A DNA stretch of 64,000 nt, taken from positions 69,675 to 133,674 of the forward strand of contig JAHFBF010000004.1 in the NCBI GenBank assembly GCA_023250195.1, in the 5' to 3' direction. The first letter of the stretch is position 1; the number at the start of each line of letters is the position of its first letter. This DNA is from Candidatus Melainabacteria bacterium. GTDB taxonomy: Bacteria; Cyanobacteriota; Vampirovibrionia; 2-02-FULL-35-15. The position numbers were made by a program, and so were the translations under genes. Positions 1 through 64,000 of this stretch are shown here, piece after piece. The notes beneath the pieces are model-generated. The model had not been told where the DNA came from, made no database searches, and worked only from the letters and a program-made list of their open reading frames with translations.

Positions 1-167
1 ATAAAAAAAACTGATGCTAGAAAGCTAGATGCAGAGCCACTTACATGATAGGTCTCTTTAATCTTTGGAACGATTGCCCCGGCTACATTTGTAATAGCAC
101 CAAAAGTTAAATAAGCAAATGCAAGTGCTATTAAAAGAAAGAAGTAATTGTTCTTGGTTTTGATCAT
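1..167 (-). CDS. MFS transporter, N-terminal part (runs off window start)
   Basis: Only the first 55 codons are in the window. Reading leftwards from ATG at 167, the peptide starts MIKTKNNYFFLLIALAFAYL and continues TFGAITNVAGAIVPKIKETY, followed by another hydrophobic stretch. A first transmembrane helix with a small-residue-rich turn and a charged loop before helix 2 is typical of major facilitator permeases, perhaps of the sugar (FucP-like) branch. There is no Shine-Dalgarno; a two-hairpin repeat element ends just before the ATG. The gene lies 192 bases downstream of the beta-oxidation operon on the same strand. The substrate cannot be inferred from this fragment. Confidence 0.6.
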   Translation of the reverse strand, partial: MIKTKNNYFFLLIALAFAYLTFGAITNVAGAIVPKIKETYHVSGSASSFLASVFF

Positions 168-170
168 TTT

Positions 171-264
171 TTATATAACGTGAAATAACTGCTACGCAGA
201 TTATTTCACTATTTCTATACAAAACTCTCCGACGTTCAGGTTTGCACTAAGCAAACCTTCTCTT
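171..264 (-). repeat. Two-hairpin leader element, copy 1 (before MFS gene)
   Basis: Read on the minus strand: GAAGG, hairpin 1 with arms AGGTTTGC/GCAAACCT (238-258), the constant segment TGAACGTCGGAGAG, then a long hairpin 2 with arms GTGAAATAA/TTATTTCAC (180-209) capped by CTGCGTAGCAG, then CGTTATATAAAAA and the ATG at 167. It is closely related to the copy at 56462-56553 and shares its layout with the copies before dnaJ, nadK, groS and purA. It could be a structured RNA leader or a mobile palindromic repeat. Confidence 0.75.
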
Positions 265-358
265 ATATAACAATAAATTACGTTATTATATAAACTTTAT
301 AAATATATCATGATGATACTTAACGTAAAATAAAAAACAGAAAAAAGTTACTGTCTAA

Positions 359-1606
359 TTAATCTACTCTTTTAATAATTGCAGCAATTGCTCGTCCGCG
401 ACCAATACAAAGAACAGCAAGACCTATATTTAAATCCTGCCTTTCAAGTTCATGAAGAAGAGTAACAACCAATCTTGCACCACTTGCTCCCAGAGGATGT
501 CCAAGAGCTAAAGCACCACCATTTACGTTTGTTTTGCTAAGAGGAATTTTTGCTCCTTCAGCAGTTGCTAAAACTACAGGAGCAAATGCTTCATTTATTT
601 CAAAGAGATCAATATCATTTATAGTTAGATTTGCTTTCCTTAATACTTTTTCCACTGCATCAATTGTAGCTGTAAGCTGCAACTCTTCTCCACCTGCTAC
701 ATCAGCAGAATCTTCAATTGCTATAATTTCTGCCCTAGGCTCTAAACCATATGTATTAAGTGCATCTTCGCTTGCAAGCAAAAGGGCCGCTGCACCATCC
801 GATTCTAAACTTGCATGAGCCGGGGTTACAATGCCCCATTTTTGAGGTAGTCTTTCAAGTGTTCCATGATTAGATAGTCGTATACCATCATCCTGGTCAA
901 ATACTCTTCCCTTGCCTGTTTCCACAGCCACTATTTCACGGGCAAATCTTCCTTCTTCTCTTGCTCTATGAGCTTTTTCATGACTATCTATTGTAAATTG
1001 ATTTAATTCTCTAGAAGTCAATTTATACTGGTCAGCAATTAAACCGGCAGATACTCCCATGGGCACAAGTGGATGTTTTGGATGTCTTGTACGCTTTGCC
1101 GCTTTAGCTCCTTGGGTTAAAACTTTTAGCATATTTCTTAAGCTGATTGGAGGGGGTAAAAAATCAGATCCCATTCCAACGCGCTCCGGTGACATTGATT
1201 CAACACCACCAGCAACTGCAAGATCAAAATCACCTTTAGCAATATGAGCTTCCAGATCCCACATAGCCTGCATTGATGATCCACATAAAAAATTAACAGT
1301 ATTTCCTGAAACCTTTGGAGAAAGAGCTATCTTTGCAATATCGCCACCGATATCCCCGCCCTGCTCGCCGGTTTGAGCAGCACAACCAAAGGTTAATTTT
1401 TTTATAGCTGTCCTATCTTTTAAACCTGCTCTCAAAGCAAGAGCATCTACCACTGTTACGCCAAGATCGACTGGATGAACACCGGATAATTTCCCAGGCT
1501 TTCCTGTCCATGGCATATACCAATGTTTTGCAGGCTTAGACTTTGTAGCCTGAGGAGTTCTAAGAGCTCCTGCAATATAAACTTGTCTAATTTGTGTACC
1601 TGACAT
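359..1606 (-). CDS. fadI: Thiolase (acetyl-CoA C-acyltransferase), beta-oxidation
   Basis: 415 residues, the usual thiolase length. It should catalyse thiolytic cleavage of 3-ketoacyl-CoA, the last step of beta-oxidation, in the cytoplasm. The nucleophilic cysteine is C108 in NFLCGSSMQAM. The histidine motif lies in FEINEAFAP and GGALALGHPLGASGAR, and the C-terminal cysteine is in LCIGRGRAIAA, where most thiolases read CxGGGxGxA, so the glycine loop is altered. An insertion of about 25 residues near position 20-45 is rich in K, P and W. AAGGAG stands 12 bases before the ATG. It is the last gene of the fatty-acid operon, 15 bases after the fused hydratase/dehydrogenase. A biosynthetic thiolase is possible, but the neighbours favour degradation. 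Confidence 0.9.
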   Translation of the reverse strand: MSGTQIRQVYIAGALRTPQATKSKPAKHWYMPWTGKPGKLSGVHPVDLGVTVVDALALRAGLKDRTAIKKLTFGCAAQTGEQGGDIGGDIAKIALSPKVSGNTVNFLCGSSMQAMWDLEAHIAKGDFDLAVAGGVESMSPERVGMGSDFLPPPISLRNMLKVLTQGAKAAKRTRHPKHPLVPMGVSAGLIADQYKLTSRELNQFTIDSHEKAHRAREEGRFAREIVAVETGKGRVFDQDDGIRLSNHGTLERLPQKWGIVTPAHASLESDGAAALLLASEDALNTYGLEPRAEIIAIEDSADVAGGEELQLTATIDAVEKVLRKANLTINDIDLFEINEAFAPVVLATAEGAKIPLSKTNVNGGALALGHPLGASGARLVVTLLHELERQDLNIGLAVLCIGRGRAIAAIIKRVD

Positions 1607-1621
1607 TTTTCTAATTGCTCC

Positions 1622-4177
1622 TTATAATATTCCAAATCTTTCTAAAAGAGGTGCCCAGAAGTCTGATTGAGCCATACTTACAAATCGTTGAATTTGTTTA
1701 TCGGCTTTTATAAAAGACAAACGCAATCTTTCAAAATATTCAGGGGTTCTTTCTCTTACAGCAAATTCCGGATCGTGTGAATTATCAATAAATCTTTCTG
1801 CTTCTTTTGCTATAGATTTCTTTGTAGTAGGAAGCCATCCTACATGTCTAAATCCCTTTTCTATTCCAAATTTTTCACGTATTTTTTTTGAATAATCATT
1901 TTTATCAAAATTTTGTTTTCTTACAGGTTTTTTTGATAAATCTATTTCAGATACATTACCGTTAATTACTTCAGCTAAAAATAGATAAAGTTGGTCTCTA
2001 GGTACAACAGCATGTGCAAACCCTACTTCTTTGGCATCACTTGCAGTAAGCTTAGGTGCTTTTAAAGGATTTCTTGTATTGCAAATCATTGCTTTTGCTA
2101 ATTGTTTTCCAACAACTTCCGGGAAATATTCTGTCCCCATCCATTCAGGAATTAATCCAATACCTACTTCAGGAAATGCTATATAGCTTTCTTCATCCAC
2201 CATAACTCTATAATCACAGGCTGTAGCTAATTCTGCGCCTCCGCCGACTGCAGAACCATCGATTAAGGCTAATGTTGGAAGTTCATAGTTACGAATCATC
2301 TGCATAACTCTTTTTCCCATTAAAACAAATTCTCTTAATTTATCAGGATCATCTTTAACACTCTCTGCATAATTTAAATCAGCTCCGGAACTAAATATTC
2401 CTCCTCCTTGATCTTTAAATACAACTGCTTTTGCGCCTCTTCCTTTTAATTCCTGTAATGCCTGTTCTATTCCTCTAAGCATTTCAGGGCTAATTGAATT
2501 TTGCATTTGCTGAAGATGCTGAATATGCAGTCTTCCAAGTTCTACAAAACCAATTCCATCCTGGATATAGCTTCTAACACCAGAGGTATTTTCTTCTGCC
2601 ATTAAACCACCCGGTAAAGCTATTCCTGATTTATCTCCAACAGGTTCTTCTTTTAAATTAGTTCTAATAAGATTGGCTGCTTCAGCAACACCTATCCTTT
2701 GCATAAGCTCAAATGGTCCTTCATTCCATTTAAATCCCTGCTTACACGCTATTTCTATGTCATGTACACTTGCAAGCTCTTCATTAGCAATTTCTGCTGC
2801 TATAGCCATATATGCAGCTTTAAGTCTATTACTGATTGCTTCTCTTCTAAGCTCATGTCTATCCTGTTCAACAACAACTGTTTCACCCAATTCATATGGT
2901 TCAATTACAAATGGATAAATCAAATTATCTTTATTAACTTCTACTTTCTTTAAGTATGCATTTACTATTCCAAGTTGTGTTGTTGCTTTGTCTTTAACTT
3001 CCAGCACTCTTTTTGCCGGCTGAAAGAATGAACCTAATCTGGCATGGTTTTCAACAATAGAAGCGTACAATCTCTTTTGGTTTAACCTTCCGGCTACAGT
3101 AATAAGCAGTCCTTTTTTCTTATCAAAAAGTTCTCCTAACAGCTTTTCTCCTTTTCTTCCCATTTTACTTGCGGTTTCAATTTGGGCATCTAAATCTTCT
3201 ATCTTTTCATATGTTCCAGCCTCATCATTAAAAAGTTCTAGTTTTGGAGCTTCATGAAATTGAGTTTGTGCTTTTTTAGTTTTTACCCCAATCTGCTTTT
3301 CGTAAAAAGTCTCAAGAAAAACCCTATCAATAAAATCTGGACTCTCCAGTCCTTCATCTGCAATTTTTGCAGCTTCATTTAAAACACCGACAAGTATTCT
3401 ATTTGCAACAGCGCCAGGCGTATCTTTCCATACAACTATTGGCTGCTTGTTCATGGCATATGCAAGCTGTCTCATAGCTTCTATAACTTCCAGGCTTGTT
3501 TTTTCAGTAGCTATAATTTCTACGAGAGGATTTCTATCAGCAGGATAGAAAAAGTGAAAACCAACTACATTTTCCGGATTATCTACTTTTTCTGCAATTT
3601 CACTTAATCTTAAAGAAGATGTATTTGATGCAAGTATTGAACCTTTCTTAAGTGCAAGATCAAAAAATTCAAATGCATTTTGTTTAAAAGGTAAAAGCTC
3701 TGGACCTGCTTCTATAAGCAAGGTAGCTTCACCATATCCTTTCCTTATTCTGCTGTCAGTAATAGCGCCTTCTAAAAATTCTCCTACAACTCTTTCTGCT
3801 TCAGCTCTTTCTCTTTTATGGGCTTCAGCAATTTGTGCAAATGGTTCTCTTTGATTAAAAACAATTGGTGCACCAATCAATCCTGCTCTATTAATATGTC
3901 TTTGTTGTGCTGATGAAAGCTTGTGTACTTTAACTGCTTTTGCCTGAGTTACGACTACATTATGTCTGGATGTTTCCAAATCTCCCAAATTTATATCTTG
4001 CCGCAATGTACCAGAACCTGCTTTAGTAGTAGCGTTAACGATACCTTCACCCATGGTTCCACGGGCTCCCAGAACTACTGCTTTATTTTGTCCTTGAAAC
4101 TGTGAAAATCGTTTAACTCCGCCTAGAAAAGAGAGGCTGCTTAATTTTTCATCAAAGGTGCTTATTGTATTTGACAT
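1622..4177 (-). CDS. 3-hydroxyacyl-CoA dehydrogenase / enoyl-CoA hydratase fusion
   Basis: 851 residues with the dehydrogenase first and the hydratase last, the order seen in FadN-type proteins and opposite to E. coli FadB/FadJ. The NAD-binding loop reads VLGARGTMGEGI (residues 35-46), where GxGxMGxG is usual, so one glycine is arginine; a charged insertion follows it. The dehydrogenase histidine is H208 in GFHFFYPADRNPLVEI, preceded by ASNTSSL. A second 3HCDH domain is in the middle. The hydratase has the oxyanion loop FSSGADL, then GSAVGGGAELATACDYR and the acidic motif FPEVGIGLIPEWMG. Together these should hydrate enoyl-CoA and oxidise the hydroxyacyl-CoA. It starts 10 bases after the upstream acyl-CoA dehydrogenase with no clear ribosome binding site, so translational coupling is likely. 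Confidence 0.9.
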   Translation of the reverse strand: MSNTISTFDEKLSSLSFLGGVKRFSQFQGQNKAVVLGARGTMGEGIVNATTKAGSGTLRQDINLGDLETSRHNVVVTQAKAVKVHKLSSAQQRHINRAGLIGAPIVFNQREPFAQIAEAHKRERAEAERVVGEFLEGAITDSRIRKGYGEATLLIEAGPELLPFKQNAFEFFDLALKKGSILASNTSSLRLSEIAEKVDNPENVVGFHFFYPADRNPLVEIIATEKTSLEVIEAMRQLAYAMNKQPIVVWKDTPGAVANRILVGVLNEAAKIADEGLESPDFIDRVFLETFYEKQIGVKTKKAQTQFHEAPKLELFNDEAGTYEKIEDLDAQIETASKMGRKGEKLLGELFDKKKGLLITVAGRLNQKRLYASIVENHARLGSFFQPAKRVLEVKDKATTQLGIVNAYLKKVEVNKDNLIYPFVIEPYELGETVVVEQDRHELRREAISNRLKAAYMAIAAEIANEELASVHDIEIACKQGFKWNEGPFELMQRIGVAEAANLIRTNLKEEPVGDKSGIALPGGLMAEENTSGVRSYIQDGIGFVELGRLHIQHLQQMQNSISPEMLRGIEQALQELKGRGAKAVVFKDQGGGIFSSGADLNYAESVKDDPDKLREFVLMGKRVMQMIRNYELPTLALIDGSAVGGGAELATACDYRVMVDEESYIAFPEVGIGLIPEWMGTEYFPEVVGKQLAKAMICNTRNPLKAPKLTASDAKEVGFAHAVVPRDQLYLFLAEVINGNVSEIDLSKKPVRKQNFDKNDYSKKIREKFGIEKGFRHVGWLPTTKKSIAKEAERFIDNSHDPEFAVRERTPEYFERLRLSFIKADKQIQRFVSMAQSDFWAPLLERFGIL

Positions 4178-4187
4178 AATAATAATT

Positions 4188-6452
4188 TTAAGCTACTAGT
4201 AAGCTTTCCTTTAAATCTTCATTCCCGGCCCTTGCAAGACTTCTATATAACTCTGATGGACAATTGCCACCATTAAACATAGATTCTTCGCTTGTTCTTT
4301 GTTCTCTTAATTTATCCTCTGCAGCTTTAATATAAGCATTTGCTATTTTATCCGGATAAAGTTCTTTCCCTGGAAGAAGCCCTTTTAAAAACATTGGTCT
4401 TTTTTCATAAACCATATTATCAACAAATTGCTGCAGAGCCATTATTTTATGGGCATAAGGATTTTTATCTTCTGCTTTTAGTTCTTTTTCTTTTTGCCTT
4501 AAATCTCTTAGTTTTAACATAACAGCAGAAGTTTGATACAAATCTATTACTTCATCAGCAAAAGCAATTAACTCTTTTTGCTTTAACATTGTTTTTTTAC
4601 CTGTTACCATGTCAGTAAGTCCCATGGTTTTAATTCTCATAGAAAGTGATTTTGTTTTATTTTGAAGCCAAATCATAGAAGGATAACTTAGCCCACCACT
4701 TTCATACTTAAACATAGTTGATTCACGCTTAAGGTGTGTCCATGGATTAGCTCCTCCTTTTAATAAAGGTTTTACACCTACCCCCACCATGTGTTGCTTT
4801 AGAGCTTCATTTACACCTTCAACAATAATTGGAACCCACATATCCCGTTTCATAAGTTCAATAGGACACCCTTTCATTAAGCTTTGTCCGCCAAACATTC
4901 TTGCTGCTATCTTTGTAACATCTTCTGCTTCTTCCGTAGCAAGTGCTTTTATAGCCGCACATTCAGCAATAATATTCATCTTTGGATATGTATCAATTAG
5001 CTTTGATGTAAGTTCTACCGAAGCATCAAGAGCTTCAGTTCTTACTGCCATTTCAGAAATATAGCTTTTTACCTGAGGTAAATCAGCAAGTCTTCCACCA
5101 TGTTCATCAAATCTTTGTCTTTGAATAGCTTCTAAAACAGCCATATTAAATGCTTCTTTTGCAGCCTCAGCACAGAATGCACCAAAGCCTGCACGGCCTG
5201 CATTTAAGCTGTTAAATATAACTTTTGTTCCTTCACCTATATCACCAAGAGTATTTTTTATACCTCGCTCATTTACAGCTGAAATTTCAACATCATGAAA
5301 CTCAATGTATGCTTGATTACTTCCTCGTATACCACTAAGTTCAAGAGGCTTGGAAATATAAAGTCCTTCTTTCTTTAATTCCTGACGTTTTCTTTCAGTC
5401 TCTTCTTCCGTATCTGTAAGCCTAAATGGTAATTCTTTTATAAATACTGTAGGTTTTAATTCTGGTCCTTCATCATCTATCTTTGCAAATATAAGCATGA
5501 CAGATGATTTGTGGGTATTAGTTATAAAAATTTTGGAGTTAGCCGATGTGGGGCTATTTAAGATATATTTGTCACCAACTTTTTTTGCAATTACTCCGGA
5601 ATTATTTATAGCATCAGTACCTGAACCTCTTTCTGTAAGTGCAAATGAAACAAGCCCTTCACCTTTTGCTATCTTGGGTAAATAATATCTTTTTTGATCA
5701 AAATCACCATAGTATTCAAATGGTTTTGATCCTAATGTACTATGTGCGCTGACTATTCCTGCAATGGTTCCAGAGTAAGTGTGAATAAGTGTTCTTAAAA
5801 TAGCATCATATTCACGCTGATTAAATCCCATTCCTCCAAATTGTTTTGGGATCTTTAATCGATTCAATCCAAGATCCACCAACCTTTGGTATAACTCAGG
5901 TCTAACATACATTTCTTCATCAATCTGAAAAGGATTTACCAGCGCTTTTTCCAGATTACTAAAGTCGATATTTAATTCATCCATCCATGCTTTAACCTCG
6001 CTGTCTGGATTTTGAAGCCTTGTTGTTGCAGCTGATTCAGCTGCCGCCCATCCTGCTAAGTTATATTCATATTCTCTTGCTAAGTTTGGGGGAATATCAT
6101 CTGGAGTCGATCCCAGACCTTTCAGCCAGCTTGGAATGACTGTACTGCTTTGCCTCATTCCACCCGTAACAAGGGCATTATAGGCATTTATTTCTGCTTG
6201 TCTCTTAGGGCTTAAATTATTATCGTAGGCAGCAGCAAGAGTATTAAGTCTTAGTACTCCACCTGAAATAGCGTCTGAAATAGGCCCATTGTCTCCATGA
6301 CCAAGCATGCCACCACTTTTTGCCATTAATTTTTTTACAAGATCACCTTGATCTTGTGGGCCTTTTAAGGTAGCTCCCCCTAGGTAAGTAGGCAGATAAA
6401 GTTGTCCTGGGAGATAGGGTCTAAAATTTTGATCTATTTGAGTAACTGACAA
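4188..6452 (-). CDS. fadE: Acyl-CoA dehydrogenase (large, FadE-like), copy 1
   Basis: 754 residues, much longer than the roughly 380-residue classical enzymes. An N-terminal extension of about 180 residues contains PGQLYLPTYLGG and KSGGMLGHGDNG. The FAD-dependent core follows, with ALTERGSGTDAINNSG, LSGIRGSNQAYIEF and AGRAGFGAFCAEAAKEAF. The segment IVEGVNEALKQHM probably holds the catalytic glutamate, and a helical tail of about 180 residues follows. It should make trans-2-enoyl-CoA from acyl-CoA as the first step of beta-oxidation. The start is a TTG at 6452 preceded by AAGGAGA. A paralogue lies immediately upstream; the two are alike along their whole length. Confidence 0.9.
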   Translation of the reverse strand: MSVTQIDQNFRPYLPGQLYLPTYLGGATLKGPQDQGDLVKKLMAKSGGMLGHGDNGPISDAISGGVLRLNTLAAAYDNNLSPKRQAEINAYNALVTGGMRQSSTVIPSWLKGLGSTPDDIPPNLAREYEYNLAGWAAAESAATTRLQNPDSEVKAWMDELNIDFSNLEKALVNPFQIDEEMYVRPELYQRLVDLGLNRLKIPKQFGGMGFNQREYDAILRTLIHTYSGTIAGIVSAHSTLGSKPFEYYGDFDQKRYYLPKIAKGEGLVSFALTERGSGTDAINNSGVIAKKVGDKYILNSPTSANSKIFITNTHKSSVMLIFAKIDDEGPELKPTVFIKELPFRLTDTEEETERKRQELKKEGLYISKPLELSGIRGSNQAYIEFHDVEISAVNERGIKNTLGDIGEGTKVIFNSLNAGRAGFGAFCAEAAKEAFNMAVLEAIQRQRFDEHGGRLADLPQVKSYISEMAVRTEALDASVELTSKLIDTYPKMNIIAECAAIKALATEEAEDVTKIAARMFGGQSLMKGCPIELMKRDMWVPIIVEGVNEALKQHMVGVGVKPLLKGGANPWTHLKRESTMFKYESGGLSYPSMIWLQNKTKSLSMRIKTMGLTDMVTGKKTMLKQKELIAFADEVIDLYQTSAVMLKLRDLRQKEKELKAEDKNPYAHKIMALQQFVDNMVYEKRPMFLKGLLPGKELYPDKIANAYIKAAEDKLREQRTSEESMFNGGNCPSELYRSLARAGNEDLKESLLVA

Positions 6453-6602
6453 AATCTTCTCTCCTTGCTTAGGTTTTAGAGGGACCTTAAAAGCAGTATC
6501 TTATTGATTCTTAAATAACAGATTGATGGTTATTCTACTTTTGCCATACAATTGCTTAAAATGTAAATCTCGACCAAATGTCACACAACTTTACAATTAT
6601 CT

Positions 6603-8777
6603 TTAACTCACTGGAGCGGCAATCTGAGTAAATTGTTTAAACATCTTGGATGGATTACCATTGCCATCTTTAAACCATTTATTTTCAATGTCTCTTTGTA
6701 TGCTTAATTCTGCCTCAGCTTCCTTAATATAAGCATTAGCAATGTGTTCAGGATAAAATTCTTTTTTTCCAAATTTAATCAGGCTGTCTTTATATTTCAT
6801 ATTATCAATGAATTGTCTTAAAGCAAGTCTTCTGTGTTCTGAAATATTTTTATCTTTAAGTTTTAAAAGTACTGCAGCAGCCTGGTAAATCTCAATTGCT
6901 TTATCTGCAAATGAAAGTAATTCTTTTTGTCTAATCATTGTTTTTGGTCCGTTCAATGCTCCTAATGCCAGTACCATTGCAGAATAGCTTTTTGTTTTTC
7001 TTTGTATCCACCACATATCACCAAAACTTAAACCACCACTTTCATAGATTAGTCTTGAGAGCATAAGTTTTACAAGAGCAACAGGATTTGTAGAAGCTTT
7101 TAAAGCCAGCTTTGCTCCAACTCCTACCATATGTTGTTTAAGAGCTTCATTAACACCTTCTACAATTAATGGAACCCACATATCACGCATGATAAGCTCG
7201 ATTGGATAACCTTTCATCAGACTCTGCCCACCAAAAATTCTTGCTGCAATAGTAGAAATTGTCCAGGCTTCTTCTGTAGAAATAGCTTTCACTGCACCAC
7301 ATTCAGCAATAATATTCATATGAGGATAAGTGTCAATTAATTTTGTTGTAAGTTCTACTACAGCATCAAGCGCCTCTGTTTTAATTGCCATTTCTGAAAT
7401 ATATTTTTTAACCTGAGGCATATCAGCTAACCTGCCGCCAAACTCATCAAATCTTTTTCTTTGAATAGACTCAAGCACAGCCATATGAAATGCTGTCTTG
7501 GAAGCCTCTGCACAAAAGGATCCAAAGCCTGCACGCCCTGCATTAAGGCTGTTAAATATAACCTTTGTTCCTTCACCTACGCCACCTAAAATATTACTTA
7601 CACCATGATCATTTACAGCAGGGATCTCAAGATTATGAAATTCCATATAAGCCTGATTACTGCCTCTAATACCACTAAGCTTTAATGGCTTTGAAATATA
7701 TAATCCTTCTTTTTTAAGTGCCTTTCTTTTTCTATCAAGTTCTTCCATAGAATCAGTTAATCTAAATGGTAACTCCTTAAGAAATACTGTAGGGCTTAAT
7801 TCTTTACCATCATCAATCTTTGCAAATATAAGCATTACGCTGGCTCTGTGTAAATTTGTTATATAAACTTTGGAGCCATTTACAATATATTTTTTACCAT
7901 CCGGTGAAGGTTTAGCAATAGTAGCTGCGTTGCTAATGGCATCTGTTCCAGAACCTCTTTCTGTAAGTGCAAACGAAACAAGTCCTTCACCTCTTGAAAC
8001 TTTAGACATGTAATATTTCTTTTGTTCAAGGTCGCCGTAATATTCAAAAGGCTTTGAACCAAGTGTGCTATGTGCACTTACCATTCCTGAAAGTGTTCCG
8101 GAATAAGTATGAATAAGAGAACGAATCACTCTGTCATATTGTCTTTGATTAAAACCAAGCCCACCAAATTCTTTTGGAACCTTCAACCTGCAGAGTCCAA
8201 GATCTCTCATTCGCTCAAGAAGTTCTGGTTTGACATAAATCTCCTCATCGATTTCAAAAGGATTAACAAGAGCTTCTTTTAAATTTTCAAACTTAAGGTT
8301 TAGATTATTCATCCATTCTTTAACGTTAGAGTTTGGATTCTGGAGCTTTGAAAGAACAAGATTATTACTTGCTGTCCATCGGGCTAAATTATATTCATAT
8401 TCTTTTTTTAAATCTTTTGCAATATCATCAGATGAAGAACCATATCCTTCAAGCCAACTTTTAACAATATTTTCTTTTAATCTTAGTGAATAATTAACAA
8501 GCTCTATATATGCACTTATTCTTTTTTCTTCTTCGGAATCTAATTTATTTTCACTGGCTTTTTGTAACCAATTTAATCTTAAAACTCCTCCGGATGTTGC
8601 CTCTTGAATAATCCCGTTTTGTCCGGTGCCAAGCATGCCACCGCTTTTTTTCATTAGCTTTTTTACAATGGCATCCTGGTTTTCACTATTGGACGAATCA
8701 GCAATACCGCCTAAATAATCAGGCAAATAAAGTTGTCCGGGAGCATAAAAATTTAATTCTGGATCAAGGTCTGCCAT
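6603..8777 (-). CDS. fadE: Acyl-CoA dehydrogenase (large, FadE-like), copy 2
   Basis: 724 residues, a paralogue of the next gene downstream. It shares PGQLYLPDYLGG near the N-terminus, KKSGGMLGTGQNG, ALTERGSGTDAISN, LSGIRGSNQAYMEF, AGRAGFGSFCAEAS and IVEGVNEALKQHMVGVG. It lacks about 30 residues of the copy-1 C-terminal region. Such pairs usually arise by tandem duplication and may divide acyl chain lengths; that division is inference. The ATG at 8777 has AAAGGGAA about 12 bases upstream. A gap of 150 bases without a gene separates it from copy 1, so they may be co-transcribed or have separate promoters. It heads the beta-oxidation block. Confidence 0.9.
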   Translation of the reverse strand: MADLDPELNFYAPGQLYLPDYLGGIADSSNSENQDAIVKKLMKKSGGMLGTGQNGIIQEATSGGVLRLNWLQKASENKLDSEEEKRISAYIELVNYSLRLKENIVKSWLEGYGSSSDDIAKDLKKEYEYNLARWTASNNLVLSKLQNPNSNVKEWMNNLNLKFENLKEALVNPFEIDEEIYVKPELLERMRDLGLCRLKVPKEFGGLGFNQRQYDRVIRSLIHTYSGTLSGMVSAHSTLGSKPFEYYGDLEQKKYYMSKVSRGEGLVSFALTERGSGTDAISNAATIAKPSPDGKKYIVNGSKVYITNLHRASVMLIFAKIDDGKELSPTVFLKELPFRLTDSMEELDRKRKALKKEGLYISKPLKLSGIRGSNQAYMEFHNLEIPAVNDHGVSNILGGVGEGTKVIFNSLNAGRAGFGSFCAEASKTAFHMAVLESIQRKRFDEFGGRLADMPQVKKYISEMAIKTEALDAVVELTTKLIDTYPHMNIIAECGAVKAISTEEAWTISTIAARIFGGQSLMKGYPIELIMRDMWVPLIVEGVNEALKQHMVGVGAKLALKASTNPVALVKLMLSRLIYESGGLSFGDMWWIQRKTKSYSAMVLALGALNGPKTMIRQKELLSFADKAIEIYQAAAVLLKLKDKNISEHRRLALRQFIDNMKYKDSLIKFGKKEFYPEHIANAYIKEAEAELSIQRDIENKWFKDGNGNPSKMFKQFTQIAAPVS

Positions 8778-8861
8778 GCTTTTATTATTCCCTTTATTAG
8801 TTAGTATAAACTGTCTTGCTTTAAATATCTGAGTATTATTTGTAACACGTCATTGGAGTCC

Positions 8862-9057
8862 ATCTCAAAACTCTTATAGGGGAAGTTTGCATTTTGTCAC
8901 ATAAATATTGATTGAAAAACAAAATGTCATTCCGGGCTTGACCCGGAATCCAGGCTGTTACACAATGGCGTACTTATCTGGATTCCCATTTTCATGGGAA
9001 TGACAATTGACCTTATGTTGAAAAAATCAGTTAAGCTCATAGTAGGATTTTTGAGAT
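8862..9057. repeat. MITE-like element with terminal inverted repeats
   Basis: The left end ATCTCAAAACTCTTATAGGGG (8862-8882) is matched in inverted orientation by CTCATAGTAGGATTTTTGAGAT (9036-9057). Inside are two hairpin-forming blocks: 8925-8952, of the type GTCATTCCGGGCTTGACCCGG, and 8979-9004, ending GGGAATGAC. The same building blocks recur at 58062-58197. No open reading frame of note is present. The structure fits a small non-autonomous mobile or REP-type element in the gap between the malic enzyme and the acyl-CoA dehydrogenase genes. Confidence 0.7.
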
Positions 9058-9060
9058 ATG

Positions 9061-9095
9061 CTCTTGCGAGGAGCAAAAGCGACGAAGCAATGACA
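9061..9095. repeat. Fragment of the GCGAGG...GACGAAGCAATGAC repeat
   Basis: A short piece related to the ends of the larger repeats at 51508-51624 and 54342-54458: it has TTGCGAGGAGC followed by GACGAAGCAATGAC. It directly abuts the MITE-like element on its left and lies 35 bases from the malic enzyme stop codon. It could form part of the transcription end region there. Confidence 0.5.
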
Positions 9096-9129
9096 TTACT
9101 TTGTAGAATTACTATTCAAAGCTTTTTAT

Positions 9130-10581
9130 CTAAATCAACTTCAAATCAATTTCAGGAATATCTTTTATAACTCTATCTTCACATGCGGCATCTGTTACAG
9201 CACTTGCTACTGCTGATGCAACTTTTTTATTAAATATGCTTGGAATAATATAGTTTTCATTTAATTCATAGTCATGAACCATTGATGCAATAGCTTTTGC
9301 TGCTGCATATTTCATTTTTTCAGTAACTGTAGTGGCATGACTGTCAAGAAGTCCTCTAAAGAAACCGGGGAAACAAAGAACGTTGTTTATTTGATTTGGA
9401 TAGTCGGAACGACCGGTTGCCATGACCTTTACATATGGTTTTGCAAGCTCGGGCTTGATTTCAGGATCGGGATTTGAAAGTGCAAAGACTATGGGATCTT
9501 TTGCCATCGATTTTACATCATCTGCTGTAATTAAATTTGGACCGGATACACCCACAAATACATCTGCACCTTTTATAACATCTGAAATAATTCCTTTTTG
9601 TTTATTTGGATTTGTAAGCTGCGCAAGTTCTTCTTTTGCAATATTCATTTCTTTTCTGCCCATATAAATGGCACCGTTTCTATCCGTAACAATTATATTT
9701 CTAATTCCTGCATAAAGAAGCATTTTTGCACATGAAACACCAGCAGCACCTGCGCCGGTTATTACTACTTCAAGGTCTTCAAATTTTTTATTTACAACTT
9801 TTGAAGCATTTAAAAGAGCAGACAGAACAACTACTGCTGTTCCATGCTGATCATCATGAAAAACCGGAATATCCAGTTCATTCTGTAATTTTCTTTCTAT
9901 CTCAAAACATTTTGGAGCAGCAATATCTTCCAGATTAATCCCGCCAAAACCCGGAGCAATTGCTTTTACAGCCTGTACAATTTCATCCGGTGACTGCGTA
10001 CTTAAGCAAATTGGGTATGCATCAATATCTGCAAGCATTTTAAATAGCATTGCTTTGCCTTCCATAACAGGCATACCTGCATACGGTCCAATATTTCCAA
10101 GTCCAAGAACTGCAGATCCATCAGTAATTACAGCTACAGAATTTCCTTTAATAGTGAGATTATATGCAAGCTTTGGATCCTGATGGATTGTTCTGCAGAC
10201 TTCTGCAACACCAGGTGTATAAACCACTGAAAGATCCTTGTAATTATTTATTTCTTTTTTCAATTTAACAGCAATTTTTCCGCCAATGTGGGTGTTATAG
10301 ACTTCATTTTGAACATCAATAATATGAGTACCGGGTAAATCATGTAACTTTGAAATAATTTCTCTTGCCTGAATAGTAGTGGCTGTAAAATAAACTTCTC
10401 TACTAACAAAACTCTGGTTACTTTCAATTACTTTAATATCGCCTATGTGCCCACCGCAGTTATTTATTATTTGTGCAATCTCGGAAAATGTTCCGCTTGG
10501 AGAATTTAATTTAATACAGTAGACCTGAGGATTAAACAAAGAAGGAGCTAAAACATTTAATTCTTTTTGCTTTATTGCCAT
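9130..10581 (-). CDS. NAD(P)-dependent malic enzyme with N-terminal ACT-like domain
   Basis: 483 residues. The first 90 or so resemble an ACT regulatory domain (SPSGTFSEIAQIINNCGGHI), which in other enzymes binds small effectors such as amino acids. The malic enzyme part follows, with LSVVYTPGVAEVC, the lysine segment NSVAVITDGSAVLGLGNIGP, the metal-binding IPVFHDDQHGTAVV, and a Rossmann fold starting VITGAGAAGVSCAKML. It oxidatively decarboxylates malate to pyruvate, giving reductant, and can link acetyl-CoA from fatty acids to pyruvate. The start ATG has GAGG five bases upstream. The ACT fusion suggests allosteric control; the effector is unknown. Confidence 0.92.
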   Translation of the reverse strand: MAIKQKELNVLAPSLFNPQVYCIKLNSPSGTFSEIAQIINNCGGHIGDIKVIESNQSFVSREVYFTATTIQAREIISKLHDLPGTHIIDVQNEVYNTHIGGKIAVKLKKEINNYKDLSVVYTPGVAEVCRTIHQDPKLAYNLTIKGNSVAVITDGSAVLGLGNIGPYAGMPVMEGKAMLFKMLADIDAYPICLSTQSPDEIVQAVKAIAPGFGGINLEDIAAPKCFEIERKLQNELDIPVFHDDQHGTAVVVLSALLNASKVVNKKFEDLEVVITGAGAAGVSCAKMLLYAGIRNIIVTDRNGAIYMGRKEMNIAKEELAQLTNPNKQKGIISDVIKGADVFVGVSGPNLITADDVKSMAKDPIVFALSNPDPEIKPELAKPYVKVMATGRSDYPNQINNVLCFPGFFRGLLDSHATTVTEKMKYAAAKAIASMVHDYELNENYIIPSIFNKKVASAVASAVTDAACEDRVIKDIPEIDLKLI

Positions 10582-10695
10582 CTTAACCTCGTTTTTATTT
10601 ATAATAAACCCCGAACTACTTTTATTAGTTTAATCTAAAGCTGCTTTAACATTTTCATTAAGTCCAAATTTTTAATCATTAATTAATGTTCCTTA

Positions 10696-10726
10696 GTAGA
10701 GGCATAATTAACTGTGTACCTCTGAC
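10696..10726. repeat. Imperfect GTAGAGG palindrome between divergent genes
   Basis: An imperfect inverted repeat, GTAGAGGCA-ATTAACTG-TGTACCTCTGAC, in the divergent region between the malic enzyme and the TPR/NHL gene. Its ends match the palindrome family listed at 26193, 46579, 47403, 48334, 48659 and elsewhere. It looks like a decayed copy. Confidence 0.55.
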
Positions 10727-10779
10727 ATAACATAACAATTTAAACAAAATCTCATAAATGCTAAAATGCATACATAATT

Positions 10780-11961
10780 ATGAATAACTCATTGGTTTTA
10801 AATTTTTTAATAACAATCTTATTTTTTCTAACAAATATATTGCCTGCTATATCAGTTGATAATGTAAATGAAAATGTTAAACCAATAAATCAAGAAAAAA
10901 GTTTAGTCCCTCAAGATACTAATGCAAAAAGTGAATTTAACCCAAAGCCGGCAAGTGCAAGTCTTTATAACCTGGGACTAAAAAGCTATGAACAGGGAGA
11001 TGCAAAATCAGCAATTAGTTTTTTCAGAAGAGCAATAGATCTCGATCCTGAATTTGTTGATGCTTACTATAATTTAGGTGCAATATTCAAGAAACAAAAA
11101 AACTTTTCGCTTGCAATTGATGCCTTCCAAAAAGCTTATAACATTAATAATGAAGACTATGAAACAGCATTTGAGCTGGCTTCATGTTACTTCGAAGAAA
11201 GAAACTACCAGGGCGCAAAAAAATATTTCTCAATAATTCCACAAAACTTTCCAAAATATAATGAAGCAAAACAAAAGATGGATCTGTCAACCCAATATCT
11301 TGCTGCTATAAATAATCAGGGTTCAGCAAGTGGTGGCACAGCTGTCATTCCAAAAGAATCTCAAGCTCAGCTTTTAACAGATACCCTTACAAAAGCAGTG
11401 GGTGGCGGGCTTGAAACCCAACCCGAGAATCCCAACCCTGCGACTGCTGAACAACCTAGTCAACCTCAAACCCCGGAAGCCGCTGTAGCTCCTGTACTTA
11501 ATGACCAGGCACAACTTCTTGTAAATAATCTTGCAAAGCCATCAAAAGAAGACCTTACAACACCCATTAAAACAATTACTGCTAATTTCAATGGTCCTAC
11601 TGGAATTGCAAAAGATAGTAAAAATAATCTCTACATTGGAAATTTTGCAAATGACAGAATAGAAAGAATTACAAGCGACGGAAAAAGAGAAGTGTTCTTT
11701 GAAAAAAACGGGATTAAAGGACCTGTTGGTTTAGCAATTGATAAAGATGATAATCTCTATGTGGCAAATTACAGCAGTGATTCAATAATTAAAATAACTC
11801 AGAATAAAGAAGTCTCCTTCATATCAAACAAAGTGATAAGACCTTATTATTTGCTCTATGATCTACTTTCAAATAAGCTTTTTGCAACTATACAGGGAAA
11901 TGATTCTCTTGTAGAGATAAACACAAGCCCGGATTCAAAACAACCAATAACAGCCAGATAG
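10780..11961 (+). CDS. Secreted TPR and NHL/beta-propeller repeat protein
   Basis: 393 residues. Residues 5-25 form a signal peptide or membrane anchor (LNFLITILFFLTNILPAISV). Two to three TPR units follow (about 62-165: LYNLGLKSYEQGDAKSAISF, AYYNLGAIFKKQKNFSLAID), then a P/Q/A-rich linker. The C-terminal part resembles NHL or SMP-30 type propeller repeats, with paired blocks GPTGIAKDSKNNLYIGNF and GPVGLAIDKDDNLYVANY, but too few blades for a closed propeller. The likely role is a periplasmic or surface scaffold. A TGCTAAAAT -10 box lies 12 bases before the ATG and there is no Shine-Dalgarno, so the leader is very short. aroA follows after 3 bases, so co-transcription is likely. Confidence 0.75.
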   Translation: MNNSLVLNFLITILFFLTNILPAISVDNVNENVKPINQEKSLVPQDTNAKSEFNPKPASASLYNLGLKSYEQGDAKSAISFFRRAIDLDPEFVDAYYNLGAIFKKQKNFSLAIDAFQKAYNINNEDYETAFELASCYFEERNYQGAKKYFSIIPQNFPKYNEAKQKMDLSTQYLAAINNQGSASGGTAVIPKESQAQLLTDTLTKAVGGGLETQPENPNPATAEQPSQPQTPEAAVAPVLNDQAQLLVNNLAKPSKEDLTTPIKTITANFNGPTGIAKDSKNNLYIGNFANDRIERITSDGKREVFFEKNGIKGPVGLAIDKDDNLYVANYSSDSIIKITQNKEVSFISNKVIRPYYLLYDLLSNKLFATIQGNDSLVEINTSPDSKQPITAR

Positions 11962-11964
11962 ATA

Positions 11965-13284
11965 ATGAAACAACTAAACGTCAGCCCTCTAAAAAATATA
12001 ATCAAAATAACCCTTTCAGTACCTCCTGACAAATCCATTTCTCACAGAGCAATAATTATCGGTTCAATTGCAAATGGTAGAACTGAAATTAAAAATCTTT
12101 TAGCCAGTGAGGATTGTTTAAACACACTGAAAATAATGCAGCAGCTTGGTGTTGAAATAAGCAGCTACAACAATTTTGAAACTGTAACTGTTTATGGGAA
12201 AGGATTACATTCACTTATAGAACCAAAAAACATTTTAAACTGCGGTAACTCAGGAACCACTATTAGACTGCTTTGTGGACTTTTAAGCGGACAGAGTTTT
12301 TTGTCCGTACTTACAGGAGATGATTCTTTAATTACCAGACCAATGGAAAGAGTAATTGAACCTTTAACATTAATGGGAGCAAAACTTTTTGGTAGAGAAC
12401 ATAATACAAAAGTACCTGTTGTAATTACTCCGGGGATATTACATGGGATCAGTTATGAAATGCCTATTAGTAGTGCACAGGTTAAGTCTGCAATTATGCT
12501 TGCCGGTATTCAGGCAAAAGGTGAAACGAAAATAATTGAAAAAGAAAAATCAAGAGATCATACAGAACGTATGTTATCCGCATTCGGTGCAAAAATAAAA
12601 TCAGACAAAAACGAAATCATAATTGGCTCTGAACAAAGCCTTGAAGCTCAGAGTTTATGTATCCCCGGTGACATTTCATCTGCAGCATTTTTTATAGCTG
12701 CTTGTGCCATAATTCCAGGCTCTGAAATGGTTCTGCAGAAAGTATCAGTAAATCCTACAAGAGCTGGAATAATAACGGTCTTAAAAAAAATGGGTGTAAA
12801 AATAGAAAGTACAAATAAAAAAGAGGCTTCAGGAGAACCGATTGCTGATTTGTTTATAAGCTCAGGTGATCTGACTGCCGCAGAAGTAAAAGGAAGTAAT
12901 ATACCGCTTTTAATAGATGAGATTCCGATTTTATGTATAGTAATGGCACAGGCAAAAGGAAAGTCTATTATCAAAGATGCAAGGGAACTGCGTTTTAAAG
13001 AATCAGACAGAATAAAAACAATGGTACAGGTTCTAAGAAAATTAGGCATAGAAGTAACCGAGCTTGAAGATGGTTTGGAAATCATTGGCTTAGGCGGTGA
13101 ACCATTTAAGATAGATCATTCTATAGAGTGGCCAAGGCATTTTGATCACAGAATAGCTATGTCTATTGCAATTGCTGCACTTAAAGCAAATGAACCGATT
13201 CAAATTCCTGGAGCGGAATGGATAAGCACATCATTCCCAAATTTTGAAAAATTAATTAATCAAATCCAGATGGCTGTGGTGTAG
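11965..13284 (+). CDS. aroA: 3-phosphoshikimate 1-carboxyvinyltransferase (EPSP synthase), class II-like
   Basis: 439 residues, normal length. It joins shikimate-3-phosphate and PEP in aromatic amino acid synthesis. Diagnostic blocks are DKSISHRAIIIGSIANG, GNSGTTIRLLCGLL, SSAQVKSAIMLAG, RDHTERML, NPTRAGI, RFKESDRI and WPRHFDHRIAMS. The combination RxHxE (RDHTE), SAQVK and NPTR matches the motif set described for class II, glyphosate-tolerant EPSP synthases. The usual GDKS is PDKS here. There is no Shine-Dalgarno; translation probably couples to the TPR/NHL gene that ends 3 bases before. It converges with the next gene with a 2-base gap. Confidence 0.95.
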   Translation: MKQLNVSPLKNIIKITLSVPPDKSISHRAIIIGSIANGRTEIKNLLASEDCLNTLKIMQQLGVEISSYNNFETVTVYGKGLHSLIEPKNILNCGNSGTTIRLLCGLLSGQSFLSVLTGDDSLITRPMERVIEPLTLMGAKLFGREHNTKVPVVITPGILHGISYEMPISSAQVKSAIMLAGIQAKGETKIIEKEKSRDHTERMLSAFGAKIKSDKNEIIIGSEQSLEAQSLCIPGDISSAAFFIAACAIIPGSEMVLQKVSVNPTRAGIITVLKKMGVKIESTNKKEASGEPIADLFISSGDLTAAEVKGSNIPLLIDEIPILCIVMAQAKGKSIIKDARELRFKESDRIKTMVQVLRKLGIEVTELEDGLEIIGLGGEPFKIDHSIEWPRHFDHRIAMSIAIAALKANEPIQIPGAEWISTSFPNFEKLINQIQMAVV

Positions 13285-13286
13285 GT

Positions 13287-14945
13287 TTATGGGAATAACG
13301 AATCTGAATCTTCTTTTTTAATTTCTTTTAGTACTACTTCAAATTCTCTATCTCCACTTCCGATTCTTCCATCAGTTGTAAATGTTCTTTTTCCACCAAC
13401 CTTCATTCCTTCTACAACTTTTCCAAGGAACGGTAAATCAGGATCTTTTCTACCACCTATTGTAACGGTAGAATCTCCTTCTTTACCTGTTGTTATGTTT
13501 CTCCAGTGAACTACTACTGTTTCCCCTGATTCTGCTTCAGGACCTCTTTTTGGAATGAATGTATCCTTAATTGTATCGCTGCGTACATCTTCATCCAGAC
13601 TTAATTCAAATTCAGAACTTGATGATTCATCTAAAGGTGGCGAGTCAAAGTCGTCAAGGTCATCAAGAATGCTTTCTTCTTCAGCAGCAGGTTTTACTTC
13701 CACTTCAAATTCTCTATCTCCAGCTCCAACTCCATCAGTTTTAAATGTTCTTTTTCCACCGACATTCATCCCTTTTACAGCGTCTCCAAGAAATGGTAAA
13801 TTTTCATCTTGGTTACCATCTATTGTAATAGTAGAATTCCCGTCGATACCAGTTTCTAAGTTTTTCCAGTGAACTACTACTGTTTGACCTGATTTTATTT
13901 CAGGACCGCTTCCTTCAACCACATCCCTAATTGTTCCACTGAGCACTGCTTCATCTAGTTCAAAAGGACTTCTTGTTGGCAACTTAGCTTCTACAGGGCT
14001 TGCTGCATCTTCTTCCAGAGGAGGGAAGTCAAATTCTGAACCTGAGACTGATGCAGGCTCTAAAGGATCTATACCTAAGTCTAAGTCACTACTTGAACCT
14101 CCTTCTCCAAGAGCGTCATCTTCTTCCTCAACTACACTAGGTCTTCTTGCGGGGGAAGGCACACTACGATCCTCACGTATTGATCTTAAACCAGAAAGAT
14201 CAGTAGGAGCTGCACCGGCCTCTTCTAAAATTCTTATGAGCGCTCTAAGAGAATCTTTAGTACCAGATTTGATCTCTGATAAATCCTGAAATCCCTCTAA
14301 TATTCCTTCCAGAATATCTCGCTCACAACCCATAAGAAGTGCAATTCTAAAAGCCTTATTTGCTTCATGTGCGGCTTCCGCACTGCCATCTGCTCCATAA
14401 GCATTTTTTACTATGGCACATGCTGCCCTTCTTTTTATATCAGGCTCAGAATCAGGATCCTTTATAAACTCAGCTAGATCTTTTACTAATTCAGTTCCAG
14501 TTTTACCACTGATAAGGACTTGATCAAGTGATGAATCACCGGAACCCCAATTCCATGGTAACCAGCTTGACCAACCTCTTGTAGCTGCTGGGGGTGGAAT
14601 TGCTGGAGTCGGAGCTAGTGTGGGCGGAACTGCTGTGGGTGGAATTGGAACTGCTGTGGGTGGAATTGGAACTGCTGTGGGTGCTGCTACAGTTGTACTA
14701 CCGCCTTCCGATGGCGGCATAAAGGCAGCTCCAGCAAGAATGGTACCAAATATTCCAACCCCGGCAAGTGCCCATCTAAGATTAATATATGGAAATATTT
14801 GAGTTGTAGATCCAATCCCTTTATAAGCTCCTCCAAATCCCAATAAAGCACATACCAGGCCGACTGCAATACTACCGACATTGGCGCCGGCCCTTTGACC
14901 TAAAGATTGTGGATTAGCAGTTACGCCTGGTAACGTTGTTGACAC
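13287..14945 (-). CDS. Membrane-anchored protein with two FKBP-like domains
   Basis: 552 residues. Two hydrophobic segments (about 24-40 and 58-76) are followed by a Pro/Ala/Val stretch of VPIPPTA units (about 87-120), a Trp-rich patch (WSSWLPWNWGS), a helical region, an acidic linker, and two copies of an FKBP-type fold near residues 330-425 and 450-545. The two copies share VVVHWKN or VVVHWRN, PFLG, a GMxVGGKRTF block and GDREFEV. Classical FKBPs use this architecture for peptidyl-prolyl isomerisation; several aromatic active-site residues are not evident, so activity is uncertain. Both copies are also alike at DNA level, which indicates internal duplication. The whole protein is not recognised beyond these domains. 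It may be an envelope folding factor. Confidence 0.7.
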   Translation of the reverse strand: MSTTLPGVTANPQSLGQRAGANVGSIAVGLVCALLGFGGAYKGIGSTTQIFPYINLRWALAGVGIFGTILAGAAFMPPSEGGSTTVAAPTAVPIPPTAVPIPPTAVPPTLAPTPAIPPPAATRGWSSWLPWNWGSGDSSLDQVLISGKTGTELVKDLAEFIKDPDSEPDIKRRAACAIVKNAYGADGSAEAAHEANKAFRIALLMGCERDILEGILEGFQDLSEIKSGTKDSLRALIRILEEAGAAPTDLSGLRSIREDRSVPSPARRPSVVEEEDDALGEGGSSSDLDLGIDPLEPASVSGSEFDFPPLEEDAASPVEAKLPTRSPFELDEAVLSGTIRDVVEGSGPEIKSGQTVVVHWKNLETGIDGNSTITIDGNQDENLPFLGDAVKGMNVGGKRTFKTDGVGAGDREFEVEVKPAAEEESILDDLDDFDSPPLDESSSSEFELSLDEDVRSDTIKDTFIPKRGPEAESGETVVVHWRNITTGKEGDSTVTIGGRKDPDLPFLGKVVEGMKVGGKRTFTTDGRIGSGDREFEVVLKEIKKEDSDSLFP

Positions 14946-15106
14946 TTTCTTTCTTTTTTCTCCTTAATAGCTATACAAAGAACAAAACTGCTCTATTTTG
15001 ATATTAAACATTAAAGGTTAATAAAGAAAGCCTTTACCTTCAGATAAACATTAAATTTGCTTAATTTTCTTAATTTATTTAAGCAAATAACCTCATATTA
15101 CTACTC

Positions 15107-16072
15107 TCAGGCTAGAAATTTTGAACCTTGCCTGGTGCCTCTTTTAATCAGTTCAGCTTCGATCATCCTTAAAATCTGTTGCTTATTTCTTTTTCCACTA
15201 TCCTGCTCAGCCCATTTTGGGGCAATAAGTTCACCTGGTTTTGCTTCTGCAAAAAGCCTATGAATAACTACTTTTGGTGAAAGCATTTCAAGAAAATCAC
15301 AAACCAGATTTATATATTCTTCAAGTTCAAGAGCTTTAAAAAGTCCTTCAGAATATTGTTTTTCAATCTTTGTTTTTTCAAGAACTAAAAGTTGGTGAAT
15401 TTTAACTGCATCAACCGGAGAATCAGCAAGCTTTTGCATCGTCTCATGAAACATTTCTTTTGTTTCACCGGGTAACCCAAAGATAGTGTGTGCACAAACA
15501 ATCAAATTTCTTTTTTTTGCCCGCTGAAGAGCATCAAAAAAATCATCCTGCGTATGTGCTCTGTTTATAAAATCCAAAGTTTTGTCATGAACTGTCTGTA
15601 GTCCAATATCCAGCCATATTTCAACCTTTTCTTTATAGGTTTCAATTAGATCCAGAATCTCATCAGACAGACAATCCGGTCTTGTGCCGATAGCTAAAAC
15701 TACCACATCAGGATGTGATATTGCATCATCGTAGATTTCTTTTAATTTATCAATCGGAGCATATGTATTTGTAAATGATTGGAGATAAGAGATAAACTTA
15801 TTTGCTCCAAATCTTTTTGAAAAAAGTTTTATACCATCTTCAAGCTGTTTGGAGATAGGATCGTTTATATCAAATGCTCCTGCACTACTACCATCGGCAG
15901 TACAAAATGTACATCCTCCAAATGCTTTTTTACCATCACGATTCGGGCAGTCTAAATTTGCTTCAAGTGTAATTCTTTGAACCCTGGTGCCAAAGCGGTT
16001 TTTTAGATATGAACTTAAGCTGTAATATACAGTATTATTTTGAAGGTTTGGTTTTAATATTGTTTCCTGCAT
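15107..16072 (-). CDS. Radical SAM protein, YhcC-like (TIGR01212 family)
   Basis: 321 residues, close to the family length. The 4Fe-4S/SAM cluster motif is the spaced form CPNRDGKKAFGGCTFC, in which the last two cysteines are separated by two residues, as in the YhcC group. Further features are IGTRPDCLSDEILDLI, WLDIGLQTVHDKTLDFINR and HTIFGLPGETKEMFHETM, all conserved in that family. The exact reaction of YhcC proteins is not settled. The gene lacks a Shine-Dalgarno; TATAAT stands exactly 6 bases before the ATG, so the mRNA is probably leaderless. A two-hairpin element starts at the other edge of the same promoter and points towards dnaJ. Confidence 0.85.
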   Translation of the reverse strand: MQETILKPNLQNNTVYYSLSSYLKNRFGTRVQRITLEANLDCPNRDGKKAFGGCTFCTADGSSAGAFDINDPISKQLEDGIKLFSKRFGANKFISYLQSFTNTYAPIDKLKEIYDDAISHPDVVVLAIGTRPDCLSDEILDLIETYKEKVEIWLDIGLQTVHDKTLDFINRAHTQDDFFDALQRAKKRNLIVCAHTIFGLPGETKEMFHETMQKLADSPVDAVKIHQLLVLEKTKIEKQYSEGLFKALELEEYINLVCDFLEMLSPKVVIHRLFAEAKPGELIAPKWAEQDSGKRNKQQILRMIEAELIKRGTRQGSKFLA

Positions 16073-16084
16073 AATGATATTATA
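16073..16084 (-). promoter_or_regulatory. TATAAT box predicting a leaderless transcript (radical SAM gene)
   Basis: On the minus strand TATAAT (16084-16079) is followed by six bases and then the ATG at 16072. Transcription normally starts 6-8 bases after the -10 box, so the mRNA would begin at or next to the start codon. The same spacing occurs before three other genes, and a 7-base spacing before mnmE. Confidence 0.65.
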
Positions 16085-16130
16085 AGCGAAGGATGTTCTG
16101 ACTAAGAAATATCCTGAGCGCCAAGAAGGA
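16084..16130 (+). repeat. Two-hairpin leader element, copy 2a (first hairpin module)
   Basis: AAGCGAAGG (16084-16092) leads into hairpin 1 with arms GGATGTT (16091-16097) and AATATCC (16108-16114), then TGAGCGCCAAGAAGGAAAAGG. This matches the purA leader copy closely up to GGAAAAAT, after which the second hairpin is missing. It stands in tandem with copy 2b in front of dnaJ. Confidence 0.7.
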
Positions 16131-16158
16131 AAAGGAAAAATGGTAATAGCTTAATTTT

Positions 16159-16247
16159 AAGCGAAAGATGTCCAAAGCGACATCTTGAGTGCTGTCACAT
16201 GAAGGAGTAAAATAGCGAGGCGTCTGCGTAGCAGCGCCGAAGCGTTA
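16159..16247 (+). repeat. Two-hairpin leader element, copy 2b (before dnaJ)
   Basis: AAGCGAA (16159-16165), hairpin 1 AGATGT/ACATCT (16166-16185), TGAGTGCTGTCACATGAAGG, then hairpin 2 with arms GGCG/CGCC around CTGC-GTA-GCAG (16219-16238), ending GCGTTATAAAAA directly at the DnaJ start codon. The cap CTGCGTAGCAG is the same as in copies 1 and 7, while the outer arms differ but still pair. The end sequence near the start codon matches that of the groS leader. Confidence 0.75.
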
Positions 16248-16253
16248 TAAAAA

Positions 16254-17210
16254 ATGGTTAAATATAAAGATTACTACGAGATTTTAGGAGTTTCCCGCAG
16301 TGCAACTGAAAAGGAAATAAAAATAGCATTCAGGAAATTAGCACGGAAATATCATCCCGATGCAAATAAGAATAATAAAGATGCTGAAGAAAAATTTAAA
16401 GAAATAAATGAAGCTTATGAGGTCCTGGGTGACTCTGACAAAAGAAGAAAATATGATACTTTAGGAAACAATTTTAGAGGTGGCAGTGATTTTACACCGC
16501 CGCCTGGATTTGATTTTAATTTTGACTTTTCAAAAGGATTTACCCAAACTCAGGATTCACCGTTTAGTGATTTTTTTGAGATCCTCTTTGGAGAAGCATT
16601 AAAGGGCAGATCATCTCCCTTTCAGGAAACTTTTACACAGACGCATGCACGCCCACAGACAAAACGACGCGGTGAAGATCAGTCTATTGATTTGCATTTA
16701 TCTCTGGAAGAGACTTACAGAGGTACTACAAGAAAAATAGATATCAATGTCCCGGAGCGCGAATCAAAAAGACTTGAAGTGAAAATTCCTCCAAATGTCA
16801 GAGAAAACTCAAAAATTAGGATGGCTGGCGAAGGACTTCCCGGAAGAAATGGAGGAGCAGCGGGTGATTTATATATGATAGTCAAATTAAAATCGCATCC
16901 ATTCTTTAAAGTTGAGGGTGATGATATTAATTCAGAAATTTCAATTACACCGGCAGAAGCAGTTTTAGGAAGTGAAATAGAGATTCCTACCATAGATACT
17001 CCCGTAAAAATGATTGTGCCTCCGGGTACACAAAACGACAAAGTTTTAAGGCTGAGAGGAAAAGGATTGCCACATCAAAAAAGAGAAGGACGTGGAGATC
17101 ATTTTGTAAAAGTAAAAATAAATATTCCAACAATAACCACTGATGAAGAAAAAAGGCTATATCAGGAATTAGCAAAGTTGCAAAAAAAGAAAAATAATTC
17201 TACAAAATAA
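16254..17210 (+). CDS. cbpA: DnaJ-family co-chaperone without zinc finger (CbpA-like)
   Basis: 318 residues. The J domain covers about 5-70 with the DnaK-stimulating tripeptide in [11 protein letters not shown] region follows (about 80-130, with [12 protein letters not shown]). Then come two beta-rich substrate-binding domains with [42 protein letters not shown] and [20 protein letters not shown]. The four CxxCxGxG zinc repeats of DnaJ are absent, so it belongs with CbpA-type proteins. It should load unfolded proteins on DnaK. There is no Shine-Dalgarno; the start codon follows a two-hairpin element, and a partial copy of that element lies just downstream. Confidence 0.9.
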
Positions 17211-17233
17211 TTTAATTAACCTATTTGAAATAG

Positions 17234-17276
17234 ATAAGTGCTGTGAAAAAAAGGAAAAATCTCGAAGGGATTTTCC
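17234..17276 (+). repeat. Partial two-hairpin element downstream of dnaJ (second hairpin only)
   Basis: The hairpin GGAAAATC/GATTTTCC type at 17253-17276 with loop CTCGAAGG is almost the same as hairpin 2 of the purA leader (58886-58910). The first-hairpin module is not recognisable; only ATAAGTGCTGTG precedes it. Its position 24 bases after the dnaJ stop would also suit a transcription end signal, but there is no T-run after it. The remaining bases to 17494 hold no gene or other feature that I can identify. Confidence 0.6.
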
Positions 17277-17494
17277 AGTACAAATAATAAAAAATTTATT
17301 AAATTATCTCTTGGTTTACCTATAGCTTGAAATCTGGATGTTATATGGGATTTTTAAGGCAATTTATTTGCTTGATATAATCTAAAGCTGACTATTTCAG
17401 TCTGAATTGTAGGGATAGATCCCTGGACAATTGATCTAATAGTTCTTATTATAGTCAAGTAATTTGTATATATCTGAGTAAAAAGGTCGGATTA

Positions 17495-19405
17495 ATGTCT
17501 ATAGACGTAAAAGATTCAACTTCAAAAGCATACCCACCGCCATATCCTGGCCAGAATGGAAATGGTGGAAAGACAAATCTTTCTGCTGAAGAAACATTTA
17601 AAGAAACAAGAAAGAAATTTACTGTTGTTGGCGGAAGTATTGCCGGGGTTTCAGGAATTGGAATTCTTCTTGGAGCATTAAAGTATGGAAAAACTTTTCC
17701 AGCTAAATGTCTAGAAGTTATTGGTGATGGTTTTGGTTCTATTGCAGCAGTTCTTACACCAGCTTCCATAATTGGAAATGAAGTTAAAAATTACTATTCA
17801 CTAAAAGAAGGAAAAAACGGAAGCAATGGTAAAGGCAAAGAAGAAAATCATATATTTGATGATTGGAGAGAAGGCTTATATCGCACATGCAGCTTAGGTT
17901 TTACCCCTTTTATATTTGAACCATTTATAAACCCTGAAAAATTTGGGAAATCAATCTTTCATAAGATTGCAACTGTAGCTAATATACCGAATCTGCTTTT
18001 TAGTGGTTATGCCTGGGGGGCAGGAAATTTTCAAGCTCTTCTTGCCTGGAGTTTAAGGAAAAAAGAACAGATTCAAGCTCGTAACGTAAGGGGGAGTGAA
18101 TCTGCTGAAGTCCATAATAAAAGAGCTGAAGAATATAACAGGCTTTACCAAGGCTGTAAGAGAATGGCAGTTATAGGAAGTATTGCCAATCCTACACTTC
18201 AAGGGTTACGACAATGGGCAGATTCAATGAATTTTATGTTTGGTGATATGTCAGCTGGTGAATTTTTTGAAAGACCTTGTCTTGGTATTAGTAGGCTGGT
18301 CAGTTTGGGTGTTGGCTTACCTGAATTATTTGCAAAAGGGGTTGATTCAGTGGTAAGAGTCTGCAAAGAAAGAGAAAATTTAAAGCCGGCATTGCCACAG
18401 TTTGCAGGAAAAGGGATTGATAATTTTGCTAATTGGCTTGAGCCAAGAGTATCTGATACTAACCACCCATTAAGTTCTATCAGGCACTATGCAGAAATTT
18501 TATTTCATACATTAAGTCCGCTTTCTATGTTTGCACTGTTTGCACCACTATTAGATGAGCCATATCAAAATGAAGAGATTCAAGCACGTGGTGGACTACC
18601 TGCATTCCTGGATAAAGTAATCGGAAGATACGGAAAAATTCTTATGGTTGTGTTTAACGGATTATATGTAACACTGGGAAGATTACCTCAGACATTTATT
18701 GAATGTGCTTATTTTGGCAAAAAATTAGTAACAGGCAAAAAAGCAACGGTAGAAGAAATGGAAGCTTACAAAAAGAAAATTTGTAACTCAGGTGTTGTAA
18801 CTTCTATTTCTGATGTTGCAAAGAACTGTATAAATTACCTTGTCCCTGATTGGTATGTGAAAGATTCTGACGGTAGTCTAACCTATAACTATGAAAATGA
18901 AAATGAACATGGCTATTTAACCTATAATCAAATTCAAGCTAAGTACAGTTTTGAGCAGGCACAGGAATATTTTAAAGAGACATTTACTAAAGATAAAGAG
19001 GATGTAATAGTTAGATACTGTTTGGATTATGTGGTAAGAGATGCCAAACAAGGTAAACATGATCTTTCATCAGGTGATTTAGCTGACATTGAAAAATTAA
19101 TTAGAGATAAAGTTAATTACAAAATTAACCCGGAATTAAAACTAAAAAGAAAAGTAAAGCTTCCGTTTATTGGTTCTGAATTTTTAGCTACTTATATCTT
19201 CAAACTGTTTGATCTGAAAACAATGTTTGAATCTATAGACTTTAAATCAAGCCACCATGACATGACTACTGCATACGATAATCTTGAAAGGAAAATATCA
19301 TTTGATGAGCAGGAAGGAAATATAGTATTTGCAAAATGTACTGTAAGCGGTCTTAGAAACACTTTAAACCGTGCTGCTGATGTCTGGCACAATATGGCAG
19401 CTTAG
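17495..19405 (+). CDS. Unknown 636-residue protein, probably membrane associated
   Basis: I do not recognise this protein. The N-terminus is polar with PPPYPGQNGNGG. A hydrophobic segment lies near residues 45-62 (VVGGSIAGVSGIGILLGALK), another near 160-180 (IATVANIPNLLFSGYAWGAG), and several moderately hydrophobic stretches follow, one around 345-365 (LFHTLSPLSMFALFAPLL). The last 200 residues are charged and helical. No cysteine motif or nucleotide-binding loop is apparent. AAGGTCGG stands before the ATG. It converges with the DsbA-like gene with a 1-base gap. A lineage-specific envelope or internal-membrane protein is a guess. Confidence 0.6.
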   Translation: MSIDVKDSTSKAYPPPYPGQNGNGGKTNLSAEETFKETRKKFTVVGGSIAGVSGIGILLGALKYGKTFPAKCLEVIGDGFGSIAAVLTPASIIGNEVKNYYSLKEGKNGSNGKGKEENHIFDDWREGLYRTCSLGFTPFIFEPFINPEKFGKSIFHKIATVANIPNLLFSGYAWGAGNFQALLAWSLRKKEQIQARNVRGSESAEVHNKRAEEYNRLYQGCKRMAVIGSIANPTLQGLRQWADSMNFMFGDMSAGEFFERPCLGISRLVSLGVGLPELFAKGVDSVVRVCKERENLKPALPQFAGKGIDNFANWLEPRVSDTNHPLSSIRHYAEILFHTLSPLSMFALFAPLLDEPYQNEEIQARGGLPAFLDKVIGRYGKILMVVFNGLYVTLGRLPQTFIECAYFGKKLVTGKKATVEEMEAYKKKICNSGVVTSISDVAKNCINYLVPDWYVKDSDGSLTYNYENENEHGYLTYNQIQAKYSFEQAQEYFKETFTKDKEDVIVRYCLDYVVRDAKQGKHDLSSGDLADIEKLIRDKVNYKINPELKLKRKVKLPFIGSEFLATYIFKLFDLKTMFESIDFKSSHHDMTTAYDNLERKISFDEQEGNIVFAKCTVSGLRNTLNRAADVWHNMAA

Positions 19406-19406
19406 T

Positions 19407-20108
19407 TTAACCAGCTCCCAGAGCAGTAATAACTTTTTCAAAGTGTTCCTGCGGATAAGCACCTAAAACCTTTACGCCATTGACTGAAAATCCTGGTGTC
19501 CCATTAAACCCAAGTGAGTTTGCCTGAGTAGCATCTGCTTTAACCTGGGCTTCAACTTCAGGACTATTTCTATCTGCATTAAACTTTTGCATATTTAAGC
19601 CAAGCTCTTTTGCAATCTGAACATACAGCGCTTCGCCGATCTCTCCCTGTTTTTCAAAAAGTTTGTCATGGAATTCATAAAACTTTCCCTGTTTTCCTGC
19701 AGCTACAGCAGCTTTTGCGGCAGGCATTGCTTCTGGATGAAATGGAAGTGGTAAGTTTTTATAAACATACATTAAATTGTCGCCATATTTTTGTTTAAGT
19801 CCATGAAGAGTATCTGCACCCCGTTTTGAAAATGGGCACTGGAAGTCACTAAACACAACAATCATTATCTTTGCATTTTTATTTCCAAATACAGGGGTGT
19901 CACCCAGATCCACGTTGACTTTATCTGCAAGTTGTTGTTTAAATTTTTCTTCCTCACTTGGCTGAGCCTGTGGTGGTGGTGGTGGTGGGACTTTGGCTGC
20001 ATCAGCCAAAGTAGGGCCTTTCTTTGACCCATTAGCTAAAAGATTTAAGACTAACACTGCAACTAAAGTTATGATGAGTAACTTTTTTGTTTCATTTCCC
20101 ATTTCCAT
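19407..20108 (-). CDS. DsbA/thioredoxin-fold protein with a CPFS active site
   Basis: I place the start at the ATG at 20108, because CGGAG stands 10 bases before it; an upstream TTG at 20150 would add 14 residues. The result is a 233-residue protein with one N-terminal membrane anchor (KLLIITLVAVLVLNLLA), a proline run, and a thioredoxin-fold domain of the DsbA/Thioredoxin_4 type. The active site reads FSDFQCPFSKRGAD: CxxS instead of CxxC. The cis-proline loop is NGTPGFSVNG. Relatives with CxxC oxidise or isomerise periplasmic disulfides. A single cysteine would suit glutathione-type or isomerase chemistry, or a mainly structural role. The domain faces the periplasm. Confidence 0.85.
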   Translation of the reverse strand: MEMGNETKKLLIITLVAVLVLNLLANGSKKGPTLADAAKVPPPPPPQAQPSEEEKFKQQLADKVNVDLGDTPVFGNKNAKIMIVVFSDFQCPFSKRGADTLHGLKQKYGDNLMYVYKNLPLPFHPEAMPAAKAAVAAGKQGKFYEFHDKLFEKQGEIGEALYVQIAKELGLNMQKFNADRNSPEVEAQVKADATQANSLGFNGTPGFSVNGVKVLGAYPQEHFEKVITALGAG

Positions 20109-20440
20109 ATAAATCACTTCTCCGGTTATTTGTTTTTTAGCTTCAGACAATCTAAAGCTTTTTTTGATCGATACTTTTTACAGAATCGGATTTGTCTGCT
20201 TAAGATGAAATAAACCCATTAAACTGTAAAACGAAACTGTTCTGGTATACAAGACTATTTTAGGTGAAAAATGTTCTTTTTGCATAACGTATAGACTTTC
20301 TGTTACCATGCTGAGACAAGCAGTAGCTTCTGTCTGGTAATTTTTTCCCTTAAGCAGATTTGTTGGGTAAATCGGATAAATCCTTTATATGTAAATGCGC
20401 AAATAGTTAAATCTCCAGGATGATAATTATCTAATTTACT
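20109..20440. other. Intergenic region between divergent genes, nothing recognised
   Basis: About 330 bases between the DsbA-like gene and the Rieske gene. I see no reading frame with family features, no tRNA and no copy of the repeat families described elsewhere. It must contain the promoters of both flanking genes. The right edge holds the -10 box of the Rieske gene. Confidence 0.5.
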
Positions 20441-20443
20441 TTA

Positions 20444-20457
20444 TGTATAATTATCCC
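20444..20457 (+). promoter_or_regulatory. Extended -10 box predicting a leaderless transcript (Rieske gene)
   Basis: TGTATAAT at 20444-20451 is followed by six bases and the ATG at 20458. The same octamer with the same spacing precedes tlyA. The longer reading frame that opens at 20443 would have its start codon inside this box, so the downstream ATG is the better start. Confidence 0.65.
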
Positions 20458-20817
20458 ATGTCTATAGAAAATACCATTAAAGTTAAAAAAGAAGAAGGTA
20501 CTGAAGCTATATATCAGTTCTTAGTCACAGTAGCTGAACTAAAAGAATCTAGTGGTCAGCTGACAAAATGGATTGATGATCATGATATTCTGCTGTATGA
20601 ATTTGAAGGTGAAATTAAAGCTATCAGTAACATCTGCCGTCACTTTGGGGGACCTGTAGGTTATCACAAAGCAAAAAAAGGTGTTTTTACTTGTCTGTGG
20701 CATAACTGGCAGTATTCATGCAAAGATGGTTCAAACCTGACTCATTGCGGATTGTCTTTAAGAAACTATGATGTAAAAGTAATTGATGAGAAAATTTATA
20801 TTAATTTATTAGGATAA
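20458..20817 (+). CDS. Rieske-type [2Fe-2S] ferredoxin-like protein
   Basis: 119 residues from the ATG at 20458. The cluster ligands are present in both boxes: NICRHFGGPVG (CxH) and FTCLWHNWQYSC (CxxH), spaced as in Rieske ferredoxins and nitrite reductase small subunits. It carries electrons, most likely to an oxygenase or reductase. The next two genes (an SRPBCC-like protein and a methyltransferase) lie 5 bases downstream and overlapping, so the three form an operon. A free Rieske protein beside an SRPBCC-like fold resembles the two halves of a ring-hydroxylating oxygenase alpha subunit encoded separately; that idea is inference only. Confidence 0.85.
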   Translation: MSIENTIKVKKEEGTEAIYQFLVTVAELKESSGQLTKWIDDHDILLYEFEGEIKAISNICRHFGGPVGYHKAKKGVFTCLWHNWQYSCKDGSNLTHCGLSLRNYDVKVIDEKIYINLLG

Positions 20818-20822
20818 CTCTT

Positions 20823-21467
20823 ATGAAAAAATTATACACTTTATCACTTACTTGTAGCAGAGAAATGGACTGCCCCAAAGAAATAGTAATGTGGAATTAC
20901 TATGACCATGAACACTTAATTGGAACACATTACAAGCTCTATGATCATGCTCGTGTAATTGCTGAAAAAGAGGACTGGGCGTTAGTTTATAGGAGTAAGA
21001 AAACTCCTTTTTTGCCATTGTGGACTGGTGGGCTTGCTCTTCAGAGGATGGAAGGCAATGTAATGAAAACAACTCATCAGGATTTAATTGGTTTTCTCCT
21101 TGAGATGGAAGTTAAATTTGATGATTTGTCAAATGAACGTTCTCGCATGACAGTAACTTATAAAATTGATGTACATCCAATCTTTAAAATCTTTGAATTC
21201 TTTTTTAAAAAAGCTTTTACTTATTGGTTTCATGCAACATGGGAAGAAGATGCTCCTATGAGATTACGCCGTTGGAAGGTTCATAAGCTTGGGTTTAAAG
21301 ATTTTTCCGGAATTGATTATATAAATAAAAAGTTACCAAAGCCAGGAAAACTAAATTATTCAAAATATGAATTTAAAGCTCCAGTTAAAAGTTTTTCCAC
21401 AATTAACACCCATGATGGAATAGAGCGTCCATTTGCTTCAAGTATTGAAATAGGCTACAACGATTGA
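20823..21467 (+). CDS. SRPBCC-like protein of unknown function
   Basis: 214 residues. The order of strands and helices, with TLSLTCSREMDCPKEIVMWN at the start, and HEHLIGTHYKLYDHARVIAE, suggests the START/SRPBCC (polyketide cyclase-like) fold used for binding hydrophobic ligands. I cannot name a family with certainty. Histidines and an acidic pair (HEHLIGTHY; WEEDAP) could bind metal, which would agree with the Rieske gene just upstream. The ATG is preceded by AGGATAA. It overlaps the next methyltransferase gene by ATGA. Possible role: substrate-binding or catalytic partner of the Rieske protein in lipid or quinone modification. Confidence 0.5.
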   Translation: MKKLYTLSLTCSREMDCPKEIVMWNYYDHEHLIGTHYKLYDHARVIAEKEDWALVYRSKKTPFLPLWTGGLALQRMEGNVMKTTHQDLIGFLLEMEVKFDDLSNERSRMTVTYKIDVHPIFKIFEFFFKKAFTYWFHATWEEDAPMRLRRWKVHKLGFKDFSGIDYINKKLPKPGKLNYSKYEFKAPVKSFSTINTHDGIERPFASSIEIGYND

Positions 21468-22360
21468 AATGCATAATTTGCAGTTCAAATAATCAAGAAT
21501 TGATGTTTAAAAATATCAAAGACCTTGAATATGAAACATATAAACCTGTTGATTATCTCATTTGCAAAAGATGTAGATTGATTTCACAGCATCCATTGCC
21601 GGAATCAGATCTTTTGCCAACTTTTTATCCTGATGAATATAGAAATTATTTACCGCAGAAAGAAAATCTTTTTTCCACGCTAAAGAAAGTTCAGTTTAAA
21701 TCACTGACCTCAAAAGTCACAAAGTACATAAATAATAAAGAAGCGAAAATTCTTGAAATCGGTTTTGGCAATGGACAACTGCTTTTATCATTGGAAGAAA
21801 ATGGCTATAGGCACTTATATGGAACAGATTTTACAGACAGAGTTTTTTCAAGTTTAAAGAATAAAGAAATTAAATTACAAATTTCAAATGTGGAAGAATC
21901 AATTCCGTTTAATGAAAAATTTGATTTGATAATAATGAATAACGTAATTGAACATTTTATAGATCCTGTGAAAGTCTTAATTAATTGCAAAAACAATTTG
22001 TCAAAAGATGGAAAAGTTCTTTTAATTACCCCAAATTCAAACGCTTTGGAGTTTTCAATCTTTAAGAATTACTGGGCAGGTTTTCATGCACCAAGACATA
22101 CATTCCTGTTCAACAATAGAAATATAAAGATGCTGGGGGATAAGCTTGGATTTTCAAAAATAGAAGTTGAGCCCATGACAGATCCAGGACAAATCTCAAT
22201 CTCTATTCAAAACATCTTCCAAAATACCACTGCTACAAAAACGAGATTACAAAACGGAATGTCATGGTATTTAACCCCGCTAAGTTTATTTTGTGCTCCG
22301 ATAGCTGTCCTTGAAAATGTAATTGGCAGAAGTACAAGTATGATGTGTATTTTAAAATAG
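21464..22360 (+). CDS. Class I SAM methyltransferase with N-terminal zinc-ribbon motif
   Basis: 298 residues. The N-terminus has paired cysteines (CIICSSNN, then CKRCRLISQHP) that form a small zinc-binding site, as in Methyltransf_23 proteins of cell-surface and sugar pathways. The SAM motif I is ILEIGFGNGQLLLSL, followed by the acidic loop YGTDFTD and motif IV NNVIEHFIDP. It should methylate a small molecule or glycan; the target is unknown. Start codon and previous stop overlap (ATGA), so it is translated together with the SRPBCC-like gene. It overlaps the tail of the converging gene by 9 bases. Confidence 0.8.
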   Translation: MKCIICSSNNQELMFKNIKDLEYETYKPVDYLICKRCRLISQHPLPESDLLPTFYPDEYRNYLPQKENLFSTLKKVQFKSLTSKVTKYINNKEAKILEIGFGNGQLLLSLEENGYRHLYGTDFTDRVFSSLKNKEIKLQISNVEESIPFNEKFDLIIMNNVIEHFIDPVKVLINCKNNLSKDGKVLLITPNSNALEFSIFKNYWAGFHAPRHTFLFNNRNIKMLGDKLGFSKIEVEPMTDPGQISISIQNIFQNTTATKTRLQNGMSWYLTPLSLFCAPIAVLENVIGRSTSMMCILK

Positions 22361-23230
22361 TTTAGATAGTAATAAGCCTATACCAAACCCAATAAGAGCA
22401 CCAATTATTACTGCAGGAAATAAAGCTAGAAGAGCAGGAACAAAACTAAGTTTACAGAAACATAGTATTCCAAAACCAATAGCTCCAATAGCAGTTGTTC
22501 CTGCTGCTACATAACCTCTAACAGGATTATCTATTACACTTTTCCCAAAATCAACCAGAAATGGACAAGTATTCCCAAGGACTAAACAGGTTTGAAATAA
22601 AGCTGGATGATCCTCGGAAAATTCTATCGCTTGTCTTGCTCCAGCAGGAAGATCACTTCTAATTGCATCTAAAAATCCAGTTTCTCTTATAAGTTCAATA
22701 TTATTAGAAATTAATAATATTTCATCTGTAGTAATATCGTTTACACCAAAATTTTCAGTAGTAATTGCTCTTACAAATAAATGTGCAAGTGAATCTGCAA
22801 GCGTTGAATCCCTGGCTCTAAGTCTTAAAAATGCTTCAAGCCTGGGGTCGTTAATATCATTTCTAATCGCATCTAACAATCCACTTTCCTGTAACAAGCC
22901 TATATTATTGACAATTAAATCTAATTCGTCTCTATTTAAATTTTGTATATTAACACGCTCTGAGGAAGTCCCTAGTCTTACAATTAAGACTGCAAGTTCA
23001 GGGTTCTCTACACTAACTCGTGCAAGTGGCAGAGTTCTAGGATCAGATACTACTTCTATAACCTGTTGAGTTGTACTTTGTACCTGTCTAAGAAAAGCTT
23101 CTGTACTGGATAAAAAGTCATCGGTGCTAGGAACAGTAGAATCGGTACTTTCAGGGGTTCTTCTCCCTGAAGATAATTGTCCTGAAACAGGCGTAGATGG
23201 AGCTTTTACAGGTTGTGGTTCCGGCGGCAT
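22352..23230 (-). CDS. Unknown protein with internal repeat and C-terminal membrane anchor
   Basis: 292 residues, not recognised. The first 40 are Pro/Ser/Thr-rich. A helical middle carries two alike units, LIVNNIGLLQESGLLDAIRN and LLISNNIELIRETGFLDAIR, about 80 residues apart. Two hydrophobic segments end the protein (VAAGTTAIGAIGFGILCFC and LLALFPAVIIGALIGFGIGL). This looks like a tail-anchored or envelope protein with repeated helical hairpins. There is no Shine-Dalgarno; the leader contains a small hairpin with arms AATCCC/GGGATT between 23241 and 23260. Confidence 0.6.
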   Translation of the reverse strand: MPPEPQPVKAPSTPVSGQLSSGRRTPESTDSTVPSTDDFLSSTEAFLRQVQSTTQQVIEVVSDPRTLPLARVSVENPELAVLIVRLGTSSERVNIQNLNRDELDLIVNNIGLLQESGLLDAIRNDINDPRLEAFLRLRARDSTLADSLAHLFVRAITTENFGVNDITTDEILLISNNIELIRETGFLDAIRSDLPAGARQAIEFSEDHPALFQTCLVLGNTCPFLVDFGKSVIDNPVRGYVAAGTTAIGAIGFGILCFCKLSFVPALLALFPAVIIGALIGFGIGLLLSKLF

Positions 23231-23352
23231 AAATTATTAAATCCCAGAATAAGGGATTCCAATATATATATAAAGAGACTCGCTATCTTAAATTTGATAG
23301 AAGCTAAATTTAATTCAATAATTATTGAACAATCTTTAAATTTCTTAATCAA

Positions 23353-24489
23353 CTAATAACCTTGAACACCTTGTTTAAGGCTTTCAGTCTCATGCAATGA
23401 AGTAATTACTTTCTCTACTTTCTGAATCAAACCGTCAATCCCATTCTTTGTCTCAGCAGAGACAAAAACAGGAGAAAAATCATTAAAGTGGTTTGCAACC
23501 TTTTTAGGATCAATTTCGGGAGCTAAGTCAACCTTGTTAAAAATATAAATTTTAGGTTTATTTGAAACTTCTAAATCTTTTAAAATATCTTCAACTACTT
23601 TTATTTTTAATTCATACAAAGAATCGCTAATATCAATTACATGCAAAAGCAAATCAGCATCAATGATTTCACTAAGAGTAGATTTAAATGCATCAATTAA
23701 ATCAGGTGGTAAGTCCTGAATAAATCCAATAGTATCTGATAGTAAAGCAATTTTCCCGGAAGATGGTAAATAAAGTTTTCCTACAGTGGTTTCCAAAGTA
23801 GCAAAAAGCTTATCTGCCACATAAACTCCCTTTTTTGTAATCGTATTTAATAAAGTACTTTTCCCGGCATTTGTATAGCCTACCAGTGAAACTGTTTTTA
23901 AATCCTTACTTCTTCTTTGATTTCTATGATTAGCCTGTACCAGGTCATAGTGTTCTAATTTTTCTTTTATTTTTTGTTCACGTCTTCTCAAGTGACGTTT
24001 CATAATCTGGAGATTTGTCTCGCCAATACCACGTGTCCCGATACCACCACCCTGACGAGTCAGTTCCAGACCCATTCCATAGATTCTTGGACCCATGTGT
24101 CTTATAGCAGCAAGTTCAATTTGCATTTTTGCTTCTACACTTTTTGCATGTTTGTCAAATATCTTTAAAATCAAATCAACCCTATCCCATACTTCTACAT
24201 CTTCTTTTTTGCAGATTTCATTCAGGTTATAATTCTGCATTGGCTTTAAAAGATTATTCACTATTAAAAGAGTTGCTTTTATTTTCTTGTTTTCCTCTAA
24301 AATCTCTTTGAGCTTGCCAGAGCCAATATATGTTTTATAATCAGGCATGCTTTTTTTCTGAATAACTTTAACTACAGCGATACCGCCATAAGTTTTAACT
24401 AAGCTTTCAAGCTCATCAAGACGCTGTAAACCCTCTTCCTTAGAGATTTCTGAAGAGATAACGTCAACTAAAATTGCTTTCTGTAGCAT
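23353..24489 (-). CDS. hflX: GTPase HflX
   Basis: 378 residues. The N-terminal HflX domain includes YIGSGKLKEI and IFDKHAKSVEAKMQIELA, then the glycine-rich linker LTRQGGGIGTRGIGETNLQI. The G domain has G1 GYTNAGKSTLLN, G2 LFATLETTVG, G3 DTIGFIQDLP, G4 NKVD and a G5-type SAE. HflX is a ribosome-splitting GTPase that rescues stalled 70S particles, mainly under heat or antibiotic stress. The gene starts 4 bases after the OsmC gene, so both are likely made from the promoter in front of OsmC. Confidence 0.95.
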   Translation of the reverse strand: MLQKAILVDVISSEISKEEGLQRLDELESLVKTYGGIAVVKVIQKKSMPDYKTYIGSGKLKEILEENKKIKATLLIVNNLLKPMQNYNLNEICKKEDVEVWDRVDLILKIFDKHAKSVEAKMQIELAAIRHMGPRIYGMGLELTRQGGGIGTRGIGETNLQIMKRHLRRREQKIKEKLEHYDLVQANHRNQRRSKDLKTVSLVGYTNAGKSTLLNTITKKGVYVADKLFATLETTVGKLYLPSSGKIALLSDTIGFIQDLPPDLIDAFKSTLSEIIDADLLLHVIDISDSLYELKIKVVEDILKDLEVSNKPKIYIFNKVDLAPEIDPKKVANHFNDFSPVFVSAETKNGIDGLIQKVEKVITSLHETESLKQGVQGY

Positions 24490-24493
24490 GAGA

Positions 24494-24901
24494 TTATGGA
24501 TAAATAAATTTAATACTTTGTACTATATCTGGGTGTAATGATTGATGAACAGGACAAGTATGTGCAACTTTTTCAAGCTTTTTCTTTTGTTCATCTGTAA
24601 GTCCTGCTGGCATACAGATTTCTAAAACTATCTTCCCGATTCTTCTTGGATTTTCAATCATATGTTTTTCAGCTCGGAAACTGGCACCTTCAAGTTTTAT
24701 GTTATCTCGCTTGGCTACTATACCCATAATTGTCATCATGCAGGAGCCAAGAGCTGCCACAAGTAAATCTGTAGGAGAGAAACGTACTCCTTTACCCTGA
24801 TTATCGGCTGGGGCATCAGTTTCAATAATTGATTGGGATGGACCGTGAGTAAGTTTTACTCTCAGATCACCTTCATATTGTCCTTTAATTTCAACGGTCA
24901 T
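24494..24901 (-). CDS. OsmC-family protein
   Basis: 135 residues from ATG at 24901; a reading frame that begins at 24928 would run through the -10 box, so I reject the longer form. The fold is recognised by FSPTDLLVAALGSCMMTIMG, with the first redox cysteine, and VAHTCPVHQSLHPDI, with the second. OsmC/Ohr proteins reduce organic or lipid hydroperoxides through this cysteine pair. The spacing and the HTCPVHQSL motif fit the YhfA-like or OsmC-general branch more than Ohr. It is followed by hflX at 4 bases. Expression seems to begin at a leaderless promoter. Confidence 0.9.
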   Translation of the reverse strand: MTVEIKGQYEGDLRVKLTHGPSQSIIETDAPADNQGKGVRFSPTDLLVAALGSCMMTIMGIVAKRDNIKLEGASFRAEKHMIENPRRIGKIVLEICMPAGLTDEQKKKLEKVAHTCPVHQSLHPDIVQSIKFIYP

Positions 24902-24913
24902 ATTAGAATTATA
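24902..24913 (-). promoter_or_regulatory. TATAAT box predicting a leaderless transcript (OsmC gene)
   Basis: On the minus strand TATAAT (24913-24908) is followed by six bases and the ATG at 24901. It should drive osmC and hflX. No good -35 hexamer is evident at 17 bases upstream. Confidence 0.65.
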
Positions 24914-24957
24914 GCGTAAAGTAGGCATTATGATTTAAAATATCTTCAGAGGAAAAG

Positions 24958-25839
24958 ATGTCATCATTCAAAGCAGCTTGGATTCAGGGAAAATCACAGG
25001 GCAATTTTAATAAAAATTTAAAATATTACTCTGAGAAAATAACAACTGCTGCAAAAAATAACATAAAATTAATTGTTCTGCCAGAACTTTTTTTATGGGA
25101 TTATTTCCCGATTACAGAAGATAAAAAGCACTTTGATAATGCAATTGAAATAAAATCAGATGCAATAAAACATTTTCAACTCCTTGCAAAGAATCTAAAA
25201 GTAGTTTTAACTCTCCCAATATTTGAGAAACGTACAGAAGGCATTTATCACAACAGTTGTTTAATTATTGAAAACAACGGAGAAATAATCGGGCATTATA
25301 GAAAGATGCATATTCCGGATGATCCGGGTTTTTATGAAAAGTATTATTTTACACCAGGAGATTTAGGATTCATAGTTACAAAAACATCTATTGGAAATAT
25401 TGGTGTTTTAATCTGCTGGGATCAGTGGTTTCCTGAAGCAGCAAGGATTACAGCTCTTAAGGGAGCTGATATTTTAATTTACCCTACTGCAATTGGCTGG
25501 GATGATAATGAGTCATGTGATGGCTTGCCACGACAAGCCCTGAATAATGAACAGGTTGAGGCATGGACTACAATAATGCGCTCTCATGCAATTGCAAATG
25601 GTATTTATGTTATGGCTGTAAACCGGATGGGACAAGAAGGACATTTAAATTTCTGGGGACATTCCTTTTTGGCAAATCCATATGGTTCTTTAGTTAAACA
25701 GGATAAAACAAATGAAATTATTTCAGATGTAGAAGTTGATTTTTCAAAGACAAAGGAATGCAGGCAAACATGGCCTTTTTTGAGAGATAGAAGAATAGAT
25801 AGTTATCAAAGTTTGTTAAAATACTCAGATGAAAACTAA
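24958..25839 (+). CDS. aguB: N-carbamoylputrescine amidase
   Basis: 293 residues, a member of the nitrilase superfamily. The catalytic triad is visible: Glu in VLPELFLWDYFP, Lys in YRKMHIPDDPGFYEK and Cys in VLICWDQWFPEAARI. The segment DDPGFYEKYYFTPGD and the tail TWPFLRDRRIDSY are usual in AguB. It hydrolyses N-carbamoylputrescine to putrescine, CO2 and ammonia. AGAGGA lies 6 bases before the ATG. Its end overlaps the start of aguA by 11 bases, so the two genes form the agmatine-to-putrescine route in one operon. Confidence 0.95.
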   Translation: MSSFKAAWIQGKSQGNFNKNLKYYSEKITTAAKNNIKLIVLPELFLWDYFPITEDKKHFDNAIEIKSDAIKHFQLLAKNLKVVLTLPIFEKRTEGIYHNSCLIIENNGEIIGHYRKMHIPDDPGFYEKYYFTPGDLGFIVTKTSIGNIGVLICWDQWFPEAARITALKGADILIYPTAIGWDDNESCDGLPRQALNNEQVEAWTTIMRSHAIANGIYVMAVNRMGQEGHLNFWGHSFLANPYGSLVKQDKTNEIISDVEVDFSKTKECRQTWPFLRDRRIDSYQSLLKYSDEN

Positions 25840-26923
25840 ACAAAAAAACCAAAATCCTCAATTCTCAACTCTTAATTCTCAATTCCTTCGTAGATATCCG
25901 GCAGAGTGGGAAAACCAGTGTGCTACCTGGCTTTCATGGCCTCATAATGAAAAGGAATGGGGGAAAGAAAGACTACAGAGAATACGAGGATTTTACATTG
26001 AATTAATTAATAAAATCTTGCAATTCCAGGATGTAAATCTTATTTTTGCAAATGAAGCGTTGTTGGAAGAGGTATCATCTGATAAACAGTTTGTAAAGGC
26101 AATTCATGAATTGCCTCAACGACTAAAAAAAATAATTCTTCCAAACAATGACATCTGGATTAGAGATTATGGTCCATTTTTTATGGAAACTTGTAGAGGC
26201 AGGGTTACCCTGCCTCTACTAATTGATTTTGAATTTAATGCATGGGGAGGGAAATTCCCTCCCTGGGATTTAGACAATAATATTCCTAAAGAGATCGCTT
26301 TTTCTCTAGAGTATGAAATCGAATCGTACCCAATAATCATGGAAGGTGGTTCTCTGGAGTTCTCCGGAGATGGCTTAATTCTAACAACTGAACAATGTCT
26401 TTTAAATAAAAACAGAAACTCGACTTTAAGTAAAACTAATATTGAAAACATTTTAAAATCTGCTTTTAATATTGAAGAAATAATCTGGTTAAAACAAGGA
26501 CTGGAAGGGGATCATACAGATGGACACATAGATGATGTAGCTAGATTTATAAGTCCAAGAAAAATTTTAATTTGTAAATCTAATGACAAAAAAGATGGAA
26601 ATTACGAACATCTGAATGAAAGCATTGAATATTTAAAAAAATGGACTCATTCAAAAAAAGGATATAAGCTGGAAGTTATAGAACTGCCTATGCCGGATCG
26701 TATGGAAATTAAAAATGAAAGACTTCCGAACTCTTATGCAAACTTTATTTTTGTAAATGGCGGAGTAATTATTCCGACATTTAACTGTCCATCTGATAAA
26801 ACAGCACTTGAAATATTTAAAAAAGTTTTTCCAGACAGAAAAGTGACAGAGATTGATTGTTCACTTTTAATTCAAGAGGGCGGTGGACTCCATTGTATGA
26901 CAAAGCAGGAGCCACTTATTTAA
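25829..26923 (+). CDS. aguA: Agmatine deiminase
   Basis: 364 residues. It converts agmatine to N-carbamoylputrescine, the substrate of the preceding gene product. Family motifs: EWENQCATWLSWPHNEKEWG, IWIRDYGPFF, FNAWGGKFPPWDLDN, GGSLEFSGDG, GDHTDGHIDDVARF and the catalytic cysteine in EGGGLHCMTKQEP. Two stretches look foreign: residues 9-19 (NPQFSTLNSQF), also found inside MnmE here, and residues 122-131 (CRGRVTLPLL), encoded by a perfect 27-base palindrome of the dispersed family. Both keep the frame and fall outside the catalytic motifs. The last bases overlap the converging Nudix gene. Confidence 0.95.
   Translation: MKTKQKNQNPQFSTLNSQFLRRYPAEWENQCATWLSWPHNEKEWGKERLQRIRGFYIELINKILQFQDVNLIFANEALLEEVSSDKQFVKAIHELPQRLKKIILPNNDIWIRDYGPFFMETCRGRVTLPLLIDFEFNAWGGKFPPWDLDNNIPKEIAFSLEYEIESYPIIMEGGSLEFSGDGLILTTEQCLLNKNRNSTLSKTNIENILKSAFNIEEIIWLKQGLEGDHTDGHIDDVARFISPRKILICKSNDKKDGNYEHLNESIEYLKKWTHSKKGYKLEVIELPMPDRMEIKNERLPNSYANFIFVNGGVIIPTFNCPSDKTALEIFKKVFPDRKVTEIDCSLLIQEGGGLHCMTKQEPLI
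25853..25886. repeat. In-frame AATTCTC repeat in aguA
   Basis: A low-complexity repeat of the unit TCTCAATTC or TCTTAATTC, coding for NPQFSTLNSQF near the N-terminus of AguA. A related sequence on the opposite strand at 51331-51361 encodes NPQFSILDSQF in MnmE. Confidence 0.65.
26193..26219. repeat. Perfect GTAGAGG palindrome inside aguA
   Basis: GTAGAGGCAGGG, TTA, CCCTGCCTCTAC: a 12-base perfect inverted repeat, inserted in frame so that it codes for CRGRVTLPL in AguA. The ends are those of the dispersed palindrome family; the core differs from every other copy. Confidence 0.8.
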
Positions 26924-27329
26924 TTTGATGTACAACACTCAAAAAAAACTCTTTATCTTTCTTATGTGTTAGTAACTCAGGTACCTTTTCTTTTTTAACC
27001 CACACTGCTTCGGGATTTGCAGGATCAATTGGTTTTAAAGCTTCCTGATTCGTTCTAAACAAAAACATAAACATTGTTTTTAATTCTGATTTATCATCGC
27101 TGCCATCCAAACCAATTCTATAGCGTTCATAAGAACCAAGCTCTTTAATCAGCTCAAGTTCATTAATTCCTGACTCTTCATAAATCTCTCTAATGGCTGC
27201 CTGTAATTCATTTTCACCTTCATCAATATGTCCTTTTGGTAAAGACCAGGAATTCCCATTTTGACTTACCACAAGGACTAAATTATCTTTGTTTAATACA
27301 ATACCGCCGGCACTTAATGTCTTTTTCAT
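26916..27329 (-). CDS. Nudix hydrolase
   Basis: 137 residues. The Nudix box is complete: GHIDEGENELQAAIREIYEESGI fits GX5EX7REUXEEXGU, which binds the metal and catalyses hydrolysis of a nucleoside diphosphate linked to another group. It starts MKKTLSAGGIVLNKDN, as do Ap4A-hydrolase and MutT-like members. The substrate is not evident; diadenosine polyphosphates are a fair guess. No Shine-Dalgarno precedes the ATG. It converges with aguA (8-base overlap) and lies 37 bases after the next minus-strand gene. Confidence 0.9.
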   Translation of the reverse strand: MKKTLSAGGIVLNKDNLVLVVSQNGNSWSLPKGHIDEGENELQAAIREIYEESGINELELIKELGSYERYRIGLDGSDDKSELKTMFMFLFRTNQEALKPIDPANPEAVWVKKEKVPELLTHKKDKEFFLSVVHQIK

Positions 27330-27366
27330 ATCACTTATTTGAAGTTGCTTTCTTTAGTACTAACTC

Positions 27367-28113
27367 TTAAGACTTTGAATCTTTAACTACTGGTACTTCT
27401 TTTTTTAGTAACTCTTTTCCTTTTAGTGAAAACTCACCTGACGATAAAGCTGCAAATACAATGTCAAATGTTTTATCCTTAGAAAATTCATTTGTAACTT
27501 TCCAGCCTTTCTCTGTTTCTTTACATGCAAGAGATTCTTTTAATTTTCTTCCATCAACGTAATTCTCTTGAACAAAAACCAGAACTGCACCCTTATAATC
27601 TGCCTGCCCAATAATATAGATTGAGATTATCTTCTCGGCATCTGACTTACTCTCTTCCAAAACCTTTTTATTTTTAAAAAGTGTTTTTATCTTTTGCTTA
27701 TCAGTATCTGTAAAATTGTCACTAATCCAATCAAGATCTCCTGACCTGTTTGCCGAAAAAACTGATGCGATTGCATTTTCTACAGTACTTCTGTCAACGT
27801 CTTCTTTTTTTTCAACCATTTGAATCTCTTTTAGAGGACTATACAGTTTTCCCAGAAGAACAGCTTCTGCAAATTCATCAGGTTTCTTATCACGAGGTTT
27901 CTCTTTAAGCCATAGGTTTGTTCTTTTAACCCTGAATATTATTTCCCCACTTTCAATAACTTCAGTTTTTTTATCTTTTGCCTGTTTTTGTTCTAAAATT
28001 TTACTGGTGGCTTTTTGCAATATATCTTCGGGAGCTTCTGACTTAGCTTCAAATAAAGCACCGTTCATAACAACTAATCCCAAAACTAAAATAATTAAAT
28101 AGATTTTTTTCAT
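27367..28113 (-). CDS. Unknown secreted protein
   Basis: 248 residues. A signal peptide is clear (KKIYLIILVLGLVVMNGALF, residues 2-21). The mature part is charged with many Lys/Glu, and has no recognised catalytic motif. It contains SVFSANRSGDLDWISDNF and IYIIGQADYKGAVLVFVQEN, which suggest a mixed alpha/beta fold such as those in SnoaL/NTF2-type or lumazine-like stress proteins; I cannot confirm this. CGGAGA stands 8 bases before the ATG. It diverges from the DUF255 gene. Confidence 0.6.
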   Translation of the reverse strand: MKKIYLIILVLGLVVMNGALFEAKSEAPEDILQKATSKILEQKQAKDKKTEVIESGEIIFRVKRTNLWLKEKPRDKKPDEFAEAVLLGKLYSPLKEIQMVEKKEDVDRSTVENAIASVFSANRSGDLDWISDNFTDTDKQKIKTLFKNKKVLEESKSDAEKIISIYIIGQADYKGAVLVFVQENYVDGRKLKESLACKETEKGWKVTNEFSKDKTFDIVFAALSSGEFSLKGKELLKKEVPVVKDSKS

Positions 28114-28200
28114 TTTTATATCTCCGCAAACTTAATTGTATAATAAAAATCCGGGTATAATTGGTATTCTGCTAAAATCAAAATCTAATTTCCTAAACAA

Positions 28201-29820
28201 ATGAAAAAAATTGTATTCAGTCTTATAATCCTAATAATTGTAATATCAAGTTATACAAATGCACTAAGTGTAAATAATGATATTTCATGGGAACCCTGGG
28301 CTAATTCTGTTTTTGAAAAAGCAAAGAAAGAAAATAAATTTGTAATTCTGGATCTTGAAGCTGTATGGTGTCACTGGTGTCATGTGATGCACGAAGAAAC
28401 ATATAAAGATCCGACTATTGTTGAATTAATTAAATCTCATTTTATCCCTGTTCGTGTAGATCAGGACTCACGTCCTGATCTATCAAATCGTTACAGAGAA
28501 TATGGTTGGCCTGCCACAATTGTTTTTAATTCAAAAGGAGAAGAAATTATAAAACGTGCGGGATATATTTCATCGGATGAGTTGAAAATTGAATTGCAGA
28601 AGATTATTGATGATCCAACCCCGGAAGAATCACCACTGGATATATCAAATATAAAATACTCAAATAATCCCTTTTTATCTGAAGAGCTGAAAAAAGAACT
28701 AATTAAAAATCACAAAACAAGTTTTGATCCGGTACTTGGCGGGTTAAAAACGAGACAGAAATATCTGGATAGAGACAGCGTGGAATACTCACTAATAATA
28801 GTTAAAAATAATCAAGAAAAAGAAATGGCAAAGAAAACACTTGATGCTGCAATTATGCTGATAGACCCGGTCTGGGGTGGTGTTTATCAGTATTCAACAA
28901 TGAGCGGCTGGAATTATCCTCACTTTGAAAGACTTGCATCACTTCAAGGTGAATATATGAAAATTTATTCTCTGGCTTATGAAATATTTAAAGATCCAAA
29001 ATATTTAAAAGCTGCCCAGGATATTTATCAATATACAAAAGAGTTTCTTTCAAGTCCTGACGGTGTTTTTTATGTAAGTCAGGATGCAGATTTAAAACCA
29101 GGGGAACACAGCAGTGAATATTTTAATCTGGATGATAATTCAAGACGAAAACTTGGTGTTCCAAGAGTAGATAAGCATATTTATTCAAGCCAGAACGGTC
29201 TACTCATAAATGGTTTAGTAACTCTATCCACTGCAGCAAATGAAAAGAAATATTTAGATGATGCTGCTAAAGCAAGTGAATGGATTATTAAACACAGAAG
29301 TATAAATGCTGGTTTCTCTCAAACACTAAGCTGGATATTTCGTGATTGGACTTCTCCTGAAACTATTATTAAATCAATCCAGTGGATTCTATCAAACAAA
29401 AGCTTGCCGGAGCGCGGTTTCAGACATGATGAAAAAGATGCAGCTGGTCCATATTTAAGTGACACAGTAAACATGGGGCAGGCATTTTTAAGTCTTTATT
29501 CCATTACAAAAGATCGTAAGTGGCTGATTTATGCTGAACAAGCTGCAAGATTTATAGAAAGAAACTTTGAGGCTCCAATAGCCGGCTTTGCTACAGCTAA
29601 GCCTTCATGCGAAGTCTGTGCAGTACGAAAACCGGATATTCAGGTAGATGAAAATGTTGTATTGGTTAAATTTGCAAGTGAGTTATTTAAATTTGTTAAT
29701 GATGATAGCTATAGAGAGATTGCAGAACATGGAATGAGGTTTTTAGCTACACCGGAAATTGCTACAAGAACAATTACAGAATCCGGGATATTGATTGCTG
29801 ATCTGAAGTTGAAAAATTAA
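28201..29820 (+). CDS. Secreted thioredoxin-like DUF255 (YyaL/SSP411-type) protein
   Basis: 539 residues with an N-terminal signal peptide (residues 1-23). The first domain has thioredoxin-like sequence with VWCHWCHVMHEETYKDP, the hallmark of the DUF255/Thioredox_DsbH family, and a YGWPATIVF cis-proline loop. The remainder resembles the (alpha/alpha)6-barrel of N-acylglucosamine 2-epimerase type proteins, as in YyaL homologues (YVSQDADLKPGEHSSEYF; SSQNGLLINGLV; a Cys pair in CEVCAVRKPD). Function is not established; a redox role in the periplasm is likely. A -10-like TGCTAAAAT lies 22 bases before the ATG and there is no Shine-Dalgarno. Confidence 0.85.
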   Translation: MKKIVFSLIILIIVISSYTNALSVNNDISWEPWANSVFEKAKKENKFVILDLEAVWCHWCHVMHEETYKDPTIVELIKSHFIPVRVDQDSRPDLSNRYREYGWPATIVFNSKGEEIIKRAGYISSDELKIELQKIIDDPTPEESPLDISNIKYSNNPFLSEELKKELIKNHKTSFDPVLGGLKTRQKYLDRDSVEYSLIIVKNNQEKEMAKKTLDAAIMLIDPVWGGVYQYSTMSGWNYPHFERLASLQGEYMKIYSLAYEIFKDPKYLKAAQDIYQYTKEFLSSPDGVFYVSQDADLKPGEHSSEYFNLDDNSRRKLGVPRVDKHIYSSQNGLLINGLVTLSTAANEKKYLDDAAKASEWIIKHRSINAGFSQTLSWIFRDWTSPETIIKSIQWILSNKSLPERGFRHDEKDAAGPYLSDTVNMGQAFLSLYSITKDRKWLIYAEQAARFIERNFEAPIAGFATAKPSCEVCAVRKPDIQVDENVVLVKFASELFKFVNDDSYREIAEHGMRFLATPEIATRTITESGILIADLKLKN

Positions 29821-29937
29821 GCTATTTGTAATGTAAACCTTACAAGGTTAAAAATGTAACTTTTTAATTATATTTGACTAGCTGAGTTATTCATGGTCAA
29901 ATAGTTTTAATTAATAAATTTATTTTTTGGAGATTAT

Positions 29938-30189
29938 GTGAAAAAAGTCATCGCTGTAGGTGAATCTATAGGCATAAGAGAACAAGTCCAAAAACGGTTA
30001 AAACCTACGCCTGAAGAAATAGCGAGAGCACACTTCCCAGACAATTTAAGAGCTCAAGCGTTGGATGCCAAGCTAAGAAGAACGGGACATCTTGAAGATG
30101 GAGAGAAACAAGAATTAAGAGAATATATAAGACAAGGAATGGGAAGGTTTCTTGATATGGTTCTTAGAAATGCACTGGACAGACTATAA
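29938..30189 (+). CDS. Small unknown protein, 83 residues
   Basis: Starts with GTG, preceded by TTGGAG at 7 bases. The product is strongly helical and basic/acidic mixed (PTPEEIARAHFPDNLRAQAL, LREYIRQGMGRFLDMVLRN). No signal peptide or cysteine. The last bases overlap the end of the converging DUF1501 gene by 6. I do not recognise a family. Good ribosome site and sensible composition support a real gene. Confidence 0.6.
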   Translation: MKKVIAVGESIGIREQVQKRLKPTPEEIARAHFPDNLRAQALDAKLRRTGHLEDGEKQELREYIRQGMGRFLDMVLRNALDRL

Positions 30190-31650
30190 ATTTAATTCAC
30201 TCCAATTTTTAGGGACCTCTCTGTGTCGGACACTTGTTTGTACAGAGCCTCTCATTGTACAGGTAGCCCACCCAATCTGATTTGCTAAGTATTCACCAAA
30301 ATAAGATGCATCTAAAGGGGTCCCGACGATATCACCGTTTGGTCTGGTTTCACCAATTACTTCACCGCCCCTGCCTTGAGACTTATAAATAAAAGCTGAA
30401 TTAGAATTTGGCCAGTGATCTCTTCCTTGACTGCCATTTATCCTTGGAGTCCTGCCAAATTCTGAAAAGACAGCTACAACTACAGGTAGTCCTCTAGCCT
30501 CAATATCACTTATCAATGCAAAAAGTGCTCTATCAAGTTGTGGAAATAATCTCTTTGAATGTGTTTCTATATTGTAATGATGATCAAAATGTCCTGTACT
30601 ATCATAAGCAACTCTGACACCCCTCTCAATCAGCCTTCTACTTATTAAAAATTGTTCACCAAATGGATTTCTTCCATACATATCCCTGACTCTATCCGGC
30701 TCTCTAAATAAATCAAATGCATGTCTCAGTTCTCCTGTCATTTGTGATATTGCATCTTCTCTTACATTTACAAATTGTGTAACTCTTGGAGTATCCGGCA
30801 ATGTTGAGCCTTCTTCAAAAGCTCTTATCAAGCTAATAATTTCAGACATCCTCCTCTCATCAACCTGTCCACCAAATGGATTTAGGAAGCCTACCTCAGG
30901 TACATGCTGCGAGTAAGTAACATTAGATGTCTGCTGGTGCATTGAGCCGGCAAGTGGAGCTATAAACGGAGTAATATTACCATCTACCATTGGTTCATAA
31001 TACTGAAGAACATAATGTCTGGAATTAGGTGCTCCAGTTCTTTGTAATTGTTTGGTGATTTCTAGAAGGGGTGATGATTTTTTTGCATCCCAGTAGAAAC
31101 TATCACCATTCCCACTTCGTGAGATTTCATGATTCCCTGTCATCATAAGTGCAGAAGCACTAGGATGTCCTGAATTATTATGTCTAAGATTTCTTATAAC
31201 TACAGCTTTGTCCATAATTCCTGCAGTAAGCGGTAAATTCTCCGAGATAAAAACACCTTTTGCACTAGTTCTAATTCTCCTAAAAGGGCCTCTAAGACTA
31301 GCGTCTGCATCATCTGGCAATGGATCCCATGTCTCTCTTTGGCTTGCACCACCTTGCAAATGAATTGCTATTAATGAGTAACCTGGATCTCTACCTTTTG
31401 GATCTAGAGATCTCATATATGTTTCCGGTGGTGCCTCTGCTATATCAGCTGCCATTGCTTCTGAAGTTCCTAAACCAGGAATTCGACTTAGGCATGCAAG
31501 TGCTGCTGTTGTTACGCCAATGCCAAGAAAACCTCTTCTGCTCAAAAGCTCTGGATGTGGGGTTCCTTCTTTAACCAGGCGAGAAGAGGGAGATAACTTC
31601 TCGACATGAGGATAAAGGCTTGGGTGAGGTCCAGATACTTTTGTTACCAT
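30184..31650 (-). CDS. DUF1501 family protein with Tat signal
   Basis: 488 residues. The twin-arginine signal is SRRGFLGIG at about residues 37-45, followed by a hydrophobic stretch (VTTAALACLSRIPG), so the folded protein is exported by Tat. The remaining part fits DUF1501, a relative of the sulfatase/alkaline phosphatase fold: LIAIHLQGGASQRETWDPLP, NSGHPSASALMMTGNHE, GRTPRINGSQGRDHWPNSNS. The metal ligands expected in this fold are partly visible (HLQGG, FDHH, EFGRTP, GRDHW). Its substrate is not known. No Shine-Dalgarno is evident. Confidence 0.85.
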   Translation of the reverse strand: MVTKVSGPHPSLYPHVEKLSPSSRLVKEGTPHPELLSRRGFLGIGVTTAALACLSRIPGLGTSEAMAADIAEAPPETYMRSLDPKGRDPGYSLIAIHLQGGASQRETWDPLPDDADASLRGPFRRIRTSAKGVFISENLPLTAGIMDKAVVIRNLRHNNSGHPSASALMMTGNHEISRSGNGDSFYWDAKKSSPLLEITKQLQRTGAPNSRHYVLQYYEPMVDGNITPFIAPLAGSMHQQTSNVTYSQHVPEVGFLNPFGGQVDERRMSEIISLIRAFEEGSTLPDTPRVTQFVNVREDAISQMTGELRHAFDLFREPDRVRDMYGRNPFGEQFLISRRLIERGVRVAYDSTGHFDHHYNIETHSKRLFPQLDRALFALISDIEARGLPVVVAVFSEFGRTPRINGSQGRDHWPNSNSAFIYKSQGRGGEVIGETRPNGDIVGTPLDASYFGEYLANQIGWATCTMRGSVQTSVRHREVPKNWSELNL

Positions 31651-31919
31651 AAGATTAATGTCTTTAAATGCTACAACGATACAAACAACTACTGCTAAAA
31701 TTATTTTATAATTTTAGATAAGACCTAGATCTTCCAATTAGAAATATTCTAGATCTAAATTAAGAACTTTGTTTATATATTAAGTAAGGCCGCTGTAAGA
31801 TTATTGTAAGAAAATATGTTTACCACTGGACAGTTAAATAATAAAGGTGATTGCATAGTTTGAATTCTTATATTTTTAGATTAGTTTATTCTTTTGGCAA
31901 ACCCCGGAGATGCAAAAGC
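31651..31919. other. Intergenic region upstream of the secreted-protein cluster
   Basis: About 270 bases between the DUF1501 start and the Cys-rich pseudogene. I see no gene and no repeat copy. It must include the DUF1501 promoter and may contain the degraded 5-prime part of the neighbouring pseudogene. Confidence 0.4.
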
Positions 31920-32134
31920 TTGCTACCAACATTTGTGGAAACTGGTGGAACAATTGAAAGTTTCTGGAACTGTACTTGTGTAGAATCTCACCAGCAGCAA
32001 AATCAATACAAACTATATGTGGAAATAATTCCTGTGATGCTGGTGATGAGTGTGATGGTTCAGATCTATGCAATGGAATAGAACATTCCTGCCAAACATT
32101 TTATCATCCGGATTGCACTTGTGTGCGAGAGTAA
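31920..32134 (+). pseudogene. Remnant of a Cys-rich secreted protein gene, frameshifted
   Basis: Two reading frames each carry part of a cysteine-rich repeat protein. The first part ends ESFWNCTCVE. The other frame, from about 32012, reads ICGNNSCDAGDECDGSDLCN and then GIEHSCQTFYHPDCTCVRE before the stop at 32132-32134. CGNxxCDxGDECDG units are typical of Cys-rich repeats in secreted proteins of Myxococcota and other bacteria. The repeated CTCV(E/R) ending shows that both parts belong to one gene, separated by a frameshift near 31985-32010. No good start codon remains. It belongs to the cluster of secreted proteins downstream. Confidence 0.6.
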
Positions 32135-32137
32135 AAA

Positions 32138-32215
32138 GCTGCCTAGTAAAAGTAGTAAGAACCAAAATAGCACAGTTTCAAGGGCAGGTTTATATTCATA
32201 AATAACTATCATACT
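32138..32215 (+). repeat. Triplicated noncoding repeat, copy 1
   Basis: AGCTGCCTAGTAAAAGTAG, then AAGAACCAAAATAGCACAG, TTTCAAGGGCAGGTTTATAT and AACTATCAT. It directly follows the stop codon of the Cys-rich remnant. Related copies are at 33267-33327 and 34230-34310; each stands at the 3-prime edge of a secreted-protein gene. Confidence 0.65.
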
Positions 32216-32279
32216 CTTATAGGTGCTTATTTATATTAGAATAGATGTTGGTTTTTTTTGTATTTATAAGGAGAAAATA

Positions 32280-33272
32280 ATGAAAAGTTTTAAATCAATT
32301 AAAGTAATAGCACTATGTTTTATATTTCTATTTATATTAATAGGTGTATTTAGCAAAAACAATGCAGCCACTTTTATAGTAACTGATAACAATCCATTTT
32401 TCCCAAATGATCAAACCGTTACTGGTCCTGGATTTTTCCCTTTTAGCAACAGTCAGGGAGTTATTACTTTATTTAATCAACAATGCCCGAATCCTGAATT
32501 TACATTTGATGGACCAGATTCACTTTTTGGCTCTACACTAGAAATCGGTCCTGCAGCAAATAGTGCTGAAACTGGAAGCAGAGATATTTTAGTTTTTGAT
32601 ATGAATGGAAATGTTTCGCTTGACTTCTTAAATGCTTTTCCACTGGCTGATCCTAATACTATGACTGCTTTTGATCCTTCTATGGGAGATATATTAGGAC
32701 TTTCATTAGTCCCAGGTCCGGGATTCCCTATGAGTGGTACATTTATGATAACGACAAGCTTTAACTGTGATGATGGAATGTCTACGACTTCATCTACTTC
32801 CAGTACTAGTTCATCTTCTGGCTCAACCTCTTCTTCAGGGGGTTCAAGCTCAGGAGGCACATCTTTGACTCCTGTACAAAGTATTGGTGCTGCTATCGGT
32901 GATGAACGTTTTGCTAAAGGCTCAATTGATTTAAAAAAACTTCTCAATCCTGCAGGTGCAGTATCTCCATTTTCAGTTAAAGCAACAATTGAAAACTTAA
33001 ATGGTTCAGTCAATGAATTAATGTCTTTGCAAACTAAATTTGCAGATAACAATATCATGATAGGAATGAGTACCATTCAGGATACATTAAATGAAGTCAT
33101 AAACAATGACAATGAAGCTATTATGATACTGGAACCGTTTAAAAATACTGATCCATCAATAACTAACGGTGAGTTTACTACTGCTATTACTAAAGCTAAA
33201 AAACTAATTACTGAAGCAATGCGAGCTAAAGAACTTATAAAAACAAAACTTGGAAAACTGGAGAAGAAGTAA
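32280..33272 (+). CDS. Secreted protein with Ser/Thr/Gly-rich linker
   Basis: 330 residues from the ATG at 32280, chosen because AAGGAG stands 8 bases upstream; a longer frame from 32223 lacks a site. Signal peptide MKSFKSIKVIALCFIFLFIL. The N-terminal mature domain is beta-rich with three cysteines, ending FNCDDGMS. A Ser/Thr/Gly linker follows (about residues 170-200, runs of TSS and GGSS), then a helical C-terminal domain with conserved-looking DLKKLLNPAGAVSPFSVKA. The layout (beta domain, Ser-rich linker, helical domain) matches the product of the gene ending at 34319. It is not recognised. Surface or extracellular location is likely. Confidence 0.65.
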   Translation: MKSFKSIKVIALCFIFLFILIGVFSKNNAATFIVTDNNPFFPNDQTVTGPGFFPFSNSQGVITLFNQQCPNPEFTFDGPDSLFGSTLEIGPAANSAETGSRDILVFDMNGNVSLDFLNAFPLADPNTMTAFDPSMGDILGLSLVPGPGFPMSGTFMITTSFNCDDGMSTTSSTSSTSSSSGSTSSSGGSSSGGTSLTPVQSIGAAIGDERFAKGSIDLKKLLNPAGAVSPFSVKATIENLNGSVNELMSLQTKFADNNIMIGMSTIQDTLNEVINNDNEAIMILEPFKNTDPSITNGEFTTAITKAKKLITEAMRAKELIKTKLGKLEKK

Positions 33273-33327
33273 GAACTAAAATAGCACAGTTTCAAGGACA
33301 GATTTATATACCGAAATTAGCTATGGA
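33267..33327 (+). repeat. Triplicated noncoding repeat, copy 2
   Basis: AAGTAAGAACTAAAATAGCA, CAGTTTCAAGGACAGATTTA, TATACCGAAATTAGCTATGG. It includes the stop codon of the Ser-rich secreted protein at its left edge. The last half is nearly identical to copy 3. Confidence 0.65.
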
Positions 33328-33480
33328 CGGATGATTTCTATACTTTTTTATTTAAAAGTTATTTTAAATAAAGTATTTTACAATGACTTTTAGATAAATT
33401 TTTCTGTATTACAAAATTCGATTAACTCCTTTAGTTGTTAAACTTTAACCGGGTTAAAAAATATTTTGAGGTATTATAAA

Positions 33481-34128
33481 ATGAAAAAAATAATAAGTCT
33501 GGTTTTAATTTTTGTATTTTTGGTTTCTTTCACTACTAATGGTGTAACTGCTCATGGTATGGGGGGATCTAATAATTCAAGCGGATCGCCATCGGATGCT
33601 GATCCAGAATCTCTTCAAACTCTTCAAGAAGTTGAAACAGCTTTAGCTGACGCCAAAACAAAATTAGCTGAGGCAGGATTTTCATTAAAACTTTTACAAC
33701 AAATTAAAAGATTAGAAGCAAGGCTTATGGATATAGCAATAGATGGTGAAGGTGCTAAACCAACCAAATGTGCTTCAATAGTTGATCAGTCTATACTCAA
33801 GACAGATAAATCTATTCAAGAAATCACAAATAATATTTGTCCTGCTACACAAAGATTAGCTTACAGAGGAATGTGTAATCCATTCTTGTCAAACTTCTCA
33901 GAATGTGAAGCGAAGGAACATGGACATAGTGGGGGACATGACAATGGCGGACATATGGGAATGATGGGTGGCGATAATTCTGGAGAAACTAATATGGCAA
34001 AACCCTGCCTTACTACAGAACAAGCACAGGCTGCAATCTCAGATCTTCAAAGAGTACGCGACAGTTTAGCAAAGATTCAAGGACTAGATGCAAACGCTGA
34101 TAGTGTACCTGATTTGTGTGTAAAATAA
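33481..34128 (+). CDS. Secreted helical protein with His/Gly/Met-rich loop
   Basis: 215 residues from ATG at 33481 with GAGG 8-12 bases upstream (a TTG at 33466 would overlap the ribosome site). Signal peptide KKIISLVLIFVFLVSFTTNG. The middle is helical with heptad-like Leu. Around residues 140-170 a run HGHSGGHDNGGHMGMMGG could bind metal ions such as copper or nickel. The C-terminus reads LDANADSVPDLCVK, alike to LDNNKNGIADVCE at the end of the neighbouring secreted protein; these look like short calcium-binding DxNxDxxxDxC motifs. Six cysteines probably form disulfides. No family is recognised. Confidence 0.65.
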   Translation: MKKIISLVLIFVFLVSFTTNGVTAHGMGGSNNSSGSPSDADPESLQTLQEVETALADAKTKLAEAGFSLKLLQQIKRLEARLMDIAIDGEGAKPTKCASIVDQSILKTDKSIQEITNNICPATQRLAYRGMCNPFLSNFSECEAKEHGHSGGHDNGGHMGMMGGDNSGETNMAKPCLTTEQAQAAISDLQRVRDSLAKIQGLDANADSVPDLCVK

Positions 34129-34160
34129 TTAAATAATTTAGATAAAAAGTTTATTTACAG

Positions 34161-34200
34161 CAAAGATTTTCTGTATATGAAAATCTGATTGTCGTAAAGC
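34161..34200 (+). repeat. Two-hairpin leader element, copy 3 (first hairpin only)
   Basis: Hairpin 1 with arms AGATTTTC (34164-34171) and GAAAATCT (34179-34186), followed by the constant segment TGATTGTCGTAAAGC. It resembles hairpin 1 of the nadK leader (loop TATAT, GTCGTAAAG after the stem). No second hairpin is evident and no gene starts after it on this strand. Confidence 0.55.
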
Positions 34201-34229
34201 TTAGTTGGTAAAAGTAGAACACTATATAA

Positions 34230-34310
34230 AAAAGCTGTCTGGTCAAAGACGTTAGAACTAGAATTAAAGGGGGTCAAGAAAGTATTTATATACCAAAATT
34301 AGCTATGGTT
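34230..34310 (+). repeat. Triplicated noncoding repeat, copy 3
   Basis: AAAGCTGTCTGGTCAAAGAC, GTTAGAACTAGAATTAAAGG, GGGTCAAGAAAGTATTTATA, TACCAAAATTAGCTATGG. It lies between two converging secreted-protein genes. The first half resembles copy 1 and the second half copy 2. Confidence 0.6.
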
Positions 34311-34318
34311 GATTAATT

Positions 34319-35788
34319 CTACTCACAAACATCAGCAATTCCATTTTTATTATTATCGAGTTTAATAAGGCCATCAACTAAATCTGCATCTTCAAGGAAA
34401 TTATCTATTTTTTCTTTTTCCTTACATGATTCCAGTTGAGTTTCAGTTTGATTGACGCACAAGCTATTGTTGATATTAATTGCAGCATCACGCATATTGC
34501 TTACTCCTTTTAAGCGTAAACTACAAAGGCTATCAGGTAATCTTAGCGAAGATCTTATTACTTTAAGTGACTTTGAAAGTTTATCAAATAACATTTCTGT
34601 AATATTTTGTTTTCCAAAAACTTCTCTAGCTTCTTTACGTATCGTTCTAGAAACATTGTCTATAGCATTAAGAATATTTTTGAGATCAGGTGCAATGGAG
34701 ATAGGTTCTTCTCCACTGAATTGTGAATATTGTTCACAGATGTCAATGATTCCATTACCTGATTCATCGATAGTACTCTTAGATTGGATTATAAGGTTAT
34801 CATCATCTAAAGCTAATAAAGCAACAATGCAAGAAGAACCACATTGAGCACTTCTTAAAGCATTAATTGCCTCAGAAAGTTTTTCAACCTGTTTTGCAAG
34901 CTTATTATTACAGTCTGAAGCTGATAAATTAAGAAGCACATACTTTACTAATCTGACTGCACCTTGAAGATTTTTAACTTGCGATTCAGCACTAACAAAT
35001 GTCTTTGTGGTTGAAATTGACGATATGCTGTTAAGTACATCTTGAAAACTAGTAACTAGAGCAGGTTTACTTGAAGGTGCTCCACTGGTTGAAGAGCTTG
35101 AAGAAGAAGTACTACTACAAGAAGCGGTTATGAACTTGTTCAAAGTAGTTATAGAAGAATCACCGTTTAAAGTTGCCTCTAAGTCAGCAGAGTTACCATC
35201 TAAGTTAATAGTTACGTGAGGTCCCTTTCCTTTTTCAGGGAATACTTGGATAAATTCACCAGAATTATTTATTTTTCCAAATGCGTGGACAACTTTACCG
35301 TCAGATGTAGCAAATTTTAATATAGCTCCTCCATCTGATCCAATATTTAAAAAATCACCAGGTAAAAAATCACCTGCAATATCAGCATTGTAAAAACCAC
35401 TAAATGAAGGTGAACCACCTTCAACAGTAATTAGTTTTGCTTTTCCATTTACCGTGCCGTCTGCACTTTTTATTAAAATATTATTGTCTGTTGTTAGAGA
35501 TAAAGTATAAGCGGTAGATGCTGTTAAATCACCTAAATTAAAACTGGATCCAGTTGGTCCATGTGTTTTTTGATCTTCCGGGGCAAAAAAACCTGCTATA
35601 TGTTGGTTTGCAACTACTATAAAAAGAGGCTTGCTAACTTTTTTACCATCAGAACCAGTTATTATGGACGTACCTATATAAGTTCCATCAAATAAAAAAC
35701 ATATAGCATTACTGTTTTCAATATTGAAAACAAAAGAACTAAAAATAAGAATTAGACTCAATAAAATATTTTTTATATTTATTTTCAT
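34319..35788 (-). CDS. Secreted protein with Ser-rich linker and DxxxNGIxDxCE motifs
   Basis: 489 residues. Signal peptide MKINIKNILLSLILIFSSFV. The N-terminal 210 residues are beta-rich (DGTYIGTSIITGSDGKKVSK, FSGFYNADIAGDFLPG) and end in a Ser/Thr linker (TASCSSTSSSSSSTSGAPSS). The C-terminal part is helical with regularly spaced cysteines and two motifs, DESGNGIIDICEQ and LDNNKNGIADVCE, that look like thrombospondin type 3 or dockerin-like calcium loops. TATAAT stands 15 bases before the ATG, giving a leader of about 8 bases. It shares its layout with the Ser-rich protein at 32280. Function unknown; an extracellular role such as adhesion is plausible. Confidence 0.65.
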   Translation of the reverse strand: MKINIKNILLSLILIFSSFVFNIENSNAICFLFDGTYIGTSIITGSDGKKVSKPLFIVVANQHIAGFFAPEDQKTHGPTGSSFNLGDLTASTAYTLSLTTDNNILIKSADGTVNGKAKLITVEGGSPSFSGFYNADIAGDFLPGDFLNIGSDGGAILKFATSDGKVVHAFGKINNSGEFIQVFPEKGKGPHVTINLDGNSADLEATLNGDSSITTLNKFITASCSSTSSSSSSTSGAPSSKPALVTSFQDVLNSISSISTTKTFVSAESQVKNLQGAVRLVKYVLLNLSASDCNNKLAKQVEKLSEAINALRSAQCGSSCIVALLALDDDNLIIQSKSTIDESGNGIIDICEQYSQFSGEEPISIAPDLKNILNAIDNVSRTIRKEAREVFGKQNITEMLFDKLSKSLKVIRSSLRLPDSLCSLRLKGVSNMRDAAININNSLCVNQTETQLESCKEKEKIDNFLEDADLVDGLIKLDNNKNGIADVCE

Positions 35789-35827
35789 GTTAGATTTCTT
35801 AGTATTATAACGATTTTAAAGTAAAAA

Positions 35828-35898
35828 AGCGGGTAGAGGGAATCGAACCCTCGACTAAAGCTTGGAAGGCTTTCGTTTTACCATTAAACTACACCCGC
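35828..35898 (-). tRNA. tRNA-Gly (anticodon UCC)
   Basis: On the minus strand a 71-base tRNA folds completely. The acceptor stem is GCGGGTG with TACCCGC (one G-T pair). A D arm follows with AATGGTAAAAC. The anticodon stem AAAGC/GCTTT encloses the loop CTTCCAA with anticodon TCC. The T arm is AGGG-TTCGATT-CCCT. The discriminator base is T and CCA is not encoded. Confidence 0.95.
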
Positions 35899-36016
35899 AA
35901 ATCAGTGGGCAGAGAATCAGAGATCAGAGATTTAGATAAATCAGTCATTATTATAACGTAAGTAAAAATTATTAGATTATTAATTGAAATCCGCTCTTAT
36001 TCTCTGATAGTAATTA

Positions 36017-36066
36017 CTCACCGCCCTCCTCGCTTATTCTTCGCTTGTTGGGTTTTGCATAGTGCT
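36017..36066 (-). repeat. 49-base dispersed repeat, copy A
   Basis: Minus strand: AGCACTATGCAAAACCCAAC, AAGCGAAGAATAAGCGAGGA, GGGCGGTGAG. The other copy is at 58392-58440 on the plus strand, with about four differences in 45 positions. It lies in the roughly 320-base region between tRNA-Gly and fabG, which otherwise holds only AT-rich sequence and an AGAGATCAGAGA-type low-complexity stretch at 35911-35932. Confidence 0.65.
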
Positions 36067-36215
36067 TCCAATCTGCCATTCATAGCATTATACAGATTTT
36101 ATCGAGGAAATCGACAAAATCTTTCCTTGCTAACTTTATATTGATAAATAATTACAGCAGCTGAGTAGTTGCCTCTGATACTCTAGTTCTCTGGTTCTCT
36201 GAATTGGAGGTTACT

Positions 36216-36995
36216 ATGTCTACACAAACATTAACGGAGGCAAAAATGTCCCATCACGATTTATTGAAAGATCAAGTTGCAATTGTTACAGGTTCAGGCC
36301 GTGGAATTGGTCTTTCTATTGCAAAAAAATTAGCAGGTACAGGTGCAACTGCAGTTATAACAGATATTTCGCAGGAGTTTGCAGATAGTGGAGTTAAAGA
36401 AATCACAGACTCAGGTTTAAAAGCATCAGGGTTTGTATGTAATGTTACTGATGTTAATAGCATTGAAAAAATGACTGAAGATGTAATGAATAAATTTGGA
36501 CGTATAGATATTCTTGTAAACAATGCAGGTATTACCAAAGATACTTTGTTTATGAGAATGAAACTGGAAGACTGGAATGCAGTTATAGAAACAAATTTAA
36601 ATAGTGTTTTTAAAGTAACCCAGTCAGTTATTAAAAATATGTCAAAGGTAAATTATGGACGTATTGTGAATATCGCAAGTGTTATAGGGATTCATGGAAA
36701 TATGGGTCAGGCAAATTATGCTGCATCAAAAGCAGGAGTAATTGCTCTGACCAAAACAATTGCAAAAGAATATGCTTCCAGAAACGTTACCTGCAATGCA
36801 ATTGCGCCGGGGTTCATTGATACTGCAATGACTCAAAAATTAAAACCAGAGATGAAAGAACAATATATGAAATTTATTCCACTTGGACGATTTGGATCGC
36901 CGGATGATGTTGCAGAATGTGCATATTTTTTCTGCACCGGAGGATCGTACGTTACTGGACAAGTGATTGTGGTAGACGGCGGAATGTTTATGTAA
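36216..36995 (+). CDS. fabG: 3-oxoacyl-[acyl-carrier-protein] reductase
   Basis: Short-chain dehydrogenase of type II fatty acid synthesis; reduces 3-oxoacyl-ACP with NADPH. The cofactor loop is TGSGRGIGLSIAKKL, then NNAG, catalytic Ser in VNIASVIG, and YAASKAG with the Tyr/Lys pair; the end GQVIVVDGGMFM is typical. Two start codons are each preceded by GGAGG at 5 bases: ATG 36216 (259 residues) and ATG 36246 (249 residues, the standard FabG length). The second may be the main start. acpP and fabF follow after one intervening gene, so this is a fatty acid synthesis locus. Confidence 0.93.
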   Translation: MSTQTLTEAKMSHHDLLKDQVAIVTGSGRGIGLSIAKKLAGTGATAVITDISQEFADSGVKEITDSGLKASGFVCNVTDVNSIEKMTEDVMNKFGRIDILVNNAGITKDTLFMRMKLEDWNAVIETNLNSVFKVTQSVIKNMSKVNYGRIVNIASVIGIHGNMGQANYAASKAGVIALTKTIAKEYASRNVTCNAIAPGFIDTAMTQKLKPEMKEQYMKFIPLGRFGSPDDVAECAYFFCTGGSYVTGQVIVVDGGMFM

Positions 36996-37021
36996 TTTTT
37001 AACAAATATGTTGAAGGGAGT

Positions 37022-37054
37022 CTATAGGGGCGTTCCAGTGGAGCGCCTTTCTAG
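37022..37054. repeat. Imperfect palindrome between fabG and the next gene
   Basis: CTATAGGGGCGTTCCAG and TGGAGCGCCTTTCTAG form an imperfect inverted repeat with the TAGGGG/CCTTTCTA type ends of the dispersed palindrome family. It sits a few bases before the ATG at 37060 and may also act on readthrough. Confidence 0.55.
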
Positions 37055-37059
37055 TGCAA

Positions 37060-37671
37060 ATGGAATCGGAAAACAAAACATTAGGAATAAATATTCAGAA
37101 AAGTTTTTCTGTATTATTAAAAGATTATTTGCCTAAGAATTTGTTAGACAAAACAAGAGCAAATAAGCCAATCAAGATCATAAGTATTGCCTGTGGAAAA
37201 TTTATTGAAGCAGAGTGCTTACTTGATTATTTCTCTCCCAATGAAAAACAAATCAAGCTTTATGGAATTGAAATTGATGAAGAACTTTTAAACGATGCAA
37301 CAAATAGACTTTTAAAAAATAATGGAAGAGATCATATTTTCTTAAAAGCAGGAGATGCATCAAATTTAGAGAATTATAAAGATTGGATAAAGGATAGTTT
37401 GTTTGATTTGATTATTGTCAGGCATCCTGAGATTACATTTAATACAGATGTCTTTATGAAAATATTTTCTAATTTTAATAACCTATTGAATAAAAATGGC
37501 TATCTCTTTATTACTACACACTATGAGGATGAAAAAAGAGCTTTAAGTTATCTTTTTAAGATTCTAAAATTAAATTCATTAGTAGATATTGAAAATAAAA
37601 ATCCAGTTTCCTTAAAAAAGGGGGAAGATCTAGTGTTTGCTGATAGATTTTTGTTGATTTCTTCTCAATAA
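37060..37671 (+). CDS. Class I SAM-dependent methyltransferase-like protein
   Basis: 203 residues from ATG 37060. Motif I is IKIISIACGKFIEAECL, motif II YGIEIDEELLNDA, and an acidic post-loop AGDASNL; together they form the SAM-binding Rossmann fold. Motif IV is degenerate (LIIVRHPEITF). The late part NKNGYLFITTHY matches the usual motif VI. The substrate is unknown. There is no Shine-Dalgarno and the start lies only 5 bases after the palindrome, so it may be translated from fabG readthrough. Confidence 0.7.
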   Translation: MESENKTLGINIQKSFSVLLKDYLPKNLLDKTRANKPIKIISIACGKFIEAECLLDYFSPNEKQIKLYGIEIDEELLNDATNRLLKNNGRDHIFLKAGDASNLENYKDWIKDSLFDLIIVRHPEITFNTDVFMKIFSNFNNLLNKNGYLFITTHYEDEKRALSYLFKILKLNSLVDIENKNPVSLKKGEDLVFADRFLLISSQ

Positions 37672-37829
37672 GTAATATAGAGAGCATCTTCTATCAAATC
37701 TTTGTCAGCAGGCTCCCATTTTTTTGCTTGGGCGCAATAAAAAATCAATTATGTAAATGCGTTTTCTTGTAACTTATTCTATGATATTCTGAACCAAAGC
37801 TAGAAGGACTATGTATTAACGGGGGAGAT

Positions 37830-38081
37830 ATGACTAAAGTTATGGACAGGCAAGAAGCGCTAGATAGAGTAAAAAAGGTAGTTTGTTCACAGTTAAGTGT
37901 AGATTCAGGTGAAGTAACAGAGTCAGCAAGCTTTACAGCAGACTTAGGTGCAGACTCGCTGGATACAGTTGAGCTGGTAATGGCATTTGAAGAAGAATTT
38001 GGGGTTGAAATTCCTGATGAAGAAGCTGAAAAGATTACTACAGTTGGACAAGCTGTTGATTATATTGTTTCACACTCATAA
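37830..38081 (+). CDS. acpP: Acyl carrier protein
   Basis: 83 residues, standard length. The phosphopantetheine attachment serine is S43 in [20 protein letters not shown]. The acidic helix II that docks on partner enzymes is intact. It carries the growing acyl chain during fatty acid synthesis. GGGGGAG stands 6 bases before the ATG. fabF follows 185 bases later with a strong palindrome in between, so the two may be transcribed partly separately. Confidence 0.98.
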
Positions 38082-38105
38082 TTAAAAAATCTGTTCGAAA
38101 ATTCT

Positions 38106-38135
38106 AATAGGGTCAATTCATGAATTGACCCTATT
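38106..38135 (+). terminator. Perfect 30-base palindrome after acpP
   Basis: AATAGGGTCAATTCA and TGAATTGACCCTATT form a perfect inverted repeat, 25 bases after the acpP stop, followed by TTGG. The T-run is short, so it may be a weak terminator or a stabilising 3-prime hairpin that keeps acpP mRNA abundant. The sequence also has the TAGGG...CCCTA ends of the dispersed palindromes. Confidence 0.65.
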
Positions 38136-38180
38136 TTGGTATATTGGGATATGTCATTATTCTAACGTTCTTAATTAAAA

Positions 38181-38208
38181 GGATTTATCTGGTTCATATA
38201 GTAAATCC
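38181..38208 (+). other. Small hairpin in the fabF leader
   Basis: GGATTTA (38181-38187) pairs with TAAATCC (38202-38208) with a 14-base loop, about 60 bases before the fabF start. It is not one of the repeat families. The role is unclear; it could be part of a leader or an operator. Confidence 0.35.
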
Positions 38209-38265
38209 GATCAATTGTAAGAGATGACCTAAGGAAACACAAACTTGTTTTGCGCTGTATAAAAA

Positions 38266-39525
38266 ATGAAAAAAAGGGTTGTTATAACAGGGATGGGATT
38301 AATTTGCTCTTTAGGAGAGAGTAAAGAACAGCTTTGGAAAAATCTTATAAATGGGAAATCAGGGATATCAAAAATGGATTTTTTCCCTGATGTAAAAACC
38401 TCAAAGGATCTCTGTCGTGTTGGAGCTGTATGTAATGATTTTAAGCCTGAAGATTTTCTTGAACCAAAAGTAATAAGGAGAACAGATAGATTTATTCAAC
38501 TGGCTTTAAGTGCATCAATTGTTTCAATTAAAGATTCAAAACTTGATATTAGTAACTATCCAACACCTGAAAGAGTTGGTGTAGTTGTTGGAAGTGCAGC
38601 AGGTGGGATACTTACTATAATAGAGCAGCACAATATAATAAAAGAAAAAGGACCCGGCAGGGTTAGTCCATTTACAATACCTTCAATGATTGCAAATATG
38701 CCGGCCGGTTATATATCGATTTATCACAATGCAAAAGGGCCGCTAAGCTGTACTGTTACGGCATGTGCCACAGGTACGAGCTGTATAGGCGATGCATTTC
38801 GTATTATTCAGTCTGGTGGTGCTGATGTAATGTTTGCAGGAGGTTGTGAAGCACCTCTTACAGATGTAAGCATTGCTGCATTTGGTGCTGCAAGAACGTT
38901 ATCCACTCACTTTAATGATGAACCTGAAAAAGCATCAAGACCTTTTGACAAGGATAGAGATGGATTTGTAATGGGTGAAGGAGCAGGGATTTTAATTCTT
39001 GAAGAGTTGGAACATGCTAAAGCACGTGGAGCAAATATTTACTGTGAGCTGGCTGGTTTTGGTGCTACCTCAGATGCTTCTGATATTGTTTCACCTTCTC
39101 CTGATGGTGATGGTGCTGCAAGAGCGATTAAGCTTGCTCTTGCAGATGCAGATGTTAAACAGGAAGAAGTTGGTTATATTAATGCTCATGCGACAAGTAC
39201 TATTGTTGGAGATATTGTTGAAGTAGTAGCCATAAAAAGAGTTTTTGGAGATAGAGTTAAAAAAGGACTTTTACCAGTAAGCTCTACAAAATCAATGCAC
39301 GGACATCTGCTCGGTGCTACAGGAGCTGTAGAAGCAATTGCCTGTACGATGGCACTTCAAACAAATATTTTACCGCCTACAATTAATCTTGATAATCCCG
39401 ATCCACAGTGTGATTTAGATTTTATTCCTCATAAATCCCGTAAGGTAAAAGATTTAAATGTAGTAATTTCAAATTCATTTGGCTTTGGCGGGCATAATAC
39501 GTGTTTGGTGTTTAGGAGGTTATAA
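38266..39525 (+). CDS. fabF: 3-oxoacyl-[acyl-carrier-protein] synthase II
   Basis: 419 residues. The active-site cysteine is in TACATGTSCIGDAF and the two histidines are in INAHATSTIVGD and STKSMHGHLLGATGA, giving the Cys-His-His triad of elongating condensing enzymes. Other family blocks are VVVGSAAGG, FDKDRDGFVMGEGAG and SNSFGFGGHN. It condenses malonyl-ACP with acyl-ACP. The start has no Shine-Dalgarno. mqnC begins 9 bases after its stop; the terminal AGGAGG of fabF may serve as its ribosome site. Confidence 0.97.
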   Translation: MKKRVVITGMGLICSLGESKEQLWKNLINGKSGISKMDFFPDVKTSKDLCRVGAVCNDFKPEDFLEPKVIRRTDRFIQLALSASIVSIKDSKLDISNYPTPERVGVVVGSAAGGILTIIEQHNIIKEKGPGRVSPFTIPSMIANMPAGYISIYHNAKGPLSCTVTACATGTSCIGDAFRIIQSGGADVMFAGGCEAPLTDVSIAAFGAARTLSTHFNDEPEKASRPFDKDRDGFVMGEGAGILILEELEHAKARGANIYCELAGFGATSDASDIVSPSPDGDGAARAIKLALADADVKQEEVGYINAHATSTIVGDIVEVVAIKRVFGDRVKKGLLPVSSTKSMHGHLLGATGAVEAIACTMALQTNILPPTINLDNPDPQCDLDFIPHKSRKVKDLNVVISNSFGFGGHNTCLVFRRL

Positions 39526-39533
39526 TAATTCTC

Positions 39534-40652
39534 ATGCAATTATTGACTAAGCCAAACCTGGATAAGCTCTCAAACAAAAGACTTTCAAAAGAAGAAGCGA
39601 TAGATCTTTACTTAAATGCTGATCTTTTAGAGCTTGGAGCCCTTGCAAATAAAGTCAGACAAAAGCATTGTCCAGATTCAAAACCGGTTACTTTTATAAT
39701 TGACAGAAATATAAATTATACGAATGTTTGTACTGCGGCATGTCGCTTTTGTGCATTTGCATTTTGGCCTGGCGATAAAAGAACTTATACAAACTCATAT
39801 GAAATTATCCATGAAAAGACAAAAGAACTTATTAGTCTGGGAGGAACGCAGCTTCTTTTACAGGGAGGTCATAATCCTGAACTTGGAATTGAATACTATG
39901 AAGATCTTTTCAAAAGACTAAAAATAGATTTTCCAAATATAACTTTGCATGCACTTTCTCCTTCTGAAATTGATCATATCTGTAATGTCTCAAGGCTTGA
40001 TACAGAAACTGTTTTACAGAAATTAATAAATGCCGGTTTGAATTCTATTCCCGGCGGTGGTGCTGAAATTTTAGTTGACAGGGTAAGAGATGTTATTTCT
40101 CCATTAAAAATAAAATCTGACAGATGGCTTGAAGTTATGGAAGCAGCCCATGGACTAGGTTTGAAAACGACGGCTACCATGATGTTCGGACATGCAGAAA
40201 CGCCTGAAGAGAGAATTGAGCATATGGACAGAATAAGACAGCTTCAGGATAAAACAGGTGGATTTACTGCATTTATTTCGTGGACATTTCAAAAAGAAAA
40301 CAATGCTTTGGGTAAAGAATTATCGTCAGGTGATCGTAAAGGCGCGATTAATCGCTCCTCTACGTCTATTGATTATTTACGTACGCTTGCCATTTCCAGA
40401 ATTTATTTAGATAACATTGTTAATTTTCAGTCTTCATGGGTCACTCAGGGAATAAAAATTGGACAAATTGCACTTGCTTTTGGTGCAAATGATATGGGCG
40501 GAACAATGCTTGAAGAAAATGTAGTTTCAGCAGCAGGAACATCATGCCCCACTTCAATGGAAGAAATAATACATGCTATTCATGCTACCGGGAGAGATGC
40601 TGCACAAAGGGATACACAGTACAAAGTAATTAAGGTTATTCCAAAGATGTAG
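39534..40652 (+). CDS. mqnC: Cyclic dehypoxanthine futalosine synthase
   Basis: 372 residues. The radical SAM cluster motif CTAACRFCAF (CxxxCxxC) is followed by GGTQLLLQGGHNPELG, HALSPSEIDH, IPGGGAEILVDRVR, KTTATMMFGHAETPEER, all typical of MqnC. It makes cyclic DHFL in the futalosine route to menaquinone. The final residues end in TAG supplied by a palindromic repeat. It lies downstream of fabF by 9 bases and may share its mRNA. No other mqn gene is present in this window. Confidence 0.95.
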   Translation: MQLLTKPNLDKLSNKRLSKEEAIDLYLNADLLELGALANKVRQKHCPDSKPVTFIIDRNINYTNVCTAACRFCAFAFWPGDKRTYTNSYEIIHEKTKELISLGGTQLLLQGGHNPELGIEYYEDLFKRLKIDFPNITLHALSPSEIDHICNVSRLDTETVLQKLINAGLNSIPGGGAEILVDRVRDVISPLKIKSDRWLEVMEAAHGLGLKTTATMMFGHAETPEERIEHMDRIRQLQDKTGGFTAFISWTFQKENNALGKELSSGDRKGAINRSSTSIDYLRTLAISRIYLDNIVNFQSSWVTQGIKIGQIALAFGANDMGGTMLEENVVSAAGTSCPTSMEEIIHAIHATGRDAAQRDTQYKVIKVIPKM

Positions 40653-40676
40653 AAGCGTAGCATGCTACATTTCTAC
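40649..40676. repeat. GTAGAA palindrome that supplies the mqnC stop codon
   Basis: GTAGAAGCGTAGCA and TGCTACATTTCTAC form a 28-base palindrome with one mismatched dinucleotide. The mqnC TAG at 40650-40652 is within its left end, so the repeat sets the C-terminus of the protein. It is followed directly by the tlyA -10 box. Confidence 0.75.
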
Positions 40677-40690
40677 TGTATAATTTTCCT
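40677..40690 (+). promoter_or_regulatory. Extended -10 box predicting a leaderless transcript (tlyA)
   Basis: TGTATAAT (40677-40684) then six bases and the ATG at 40691. The octamer and spacing are the same as before the Rieske gene. The palindrome immediately upstream occupies the -35 region. Confidence 0.65.
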
Positions 40691-41539
40691 ATGCCTCCGA
40701 AAAAACAAAAAATGCGCCTTGATACCTTGCTTTTAGAAAAACAGCTTTTTCCATCCCGTGAACAAGCCAGATCAGCAATTATGCAGGGTGCAATTTTAGT
40801 GGATAAAGAGAAAGTAACTAAGCCAGGAACATTTGTAGATTTAAGCAGTGAGGTTACCGTTCTCTTTACTACAAATCCTTATGTAGGTCGTGGAGGAATT
40901 AAACTTGAAGGTGCCCTTGGTTATTTTGAAATAAATGTAGTTGACAAAATATGCTTGGATATTGGTACTTCGATAGGTGGATTTACTGACTGTCTTTTAA
41001 AGCGTGGAGCAAAAAAAGTTTATGCAGTAGATGTAGGCTATGGGCAGTTTGACTGGGGTTTGAGGAAAGATCCAAAAGTTGCTTTATTTGAAAGAACAAA
41101 TATTAGATATTTGATGCCTGAAAAAGTTTATAAACAAAATGAACCAAAAGCTACTATTTGTACAGTTGACTTATCTTTTATTTCATTATCAAAAGTTTTT
41201 AAACCAGTTATCGATCTTGTCGAAGAAAGCAATGAAACACATATTCTGACTTTGTTTAAACCGCAGTTTGAAGCACTAAAAAGTGAGGTGGGTAAAAAAG
41301 GGATTATTAAAGATAAGTCAATTCATGAAGCACTGTTATTAGGCTATGCAGAAAATGTTTTAAATCTTGGCTTGTTTGTAAGAGGGATTACTTATTCACC
41401 AATTACGGGTTCTGCTGGTAACATGGAATTTTGGTTTGATCTTACTTTTAATAAGGAGGATGCAGATTTAGTTACTGAAGAAATTATCCATCATGTAATA
41501 GAGGAGGCTCACATAAAGTTCAGCAGGGGCAGCAAGTGA
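40691..41539 (+). CDS. tlyA: TlyA family rRNA methyltransferase / hemolysin A homologue
   Basis: 282 residues. The N-terminal S4 domain (MRLDTLLLEKQLFPSREQAR, with AIMQGAILVDKEKVTKPG) binds RNA. The C-terminal FtsJ-like methyltransferase has LDIGTSIGGFTDCLLKRGA and VYAVDVGYGQFDW. In mycobacteria TlyA methylates ribose of 16S and 23S rRNA cytidines. The TGA stop at 41537-41539 is formed by the AAGTGA at the start of the nadK leader element. nadK follows 77 bases downstream. Confidence 0.93.
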   Translation: MPPKKQKMRLDTLLLEKQLFPSREQARSAIMQGAILVDKEKVTKPGTFVDLSSEVTVLFTTNPYVGRGGIKLEGALGYFEINVVDKICLDIGTSIGGFTDCLLKRGAKKVYAVDVGYGQFDWGLRKDPKVALFERTNIRYLMPEKVYKQNEPKATICTVDLSFISLSKVFKPVIDLVEESNETHILTLFKPQFEALKSEVGKKGIIKDKSIHEALLLGYAENVLNLGLFVRGITYSPITGSAGNMEFWFDLTFNKEDADLVTEEIIHHVIEEAHIKFSRGSK

Positions 41540-41625
41540 AGGTTTTTCTAAATATGAAAAACTGGAATGTCGTAAAGTGAGATTGTAAAAAGCGGAGTGA
41601 TTTCCGGAGGAAATTATGGAACGGT
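41534..41625 (+). repeat. Two-hairpin leader element, copy 4 (before nadK)
   Basis: AAGTGAAGG (41534-41542), hairpin 1 GTTTTTC/GAAAAAC (41542-41562), TGGAATGTCGTAAAG, AAAAAGCGGAGTG, and a small hairpin ATTTCC-GGA-GGAAAT (41600-41614), which holds the GGAGG ribosome site in its loop and 3-prime arm. The nadK ATG follows at 41616. The right end AATTATGGAACGG corresponds to AATTACGGAGCG in the groS leader, so the first nadK codons seem to derive from the element. The tlyA stop lies in its left end. Confidence 0.75.
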
Positions 41626-42485
41626 TAAAAAAAATCGGAATAATTTATAATGCAAGCCGTAAGGAAAACCTTGAGATAGTTGAAAAACTTGAAAAATTTT
41701 TACATGGGAAGGGGGTTAGCACCTGGCGGGGACGTACAGGAAGCGAAAAAAATGACTGGGAATTTTTATCAGAGCCTCTGAACTTTGCAATTGTTCTTGG
41801 AGGAGATGGAACTCTTTTAGGAACCAGTAGAATTCTTGCTCCAAAGGGGATTCCAATGTTTGGAATAAATACCGGGCATCTTGGTTTTTTAAGTGAAGGT
41901 AGAACTGGAAATGTTTTGGAACTTGTTGAAAAGGTTTTAAAGGAAGAATATAGAATTGAAGATCGTGCAATGTTGTGTGGATATATTTTAAGTTCTGATC
42001 GCCTGCATAATGAGCAGGGCCCTTTATTTGCTTTAAATGACATTGTAATCAGCAGAGGTATGAGTCATAAGATGATTCACATGACATTAAATGTGGATGA
42101 AAAACCTGTTGCTGATTATATAGCTGATGGTTTAATAATTTCTACACCTACAGGATCTACTGCTTATGCACTTTCTGCAGGTGGTGCAGTTATGGATCCT
42201 GAAATAAAAGGTATTGAAATAGTGCCAATTTGTGCTCACAGTTTAACCAGCAGGCCACATATCGTTACAGACAGCAGAATTATAACCATTACATTTAACC
42301 GCCCGCATGAAGGTACAATATTACAGCTTGACGGACAGGAAAACTTCTCTATTAAAAAGGGAGACAAAATCAGGATAAGCAGGGCAGCGCATACTGCAAA
42401 ACTAATTAGATTACTTGGGGATGAAAGTGATTTCTACTGGACTATAAGACAGAAATTTCACTGGGGAATATTGGCTACACAGTGA
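41616..42485 (+). CDS. nadK: NAD kinase
   Basis: 289 residues. The diagnostic blocks are LGGDGTLLGTSRIL, GINTGHLGFLSEG, FALNDIVISRG, ADGLIISTPTGSTAYALSAG, and GGAVMDPEIKG. It phosphorylates NAD to NADP and so sets the NADPH supply for fatty acid synthesis nearby. Translation starts right after a hairpin that includes the Shine-Dalgarno; opening of this hairpin would be needed for efficient initiation. Confidence 0.97.
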   Translation: MERLKKIGIIYNASRKENLEIVEKLEKFLHGKGVSTWRGRTGSEKNDWEFLSEPLNFAIVLGGDGTLLGTSRILAPKGIPMFGINTGHLGFLSEGRTGNVLELVEKVLKEEYRIEDRAMLCGYILSSDRLHNEQGPLFALNDIVISRGMSHKMIHMTLNVDEKPVADYIADGLIISTPTGSTAYALSAGGAVMDPEIKGIEIVPICAHSLTSRPHIVTDSRIITITFNRPHEGTILQLDGQENFSIKKGDKIRISRAAHTAKLIRLLGDESDFYWTIRQKFHWGILATQ

Positions 42486-42518
42486 GATGTGATTAATTGT
42501 GTACCTCTAGTGGGTTAA

Positions 42519-43130
42519 CTAAATTACAGCACTACTCTCTTTATCTCTTCCATTTGACTGTGAGTTTGAATTAAATTTACTAGGAGTTGATTTTGTAGAC
42601 AGATGCTTTTGTCCATTGCGGATTATTGAAAGAGCATTTGTTAAGTCTTGATCCAGGCTAGTCAAGATACTTTCAGCGTAATTGTCAGCACCAATTTTGG
42701 TGCTTTCAGACTCTTCATAAGCTTTGTTTCTCATCTCTTCGGATTCTTTTAATGCTTTCATTCTAATTTCTTCAGCTTCCTGCAGGATTGATCTTTTAAT
42801 TTTTTCTGCTTCCTGTTCAATCTTCTTTAGAATTTCAGAATCTTTTACCATCTTGTCTACTTTGTATTGTGTGTTTTCAAGTAATTCGTCAGATTGTTTT
42901 TGAGCTTCTTTTAAAAGCTTTTCTGCTTTGGACTGTGCTTGACCTACTATTTCTTCTTTTTGATTTAGGATTGAAGTCGCTTCTTTAATTTCTTGTGGTA
43001 ATTTGGACATAACAAGTTCAAGCTGATCGTAAAACTTTTCAATATTTACTAACTTATAAGAGCTCCATGGGACTGATGGCGACTCTTCAACAACTAACCC
43101 TAGGCGATCAATCAATTTATATATGCTCAT
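42519..43130 (-). CDS. DivIVA-like coiled-coil protein
   Basis: 203 residues. The N-terminus SIYKLIDRLGLVVEESPSVP has the shape of a short targeting segment; then residues 60-150 form a long coiled coil rich in Glu/Lys/Ala (AEKLLKEAQKQSDELLENTQ, EQEAEKIKRSILQEAEEIRM). The tail is Ser/Asn-rich. Such a layout fits DivIVA/SepIVA or cyanobacterial Cdv3-like division proteins, or ATP synthase b-subunit-like stalks. No transmembrane helix is visible. Adjacent to coaD, with the same direction. AAAAGGA lies just before ATG. A partial two-hairpin element stands upstream. Confidence 0.6.
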   Translation of the reverse strand: MSIYKLIDRLGLVVEESPSVPWSSYKLVNIEKFYDQLELVMSKLPQEIKEATSILNQKEEIVGQAQSKAEKLLKEAQKQSDELLENTQYKVDKMVKDSEILKKIEQEAEKIKRSILQEAEEIRMKALKESEEMRNKAYEESESTKIGADNYAESILTSLDQDLTNALSIIRNGQKHLSTKSTPSKFNSNSQSNGRDKESSAVI

Positions 43131-43140
43131 TCCTTTTTAA

Positions 43141-43187
43141 AACCTTTCGATGCTCAAAATATTCTGGTAAAGAATATTTTTCACTTA
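43141..43187 (-). repeat. Two-hairpin leader element, copy 5 (first hairpin, before the DivIVA-like gene)
   Basis: Minus strand: AAGTGA, hairpin 1 with nine-base arms AAAATATTC/GAATATTTT (43156-43180), then TTGAGCATCGAAAGG. It lies about 10 bases before the start codon at 43130. The second hairpin is absent. Confidence 0.6.
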
Positions 43188-43246
43188 TTTACTTTACTAA
43201 CTTCATATTTTTACAATATCTGAGAAATAATTATACACTTCTATAG

Positions 43247-43729
43247 TTATTTTCTTAAAGGCATTTTTTGGTATAGATACTTAAAAACTACATTAGGGAC
43301 TAATTCTTTTATTTCTCCCCCAAGACTGACTAGTTCTTTAACCCTGCTCGACCTGATAAATGAGTATTTAGGGTTCGTCATAATAAATAAGGTTTCAAGT
43401 CCATTTGAAAGAAAGTAGTTAATCTGTGACATTTCTAATTCATATTCAAAGTCTGAAGGAGCCCTTAACCCACGTACAATTACATCTGCTCCTCTTGTTT
43501 GTGCGTACTGTACGGTCAGGCCGCTAAAACTTTCTACTGAGACATTCTTTACATCATCTATAGCTTCTCTTACAAGCTTTAACCTATCTTCAAGCGGAAT
43601 AAATTCTTCTTTTGATTGGTTGTTTAATACAGCAACAATTACTTCATCAAATAGCCTTGCTACTCTTTGAATTACATCAACATGTCCATTCGTTATAGGA
43701 TCAAAACTGCCTGGATAGAGTACCTTCAT
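43247..43729 (-). CDS. coaD: Phosphopantetheine adenylyltransferase
   Basis: 160 residues, standard. KVLYPGSFDPITNGHVDVIQ carries the (T/S)xGH nucleotidyl-transfer motif (TNGH). Further: EEFIPLEDRLKLVREA, VIVRGLRAPSDFEYELEM and YSFIRSSRVKEL (ISSSxV position). It makes dephospho-CoA from phosphopantetheine and ATP. No Shine-Dalgarno; TTATATTTATTAAGTC precedes the ATG. A palindromic repeat lies 17 bases upstream. Confidence 0.97.
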   Translation of the reverse strand: MKVLYPGSFDPITNGHVDVIQRVARLFDEVIVAVLNNQSKEEFIPLEDRLKLVREAIDDVKNVSVESFSGLTVQYAQTRGADVIVRGLRAPSDFEYELEMSQINYFLSNGLETLFIMTNPKYSFIRSSRVKELVSLGGEIKELVPNVVFKYLYQKMPLRK

Positions 43730-43745
43730 GACTTAATAAATATAA

Positions 43746-43777
43746 CAGTAGGGGCTTGCAGCTGCAAGTCCCTACTG
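43746..43777. repeat. CAGTAGGGG palindrome upstream of coaD
   Basis: CAGTAGGGGCTTGCAG and CTGCAAGTCCCTACTG pair over 16 bases with one G-T position. It is a member of the dispersed palindrome family and sits between the stop of the unknown 96-residue gene and the coaD start on the same strand. Confidence 0.75.
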
Positions 43778-43800
43778 TGAATTTTTTAATTTTTAACTCT

Positions 43801-44091
43801 TTAAACTACTTCTTTCTTTGGATCTTCATTGTTAACTATGTTATGCATAGCTCCCAGTTGGTCAGTAAGCATTTTTGTAAAGAATACCTGTGTATTGTTC
43901 ATGTTTGCTGTTAAATGTTTAATTTGCTCTTTTACCGGAGTCCCATTACTAAGCTGGCTCACTTCATTTAATTCTCTTACAAGCTCGGCAAATGATTTGA
44001 TTGCATCTGAAGCTTTCTTTTCAAGTCTGGGTAAACTGTTTGTAAGATCATTTGTATATGATTTTTGTATTTGATTGGATGAAGTAGACAC
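43801..44091 (-). CDS. Small unknown helical protein, 96 residues
   Basis: I take the start as GTG at 44091, since AAGGAG stands 6 bases before it; an upstream TTG at 44127 would put the ribosome site inside the gene. The product (MSTSSNQIQKSYTNDLTN at the start) is helical, mostly polar, with heptad-like Leu/Phe, and without cysteine or signal peptide. It resembles phasin-type or structural proteins in composition only. Not recognised. Confidence 0.6.
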   Translation of the reverse strand: MSTSSNQIQKSYTNDLTNSLPRLEKKASDAIKSFAELVRELNEVSQLSNGTPVKEQIKHLTANMNNTQVFFTKMLTDQLGAMHNIVNNEDPKKEVV

Positions 44092-44261
44092 TGTAAGCTC
44101 CTTTACTAATGTTTGTAGTGGAGACAATTTATAGGTTAGGAGTTAACCCTTAGTTAAAGCCCTGATTAAATTTTTTTAAGGTTATTTTTTATATAGCCCA
44201 AGCTTGTCTTGAGCTTCCTTTAAATGGGACAAATCCTTTACTTGTGAATTCTAAATAATAA

Positions 44262-44289
44262 AAAGAGCAGGTTTTTAAACCTGCTCTTT
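44262..44289 (-). terminator. Rho-independent terminator of groS-groL
   Basis: On the minus strand AAAGAGCAGG-TTTAAAAA-CCTGCTCTTT followed by TTATTATT forms a strong hairpin with a U-tract, 26 bases after the groL stop. Confidence 0.9.
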
Positions 44290-44314
44290 CATACTTTTAA
44301 CAGTTAACTACTTC

Positions 44315-45967
<1,653 letters not shown>

Positions 45968-45980
45968 TTATTTGGTTTTA

Positions 45981-46286
45981 TTATTTAACTATTGCCAGAA
46001 TATCTCTTTCGGAAAGAATTAAATATTCTTCTCCGTCTAACTTAACTTCAGTGCCACTGTACTTTGCAAAAAGTACACAGTCACCTTCTTTAACATCAAT
46101 TGGTTTTCTTTGTCCTTTATCATCAACCAGACCAGGACCCACAGCGATTACTTTTCCTTCCTGCGGCTTTTCTTTTGCAGAATCAGGAATAATTATTCCT
46201 CCTGATGTTTTTTCTTCAGGATCTAATTTTTGAACGATAACTTTATCAGTTAACGGTTTTAAGGTTCTTTTTGTTGCAGTAGCCAA
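45981..46286 (-). CDS. groS: Co-chaperonin GroES
   Basis: 101 residues from a TTG at 46286 ([20 protein letters not shown]); a GTG at 46295 would touch the AAAGGAG ribosome site, so I reject it. The mobile loop region [20 protein letters not shown] and the roof [17 protein letters not shown] are conserved. It caps GroEL. No CIRCE operator is visible upstream; instead the leader carries a two-hairpin element. Confidence 0.95.
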
Positions 46287-46302
46287 GGTAATCACACTCC
46301 TT

Positions 46303-46405
46303 TTGTTTTTATAAACGCTCCGTAATTTCTTCCAGAAACTACTTCGCTTTTTGCGGCCTTACTTTATGACGTTCCAATTTTTCGTTTATAGAAAAACCTT
46401 CACTT
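46303..46405 (-). repeat. Two-hairpin leader element, copy 6 (before groS)
   Basis: Minus strand: AAGTGAAGG, hairpin 1 GGTTTTTC/GAAAAATT, GGAACGTCATAAAGTAAGG, AAAAAGCGAAGTA, hairpin 2 GTTTC-TGGAA-GAAAT (46325-46339), and TACGGAGCGTTTATAAAAAC. It follows the same order as the nadK copy, with the constant parts close to identical and the stems compensated. The AAAGGAG ribosome site is just beyond it. The rest of the groS upstream region to 46578 is AT-rich with no other feature seen. Confidence 0.75.
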
Positions 46406-46578
46406 GAGGTTTTGTAAACCACTCTTATTTATTTTCTGGCCGATTTTAATTAGCTTTCCTAGTCTAGCTCAATTACCAATCAAGATAGATTAAGATTCTT
46501 AAAATGACCAGTACATAATTATCACTTATTAATTATAATTTTTTAGAAATTTTTTAGAAACAATTAATTTTGTAATTT

Positions 46579-46606
46579 GTAGAGACGCGGTTAACTGTGC
46601 CTCTAC
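46579..46606. repeat. GTAGAGACGCG palindrome (intergenic)
   Basis: GTAGAGACGCGGTT and AACTGTGCCTCTAC, 28 bases, imperfect in the core. The left half GTAGAGACGCG is the form I recall as common in Nostoc/Anabaena genomes. It lies between groS and the solute-binding protein gene. Confidence 0.7.
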
Positions 46607-46654
46607 AATTACGTGTTGACACTGCATTGTAATGCTGTACACATGTGTGTTACA

Positions 46655-48412
46655 TCATTTCTTGTAAATACTTTCAAGATTATATAAAACTCCACCATAA
46701 ACAGTAGGTCTTATATTTCCGATATTATTTTGAACTGCAAATATTCTAAGTGGTGAAACCAGGTAAATAAAAGGGAGCTGTTCATGTGCTATTTCCTGGT
46801 ACCTGTCATAAAGTTTTTTCCTGTTATTGAAGCTGATAACTTTTGTTGCATTGTTAAAAATCTTATCTATTTCAACCTCCCAGTCTCTTGGTTTGTGTGG
46901 TGCTTGATCAAACATATGTAGTCTTCCATTTAATTTCCAGACATTTGCTCCTTCATTTGGTTCAAAAAATCCTCCGGTAAATCCAATTATTATTCCCTCC
47001 CAGTCTCCTGAGTCTGATCTTCCGATTAAGGTATTAAAATCAATTGGTCTTAAATTTACTTTTATACCAAGTCTTTTTAAATCATCCTGGATAATTACAC
47101 CGATTGCCTGTCGTGTAGTATTTTCAGCATTTGTAAGGAGAGTGAATTCAACCTTTCTATTTTTATTATCAGACAATTCACCAATTTTATTCCATTTGAA
47201 TCCACCTTTTTTTAATAATTCTTTTGAGAGTTTAAAATCCTGAGGATAACCGTCTGCAATTTTTTTATTCAGATAAATTGAAGGCAGTGACTCTGATGTA
47301 AATAGAGGTTTGCCTACACCACCTAAAACATTGTCTACGATTCCAATTCGATCTATTGCATGGGAAACAGCCTGCCTGAAATAAATGTTGTTAAACCATT
47401 CCGTGGAGACGCGATTTATCGCGTCTCCATGCAAATTGAACACTAGAAACTCCGTACCAGAGCTTGGTCCTAAATTTACAGTATGAAAATTTTTCTTTTT
47501 CTCAAGTTTTTTTACAAGGCTGACGTCTTCACCTCTTGTTGAAACCACATCGATTTCACCTGCTAAGAATTTAAATAATTCCAAAGTAGAATCCTGAACA
47601 ATTGTATAAATAATGTTGTCCAGATAAGGAAGTTTTTCATTTTTTGTATTTATTATAAAATAATTTGGATTTCTTGCAAATTCAATTCTTTCTCCCTGTA
47701 CATAGCGGAATAATTTATAAGGTCCGCTTGTTACAAAATTATTTGGTTTTGTATTTGTACTCCAGAAACCTAAGAAAACTTTTTTTGCATCTTTTTTAGG
47801 AATGTTTTTAAGCAAGGGTTCAAAAATATGTTTTGGTGCAATCGGGTATCCAATCTGTCTAAGAAAAGGTGCAAATACTACATGGGTCATAAATTCTATG
47901 GTAGTATCATCAATTTTTTTTACTGTTGGATATTTCCCATCAATCAAGCATAAAGATTGGAATCCGCTGGCTTCCAATCCACTAAAAACAATTTCATTCC
48001 AGGTGAATACTACATCATCGCTTGTTATTGGGACACTATCTGACCATTTGATTCCTTTTCTGAGCTTTACGATAATTGTTTTTCCTTCATCTTTTATTGC
48101 ATAGCTTTTTGCTAAATGCGGAACCACTTCTCCAGTATCCGGATCATCTTCAAATAAACCATCAAACATAAGTCTTGCTAAAGTACTGCTTGTATTATCA
48201 GTGGAAGTCCACAGATTAAAAGTTTTTGGTCCTGAACCAAAAACAGAGAGGTTTAATGTCCCGCCAAATTTTCCAGAACTTGCTTGAACTTGTTTAAATT
48301 CAATACCATCAATGGTTACGGTTTTTTGATGTTGTAGAGGCATACCATGGCATGCCTCTACAGAGGTTAAACATAAACAAATTAATAAAAATAATATTTT
48401 TTTATATAGCAT
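46655..48412 (-). CDS. Extracellular solute-binding protein, family 5 (peptide/nickel ABC type)
   Basis: 585 residues with a signal peptide (LYKKILFLLICLCLTSVEAC; the cysteine could be lipidated but is within repeat-encoded sequence). The SBP_bac_5 signature is VPHLAKSYAIKDEGKTIIVK with LRKGIKWSDSVPITSDDVVF, then AVSHAIDRIGIVDNVLGG. It should deliver oligopeptides or similar ligands to an ABC importer; no permease is in this window. Two palindromic repeats are inserted in frame: one encodes SVEACHGMPLQ right after the signal peptide, the other LHGDAINRVST near residue 333. The start overlaps the CbiX gene by 11 bases. Confidence 0.9.
   Translation of the reverse strand: MLYKKILFLLICLCLTSVEACHGMPLQHQKTVTIDGIEFKQVQASSGKFGGTLNLSVFGSGPKTFNLWTSTDNTSSTLARLMFDGLFEDDPDTGEVVPHLAKSYAIKDEGKTIIVKLRKGIKWSDSVPITSDDVVFTWNEIVFSGLEASGFQSLCLIDGKYPTVKKIDDTTIEFMTHVVFAPFLRQIGYPIAPKHIFEPLLKNIPKKDAKKVFLGFWSTNTKPNNFVTSGPYKLFRYVQGERIEFARNPNYFIINTKNEKLPYLDNIIYTIVQDSTLELFKFLAGEIDVVSTRGEDVSLVKKLEKKKNFHTVNLGPSSGTEFLVFNLHGDAINRVSTEWFNNIYFRQAVSHAIDRIGIVDNVLGGVGKPLFTSESLPSIYLNKKIADGYPQDFKLSKELLKKGGFKWNKIGELSDNKNRKVEFTLLTNAENTTRQAIGVIIQDDLKRLGIKVNLRPIDFNTLIGRSDSGDWEGIIIGFTGGFFEPNEGANVWKLNGRLHMFDQAPHKPRDWEVEIDKIFNNATKVISFNNRKKLYDRYQEIAHEQLPFIYLVSPLRIFAVQNNIGNIRPTVYGGVLYNLESIYKK
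47403..47430. repeat. GTGGAGACGCG palindrome inside the solute-binding protein gene
   Basis: GTGGAGACGCGATT and TATCGCGTCTCCAT; on the coding strand it translates HGDAINRVST between FLVFN and EWFNNIYFRQA. It is the closest copy to GTAGAGACGCGAT...ATCGCGTCTCTAC repeats that I recall from Cyanobacteria. Confidence 0.8.
48334..48361. repeat. GTAGAGG palindrome in the signal-peptide region of the solute-binding protein gene
   Basis: GTAGAGGCATACCA and TGGCATGCCTCTAC form a 28-base palindrome with one mismatch pair; the centre is CCATGG. It encodes VEACHGMPLQ in the solute-binding protein. Confidence 0.8.
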
Positions 48413-48770
48413 AATCTTTTATTATCTCGTTAATTGATGAAACTATTTTTGGATGTTCACCGATTGGAGGTAAAACTTCAAAATTAATATCAGGAAATTT
48501 CACCTTTAATTCTTTTACCTGTTTTGGAATATCTTTATCTACGTGTCCACCGCCTGACATAAACAGGGGGAGTATTTTTATGTTTTTGGTTCCATTCTTT
48601 GCTAACTGTTCAGTTACAGAAAACAGAGAAGGTTCGTTTATATCCATATATGCCAAATGTAGGGTCGTACCATGGTACGACCCTACAACGAGGGTTTCAA
48701 ATGGCTTACACCACTTAGGATCTTTGCTTCCATGAGCAACTAAAATTAAACTTATATTAGTACATGCCAT
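48402..48770 (-). CDS. CbiX/SirB-like sirohydrochlorin chelatase
   Basis: 122 residues, the short single-domain form. LILVAHGSKDPKW holds the metal-binding histidine; ILPLFMSGGGHVDKDIPKQV has the second one. It would insert Fe, Co or Ni in sirohydrochlorin. Residues of the GSYHGTTLHL segment come from an in-frame palindrome, and the start codon and first codons MACT come from another, so the N-terminus lies at the repeat. The overlap of 11 bases with the following gene suggests coupled translation. The family assignment is fair; metal specificity cannot be read here. Confidence 0.8.
   Translation of the reverse strand: MACTNISLILVAHGSKDPKWCKPFETLVVGSYHGTTLHLAYMDINEPSLFSVTEQLAKNGTKNIKILPLFMSGGGHVDKDIPKQVKELKVKFPDINFEVLPPIGEHPKIVSSINEIIKDYAI
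48659..48686. repeat. Perfect GTAGGGTCG palindrome inside the chelatase gene
   Basis: GTAGGGTCGTACCA and TGGTACGACCCTAC, a perfect 28-base palindrome centred on CCATGG. On the minus strand it is read in frame as VGSYHGTTLH. Confidence 0.85.
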
Positions 48771-48783
48771 GGCATGTGCCTAC
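48758..48783. repeat. Palindrome joining the LysM stop and the chelatase start
   Basis: On the minus strand GTAGGCACATGCCATGGCATGTACTA: the first bases give the TAG stop of the LysM gene (48780-48782) and the central ATGG gives the start codon of the chelatase gene (48770). The centre CCATGG and CATGCC arms match the neighbouring palindromes. Confidence 0.75.
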
Positions 48784-49544
48784 TGTGGAACTACCAGTTT
48801 TTGCCCAACAGATAATGTGCCAATTCTTTTCATGTTATTGGCTTTCATGATTTTGTTTATATTATCAGGAGAAGGATTTGAATAATACTTGTTTGCAATA
48901 ATCCATAGAGAATCACCACTTGCAACTGTGTAAAATTTAACTGATTCAATTTTAGGCAGTTCACTTAGGATTTGAGTTTTTGAGGGGTTTTTGGAAAATA
49001 AGTTAGTAAAGTACCTTGAGATTACATTTTCCTTTGGTACGCTTGAAGCATTTATTTTTGCTTCGACAACTTTTTTATCTTTTAATTGCTTACTTAATTC
49101 TTTGTCAACGGTTTTGTCTGTCATTATGTTTGCTGACTTTTGGAAAATAATTTGTGTATCGCTTTTTGTTCTTATTTCATGGACATTAACCTGAAAATAA
49201 ATAAGCCAGATGACTGATGTTAAAGCTACACCACCTAAAAACCAACTCAAATTTGCAAGAAAACTGTTCTTATTATTTGCAACGCTAAGGTAGGCTTCTT
49301 TATTTTGAGGCCAAAAGTTTTCTGAATTTGTAATTTCCGGATTAATTTCTTTTTTTTCTTCTATTGAGGGTTCATCTGAATATATAGTATCCAGGAGTTC
49401 AAATTCTTCTCTTGTATAGAGCTCATTCCGTGGATAAAAATAACTATTTATTGGAGTAATGTCTTTTTGCTTGCCAGCCAGGCCTTTTAATTTCAGTCTT
49501 TTCTGTCTAAATTTGTTAATGTTTGTTGTTGTTGTTTCTACCAT
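48780..49544 (-). CDS. Single-pass membrane protein with C-terminal LysM domain
   Basis: 254 residues. The first 100 are cytoplasmic and charged, a single transmembrane helix follows (LSWFLGGVALTSVIWLIYFQ, about 95-115), then a Lys/Ser-rich stalk and a LysM domain at the end (VASGDSLWIIANKYYSNPSP, MKRIGTLSVGQKLVVPQ). LysM binds GlcNAc chains, so it probably links the inner membrane to peptidoglycan. TAGGAGA stands 7 bases before the ATG. It heads the operon with the chelatase and the solute-binding protein. Confidence 0.85.
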   Translation of the reverse strand: MVETTTTNINKFRQKRLKLKGLAGKQKDITPINSYFYPRNELYTREEFELLDTIYSDEPSIEEKKEINPEITNSENFWPQNKEAYLSVANNKNSFLANLSWFLGGVALTSVIWLIYFQVNVHEIRTKSDTQIIFQKSANIMTDKTVDKELSKQLKDKKVVEAKINASSVPKENVISRYFTNLFSKNPSKTQILSELPKIESVKFYTVASGDSLWIIANKYYSNPSPDNINKIMKANNMKRIGTLSVGQKLVVPQ

Positions 49545-49910
49545 CTATTGCTCTCCTAAACCTAGCCATTCTACACTCAACATATCTTTTGAACTGATTA
49601 CAACAGGTAAATAAAATATTAAATCGCGAACATATTAGTTTAATTCATTAAAGTTACAAAGACAAATTAAAACACCTTTTTTGTTCCAAATACGCATTTA
49701 ATAATATTTTCTTTAATCTTTTTCATCATTTGTTATGCAAAACTCTTAAATTTGTATTAATTTGCCGGTTTATAATAATAAAACCTTAAGGAATAAATTT
49801 AATAATTTTAAGTATGGTAAAGACTTCCTACATTAATCCTGGGAACTATAAAAGGTTGCGGGATAGCTATATATATAACGGACGTTCTTTTACTTTGTAT
49901 TTTTATAAAT
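49545..49910. other. Intergenic region between divergent genes, nothing recognised
   Basis: About 365 bases, AT-rich. It contains GGTTGCGGGATAGC followed by TATATATATAAC near 49853-49882, and TTTTATAAAT 3 bases before the start at 49911. No repeat-family copy, tRNA or reading frame with family features is seen. It must hold promoters for both flanking genes. Confidence 0.45.
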
Positions 49911-50102
49911 ATGAAACTGATGAATAAAAAATCAAAACCTGAATCAGCTCTAAAGAAGAAAGAACCTGAATATGGTTTTTCAACCCAAAAAGAGCTGGCA
50001 ATGCTTAAAGCTGCTTACAAAAGTGGGAAATTGAAATTTGACTCAAAGGAAATCGCAAAATCAATTCTGAATGACTGTAAACAGGGATTTATGAACGATT
50101 AG
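49911..50102 (+). CDS. FlgM-like small protein (possible anti-sigma-28 factor)
   Basis: 63 residues. The second half reads KELAMLKAAYKSGKLKFDSK followed by EIAKSILND, which resembles the C-terminal part of FlgM (motif about VxxLKxxxxSGxYxVDSxxIAxxLL), the region that contacts sigma-28. The N-terminal half is short and lysine-rich. No flagellar gene is nearby in this window, so the match needs caution. An alternative start is the ATG at 49920. It converges with mnmE with 2 bases between stops. Confidence 0.5.
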   Translation: MKLMNKKSKPESALKKKEPEYGFSTQKELAMLKAAYKSGKLKFDSKEIAKSILNDCKQGFMND

Positions 50103-50104
50103 TG

Positions 50105-51484
50105 TTACTTCCCAATGCAGAACTTTGCAAAGATATTTTGAATTACAGCATCGCTGACAACTCTTCCTGAGATTTCATCGAGTTTTGAAACAGCATTTTT
50201 TAATTCATCTGAAATTAAATCTTCTGATATAGCTTTATCTGTAAGACTCAGTGAGTTTTCAATTGCATAGTTACACTGAATCAGTAATTCTTTTTGTCTT
50301 TGGTTTATATGGCAGGTAAAGTTTTCAGAACTATTTGAATTTGTAAACGATTTTATTCTGTCAATCAGGCTTCTTTTTAGTAAGTCGATATTTGTGCCGT
50401 TTTTTGCCGAAATTAAAACATCAAATCCGTTTTTGTTTATGGATTTTTCATTAACTAAATCGATTTTATTTCCAACCATTATTTTGGATTTGTCTCTTAA
50501 AAGAAGAGAAAACTCTTCAGTTTTATCATTAGTTATGTCGAATACTGCTAGAACAACATCTGATTTTTGAATGGTTGATTTACTTCTTTCAATGCCATGT
50601 TTTTCGGAATCACTTATATCCCTTTTCTCTCTAATTCCTGCAGTATCAACTAAGACCACAGGCCACCCATCAATAATCATTTTTTCTTCTATGGTATCTC
50701 TGGTAGTGCCGGGTTCTTCTGAGACAATTGCTCTTTCACTTTCTAACAGCTGGTTTAAAAGGCTTGATTTACCGGCATTTGGCGGTCCGATTATTGATAC
50801 CTTAATTCCATCCCGAATTATTTGCCCTTCTTTAGAACTGTCAATTAATTTATTTATTTCAAATTTTATCTCATTTAAACTTAAAGCCATTTCTTTTTTA
50901 CTGGTGTCAGCAACATCCATTGGAAATTCTATTGAACTTTCAATTCGTGTAATCAGGTCAAAAAGTTTTTCTCTGAATTGTAGAATCTTCTTTTTCAGCG
51001 ATCCTGATAAGATTTCAGATGCTGTAGAAACAGCTTTTTCATTGTCAGCACTGATTATTTCATTTATAGCTTCAGCTTCTGTAAGATCTATTCGTCCATT
51101 AACAAAAGCTCTAAAAGTAAACTCTCCCTGCTTAGCCTGTCTCGCACCGTTCTTTAAACACAAGCTCAGGATTTGTGAAGTTACCTGCAGTCCCCCATGA
51201 CAGTAAATTTCAATTCCATCTTCTGTTGTAAAACTCTTTGGAGATTTAAAAGGAAGGATTATGACTTCATCGATTATCTTATCGTTATCCTTAATATAGC
51301 CGTGCATGGCATGCATGTGGTTGAAAACAAATTGAGAATCGAGAATCGAGAATTGAGGATTAGATGTAGAAAAGATTTGTTTTGCGATATTCCAGCTATC
51401 ACTTCCTGATATTCGAATAGCAGAAATAGCTCCAGTCCCTTTTGGAGTACAGATTGCACAAATTGTATCGGAGAGATTAAACAT
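50105..51484 (-). CDS. mnmE: tRNA modification GTPase MnmE
   Basis: 459 residues. The N-terminal tetrahydrofolate-binding domain starts DTICAICTPKGTGAISAIRI. The helical domain encloses the G domain: GPPNAGKSSLLNQLL, EEPGTTRDTIEE, DTAGIREKRD, GNKIDLVNE. It ends in the essential FCIGK. Together with MnmG it modifies U34 of tRNAs. Residues 42-53 (NPQFSILDSQF) are from a low-complexity insertion also present in AguA. The ATG is 7 bases after TATAAT, so a leaderless mRNA is likely. Confidence 0.97.
   Translation of the reverse strand: MFNLSDTICAICTPKGTGAISAIRISGSDSWNIAKQIFSTSNPQFSILDSQFVFNHMHAMHGYIKDNDKIIDEVIILPFKSPKSFTTEDGIEIYCHGGLQVTSQILSLCLKNGARQAKQGEFTFRAFVNGRIDLTEAEAINEIISADNEKAVSTASEILSGSLKKKILQFREKLFDLITRIESSIEFPMDVADTSKKEMALSLNEIKFEINKLIDSSKEGQIIRDGIKVSIIGPPNAGKSSLLNQLLESERAIVSEEPGTTRDTIEEKMIIDGWPVVLVDTAGIREKRDISDSEKHGIERSKSTIQKSDVVLAVFDITNDKTEEFSLLLRDKSKIMVGNKIDLVNEKSINKNGFDVLISAKNGTNIDLLKRSLIDRIKSFTNSNSSENFTCHINQRQKELLIQCNYAIENSLSLTDKAISEDLISDELKNAVSKLDEISGRVVSDAVIQNIFAKFCIGK
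51331..51361. repeat. In-frame AATTCTC repeat in mnmE
   Basis: On the coding (minus) strand AATCCTCAATTCTCGATTCT and CGATTCTCAAT translate as NPQFSILDSQF. The related copy in aguA (25853-25886) encodes NPQFSTLNSQF, also in frame. Confidence 0.65.
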
Positions 51485-51497
51485 TAGATAGATTATA
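51485..51497 (-). promoter_or_regulatory. TATAAT box predicting a leaderless transcript (mnmE)
   Basis: Minus strand TATAAT (51497-51492), seven bases, then ATG at 51484. One base more than the four other cases. Confidence 0.6.
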
Positions 51498-51507
51498 GCT
51501 AATTCAC

Positions 51508-51624
51508 GTCATTGCGAGGAGGTACAAAATGCCGACCCGCTCTGCCGGAGCGAGGCGAGCGCGGCAATCTCCTAACGTTTGTGAGATTGCTTCGTCGCAA
51601 CTAAAAATTGCTTCTCGCAATGAC
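51508..51624. repeat. 117-base repeat with GTCATTGCGAGG ends, left copy
   Basis: Begins GTCATTGCGAGGAGG and ends TCTCGCAATGAC, so the ends are inverted repeats. Inside are GACCCGCTCTGCCGGAGCGA, GGCGAGCGCGGCAATCT and GTTTGTGAGATTGCTTCGTC. The copy at 54342-54458 is nearly identical in reverse orientation. Such sequences are common REP/MITE-type repeats of many bacteria. It lies between mnmE and the diguanylate cyclase gene. Confidence 0.8.
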
Positions 51625-51633
51625 ATATAGCAT

Positions 51634-54261
51634 CTATCCTCTACTTATTGGTTTCTTCTCTACAGGTCCTAATTCGTCAAGCCTTCTTGACGATGTAACC
51701 CGATTTCTTCCTTCTTTTTTTGATAGGTACATTGTATCGTCAGCGGCTTTTAATATTTGTTCTTTATTTCTTGCTTCATGAGGCGTTCCGCTTACACCGA
51801 TACTTGCGCTAAGCGGGCCCCATTGAGGATGTATAGTTCTATTTAAGGTATCTAAAATTCTCTTTGCAATTAATTCTGCAGATTCTATATTTGTCTCAGG
51901 AAGGAGTATTGCAAATTCATCTCCGCCATAACGTGACACGATATCCATTTGTCTGAGACATTGTTGGAGTTTTCCACTGACAAGAGTTATTGCTTCATCT
52001 CCTGCACTATGACCGAACTTGTCGTTAATTGGCTTTAGATGATCAAGATCAATCATAATTACAGATAAATCAGATTCAGTTCTTTTTGCACGCTCAACCT
52101 CGTGGTGAAGTGCAGTTTGAAAGTATGCATGGTTATAAATGTTTGTAAGGCTGTCTCTCTGAGCCTGATGTTCTACTCTTGCAAAAAGATCAGCATTTAA
52201 TACTGCTACTGAAGCTTCAGATGCAACTCTCTTTGCAAACTCAATTTCTCTATCCGTAAATCTTCTGTTTCTGTCACACTGATGTATGCATAGAGAACCA
52301 ATTACCTGACCGCGTGCTACCAGCGGTACAGCAAGAAAACTTTTTAACTGTATTATTTCAAGAATTGTTTTTAGAGGATCTTCAGCATTTTTGTATTTTT
52401 CCTGTATGTCAGGTATATGAAGAATTGAATTTGCACGTTCAACTTCAGGAAGATCTTTTAATGATTCCAGCCATGCTTGCTCAAATTCCAGAATTAAATC
52501 AGCAGCCTTATTTAAATTTTGTTCTTTGTTACTTATGTATTCTTGCTCTGTAGCAAGAACTAAAAGCGGCTTAACACTTTTTAGTCTTCTTATAAAACAC
52601 CTGCTGGCTCCCAGTATTTCGCCTAAGTCCTGTGCCGCCCGTGCCATAACTGTGGAGATATTTAAGCTGTCTCTAATTGCAGAGCTTACCTGGTGTAAAA
52701 GATTTATTTGTCTTTCTGTCTGCTGAACATGCTGATATAACTCAGCCTGTGACAGTGCCATTTCTACCTGATCAGTAATTGCTTCAATCAACTGTGTCTC
52801 TGAATTTGTCCAGCTTCTACGCTGATCAAACTGTGCCAAAACTAAAATGCCAATTGTTTTATTGCCTTTATTTAATGAACATGCGAGATAAGATTTACAT
52901 CCGATTTTATCTAACTCTTCTGAGCTTTCAGGTAGATAATTTGATATGGTAATGCTCTGTGTAATTGGGTCAGGGATTAGGTTTTTTTGTCCTTTTGAAA
53001 TGTCGTAGTTAAGCTTTAACTGTGCCAGCTTATATGAAAATTCATCTTTTGTTGCCCAGATTGATTTAGCTGTAAAACCAGAATCATCATCTTTTCTTAT
53101 AAATGCACCACAGGCATTTACACCAAAGACCTGTCCAATTTCCCTGGCTGTTTTTTCAAGAACTCCTTCTACTTCTAATGTGTCACGGATCATTGTAACG
53201 ATTGAGTTTAATAAAAACTCTCTCTGAGCTGTTGAAAGGCTTTCTTCATAAAGATTTGCCTGGTTTAGTATAACGGCAAGGTGTCCAGCAATATCCTGCG
53301 TAATCCTTAAGTCTTCAGTTGTTGCCTCGGTAGAGGTGCTGATTCTTGTGCATATAATTGCTCCAAGAAGTTCATTGCGGATGATAACAGGCAATATAAA
53401 AAATAAAGACGGTTTTGCATTATACAAAAACACTCTGCTTATTCGCTTTATGTTTTTATTTTTAAGTGTCATGTACTGATTCTTATACAGGAGTTTTACT
53501 ATTGGATTATTACTGCTTACTTTATGAGTAAACCCTTTCAATGAATGCTTTTCCTCGATCACAATTTCTTGAATAATTTCCAGTCTTTTTTCTTTCGGAG
53601 TCCATTTTGCAAAATAAATATCATCAAGTTTTAAAAAATTATGAATACCCTTTAAAACAATGTCAATTGCTTTCTCAGGCTTTAAGATCCCTCTGAGAGA
53701 ATTGGAAAGTCTTGACAGGAGTAATAATCTTTCATCCTTTGCTTCAACCTGTTTTGTAAGATCGGCTTCTTCAATAATTTTTATTATGTAATTTAAAATA
53801 AATAAAAGAGAGTTTCTTTCTTCCGGTGAATTAATTCTCTTTGGATTACTGATTAAGATTATTCCGAAAATTTGTTTTGCATATGGAGATATAATTGGAT
53901 AAACAAATGTATTTAAATCTGTATCCGTAAGATTTTTTATAGCCAGTTCAGAAATAGGAATCAGACTGTTGTAAAATCTTGAATCTTTTACAGTAATCTG
54001 ATTTGCAATGTTTTCAAGAACATGTCCTAAAAAAGCAAATTGTTTTGTACTGGATTTTGAGTTTACTAAATTGATCTGTTCATTTGCAAAGTTTGCATAT
54101 ATTGCAATACTTTCAATTTCAAAAAGTGACTGAATAAAATTAACCAGAGTACTGATTTGTTCTTTTGTATCCGAAGAACTGGACTGTAATTCAAGAATTT
54201 TATTTAAAAGAATAGATTTTATATCGTTCTCTGATTTTTTTTCTTTTGATTCTCTTTCCAT
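51634..54261 (-). CDS. Multi-GAF diguanylate cyclase
   Basis: 875 residues, cytoplasmic with no transmembrane helix. Three to four GAF-type sensory units follow one another (for example SRVFLYNAKPSLFFILPVII, ACGAFIRKDDDSGFTAKSIW and IIQLKSFLAVPLVARGQVIG), joined by helices. The C-terminal GGDEF domain is complete: RDSLTNIYNHAYFQTALHHE, VIMIDLDHLKPINDKFGHSA, RYGGDEFAILLPETN. The inhibitory I-site RxxD is present five residues before the motif (RQMDIVSRYGGDEF). It should make c-di-GMP under product inhibition, in response to an unknown ligand or redox state. Bracketed by inverted 117-base repeats. Confidence 0.93.
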   Translation of the reverse strand: MERESKEKKSENDIKSILLNKILELQSSSSDTKEQISTLVNFIQSLFEIESIAIYANFANEQINLVNSKSSTKQFAFLGHVLENIANQITVKDSRFYNSLIPISELAIKNLTDTDLNTFVYPIISPYAKQIFGIILISNPKRINSPEERNSLLFILNYIIKIIEEADLTKQVEAKDERLLLLSRLSNSLRGILKPEKAIDIVLKGIHNFLKLDDIYFAKWTPKEKRLEIIQEIVIEEKHSLKGFTHKVSSNNPIVKLLYKNQYMTLKNKNIKRISRVFLYNAKPSLFFILPVIIRNELLGAIICTRISTSTEATTEDLRITQDIAGHLAVILNQANLYEESLSTAQREFLLNSIVTMIRDTLEVEGVLEKTAREIGQVFGVNACGAFIRKDDDSGFTAKSIWATKDEFSYKLAQLKLNYDISKGQKNLIPDPITQSITISNYLPESSEELDKIGCKSYLACSLNKGNKTIGILVLAQFDQRRSWTNSETQLIEAITDQVEMALSQAELYQHVQQTERQINLLHQVSSAIRDSLNISTVMARAAQDLGEILGASRCFIRRLKSVKPLLVLATEQEYISNKEQNLNKAADLILEFEQAWLESLKDLPEVERANSILHIPDIQEKYKNAEDPLKTILEIIQLKSFLAVPLVARGQVIGSLCIHQCDRNRRFTDREIEFAKRVASEASVAVLNADLFARVEHQAQRDSLTNIYNHAYFQTALHHEVERAKRTESDLSVIMIDLDHLKPINDKFGHSAGDEAITLVSGKLQQCLRQMDIVSRYGGDEFAILLPETNIESAELIAKRILDTLNRTIHPQWGPLSASIGVSGTPHEARNKEQILKAADDTMYLSKKEGRNRVTSSRRLDELGPVEKKPISRG

Positions 54262-54341
54262 GTTAAATATTCCATTCCCACTATGACTTTTTATTAATCA
54301 ACTGATTACATTATGAGGTAATGAAAAGTATAACTTTTTAC

Positions 54342-54458
54342 GTCATTGCGAGGAAGTTCTGCAAGAACTGACGAAGCAATCTCACAAACGTTAGAAGATT
54401 GCCACGCTCGCCTCGCTCCGGCGGAGCGGGTCAGCTCTTCGAGCCTCCTCGCAATGAC
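54342..54458. repeat. 117-base repeat with GTCATTGCGAGG ends, right copy
   Basis: Starts GTCATTGCGAGGAAG and ends CCTCGCAATGAC. Its reverse complement follows the copy at 51508-51624 along most of the length (GACCCGCTCCGCCGGAGCGA, GGCGAGCGTGGCAATCT, AACGTTTGTGAGATTGCTTC). Between the cyclase start and tldD. Confidence 0.8.
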
Positions 54459-54549
54459 ATGAAACGTTATTACTGCGATATACTATTTTTGATTGCTGTT
54501 TATGACTTTACTTAAAGATATTTAACAGGGAGTGGTTGTCGGGGAACAA

Positions 54550-55929
54550 ATGAAAGACAAGCTTGTAGAGTTAGTAAACAAATACAAGAAAAAAGCTGAT
54601 TACCTTGAGATAAGACTTGAGGAAAATAAAACAAAACAAATCCGTTTTTTTGGTAAATCTTTAGATAGTTTAAATCAGTCAGAAGCATATGGAGGCTATG
54701 TAAGGAGTTGTTATAAGGGCAGATGGGGTTTTTGTTCGTTTAATGATGTTGAAAATCTGGAGAAATATGTTGAAGAAACTATACATCAATCATTACTTCT
54801 TGGTTCTGAAGAAAATGAAAAAACGATTTTAGCTAAGGTAAACCCTGTAAGTGGGAGCTACCAGATTAAGTTATCCGGAAAAGATCCAAGGAACGTTTCA
54901 CTTACAAATAAAGTTGAACTGTTTAAATACTATAATGATTTGATTAATCTTTACTCTGACAAAATTACAGCTTCAACAACCAGATATGTTGAAAAGATTC
55001 AGGCAGTAACTTTTTTAAATTCTGAAGGGACTTGCCTTGAGCATGGTTGGATTGATATGGAAGCAAGATTTTCAGCAACCAGTCAGAAAGATGGAATTGT
55101 CCAGGTAGCCCAGGAATCTTTAGGTTCACGGAAAGGATTTGAAGAAATAGAAAACTTAGATGAGCGGATAAAGCTGATGTCTAAAAGAGCAGTTGATCAA
55201 TTAGAATTAAAACCACCGAAAGCAGGTACTTATACAGTTGTAATTGATCCGATATTAACAGGACTCTTTGTTCATGAAGCTTTTGGACATTTATCAGAGG
55301 GGGACTTTATATTTGATAATCCGGCTATGCAGGAGTTTATGAAGTTTGGGAAAAAATTTGGAGAGAAGTTTTTGAATATTTTGGATGGCGGAAAGATTCC
55401 TAATCACAGAGGTTCTTTTTTATTTGATGATGAAGGAATATCTGCTCAGAATACCTCTTTAATAAAGGAGGGAATTCTTGTAGGCAGGTTACATAGCCGT
55501 GAAACAGCAGGAAAATTAAATGAAAAACCTACTGGCAATGCCCGTTGTCTAGATTATAGATTCCCGCCGATTGTTCGAATGACAAATACATGGATAGAAC
55601 CGCAGGATAATTCACCTGAAGAGTTGATCTCTGATATTAAGTTTGGAATCTGGGCTGGTAACTGGCTTGGTGGGCAGACAAATGGTGAGATGTTTACCTT
55701 TGCAAGTGGTGAAGCAAAAATGATTAGACATGGAGAACTTGCAGAACCTATAAAAGATGTAAATCTTACTGGAAATGTTTTTCAGACATTAAAAGACATT
55801 GATGGAATAGGGAATGATATGTACTGGGATGAATCTGGTGGATGCGGGAAATCAGGTCAGAGTGGGCTTTCTGTAGGTGTTGGTGGACCGTCAATAAGGA
55901 TTAAAAATGTTGTAGTGCCAGGAGAATAA
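54550..55929 (+). CDS. tldD: TldD/PmbA family metalloprotease
   Basis: 459 residues from ATG at 54550 with GGGGA 4 bases upstream (a GTG at 54532 would add six residues). The zinc motif is FVHEAFGHLSEGDFI (HExxxH), characteristic of TldD, the active subunit of TldD-TldE, which trims peptides such as microcin B17 precursors and degrades CcdA. A glycine-rich end GGCGKSGQSGLSVGVGGPSI is also typical. A TldE partner is not in the window. Confidence 0.93.
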   Translation: MKDKLVELVNKYKKKADYLEIRLEENKTKQIRFFGKSLDSLNQSEAYGGYVRSCYKGRWGFCSFNDVENLEKYVEETIHQSLLLGSEENEKTILAKVNPVSGSYQIKLSGKDPRNVSLTNKVELFKYYNDLINLYSDKITASTTRYVEKIQAVTFLNSEGTCLEHGWIDMEARFSATSQKDGIVQVAQESLGSRKGFEEIENLDERIKLMSKRAVDQLELKPPKAGTYTVVIDPILTGLFVHEAFGHLSEGDFIFDNPAMQEFMKFGKKFGEKFLNILDGGKIPNHRGSFLFDDEGISAQNTSLIKEGILVGRLHSRETAGKLNEKPTGNARCLDYRFPPIVRMTNTWIEPQDNSPEELISDIKFGIWAGNWLGGQTNGEMFTFASGEAKMIRHGELAEPIKDVNLTGNVFQTLKDIDGIGNDMYWDESGGCGKSGQSGLSVGVGGPSIRIKNVVVPGE

Positions 55930-55935
55930 TAAAAA

Positions 55936-56064
55936 TTAACTAGCCTTTTTATTGTGTTTTTCTTTTAGCCTTTTAGTCATATACCAATTCAAATATGCAA
56001 TACCGCTTAAAAAAAATGAAAGTAAAAATAAAAACCAAAGAAAACCAAGTATATGTGAATTCAT
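55936..56064 (-). CDS. Very small membrane protein (42 residues), cassette 1, second gene
   Basis: Too short for a usual gene finder. The product MNSHILGFLWFLFLLSFFLS plus GIAYLNWYMT and a basic tail KRLKEKHNKK: one transmembrane helix with a positively charged C-terminus. The start overlaps the stop of the preceding gene by ATGA. A gene of the same size, topology and place occurs at 58654-58785, downstream of a paralogue of the preceding gene. This conserved arrangement supports it as real. Confidence 0.65.
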   Translation of the reverse strand: MNSHILGFLWFLFLLSFFLSGIAYLNWYMTKRLKEKHNKKAS

Positions 56065-56285
56065 TCCTCATTACCTCTCTGAGCAATTTCAAATCCTATC
56101 TGGATAAGAATTGCTCCACAGCAAAATAATACCATAGCTCCAAGTGCATTTATGTAGAAATTAAATGGGTTATATATAAAGCCTTTTTCAAGTAATGTTA
56201 ATCCTAATCTTCCAGCAGGTGTCATTAATGAAAGTCCTATAATTTTAAAAATCTCTGCTTGATATTGATATCCATTGAAATTCAT
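56061..56285 (-). CDS. Small membrane protein (74 residues), cassette 1, first gene
   Basis: MNFNGYQYQAEIFKIIGLSL, MTPAGRLGLTLLEKG, then a second hydrophobic segment (INALGAMVLFCCGAILIQIG) and a charged end FEIAQRGNEE. Two helices with a short loop. The segment IIGLSLMTPAGRL aligns with IAGFALLTPFGKL of the protein at 58421, so they are paralogues. No family recognised. It is followed by a 42-residue membrane protein with a 4-base overlap. Confidence 0.7.
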   Translation of the reverse strand: MNFNGYQYQAEIFKIIGLSLMTPAGRLGLTLLEKGFIYNPFNFYINALGAMVLFCCGAILIQIGFEIAQRGNEE

Positions 56286-56461
56286 GTTCAGAGTATATGA
56301 AATGATTATTCTAAAATCAAGAATAAATTTTCAATATCTTTATAAACTTGATACTGTAGGTTACATGGAATAATAAAATTTATTTAATCTTTGCAAGTCT
56401 AAATTGAAAACTTATATTTTTTTATGACTAAATGCTAATAACTATATTAAACTTTTATAAA

Positions 56462-56553
56462 AACGAAGGTTTGCTATAAGCGCAAACCTGAGTGACGGAA
56501 AGTATCGCATAAAAATAGCAAAATAATCTGCGTAGCAGTTATTTTGCGTTATT
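56462..56553 (+). repeat. Two-hairpin leader element, copy 7 (no gene start after it)
   Basis: AACGAAGG, hairpin 1 AGGTTTGC/GCAAACCT (56467-56489), TGAGTGACGGAAAGTATCGC, hairpin 2 GCAAAATAA/TTATTTTGC around CTGCGTAGCAG (56518-56547), then GTTATT. It is the closest relative of copy 1 but lies on the plus strand between two minus-strand genes, so it is not a leader of any gene seen. Apart from it the 56286-56632 gap has no feature that I recognise. Confidence 0.75.
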
Positions 56554-56632
56554 AAATAAAACTAAACAAATATTGAAACTTGGATAAAAATTCAAAAAGT
56601 ATAAATTTTATTTTCATATTTTACTCCTTTAC

Positions 56633-57901
56633 TTAAGGGACAACAGGTCCTGGTCCGCTTGCAGCTGCAAGATCATCAATATCGGTTAACAGCTTTGACA
56701 TTTCTTTTGCATTAACTCCAAGAAAGTCTATTGCCAAACTTAGAGGTCCATACAACCATCCAAACCCTGGAATTTTTGCAAGATATTTAGTAAAAAACAT
56801 TCTTCCTACAGTATTAAGCATAGGGAGAAGGCTTATAGCACCTTTAGGTAGCTTTCTAAGAAGTGACATTCCCCAATCTGCAACTGAAAGAACTGTTTTT
56901 TGTGTGCTGTCTAATTTAGAAACATCAGCTGGCTGTTTCTGAATAAGTGAGAATAAAGCACCTTTAAAATCAGGAGTAAAAATCTTAGTTCGTAAATAGT
57001 CTGATGCATCACTACCTAAGTCTAGTCCCATCGCTTTCATTGCCATGGCTGGAAGGCTGCCGCCATTATTAAATTCTCTTTCCAGCATTGCTATTATCTG
57101 GTCTGAGGCACTATCTACTAAGCTATTCATTGATTGCTGTTTAGCAAAATCTGCTTGAGGAATTGGATCATGATTGCCTTTCACATGGTCTACCAAATGT
57201 GTAAGATCAGCGTGTTCCTGATCACTAAGAGTTCCTCCTTTTTCTAACTTTTCAATTGAATCTCCTAAAATCTTAAAATCACTTCCTCCTTGAAATTGAA
57301 GTTCATGGTGCAATTCTTTTAAGTTAAGAAGATTTGCTATATCGAAACCAGCAGGCTTACCAATTAAATAGGTAAGAAGACTTCCTATATCTCTAGTTGA
57401 CATATTTTCAGAAAGTTTAAATTTCGCTCCTGCGCGTTTTGCTATTGCATCTAAGAGATCTGTCGATGGAGATTTAGTGCTTGAAGAAGAAGGGGCAGCT
57501 GATAAGTCTGTATGTATACTAGCTAAATGTTTTTGTAATTCTTTTAATTCACGCATTGTTTGAGGATCAGTTAAATCGATTTCATTCTTAAATATGCCAT
57601 TTACAATAGCATCCAAAGAATTCCACTGATCGTCATGTATTTTTCCCTTTAATGAAGCTACTGCTTGAAAGAGGTCTTGAAATTGTTTGGGAGTTAGAAC
57701 TCCGTTAACGCTTGCTATTCCTGATGAGCCACTCACTAAACCAAATAAATCAGCAAGTGTTTTTACGGCATTAGTTTCACCTGTACCGGCAACAACAGTA
57801 GGTAAAAATTCAAGAGCTGCTTTAGCTAGTGTTCCTCCAGTGCTAGATGTTAGTAGGGCCTTTGCGGCCATTCCAAATAAAGGTGCTAAACCAACAGACA
57901 T
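56633..57901 (-). CDS. Unknown 422-residue protein
   Basis: Not recognised. The N-terminus MSVGLAPLFGMAAKALLTSS is mildly hydrophobic without a clear signal cleavage site; residues 330-400 hold amphipathic or membrane-active segments (MSLLRKLPKGAISLLPMLNT, IPGFGWLYGPLSLAIDFLG). The central part is helical with Leu-rich repeats of 20-25 residues, without cysteine. AGAGGA lies 7 bases before the ATG. It may belong with other lineage-specific proteins here (17495, 22352). Confidence 0.6.
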   Translation of the reverse strand: MSVGLAPLFGMAAKALLTSSTGGTLAKAALEFLPTVVAGTGETNAVKTLADLFGLVSGSSGIASVNGVLTPKQFQDLFQAVASLKGKIHDDQWNSLDAIVNGIFKNEIDLTDPQTMRELKELQKHLASIHTDLSAAPSSSSTKSPSTDLLDAIAKRAGAKFKLSENMSTRDIGSLLTYLIGKPAGFDIANLLNLKELHHELQFQGGSDFKILGDSIEKLEKGGTLSDQEHADLTHLVDHVKGNHDPIPQADFAKQQSMNSLVDSASDQIIAMLEREFNNGGSLPAMAMKAMGLDLGSDASDYLRTKIFTPDFKGALFSLIQKQPADVSKLDSTQKTVLSVADWGMSLLRKLPKGAISLLPMLNTVGRMFFTKYLAKIPGFGWLYGPLSLAIDFLGVNAKEMSKLLTDIDDLAAASGPGPVVP

Positions 57902-58061
57902 TTTATTCCTCTAAAATATTCCTATTTTTAAAAGAAGCTATTTATAGCTTCTATATCTACAAAGAAGGATTAAGGAAAAAATTTATAAAGGAACGGTTAA
58001 AAATCGAGGATTGGTTAAAGGATGGTTAACGAATTTGTAACTGTTCACGTCATTCAAACTC

Positions 58062-58197
58062 ATCTCAAAAGTCCTACTATGGACTTTGTTTGTAAAACAA
58101 GTAGGTATTCTTTTTTGTGTCATTCCCGCGAAAGCGGGAATCCAGATAGGTACGCTATTGTGTAACTGTCTGGATTCCGGGTCAAGCCCGGAATGAC
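58062..58197. repeat. MITE-like repeat related to the element at 8862
   Basis: The left end ATCTCAAAAGTCCTACTATGG (58062-58082) matches the terminal repeat at 8862/9057. Inside are GTCATTCCCGCGAAAGCGGG (from 58119) and CTGGATTCCGGGTCAAGCCC ending GGAATGAC (to 58197). The right terminal repeat is not found. The order of the two inner blocks is reversed relative to the first element. The rest of the 57902-58391 gap has no recognised gene. Confidence 0.7.
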
Positions 58198-58391
58198 ATT
58201 TAATTTTCCATGTAACTGTAGGTATCATGGTCTTTGGACCTGGTTTGATAGAATTCTTTTTGATGATTGCAGAAGAACAAAAATATGTTACTGCTTAGCT
58301 AAGGTAATATTTCCAAGTAAACCATTTATCTAGTAAGATTTTGACGATTCATTCGGTAAAATCTGGAAAATGTTATAAAAGACAGATCAGG

Positions 58392-58440
58392 AGCACATTG
58401 CAAAGCCCGACAAGCGAAGAATGAGCAAGGAGGGCGGTAG
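58392..58440 (+). repeat. 49-base dispersed repeat, copy B
   Basis: AGCACATTGCAAAGCCCGAC, AAGCGAAGAATGAGCAAGGA, GGGCGGTAG. The reverse complement is at 36017-36066. The start codon of the frameshifted membrane gene at 58421 (ATG in GAATGAGC) is within this repeat; the other copy has ATA there. Confidence 0.65.
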
Positions 58441-58661
58441 GCAGAAACAAAAATATAGAGCTTATACTTATAACATAGCCGGGTTTGCATTATTAACTCC
58501 ATTTGGGAAACTAATATTGGATTTAATTACTACAGCAGAAATACTGGAAAAATTTGGCCCATTGGCATTTATTGGTTGTCTCACTGTGCATAATACTTGC
58601 AATAGCTGGGTGTAGATCTATTGCTATCGGCCGTGATATATTGGACATGAATTATGAATGA
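58421..58661 (+). pseudogene. Frameshifted small membrane protein, cassette 2, first gene
   Basis: Frame 1 gives a peptide with YNIAGFALLTPFGKLILDLI, alike to the 74-residue protein at 56061-56285, but then leaves a hydrophobic pattern after EILEKFG. From about 58560 the +1 frame continues the second helix, LLVVSLCIILAIAG, and a charged tail RSIAIGRDILDMNYE to the stop at 58659-58661, which is the expected end. A one-base insertion near GGCCCATT (58556-58563) or a sequencing error explains this. The next gene starts inside the last codons. The start codon lies in a dispersed repeat, so the original N-terminus may have been lost. Confidence 0.55.
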
Positions 58662-58785
58662 AGGAATTAATACAACTACTTTTTTATATATATACTTTGG
58701 TGTGATTATATTTGGCATTATACTTTTAAGTTCGTTTTTTCATTTCATGCTCCGAAATCCAAAGAGAAAAAGGAAGATTAATTGA
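58654..58785 (+). CDS. Very small membrane protein (43 residues), cassette 2, second gene
   Basis: MNEGINTTTFLYIYFGVIIF followed by GIILLSSFFHFMLRNPKRKR and KIN: one transmembrane helix and a strongly basic tail. Same size, topology and gene order as the 42-residue product at 55936-56064. It overlaps the end of the preceding frame by 8 bases. No independent ribosome site is seen, so translation should be coupled. Confidence 0.6.
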   Translation: MNEGINTTTFLYIYFGVIIFGIILLSSFFHFMLRNPKRKRKIN

Positions 58786-58836
58786 TCTCTTCCCTCTTTT
58801 TTCTGTTATCATCTTTTAAGTTTGGAGTTGTACGAT

Positions 58837-60248
<1,412 letters not shown>

Positions 60249-60285
60249 CAATTAACAATTGATAATTGACAATTAGAACTGAGCA

Positions 60286-61530
60286 ATGATACATCAGTTC
60301 TTAAAGTATAAAGCCCGTGATCACGCTGCAGTTCGTACGCAGGAATATTTATTTAATCAATTATTTCCTTATATTGGCAACAAGAGGAAATTGTTACCAC
60401 TTGTGTGGGAAGCTATTTTAAAAACTGGAATTACAGAAGGTCTATTCGTTGATTTCTTTAGTGGGAGCGGTGTAGTTTCAAGACTTGCAAAGAAGAACGG
60501 ATTTAAAGTTATTGCAAATGATTGGGAGCCTTATTCTTTTTTTTATAACCATGCTTATATAGAACAAAACAAATATCCCCTGTTCAAAGGACTTGACGGA
60601 TTAGAAAAAGTTTATGAGTATTTAAATAATTTAGAAGGGAGTCATGGTTACATAAGTGAGTATTACTGCCCCTGGGATGATAAGAAACCTGATATTAAAA
60701 AAGAAAGAATGTTTTTTACTCACAAAAACGGAATGAAAACAGATGCGATGCGGGAAAAAATATTTGAATGGGAAAAGGAAGAGAAGATAAATTTAAAAGA
60801 AAAAGCAGTTTTACTTGCATCCCTTATGTACAGTGTAAGTTACATAAGCAATACAAGCGGTGTATTTAAAGGATTTCATAATGGCTGGGGAGGAAAAACA
60901 GGCACTGCTCTTTATCGGATTTTAAGTGATATTAAACTAATCCCACCGGTTTTATTTAACAATAAAGAAAAGAACAAAGTTTATCAGATGGACTCCCAGC
61001 TGCTTGCTGAGACTTTAAATGGAAAAGAACAAATAAGCATTGCATATTTGGATCCGCCTTATAACCAGCATCCTTACGGGAGCAACTATCATATTTTAAA
61101 TACGATAGCTCTTTGGGATAAACCTGCAATTAATAAATGTATTTTAGTAAACGGGAAGAAAAAAAATAAAAGTGCTATAAGAACTGACTGGAGAACTGAA
61201 AGAAGATCTGCTTATAACTATAAAAATGAGGCTGTAGACGGGCTGGAGAAATTAATTAAAACTATTAATTCTGATTATATTCTGCTTAGTTATAGTACTG
61301 ATGGGCATATGAGCTTAAAAGATGTCCTTGAAATTTTTGCAGATCATGGGAAATTGTCTATGGTGTCAAAACCTTATAAGCGTTATCGTGTAAGTACTCC
61401 ACGTATGTCAGAAAAACCATATAATGTAGAAACTGTTTTAATTCTGGATAAAAATAAAACAAGTTCAAAAAATGTTATTAAGAAGTTATGGGGTGAGTTT
61501 TTAGAGCAGGATAGGTGGTTAAACAAGTAA
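60286..61530 (+). CDS. DNA N6-adenine methyltransferase, D12 (Dam-like) class
   Basis: 414 residues. LFPYIGNKRKLLPLVWEAI binds SAM (GNK motif of D12 enzymes), VDFFSGSGVVSRLAKKNGF is the FxGxG motif, and ISIAYLDPPYNQHPYGSNYH contains the catalytic DPPY. It methylates adenine in a short DNA site; which one cannot be read. No restriction gene is adjacent, so it may be an orphan regulatory methylase or what remains of a restriction-modification unit. The next gene starts 1 base after the stop. Confidence 0.9.
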   Translation: MIHQFLKYKARDHAAVRTQEYLFNQLFPYIGNKRKLLPLVWEAILKTGITEGLFVDFFSGSGVVSRLAKKNGFKVIANDWEPYSFFYNHAYIEQNKYPLFKGLDGLEKVYEYLNNLEGSHGYISEYYCPWDDKKPDIKKERMFFTHKNGMKTDAMREKIFEWEKEEKINLKEKAVLLASLMYSVSYISNTSGVFKGFHNGWGGKTGTALYRILSDIKLIPPVLFNNKEKNKVYQMDSQLLAETLNGKEQISIAYLDPPYNQHPYGSNYHILNTIALWDKPAINKCILVNGKKKNKSAIRTDWRTERRSAYNYKNEAVDGLEKLIKTINSDYILLSYSTDGHMSLKDVLEIFADHGKLSMVSKPYKRYRVSTPRMSEKPYNVETVLILDKNKTSSKNVIKKLWGEFLEQDRWLNK

Positions 61531-61531
61531 G

Positions 61532-62599
61532 ATGCTGATTGAGAAAATAGCAGATTTTTTAAACAAGATAGGATTAAAAAAACAATCCGAATTTCTAAGA
61601 GCCTGTTGTCTTGAAGGCTCTAAACTGTCAGGTAGTAAAAATAGTAATAGTTTAATCAATACTTTAAAGGGAGTCTTTTGTTTTTTTAAGGAGCCAGGCT
61701 TTAAAGAAAAAATCAACAAACACATAAGAATTGCTTTAATTTATCAGGACAGTACAGTGTTTGAAAAATTTTTAACTACAATAGAGAATTCACAAACAAA
61801 GATAGTTGCAAAGTTAATTACAAAAAACAATCTTAAAAAAAGAGAGCTAAAGATATTGGATATGGGTTGTCACTATGGATATTTAATTGATGACATTAAA
61901 CAATACCCGCAGTTAACTATTGATAGATATACAGGAGTAGATTTGAGTTTTGATGTAATAGAAAAAGCAAAGTTAAGAGTGAAGAATCGATTTGGACAGG
62001 TGGATTCTTTAAAGTATAGTTTTATTTTGGGTAATGGTTTAAATGAGGATTTGTATAAAGAGTTACCTAGTGACAATAATATAATCGTTTTTTCTGGGCT
62101 GGGGCATTTAAATTCACGAGAAATTAAGTTCTTGCTGAGTAATTCTAATAAGGTCATTTCAAAAGAAGAGAATTCTAGAATCTATCTTAGTAACACTGTT
62201 TTTGAAGAACATATTCCTAAAGTTCATATTTATTCGAAGAAATTATTATCGTATTTTAAGTGGGTTTGTGAAAAAATGGATGTTGTAATAGTCCCTGGGA
62301 TTGAATCATTTATAGAAAAGGCATCTCAGAAAGAGGTAGATAGTTTTGTTGATAAGCTTTGTAAAGAGAGTTTTGAAACAAAACATTTGGAAGACGAAGG
62401 AATTGAAGAAGGTGTTTTTTATAGATTATACAGATCAAACGATCCTAAGTTCAATTATGAATTTAATACCAAAGACAGATGCCAATTTGATAAATTTTTG
62501 ATAAATTGCGGATTTGAAATTGATATAGAAAACTCCTTTATTAATCCACTAATTATAGGACTTGCGGTAGATTATCTTTGTTTGAAAAAGAAATCCTAA
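61532..62599 (+). CDS. SAM-dependent methyltransferase-like protein
   Basis: 355 residues. Residues about 110-220 form a class I methyltransferase core: KILDMGCHYGYLIDDI (motif I), YTGVDLSFDVIEKAK (motif II) and IIVFSGLGHLNSREI near motif IV. About 110 residues before and 130 after are lineage-specific and unmatched. The start (TAAGATG) is coupled to the adenine methylase stop. Lysine-rich composition and low GC resemble the preceding gene. A role in DNA, glycan or small-molecule methylation cannot be separated. Confidence 0.7.
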   Translation: MLIEKIADFLNKIGLKKQSEFLRACCLEGSKLSGSKNSNSLINTLKGVFCFFKEPGFKEKINKHIRIALIYQDSTVFEKFLTTIENSQTKIVAKLITKNNLKKRELKILDMGCHYGYLIDDIKQYPQLTIDRYTGVDLSFDVIEKAKLRVKNRFGQVDSLKYSFILGNGLNEDLYKELPSDNNIIVFSGLGHLNSREIKFLLSNSNKVISKEENSRIYLSNTVFEEHIPKVHIYSKKLLSYFKWVCEKMDVVIVPGIESFIEKASQKEVDSFVDKLCKESFETKHLEDEGIEEGVFYRLYRSNDPKFNYEFNTKDRCQFDKFLINCGFEIDIENSFINPLIIGLAVDYLCLKKKS

Positions 62600-62729
62600 A
62601 AAACTATAAGATTGAAAGGCTTTATAAGGCTATTAATGAGGTACATTTTTTAACTGAATGTTAATAATCAATATCGATTTCTAAATAAATAAATTTATTT
62701 TATCAAATAATACATTTTGAACTCTTTGT

Positions 62730-63326
62730 ATGATTAGGGAATATTTTTATTGTAAAAAAGGTGGAAGAGCTTATATGTTTATTTTAGATATTATTAGTGG
62801 AATATTAGCTCAGAGTGTATTAGTTTCTCGGCCTCAAAGGTTTCTTATTGAAGCGCCTCTTGTTGAAGAAGATGTAGATCTAAAAGTAGAAGGAAGCAAT
62901 CGAAAAGGAGAAGAAGAATTAATTAGTTTTATTACAAAAAAGATTACTGAGTTGAAGGGGGATTTGAAAAATTTTGAAGGTGATGAAATTAAACTTGCTT
63001 CAAAAAAAGAGATTATTAAAGTTCATGAAGATGCTTTAAAGATTCTAGAAAAATATAAAGGAAACAAAAATTTATTATTTAAGGCCTTTTGTGAAAAATA
63101 TTCAGCTTTAAGGAAAGTCTCCGCTGATCTTAGACAAATCTTTATTAAATTAAAAGGAGTTGGAAACGAGAAGAAAAGAAAAGAAGCTTTAAAGGTTTAT
63201 TATAAAGCACTGGATAATACAATTGCTTTTTCTGATCTGTTTACAGAACTTTCAAAAGTTTACCCAGAGCTTAAATCTAGACCAGGCTTTCCAGGACTGT
63301 ATAAAACGTATACAATTTCACCTTAG
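62730..63326 (+). CDS. Unknown 198-residue helical protein
   Basis: Not recognised. A helical, Lys/Glu-rich protein with repeated amphipathic segments (EELISFITKKITELKGDLKN, KEIIKVHEDALKILEKYKGN). The start may be ATG 62730, or ATG 62775 (MFILDIISGILAQSVLV), which is preceded by GGTGGAAGAG at 6-8 bases and would begin with a hydrophobic segment. No cysteine motif, no signal peptide in the long form. It converges on the dehydrogenase gene with 32 bases between the stops. Confidence 0.55.
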   Translation: MIREYFYCKKGGRAYMFILDIISGILAQSVLVSRPQRFLIEAPLVEEDVDLKVEGSNRKGEEELISFITKKITELKGDLKNFEGDEIKLASKKEIIKVHEDALKILEKYKGNKNLLFKAFCEKYSALRKVSADLRQIFIKLKGVGNEKKRKEALKVYYKALDNTIAFSDLFTELSKVYPELKSRPGFPGLYKTYTISP

Positions 63327-63358
63327 ATCTGATATACATCTGACCATTAGAACAATGA

Positions 63359-64000
63359 TTAAAAACTAATTTCAATTCCTCTTTTAGATAACTCAGAGAT
63401 AAAAAGCTTTGCTGGTATGCATTTTTCTTGTGGTTGTACACCAAGAATTGTAATTTGTCCTCTTGCCTGCATCTGTGAAATTATAGCTGCAGGGAATGCT
63501 GTGGTTCTCATCATTGCTGTAAATGGTGGTTTTGCCTTGTCAATAATTATAAGCTCCTGTTGAGACTGAGCTCCATCTTTACTACCATCAAAAATTATTT
63601 TTACAAGCGTTACATCTTCTTTTTCAAGCGGTATTGTTTCTTCGAGATATTTAACTGTAGCTCTTCGTTTCTCACCAAAAAACATTCCGGAGTCATACAT
63701 TTCTCTAATTATTTTGCAGTGCCCCTGATAGCGAATAGTCTTATAATCTAAATTCTTTAATCTGTTTTTATAGGTTTCTATAAGTGTTGATGTTCCACCA
63801 GAGGTGGTGAATGCTTCTAATGTGTCAAATCCAGGAAATTCAATTTCTTCAATTTCCGTTAATGGTTCAATTGTTTCTATCTTTCCATTTCGTAAAACAC
63901 GTACAGGTTCTATATATTCATTAATTAAACCTTCTATAGAAAATAGTCTTCCATATTTAAGAACTCCAGTTGGATTCTGCGGTAAGCCGCCAACTCGAAT
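63359..64000 (-). CDS. Saccharopine dehydrogenase-like oxidoreductase, C-terminal part
   Basis: Runs in from the window end; 213 codons are visible. On the minus strand it begins IRVGGLPQNPTGVLKYGRLF and continues SIEGLINEYIEPVRVLRNGK, then DTLEAFTTSGGTSTLIETYK, LDYKTIRYQGHCKIIREM. This is the catalytic/dimer half of the Lys9/saccharopine dehydrogenase-like family, which also includes L-lysine 6-dehydrogenase and carboxynorspermidine-type enzymes. In this organism it may act in lysine or polyamine metabolism; the Rossmann half is beyond the window, so the choice is open. Confidence 0.85.
   Translation of the reverse strand: MRVGGLPQNPTGVLKYGRLFSIEGLINEYIEPVRVLRNGKIETIEPLTEIEEIEFPGFDTLEAFTTSGGTSTLIETYKNRLKNLDYKTIRYQGHCKIIREMYDSGMFFGEKRRATVKYLEETIPLEKEDVTLVKIIFDGSKDGAQSQQELIIIDKAKPPFTAMMRTTAFPAAIISQMQARGQITILGVQPQEKCIPAKLFISELSKRGIEISF

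Follow-up and report, generated by a model that had tools for sequence, protein, structure and literature searches.

Repeats among Secreted-Protein Genes beside a tRNA-Gly Gene in Melainabacteria as Probable Severed Ends of a Serine Recombinase Gene

Introduction

What are the short repeats that stand between genes for secreted-looking proteins beside a tRNA-Gly gene in a Candidatus Melainabacteria genome, and how did they come to lie there? The locus was found in a stretch of 64,000 nucleotides (the window), where an initial annotation had described four neighboring units, one degraded, edged by three copies of a noncoding repeat that might reflect cassette duplication or provide a recombination handle for the exchange of surface genes. 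To our knowledge, no member of this Melainabacteria family has been cultured, and the locus is considered here through comparison of eleven genomes. It is argued that the repeats, referred to as tails, are very probably scars of a self-severing serine recombinase that carries its attachment site (attP) in its own gene and integrates at the 3′ ends of tRNA genes.

Genes and Repeats of the Window

The features of the locus are listed in Table 1. Three reading frames for secreted-looking proteins are borne out, each with a hydrophobic N-terminus as judged by eye, and the degraded fourth unit is recognizable from a readable Cys-rich end before 32136 with broken frames upstream. Two further descriptions hold in part: the Ser/Thr linkers correspond to Ser-rich linkers in two of the three proteins, the first and the third, and the DxxxxGxxDxC motif is exact in the third alone (..DESGNGIIDIC.. 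and ..DNNKNGIADVC..), the second having the near form DANADSVPDLC and the first none by eye. No Pfam family matched the three proteins at or above its curated cut-off (best E = 0.037), and paralogy was not evident in the two pairs compared (best E = 0.032 for the first and third proteins, 0.37 for the second and third). Homologues of cargo 1 occur at the tRNA-Gly locus of genome G009 (83% at the DNA level over 1117 bases) and, by eye, of G008; cargo 2 has one on contig C49 of G002 (70% at the DNA level over 785 bases), and that of cargo 3, also in G002 and 79% identical, adjoins the same tRNA and is likewise flanked by a scar.

Table 1. Features of the locus, with positions in the window; scars are named according to the preferred reading.
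Position	Strand	Feature	Basis
31920..32136	+	Degraded Cys-rich secreted-protein remnant, readable end ..ICGNNSCDAGDECDGSDLCNGIEHSCQTFYHPDCTCVRE then stop	By eye, frames broken
32134..32205	+	Putative scar 1: att-proximal stretch and recombinase 3′ end VVRTKIAQFQGQVYIHK then stop, last codons lost	
32280..33272	+	Cargo 1: secreted Ser-rich protein	Reading frame
33264..33334	+	Putative scar 2: recombinase 3′ end EVRTKIAQFQGQIYIPKLAMDG then stop	
33481..34128	+	Cargo 2: secreted protein ending ..DANADSVPDLCVK	Reading frame
34229..34316	+	Putative scar 3: AAAAAAGCTGTCTGG... and recombinase 3′ end KDVRTRIKGGQESIYIPKLAMVD then stop	
34319..35788	-	Cargo 3: 489-aa secreted protein, two DxxxxGxxDxC motifs	Reading frame
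35828..35898	-	tRNA-Gly(TCC), putative attachment gene; 3′ end towards scars	

The triplication of the repeat is confirmed. Members of the 63-nt repeat family start at 32150, 33264, and 34246, and the outer two are 76% identical to the middle copy, which as a query against the whole 2.2-Mb genome recovered them at E = 9.9e-13 and 9.1e-7. Their placement at the 3′ edges of genes holds for the first two copies, the third adjoining the minus-strand gene at that gene's 3′ end. The designation as noncoding must be given up: all three copies share a single recombinase C-terminus frame, in which two reach a stop at a common codon and the first stops earlier, and two of the three are decaying. Judged by this frame, the repeat is not a noncoding spacer but the closing 20-26 or so codons of a gene for a large serine recombinase. 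Cargo 1 is joined at its 3′ end to scar 2 and is two codons shorter than in G009. Across the family, the stop codon occupies the same position in 48 of 58 copies (TGA 24, TAA 20, TAG 4; 59 were extracted and one dropped). Single-base codon differences between nearest neighbors comprise 164 synonymous and 124 non-synonymous changes, the expected synonymous fraction being 27%; collection of the copies with a peptide profile favors such a coding signature, and the stop falls outside that profile.

Distribution and Polarity of the Arrays

Copies of the repeat are present in all 11 genomes of the family and in none of the 229 others of the class examined. Most stand in same-direction rows separated by units of 0.7-2 kb, and when both strands of these loci were scanned with a DNA profile built from the copies, all 64 hits pointed in the array direction, although copies far apart on one contig may face opposite ways (C24 of G006 and C20 of G008). 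The palindromic inserts seen in the repeat sit at one fixed point. Between the scars lie toxin-antitoxin pairs, an acetyltransferase, and ATPases and, in the window, the secreted Ser- and Cys-rich proteins; repeats also adjoin other such secreted-protein genes. Units are common to different genera in different order, and the edges of shared-cassette blocks coincide with repeats.

The locus itself varies between species, with tails at tRNA-Gly in 7 of the 11 genomes and largely different genes among them, and the sequences show one and the same tRNA carrying different cargo in different genera. Neither a randomly scattered repeat nor an invariant locus was found, and the earlier interpretation survives insofar as the repeats bound units that are gained and lost; the repeats do not, however, belong to a duplicated surface-protein cassette, and at other loci most of the cargo does not consist of surface proteins.

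The arrays are oriented with respect to tRNA genes. Among 16 loci with both tails and a tRNA, some of them stretches chosen for containing a recombinase, the tRNA is on the opposite strand in all 16 and all tails lie on its 3′ side in 15. In twelve further tail-bearing stretches no tRNA was seen, and for six of these one is found elsewhere on the same or an adjoining contig.

Recombinase Genes Ending in tRNA Genes

Resolvase, Recombinase, and Zn_ribbon_recom domains were found by Pfam in all four long recombinases scanned (best E = 4.4e-21), and a 145-aa C-terminal recombinase fragment of G009 gave no Pfam match. Fifteen of the 18 recombinase loci in the family end inside an antisense tRNA: Pro at four, Ser, His, and Asn at two each, Trp, Arg, Asp, and Gly at one each, and, in the genome from which the window comes, an intron-bearing tRNA-Asn; no tRNA was seen at the remaining three. 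The window contains no recombinase match, and its genome has only one at E ≤ 1e-5, on contig C2.

At tRNA-Pro, tRNA-Ser, and tRNA-Gly, one recombinase 3′ end joins the tRNA at one site and the repeat, in frame, elsewhere. Identity within these junction pairs is 51/60, 57/60, and 36/60 (23 of the nearest 24), respectively, to the left of the core end and 17/60, 11/60, and 10/60 to the right, and the recombinase frame continues into the tail on the tail side in all three. Since the same 3′ end is joined either to a tRNA or in frame to the repeat, attP would lie inside the recombinase gene. At tRNA-Gly, the target in the window, the G009 recombinase fragment runs into the tRNA, whose 3′ side bears four tails and a weak fifth, and G007 has one whole island, with a recombinase at tRNA-His and a single tail 13 kb away. 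A gene outside this island, sought in order to find an empty tRNA-His site, is present in 1 of the 11 genomes, G007 itself. None of the genomes yielded an intact, unsplit recombinase gene still attached to its tail: of three unsplit sites, that for Pro is at a contig edge, that for Gly is degraded (about 24 bases of recombinase, lacking a stop at the usual codon), and that for Ser is also degraded, its last ~34 residues before the core matching a recombinase C-terminus at 19/34. A blind comparison of tail flanks with tRNA 3′ ends, in which the core is short, gave a weak signal, the linked tRNA being the unique best match for 7/28 Pro, 2/2 Trp, 0/15 Gly, and 0/3 Arg tails.

Proposed Mechanism

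As far as sequence can establish, the tails are recombinase 3′ ends, the recombinase genes end at tRNAs, and the arrays are polar. In the mechanism proposed, mobile units would carry a large serine recombinase gene with attP inside it, some 26 codons short of the stop, and the 3′ end of a tRNA gene would serve as attB. Exchange at a short common core, presumably performed by this serine recombinase, would leave the body of the recombinase gene next to the tRNA, running antisense into it and acquiring a new C-terminus, and the severed 3′ codons would stay at the distal end as a ~60-bp tail. Repeated insertion at one tRNA would build an array of alternating tails and cargo that ends at the tRNA. 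In the window, three scars would remain at tRNA-Gly, the recombinase gene having gone. Units without a recombinase would have been moved in trans or have lost the recombinase gene, and the exchange of C-termini may have a role.

Alternative Explanations

Chromosomal integrons and CALINs are ordered same-direction arrays of small units, many of them toxin-antitoxin pairs, and the present arrays could be read as a CALIN, an integron without integrase, with the repeats as attC sites and the units as gene cassettes. The small units in same-direction rows, their abundance of toxin-antitoxin pairs, their differing order between genera, and the fixed point of the palindromic inserts fit this reading. 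It is nevertheless highly improbable: no folded attC was seen, the single-strand fold being no stronger than in shuffles (z +0.35 to -1.40 for eight strands of four copies without the palindromic insert); the integron-integrase model TIGR02249 scored above cut-off in 0/11 genomes, with tyrosine recombinases below cut-off in 11/11; and the repeat is coding, joined to serine recombinase genes, in arrays anchored at tRNAs. A MITE-like or palindromic element inserted beside genes, its copies having shaped the arrays through homologous recombination, would account for shared-cassette blocks ending at repeats and for a DUF2283 cassette that moved without its own tail. In this cassette, recently shared by G003 and G000, the start of the body is 199/200 identical and the tail 33/42, so that tail and body travelled separately there. 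Homologous recombination may still contribute to the shuffling of units, but as an account of the arrays it seems improbable, as the uniform direction of all 64 copies, the tRNA polarity, and the recombinase junctions would not be expected.

The short frame without a conserved start and with a small hydrophobic end (LAPAA, LAMAA) could also suggest a piece of a tmRNA tag or an independent small protein, a reading that is given almost no credence because recombinase genes lead in frame into the tail and the genome's tmRNA match, which ARAGORN did not call, has a different frame, read by eye as ..ANYRKVVAIGDHRAQKQAA then stop. Several other candidates were rejected. For the tail as a C-terminal extension of the upstream gene, the offsets among 33 cases were 15/10/8 for frames 0/2/1; as to a phage or plasmid origin, phage and plasmid collections gave no match, and in IMG/VR, 19 stretches fitted the peptide pattern, none of them relatives, and two DNA patterns found nothing. 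A 371-aa tyrosine recombinase, considered as the driver, adjoins tRNAs at 12 of 16 loci, and these stretches yielded no tail. No Rfam family was found on the repeat in the stretches scanned.

Comparison with Known Systems

The self-severing serine recombinase preferred here has its closest parallel in archaea, where the target of the SSV1 integrase is a tRNA. There are likenesses in the integration at tRNAs (15/18 recombinase loci here) and in an attachment site inside an integrase gene that is split, as seen here from the split pieces alone in three junction pairs with the frame running through in all three. According to a review (PMC8371274), SSV-type ("suicidal") integrases are exclusively archaeal tyrosine recombinases whose attachment site lies in the integrase gene, so that integration fragments the gene, parting the N-terminal piece from the catalytic part, and the pieces persist in the chromosome. 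By comparison with that account, only the last ~26 codons of the bacterial serine recombinase are cut away, and the catalytic domain is retained. Because its domains are of serine and not tyrosine recombinases, it does not belong to the SSV type, and no bacterial serine version of a suicidal integrase appeared among the publications listed in a literature search. The tRNA-borne genomic islands treated by Islander are described in that work (PMC4383910) as having tyrosine integrases and a target restored from island sequence. Relative to that description, tRNA genes are likewise targeted and displaced fragments mark the endpoints, whereas the enzyme here is of the serine type, with the 3′ end of its own gene as the lasting scar. 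As in tRNA genomic islands generally, the cargo lies at the tRNA 3′ end. Tycheposons, which are tRNA-associated cargo islands, are similar in that respect and differ in having a tyrosine recombinase.

Significance

As the repeats are gene ends apparently cut off at each insertion, they record past insertions in the family. A broader proposal, tentative and rather doubtful at present, is that integron-like cassette arrays at tRNA genes are built by bacterial serine integrases that sever themselves and whose lineages use different tRNAs, that these enzymes also drive small units with only core and tail, and that the antisense-tRNA exchange of the C-terminus is a one-way lock-in switch. Self-splitting integrases appear in the review (PMC8371274) as an archaeal trait of tyrosine recombinases; a bacterial serine version, ending in eight tRNA kinds, would suggest that the arrangement arose twice. 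It would also offer a natural test of the way in which the C-terminal end of serine integrases governs direction, as well as recombinases whose short targets are distinct, and the tails would form a readable record in which each marks one tRNA insertion.

The repeat of the window locus is coding

The window locus, in a source genome of 2.2 Mb, is bounded by a DUF1501 gene on one side and tRNA-Gly and fabG on the other, and holds three copies of a 60-80 base repeat alongside genes for three secreted-looking proteins (cargo 1 to 3) and a broken fourth. Chance does not account for the triplication reported in the initial annotation (E = 9.9e-13 and 9.1e-7 in a whole-genome search); the description of the repeat as noncoding is not borne out, as one frame in the copies gives a conserved peptide, in the window RTKIAQFQGQIYIPKLAMDG followed by a stop, and the codon statistics are protein-like. 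Single-base codon differences between nearest-neighbour copies are 57% synonymous against 27% expected, a figure biased by the finding of copies via their peptide, and the stop, which lies outside the profile, falls at the same codon in 48 of 58 copies, with all three stop codons used. The DxxxxGxxDxC motif attributed to the secreted proteins occurs twice in the third and only in a near form in the second. No significant similarity was found in the two of the three pairs of these proteins that were compared, and for the 489-aa protein the single named relative found comes from a Candidatus Melainabacteria MAG.

A peptide-profile search located copies in all 11 family genomes examined (G000, the window's own, to G010), many as rows in one orientation; in a sample of 240 genomes of the class, matches at E <= 1e-5 occurred in the same 11 only, with a single one in each of G004 and G007. 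Scanning both strands of these loci with a DNA profile yielded 64 matches, every one in the direction of its array, and copies tens of kilobases apart on one contig can have opposite directions.

Features with coordinates
Feature	Sequence	Position	Strand	Details
Cargo 1	Window	32280-33272	+	
Cargo 2	Window	33481-34128	+	
Cargo 3	Window	34319-35788	-	489 aa
Related stretches	Window	4771-6340 / 7111-8668		71% identity
Related stretches	Window	13326-13598 / 13692-13958		76% identity
Direct repeat in gene for 982-aa secreted-looking protein	G009, L071	7716-8245 and 8358-8887		530 bases, 100% identical
tRNA-Asn with group I intron	G000:C2, L175	4953-5234		
Tails preceded by tRNA-like fragments	L067	1816; 4520		
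Tail preceded by tRNA-like fragment	L064	1851		
Tail preceded by tRNA-like fragment	L062	2587		
Tail preceded by tRNA-like fragment	L068	2369		

A serine recombinase gene as source of the repeat

Beside tRNA-Pro in G002 lies a 604-aa ORF, identified by domain scan as a large serine recombinase, that ends antisense in the tRNA (LENICTKLSDRRDLNPGPLPPQGSALPS and a stop), while on another contig of this genome a relative of its 3' end runs on as LENVCIKLSGLRYKVRTKLMEYKGHIYIPDLAPAV and a stop. The repeat copies are accordingly read as severed 3' ends of such genes, and are termed tails. A search of the 11 family genomes gave 19 matches to recombinase relatives at 18 places in nine of them; G004 and G010 yielded no match. 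At 14 of the 18 the recombinase ORF runs out in an antisense tRNA, with eight kinds of tRNA represented, and a further one, the G000 recombinase, ends in an intron-bearing tRNA-Asn. Junction pairs for tRNA-Pro, -Ser and -Gly each have one recombinase 3' end that leads into the tRNA at one place and into an in-frame tail at another. At tRNA-Trp, both tail flanks have CGCGCCCT in common with the tRNA 3' end; the same inspection found no notable shared word at the His, Arg and Ser islands. A whole island is seen in G007, with the recombinase at tRNA-His, a gene read from its sequence as primase-like, other genes and a single tail 13 kb away. No recombinase remains in the window, where tails 1 and 3 are decaying, tail 1 having an early stop and tail 3 several amino-acid changes. 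Tail 2 was fused onto the 3' end of cargo 1, whose G009 homologue is two codons longer and has no tail behind it.

Anchoring at tRNA genes

The tRNA within tail-bearing stretches, first seen for tRNA-Gly, -Pro and -Arg, is encoded on the opposite strand and has its 3' end toward the tails, a polarity repeated at tRNA-His and -Trp. The strand is opposite at all 16 distinct loci with tails and a tRNA, and all tails are on the tRNA 3' side at 15, the exception (L072) having one tail beyond the tRNA. Twelve further tail-bearing stretches contain no tRNA; for six, one lies elsewhere on the same or an adjoining contig. When the locus was compared among the family genomes, as the initial annotation had proposed, tails were found at tRNA-Gly in 7 of 11, with largely different cargo (three in G000, one in G002, four in G003, one each in G005 and G008, four plus a weak one in G009 and two in G010), in a count where the G001 and G004 contigs extend 0.6 and 1.2 kb beyond the tRNA and the G006 piece examined excluded it. 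The G007 locus has no tail within 12 kb, and in G009, where fabG was not found, the tRNA and its flank served to identify the locus. The end of contig C5 and the start of contig C7 in G000 are identical over a 120-base overlap, and the tRNA-Pro array of this genome therefore probably spans both.

In a second tRNA-targeting island family (stretches L133-L148) the enzymes are tyrosine recombinases, about 370-383 aa long apart from one ORF of 328 aa; the two scanned both gave an HTH_17-like match, below cut-off, at the N-terminus. The gene begins 31-81 bases from a tRNA (tRNA-Pro, -Asp, -Val, -Ala, -Arg or -Thr) and is directed away from it at 12 of the 16 loci of this family.

Cargo and observations that fit poorly

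Intervals between tails are mostly 0.7-2 kb, with one or two genes. Ten scanned cargo proteins included HicA/HicB, RelB/ParE, DUF4160/DUF2442, DUF2283, a GNAT acetyltransferase and a DUF4143 ATPase (the HicA, RelB and DUF2283 matches being below curated cut-off), and secreted-looking proteins also occur. The same cassette (cargo with its tail) recurs in other genera beside other neighbours, the shared blocks ending at repeats; identity between genera reaches 199/200 at the start of the body, the cassette without its tail, well above the 79.5% DNA identity that the same two genomes show around fabG.

Several results fit poorly. In the DUF2283 cassette of G003 and G000, the body start is nearly identical and the tail matches at only 33/42. 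In four of five other left-end comparisons (HicAB twice, two ATPases) the tail has diverged about as much as the body, and in the fifth the tail has diverged more (76% versus 88%). Of 21 cassette pairs with similar right ends, 16 differ in their bodies under the criterion applied, and at least one of the 16 (G000_L064_349/G003_L062_6298) is a single cassette truncated at a contig end. A word test that compared the core, the short sequence shared by recombinase gene and tRNA 3' end, with tRNA 3' ends was weak except for tRNA-Pro and -Trp. Random deletion does not readily account for recombinase-less units in which the gene runs right up to the core; such units suggest movement in trans, or else homologous exchange.

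Palindromic inserts of several sequences share one fixed point, the tail start, in L062, L065, L067, L069, L071, L074 and L077; all nine GAGCCTCG matches lie 20-31 bases from it, another result that fits poorly. A similar palindrome occurs at the tRNA-Gly 3' end in G001 (flank of L127). Some 45-105 bases ahead of the core, cassette right ends also carry tRNA-like 3' fragments (e.g., GGCGGGATTTGAAC), which may be tRNA ends displaced in earlier insertions.

Known systems and proposed mechanism

The closest published idea found is the suicidal integrase of archaea, a tyrosine recombinase described as exclusive to archaea in a review (PMC8371274). Titles and abstract beginnings among the matches listed named no serine or bacterial counterpart, in a search whose coverage excluded most subscription journals and preprints, so that absence from print is unproven. 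On two tested features the arrays fall outside the integron family; they resemble the SSV-type family in their way of working, but enzyme class separates them from it.

We propose that the attachment site (attP) lies inside the recombinase gene, such that integration at a tRNA 3' end would cut off the last recombinase codons, which would remain at the distal end of the unit. Integration repeated beside the tRNA would then build an array with one tail for each unit.

What the first reader, a model, noticed from the sequence alone, without database searches (positions are those of the whole stretch)
55936..58785. Two paralogous two-gene cassettes of tiny membrane proteins
Minus strand 56285-56061 plus 56064-55936, and plus strand 58421-58661 plus 58654-58785. 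Each has a two-helix protein with (I/L)xGxxLxTPxG(R/K)L followed by an overlapping 42-43-residue single-helix protein with a basic tail. Order, sizes, topology and overlaps are the same, while the sequences have diverged. This looks like a functional membrane pair, unassigned in any system I know; possibilities include a regulator of a membrane complex or a toxin-like pair.
Basis: partly seen in the sequence, partly recalled or inferred. Interest (0 to 1): 0.65.

Follow-up and report, generated by a model that had tools for sequence, protein, structure and literature searches.

The report
Multi-copy membrane-protein pairs tied to DNA uptake
In some uncultured non-photosynthetic relatives of cyanobacteria, a previously undescribed pair of tiny membrane proteins exists in many scattered copies, each with the same DNA switch that sits in front of the genes for taking up and recombining foreign DNA, which suggests these pairs act, perhaps as a toxin and its antidote, when a cell imports DNA.

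Summary
Cassette 1 is intact. Cassette 2's first gene is broken: true start 58263, split by a ~160-bp insert with 11-bp direct repeats, then frameshifted; its second gene is intact. These are two of about 15 copies in this Candidatus Melainabacteria (Caenarcanales-type) genome. Gene A (~72 aa, helical hairpin) is followed by gene B (~40 aa, one helix) in 75 of 76 family-f1 copies by automatic criterion, and in all on inspection. The family occurs in 20 of 289 class genomes sampled, all in two families, and matches no known protein family. Nearly every f1 cassette has a palindrome TGTAACC-N3-GGTTACA plus an extended -10. The same element precedes dprA, comM, recJ/pilC, mutL and the ssb and recA operons. 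In the second family, cassettes and comM share another element, TGACCCC(T)TAAAA. The cassettes therefore most likely belong to a natural-transformation regulon. A and B distances correlate, both are constrained in most close pairs, and A is often broken while B survives; the reverse was not seen. I favour a competence-timed membrane toxin/antidote-like conflict module. The regulon link is well supported; the toxin reading is inference.

The parts
56061..56285 (-). Gene A, copy 1: 74-aa two-helix protein with GLSLMTPAGRL motif, intact
   Evidence: ORF; member of the A profile; orthologue 51% identical in L026; hairpin model pLDDT 85
55936..56064 (-). Gene B, copy 1: 42-aa single-helix protein with basic tail, overlaps gene A by 4 nt
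   Evidence: ORF; B found after every intact f1 A
56349..56365 (-). Degenerate copy of the regulon palindrome (3 mismatches of 14), TGTAACCTACAGTATCA on the minus strand, 80 bp before gene A copy 1
   Evidence: Pattern scan (by itself not above chance in the window, but its position matches the other cassettes)
56292..56297 (-). Probable -10 element TATACT, 6 nt before the ATG
   Evidence: Sequence read directly; same place as the conserved -10 of other cassettes
58211..58227 (+). Degenerate palindrome of copy 2 (TGTAACTGTAGGTATCA, 3 mismatches)
   Evidence: orthologous L026 copy has TGTAACTTACGGTTACA 53 bp before its ATG
58246..58254 (+). Probable extended -10 TGATAGAAT of copy 2
   Evidence: compared
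58263..58661 (+). Gene A, copy 2: pseudogene, split by an insert and frameshifted in the second helix
58276..58456 (+). Insert of about 160 bp inside gene A copy 2, bounded by direct repeats AACAAAAATAT (58276-58286 and 58446-58456)
58654..58785 (+). Gene B, copy 2: 43-aa single-helix protein with basic tail, intact although its gene A is broken

Best explanation
The AB cassettes are a lineage-specific, amplified family of two-protein membrane modules expressed as part of a natural-transformation (competence) regulon. In family f1 a palindrome-binding activator, not identified, would sit at about -42 in place of a -35 element and recruit polymerase to an extended -10. It would switch on dprA, comM, recJ/pilC and the ssb and recA operons together with the cassettes. 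A (two-helix hairpin, both ends predicted cytoplasmic) and B (one helix, N-out/C-in by the positive-inside rule) form a cognate pair. Most likely A is the membrane-active, costly member and B restrains it. The module would then be a competence-timed toxin/antidote-like conflict element that limits transformation or punishes its own replacement by incoming DNA. Shown by sequence: the family, the pairing, constraint on both genes, promoter elements shared with transformation genes, loss of A with B retained. Inferred: induction during competence, activator mode, A-B contact, the toxin role of A and the conflict function.
For: Palindrome before 69 of 75 f1 cassettes against 14 of 290 other ORFs; same element before dprA in 10 of 11 and comM in 8-9 of 11 f1 genomes, recJ/pilC, mutL, ssb, recA and yraN/xer loci. 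In f4 the palindrome is absent but cassettes and comM share a different element, or the cassette lies directly upstream of comM. A and B distances correlate, Mantel r 0.49, 0 of 2000 permutations. Intact A always with B in f1; eight f1 loci with A broken and B intact. Copy number variation, tandem arrays and decay. Precedent for a competence-regulon toxin-antitoxin pair whose toxin gene is often deleted: H. influenzae toxTA (PMC6957337).
Against: No expression data; the regulator is unknown; comEC lacks the element and f4 dprA lacks the f4 element. A is a larger mutational target than B, so part of the asymmetry is expected. Constraint on B is weak in some pairs. No toxicity data and no match to a known toxin family. 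The A-B correlation partly reflects shared descent.
Confidence: 0.4

Rival explanations
1. The pairs are accessory parts or tuners of the transformation machine itself: small membrane subunits that adjust DNA entry through the pilus/ComEC apparatus or anchor recombination proteins at the membrane.
For: Co-regulated with dprA, comM, recJ and pilC; cassettes sit beside comM, and in the recJ-pilC gap in two genomes (L018, L073); both proteins constrained in most close pairs.
Against: Copy number 3 to 20 or more, strong divergence between copies, frequent decay, and absence from all sampled genomes of other families of the class are unusual for a machine part; transformation genes themselves are single-copy and conserved.
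Confidence: 0.22
2. The cassettes are selfish genes that merely borrow the competence promoter to spread by transformation, like the Y1/RAYT transposases and ORF6N genes that share it; the proteins have no role in transformation itself.
For: The same element precedes Y1 transposases, ORF6N, RhuM/Fic, BRO and DUF4160 genes; a Y1-type transposase also has the f4 element; cassettes are scattered between unrelated housekeeping genes.
Against: Several cassette positions are conserved between species (polA, comM, tldD-purA loci), so they do not move often; no transposase or recombination site belongs to the cassette.
Confidence: 0.15
3. The palindrome regulon is a DNA-damage or recombination-stress response (in the manner of the Deinococcus RDR/DdrO regulon) rather than a competence regulon, and the pairs are damage-induced membrane proteins such as TisB-like growth inhibitors.
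For: recA, ssb, mutL and recJ are in the regulon; odd-length palindrome; damage-induced small membrane toxins are known (general knowledge).
Against: dprA, comM and pilC are transformation genes and comM is the one member retained in f4; lexA has its own different box; no uvr gene was seen at the own-genome sites examined.
Confidence: 0.12
4. A is a holin- or pore-like protein and the pair drives self-lysis or fratricide of competent cells to release DNA.
For: Size and topology of A recall two-helix pinholins (general knowledge); competence-linked killing is known in streptococci (PMC4739721).
Against: No holin family match beyond one weak hit in 1 of 69 members; no lysin, leader peptide or exporter linked to the cassettes inspected.
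Confidence: 0.08

Closest known systems
Haemophilus influenzae competence-regulated toxin-antitoxin operon toxTA (CRP-S regulon; PMC6957337)
   Same: Two-gene operon controlled by a competence promoter; the first gene is often broken while the second is kept
   Different: ToxT/ToxA are cytoplasmic RelE/HTH-type proteins in one copy; A and B are both predicted membrane proteins of no known family, in many copies
Haemophilus CRP-S/Sxy competence regulon
   Same: One palindromic operator in front of dispersed transformation genes such as comM (general knowledge for most members)
   Different: Different palindrome (TGTAACC-N3-GGTTACA, 17 bp, odd length), restricted to one bacterial family; regulator unknown; comEC not included
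Streptococcal competence-induced two-peptide bacteriocin CibAB
   Same: Competence-regulated pair of small peptides
   Different: No leader peptide or exporter seen; A and B look like integral membrane proteins
Small membrane toxins of type I TA systems (TisB, Hok, Ldr)
   Same: Very small hydrophobic proteins, dispersed copies
   Different: Partner is a second protein, not an antisense RNA; no Rfam match in the region

Membership tests
Competence (natural transformation) regulon | Shares a regulatory element with transformation-specific genes (dprA, comM) | tested here: met
   f1: palindrome before cassettes, dprA (10/11) and comM (8-9/11). f4: shared element with comM, or direct adjacency
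Competence (natural transformation) regulon | Also controls the DNA-uptake channel comEC | tested here: not met
   comEC present in 11/11 f1 genomes; no site upstream
Competence (natural transformation) regulon | Induced in competent cells | not testable with these tools
   Uncultured; no expression data
LexA/SOS regulon | Same operator as lexA | tested here: not met
   lexA has TTGTACAAATGTACAA; no palindrome there, and no such box in the regulon loci scanned
Protein toxin-antitoxin pair | Two-gene cognate pair | tested here: met
   Pairing 75/76 in f1 and correlated distances
Protein toxin-antitoxin pair | Toxin never kept without antitoxin; antitoxin may survive alone | tested here: inconclusive
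   Eight f1 loci with A broken and B intact, none the other way, but A is the larger target
Protein toxin-antitoxin pair | Toxicity of one partner and neutralisation by the other | not testable with these tools
   Needs expression
Type I TA | Antisense RNA antitoxin | tested here: inconclusive
   No Rfam match in 54000-60300; unknown RNAs not excluded
Known protein families (Pfam, NCBIfam, PHROGs, PADLOC, PDB), incl. holins, DUF1634, CBASS 2TM effector | Profile match at a convincing threshold shared by several members | tested here: not met
   Only scattered weak hits in 1-3 of 69 A members and no PDB match; B of the two window copies scanned against Pfam only, no hit over cut-off

The most novel reading that the evidence does not exclude
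A new class of competence-timed membrane conflict modules: lineage-specific, amplified to tens of divergent copies each with its own competence promoter, in which A blocks or punishes DNA import or membrane energisation and B gives copy-specific protection, so that recombination which replaces a cassette is selected against.
Probability: 0.25. Interest if true: 0.85.

Novelty: new variant of a known kind. Interest (0 to 1): 0.68.

Why it matters
It gives a first sequence-based view of what looks like a transformation regulon in non-photosynthetic relatives of cyanobacteria, with an operator that can be used to find its regulator, and it exposes an undescribed protein-pair family as its most numerous member. 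If the pairs are conflict modules, they would be selfish or policing elements timed to DNA import, which bears on the debated role of transformation in conflict with mobile elements (PMC4774983, PMC11472951).

Tried and rejected
DUF1634 relatives: suggested to me by the PxG motif, but only 1 of 69 members matches, weakly (E 0.0075). SOS/LexA regulon: own box is different. REP elements of the RAYT transposases as the origin of the palindrome: disfavoured by the fixed spacing to an extended -10 and ATG and by conservation before dprA, comM and recJ in different genera. Type I TA with antisense RNA: no Rfam match. Phage, plasmid or viral origin: no match with the queries used. Foldseek against viral models: best E 0.39, uninformative for a hairpin. 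comEC as a regulon member: rejected. No paper found on transformation regulation in Melainabacteria with the terms used.

Full report
What is in the window. Copy 1 is intact: A 56285-56061 and B 56064-55936, minus strand. Copy 2 is not as read: the claimed first gene is 241 nt long and spans two frames. The congeneric genome G002 has the same locus order (tldD, AB minus, 448-aa protein, AB plus, purA; L026), with an intact 70-aa A in place of copy 2. Against it, the window's A2 starts at 58263, is split by an insert bounded by AACAAAAATAT repeats at 58276 and 58446, and is frameshifted in the second helix. B2 is intact. In G001 the apparent orthologue of copy 1 (L199; its B resembles B1) has lost the first helix of A but kept the promoter palindrome and B.

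A family. tblastn finds 11 places in the own genome and a profile finds 15. Relatives carry 3 to 20 or more copies (lower bounds, since at most 20 candidates per genome are scored). Of 289 class genomes sampled, 20 have the family, all in families f1 and f4. Named relatives are Candidatus Melainabacteria and Candidatus Caenarcanales assemblies. A has near-invariant G17, P23, G25 and G57 and is modelled as a two-helix hairpin, mean pLDDT 85. B is about 33-65 aa with one hydrophobic helix; in f1 it ends in a basic tail, in f4 often in LDPNKSFLENFF. In f1, 75 of 76 intact A genes are followed by a B by an automatic criterion that fires after 12 of 560 other ORFs; the exception, L030, has a B just below the hydrophobicity limit. 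In f4 the automatic criterion missed 17 because it demands a basic tail; the f4 loci show a B after nearly all, and three apparent gaps inspected by eye contain one. No A member has a convincing family or PDB match, and searches of phages, plasmids and viral contigs found nothing.

Both genes are constrained and linked. In pairs of cassettes above 50% identity in A, nonsynonymous change is rarer than synonymous for A in every pair and for B in most; B approaches or slightly exceeds 1 in a few. A and B distances correlate (Mantel r 0.49, none of 2000 permutations as high). Shared ancestry contributes to this, but it means partners are not freely shuffled.

The promoter element. Upstream of A lies TGTAACC-N3-GGTTACA, often twice at about 30 or 50 bp spacing. 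Of 75 f1 cassettes, 69 have it with at most 2 mismatches within 150 bp, against 14 of 290 other ORFs, several of which are themselves divergent from a cassette or are regulon genes. It occurs 4-34 times in each of 11 f1 genomes, never in the reversed-pattern control and never in 10 genomes of other families. In the commonest arrangement it starts about 51 bp before the ATG and is followed by an extended -10 about 6-8 nt before the ATG, with no -35. That places its centre near -42 from a transcript starting at or close to the ATG, as for class II activators; this is inference.

The regulon. The same element precedes dprA in 10 of 11 f1 genomes and comM in 8 of 11 strictly (9 allowing one mismatch), mostly at the same distance. 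It lies in the recJ-pilC gap in 5 of 5 loci examined, over the mutL start codon in 6 of 6 loci (two of them the same own-genome locus), ahead of a secreted-protein/ssb pair in 3 of 3, ahead of a secreted-protein/recA pair in 4 genomes, and ahead of yraN/xer in 3 (identities by Pfam). comEC is present in all 11 but lacks the element. lexA carries its own, different box, so this is not the SOS regulon. The element also precedes Y1/RAYT transposases, ORF6N, RhuM/Fic, BRO and DUF4160 genes.

An independent check. Family f4 has cassettes but no palindrome in the two genomes searched. Its cassettes carry TGACCCC(T)TAAAA about 55-70 nt upstream of the domain start. Of 43 distinct TGACCCC occurrences in the f4 DNA fetched, 34 precede cassettes, 3 precede comM and 1 a Y1-type transposase (the last by sequence resemblance only). 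This DNA was chosen around cassettes, dprA and comM, so the proportions are not genome-wide. In further f4 genomes a cassette lies just upstream of comM in the same orientation. f4 dprA lacks the element. Cassettes and comM thus changed promoter element together between families, which is hard to explain unless they are co-regulated.

Mechanism. Copy-number variation, tandem arrays with decayed members (about 20 copies in 15 kb of G023:C28), lineage restriction and cognate pairing are features of conflict modules. In f1, A is broken with B intact in window copy 2, L014 (no standard start codon), L017, L018, L021, L029, L036 and L199; an intact A without B was not found. The larger size of A explains part of this. 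H. influenzae toxTA, a competence-regulon toxin-antitoxin pair whose toxin gene is often deleted and whose unopposed toxin prevents DNA uptake, is the nearest precedent in logic (PMC6957337). I therefore favour a competence-timed toxin/antidote-like module, at about 0.4 for the full statement and about 0.85 for regulon membership alone. Accessory machine parts, passive selfish cassettes, a damage regulon and lysis remain open.

Noticed in passing
window 56633-57901 (-): 422-aa protein between the two cassettes, no Pfam match; a 448-aa protein lies at the same place in the congeneric genome (L026).
   Followed up: partly
window ~58115-58200: REP-like repeat (cattcccgcgaaagcgggaatcc ... ggattccgggtcaagcccggaatgac) just upstream of the copy-2 palindrome.
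   Followed up: no
L080, L009, L180, L183, L204, L212: The regulon palindrome overlaps the mutL start codon (GTG or ATG in its centre), so its binding protein might repress mismatch repair while it activates recombination genes.
   Followed up: partly
L078, L081, L082, L084, L086, L088, L089, L200, L207, L209: Y1/RAYT transposases, ORF6N, RhuM/Fic, BRO and DUF4160 genes carry the same palindrome; HUH transposases act on single-stranded DNA, which is what transformation imports.
   Followed up: partly
L240 (G023:C28:3500-22500): Tandem array of about 20 AB cassettes, many with their own TGACCCC element, including near-identical and truncated copies.
   Followed up: partly
L052 (G006:C12): Two cassettes 2.8 kb apart with identical A proteins but B proteins only 81% identical: a recent duplication in which B changed first.
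   Followed up: partly
L098: lexA with a cyanobacterial-type box TTGTACAAATGTACAA upstream, separate from the palindrome regulon.
   Followed up: yes
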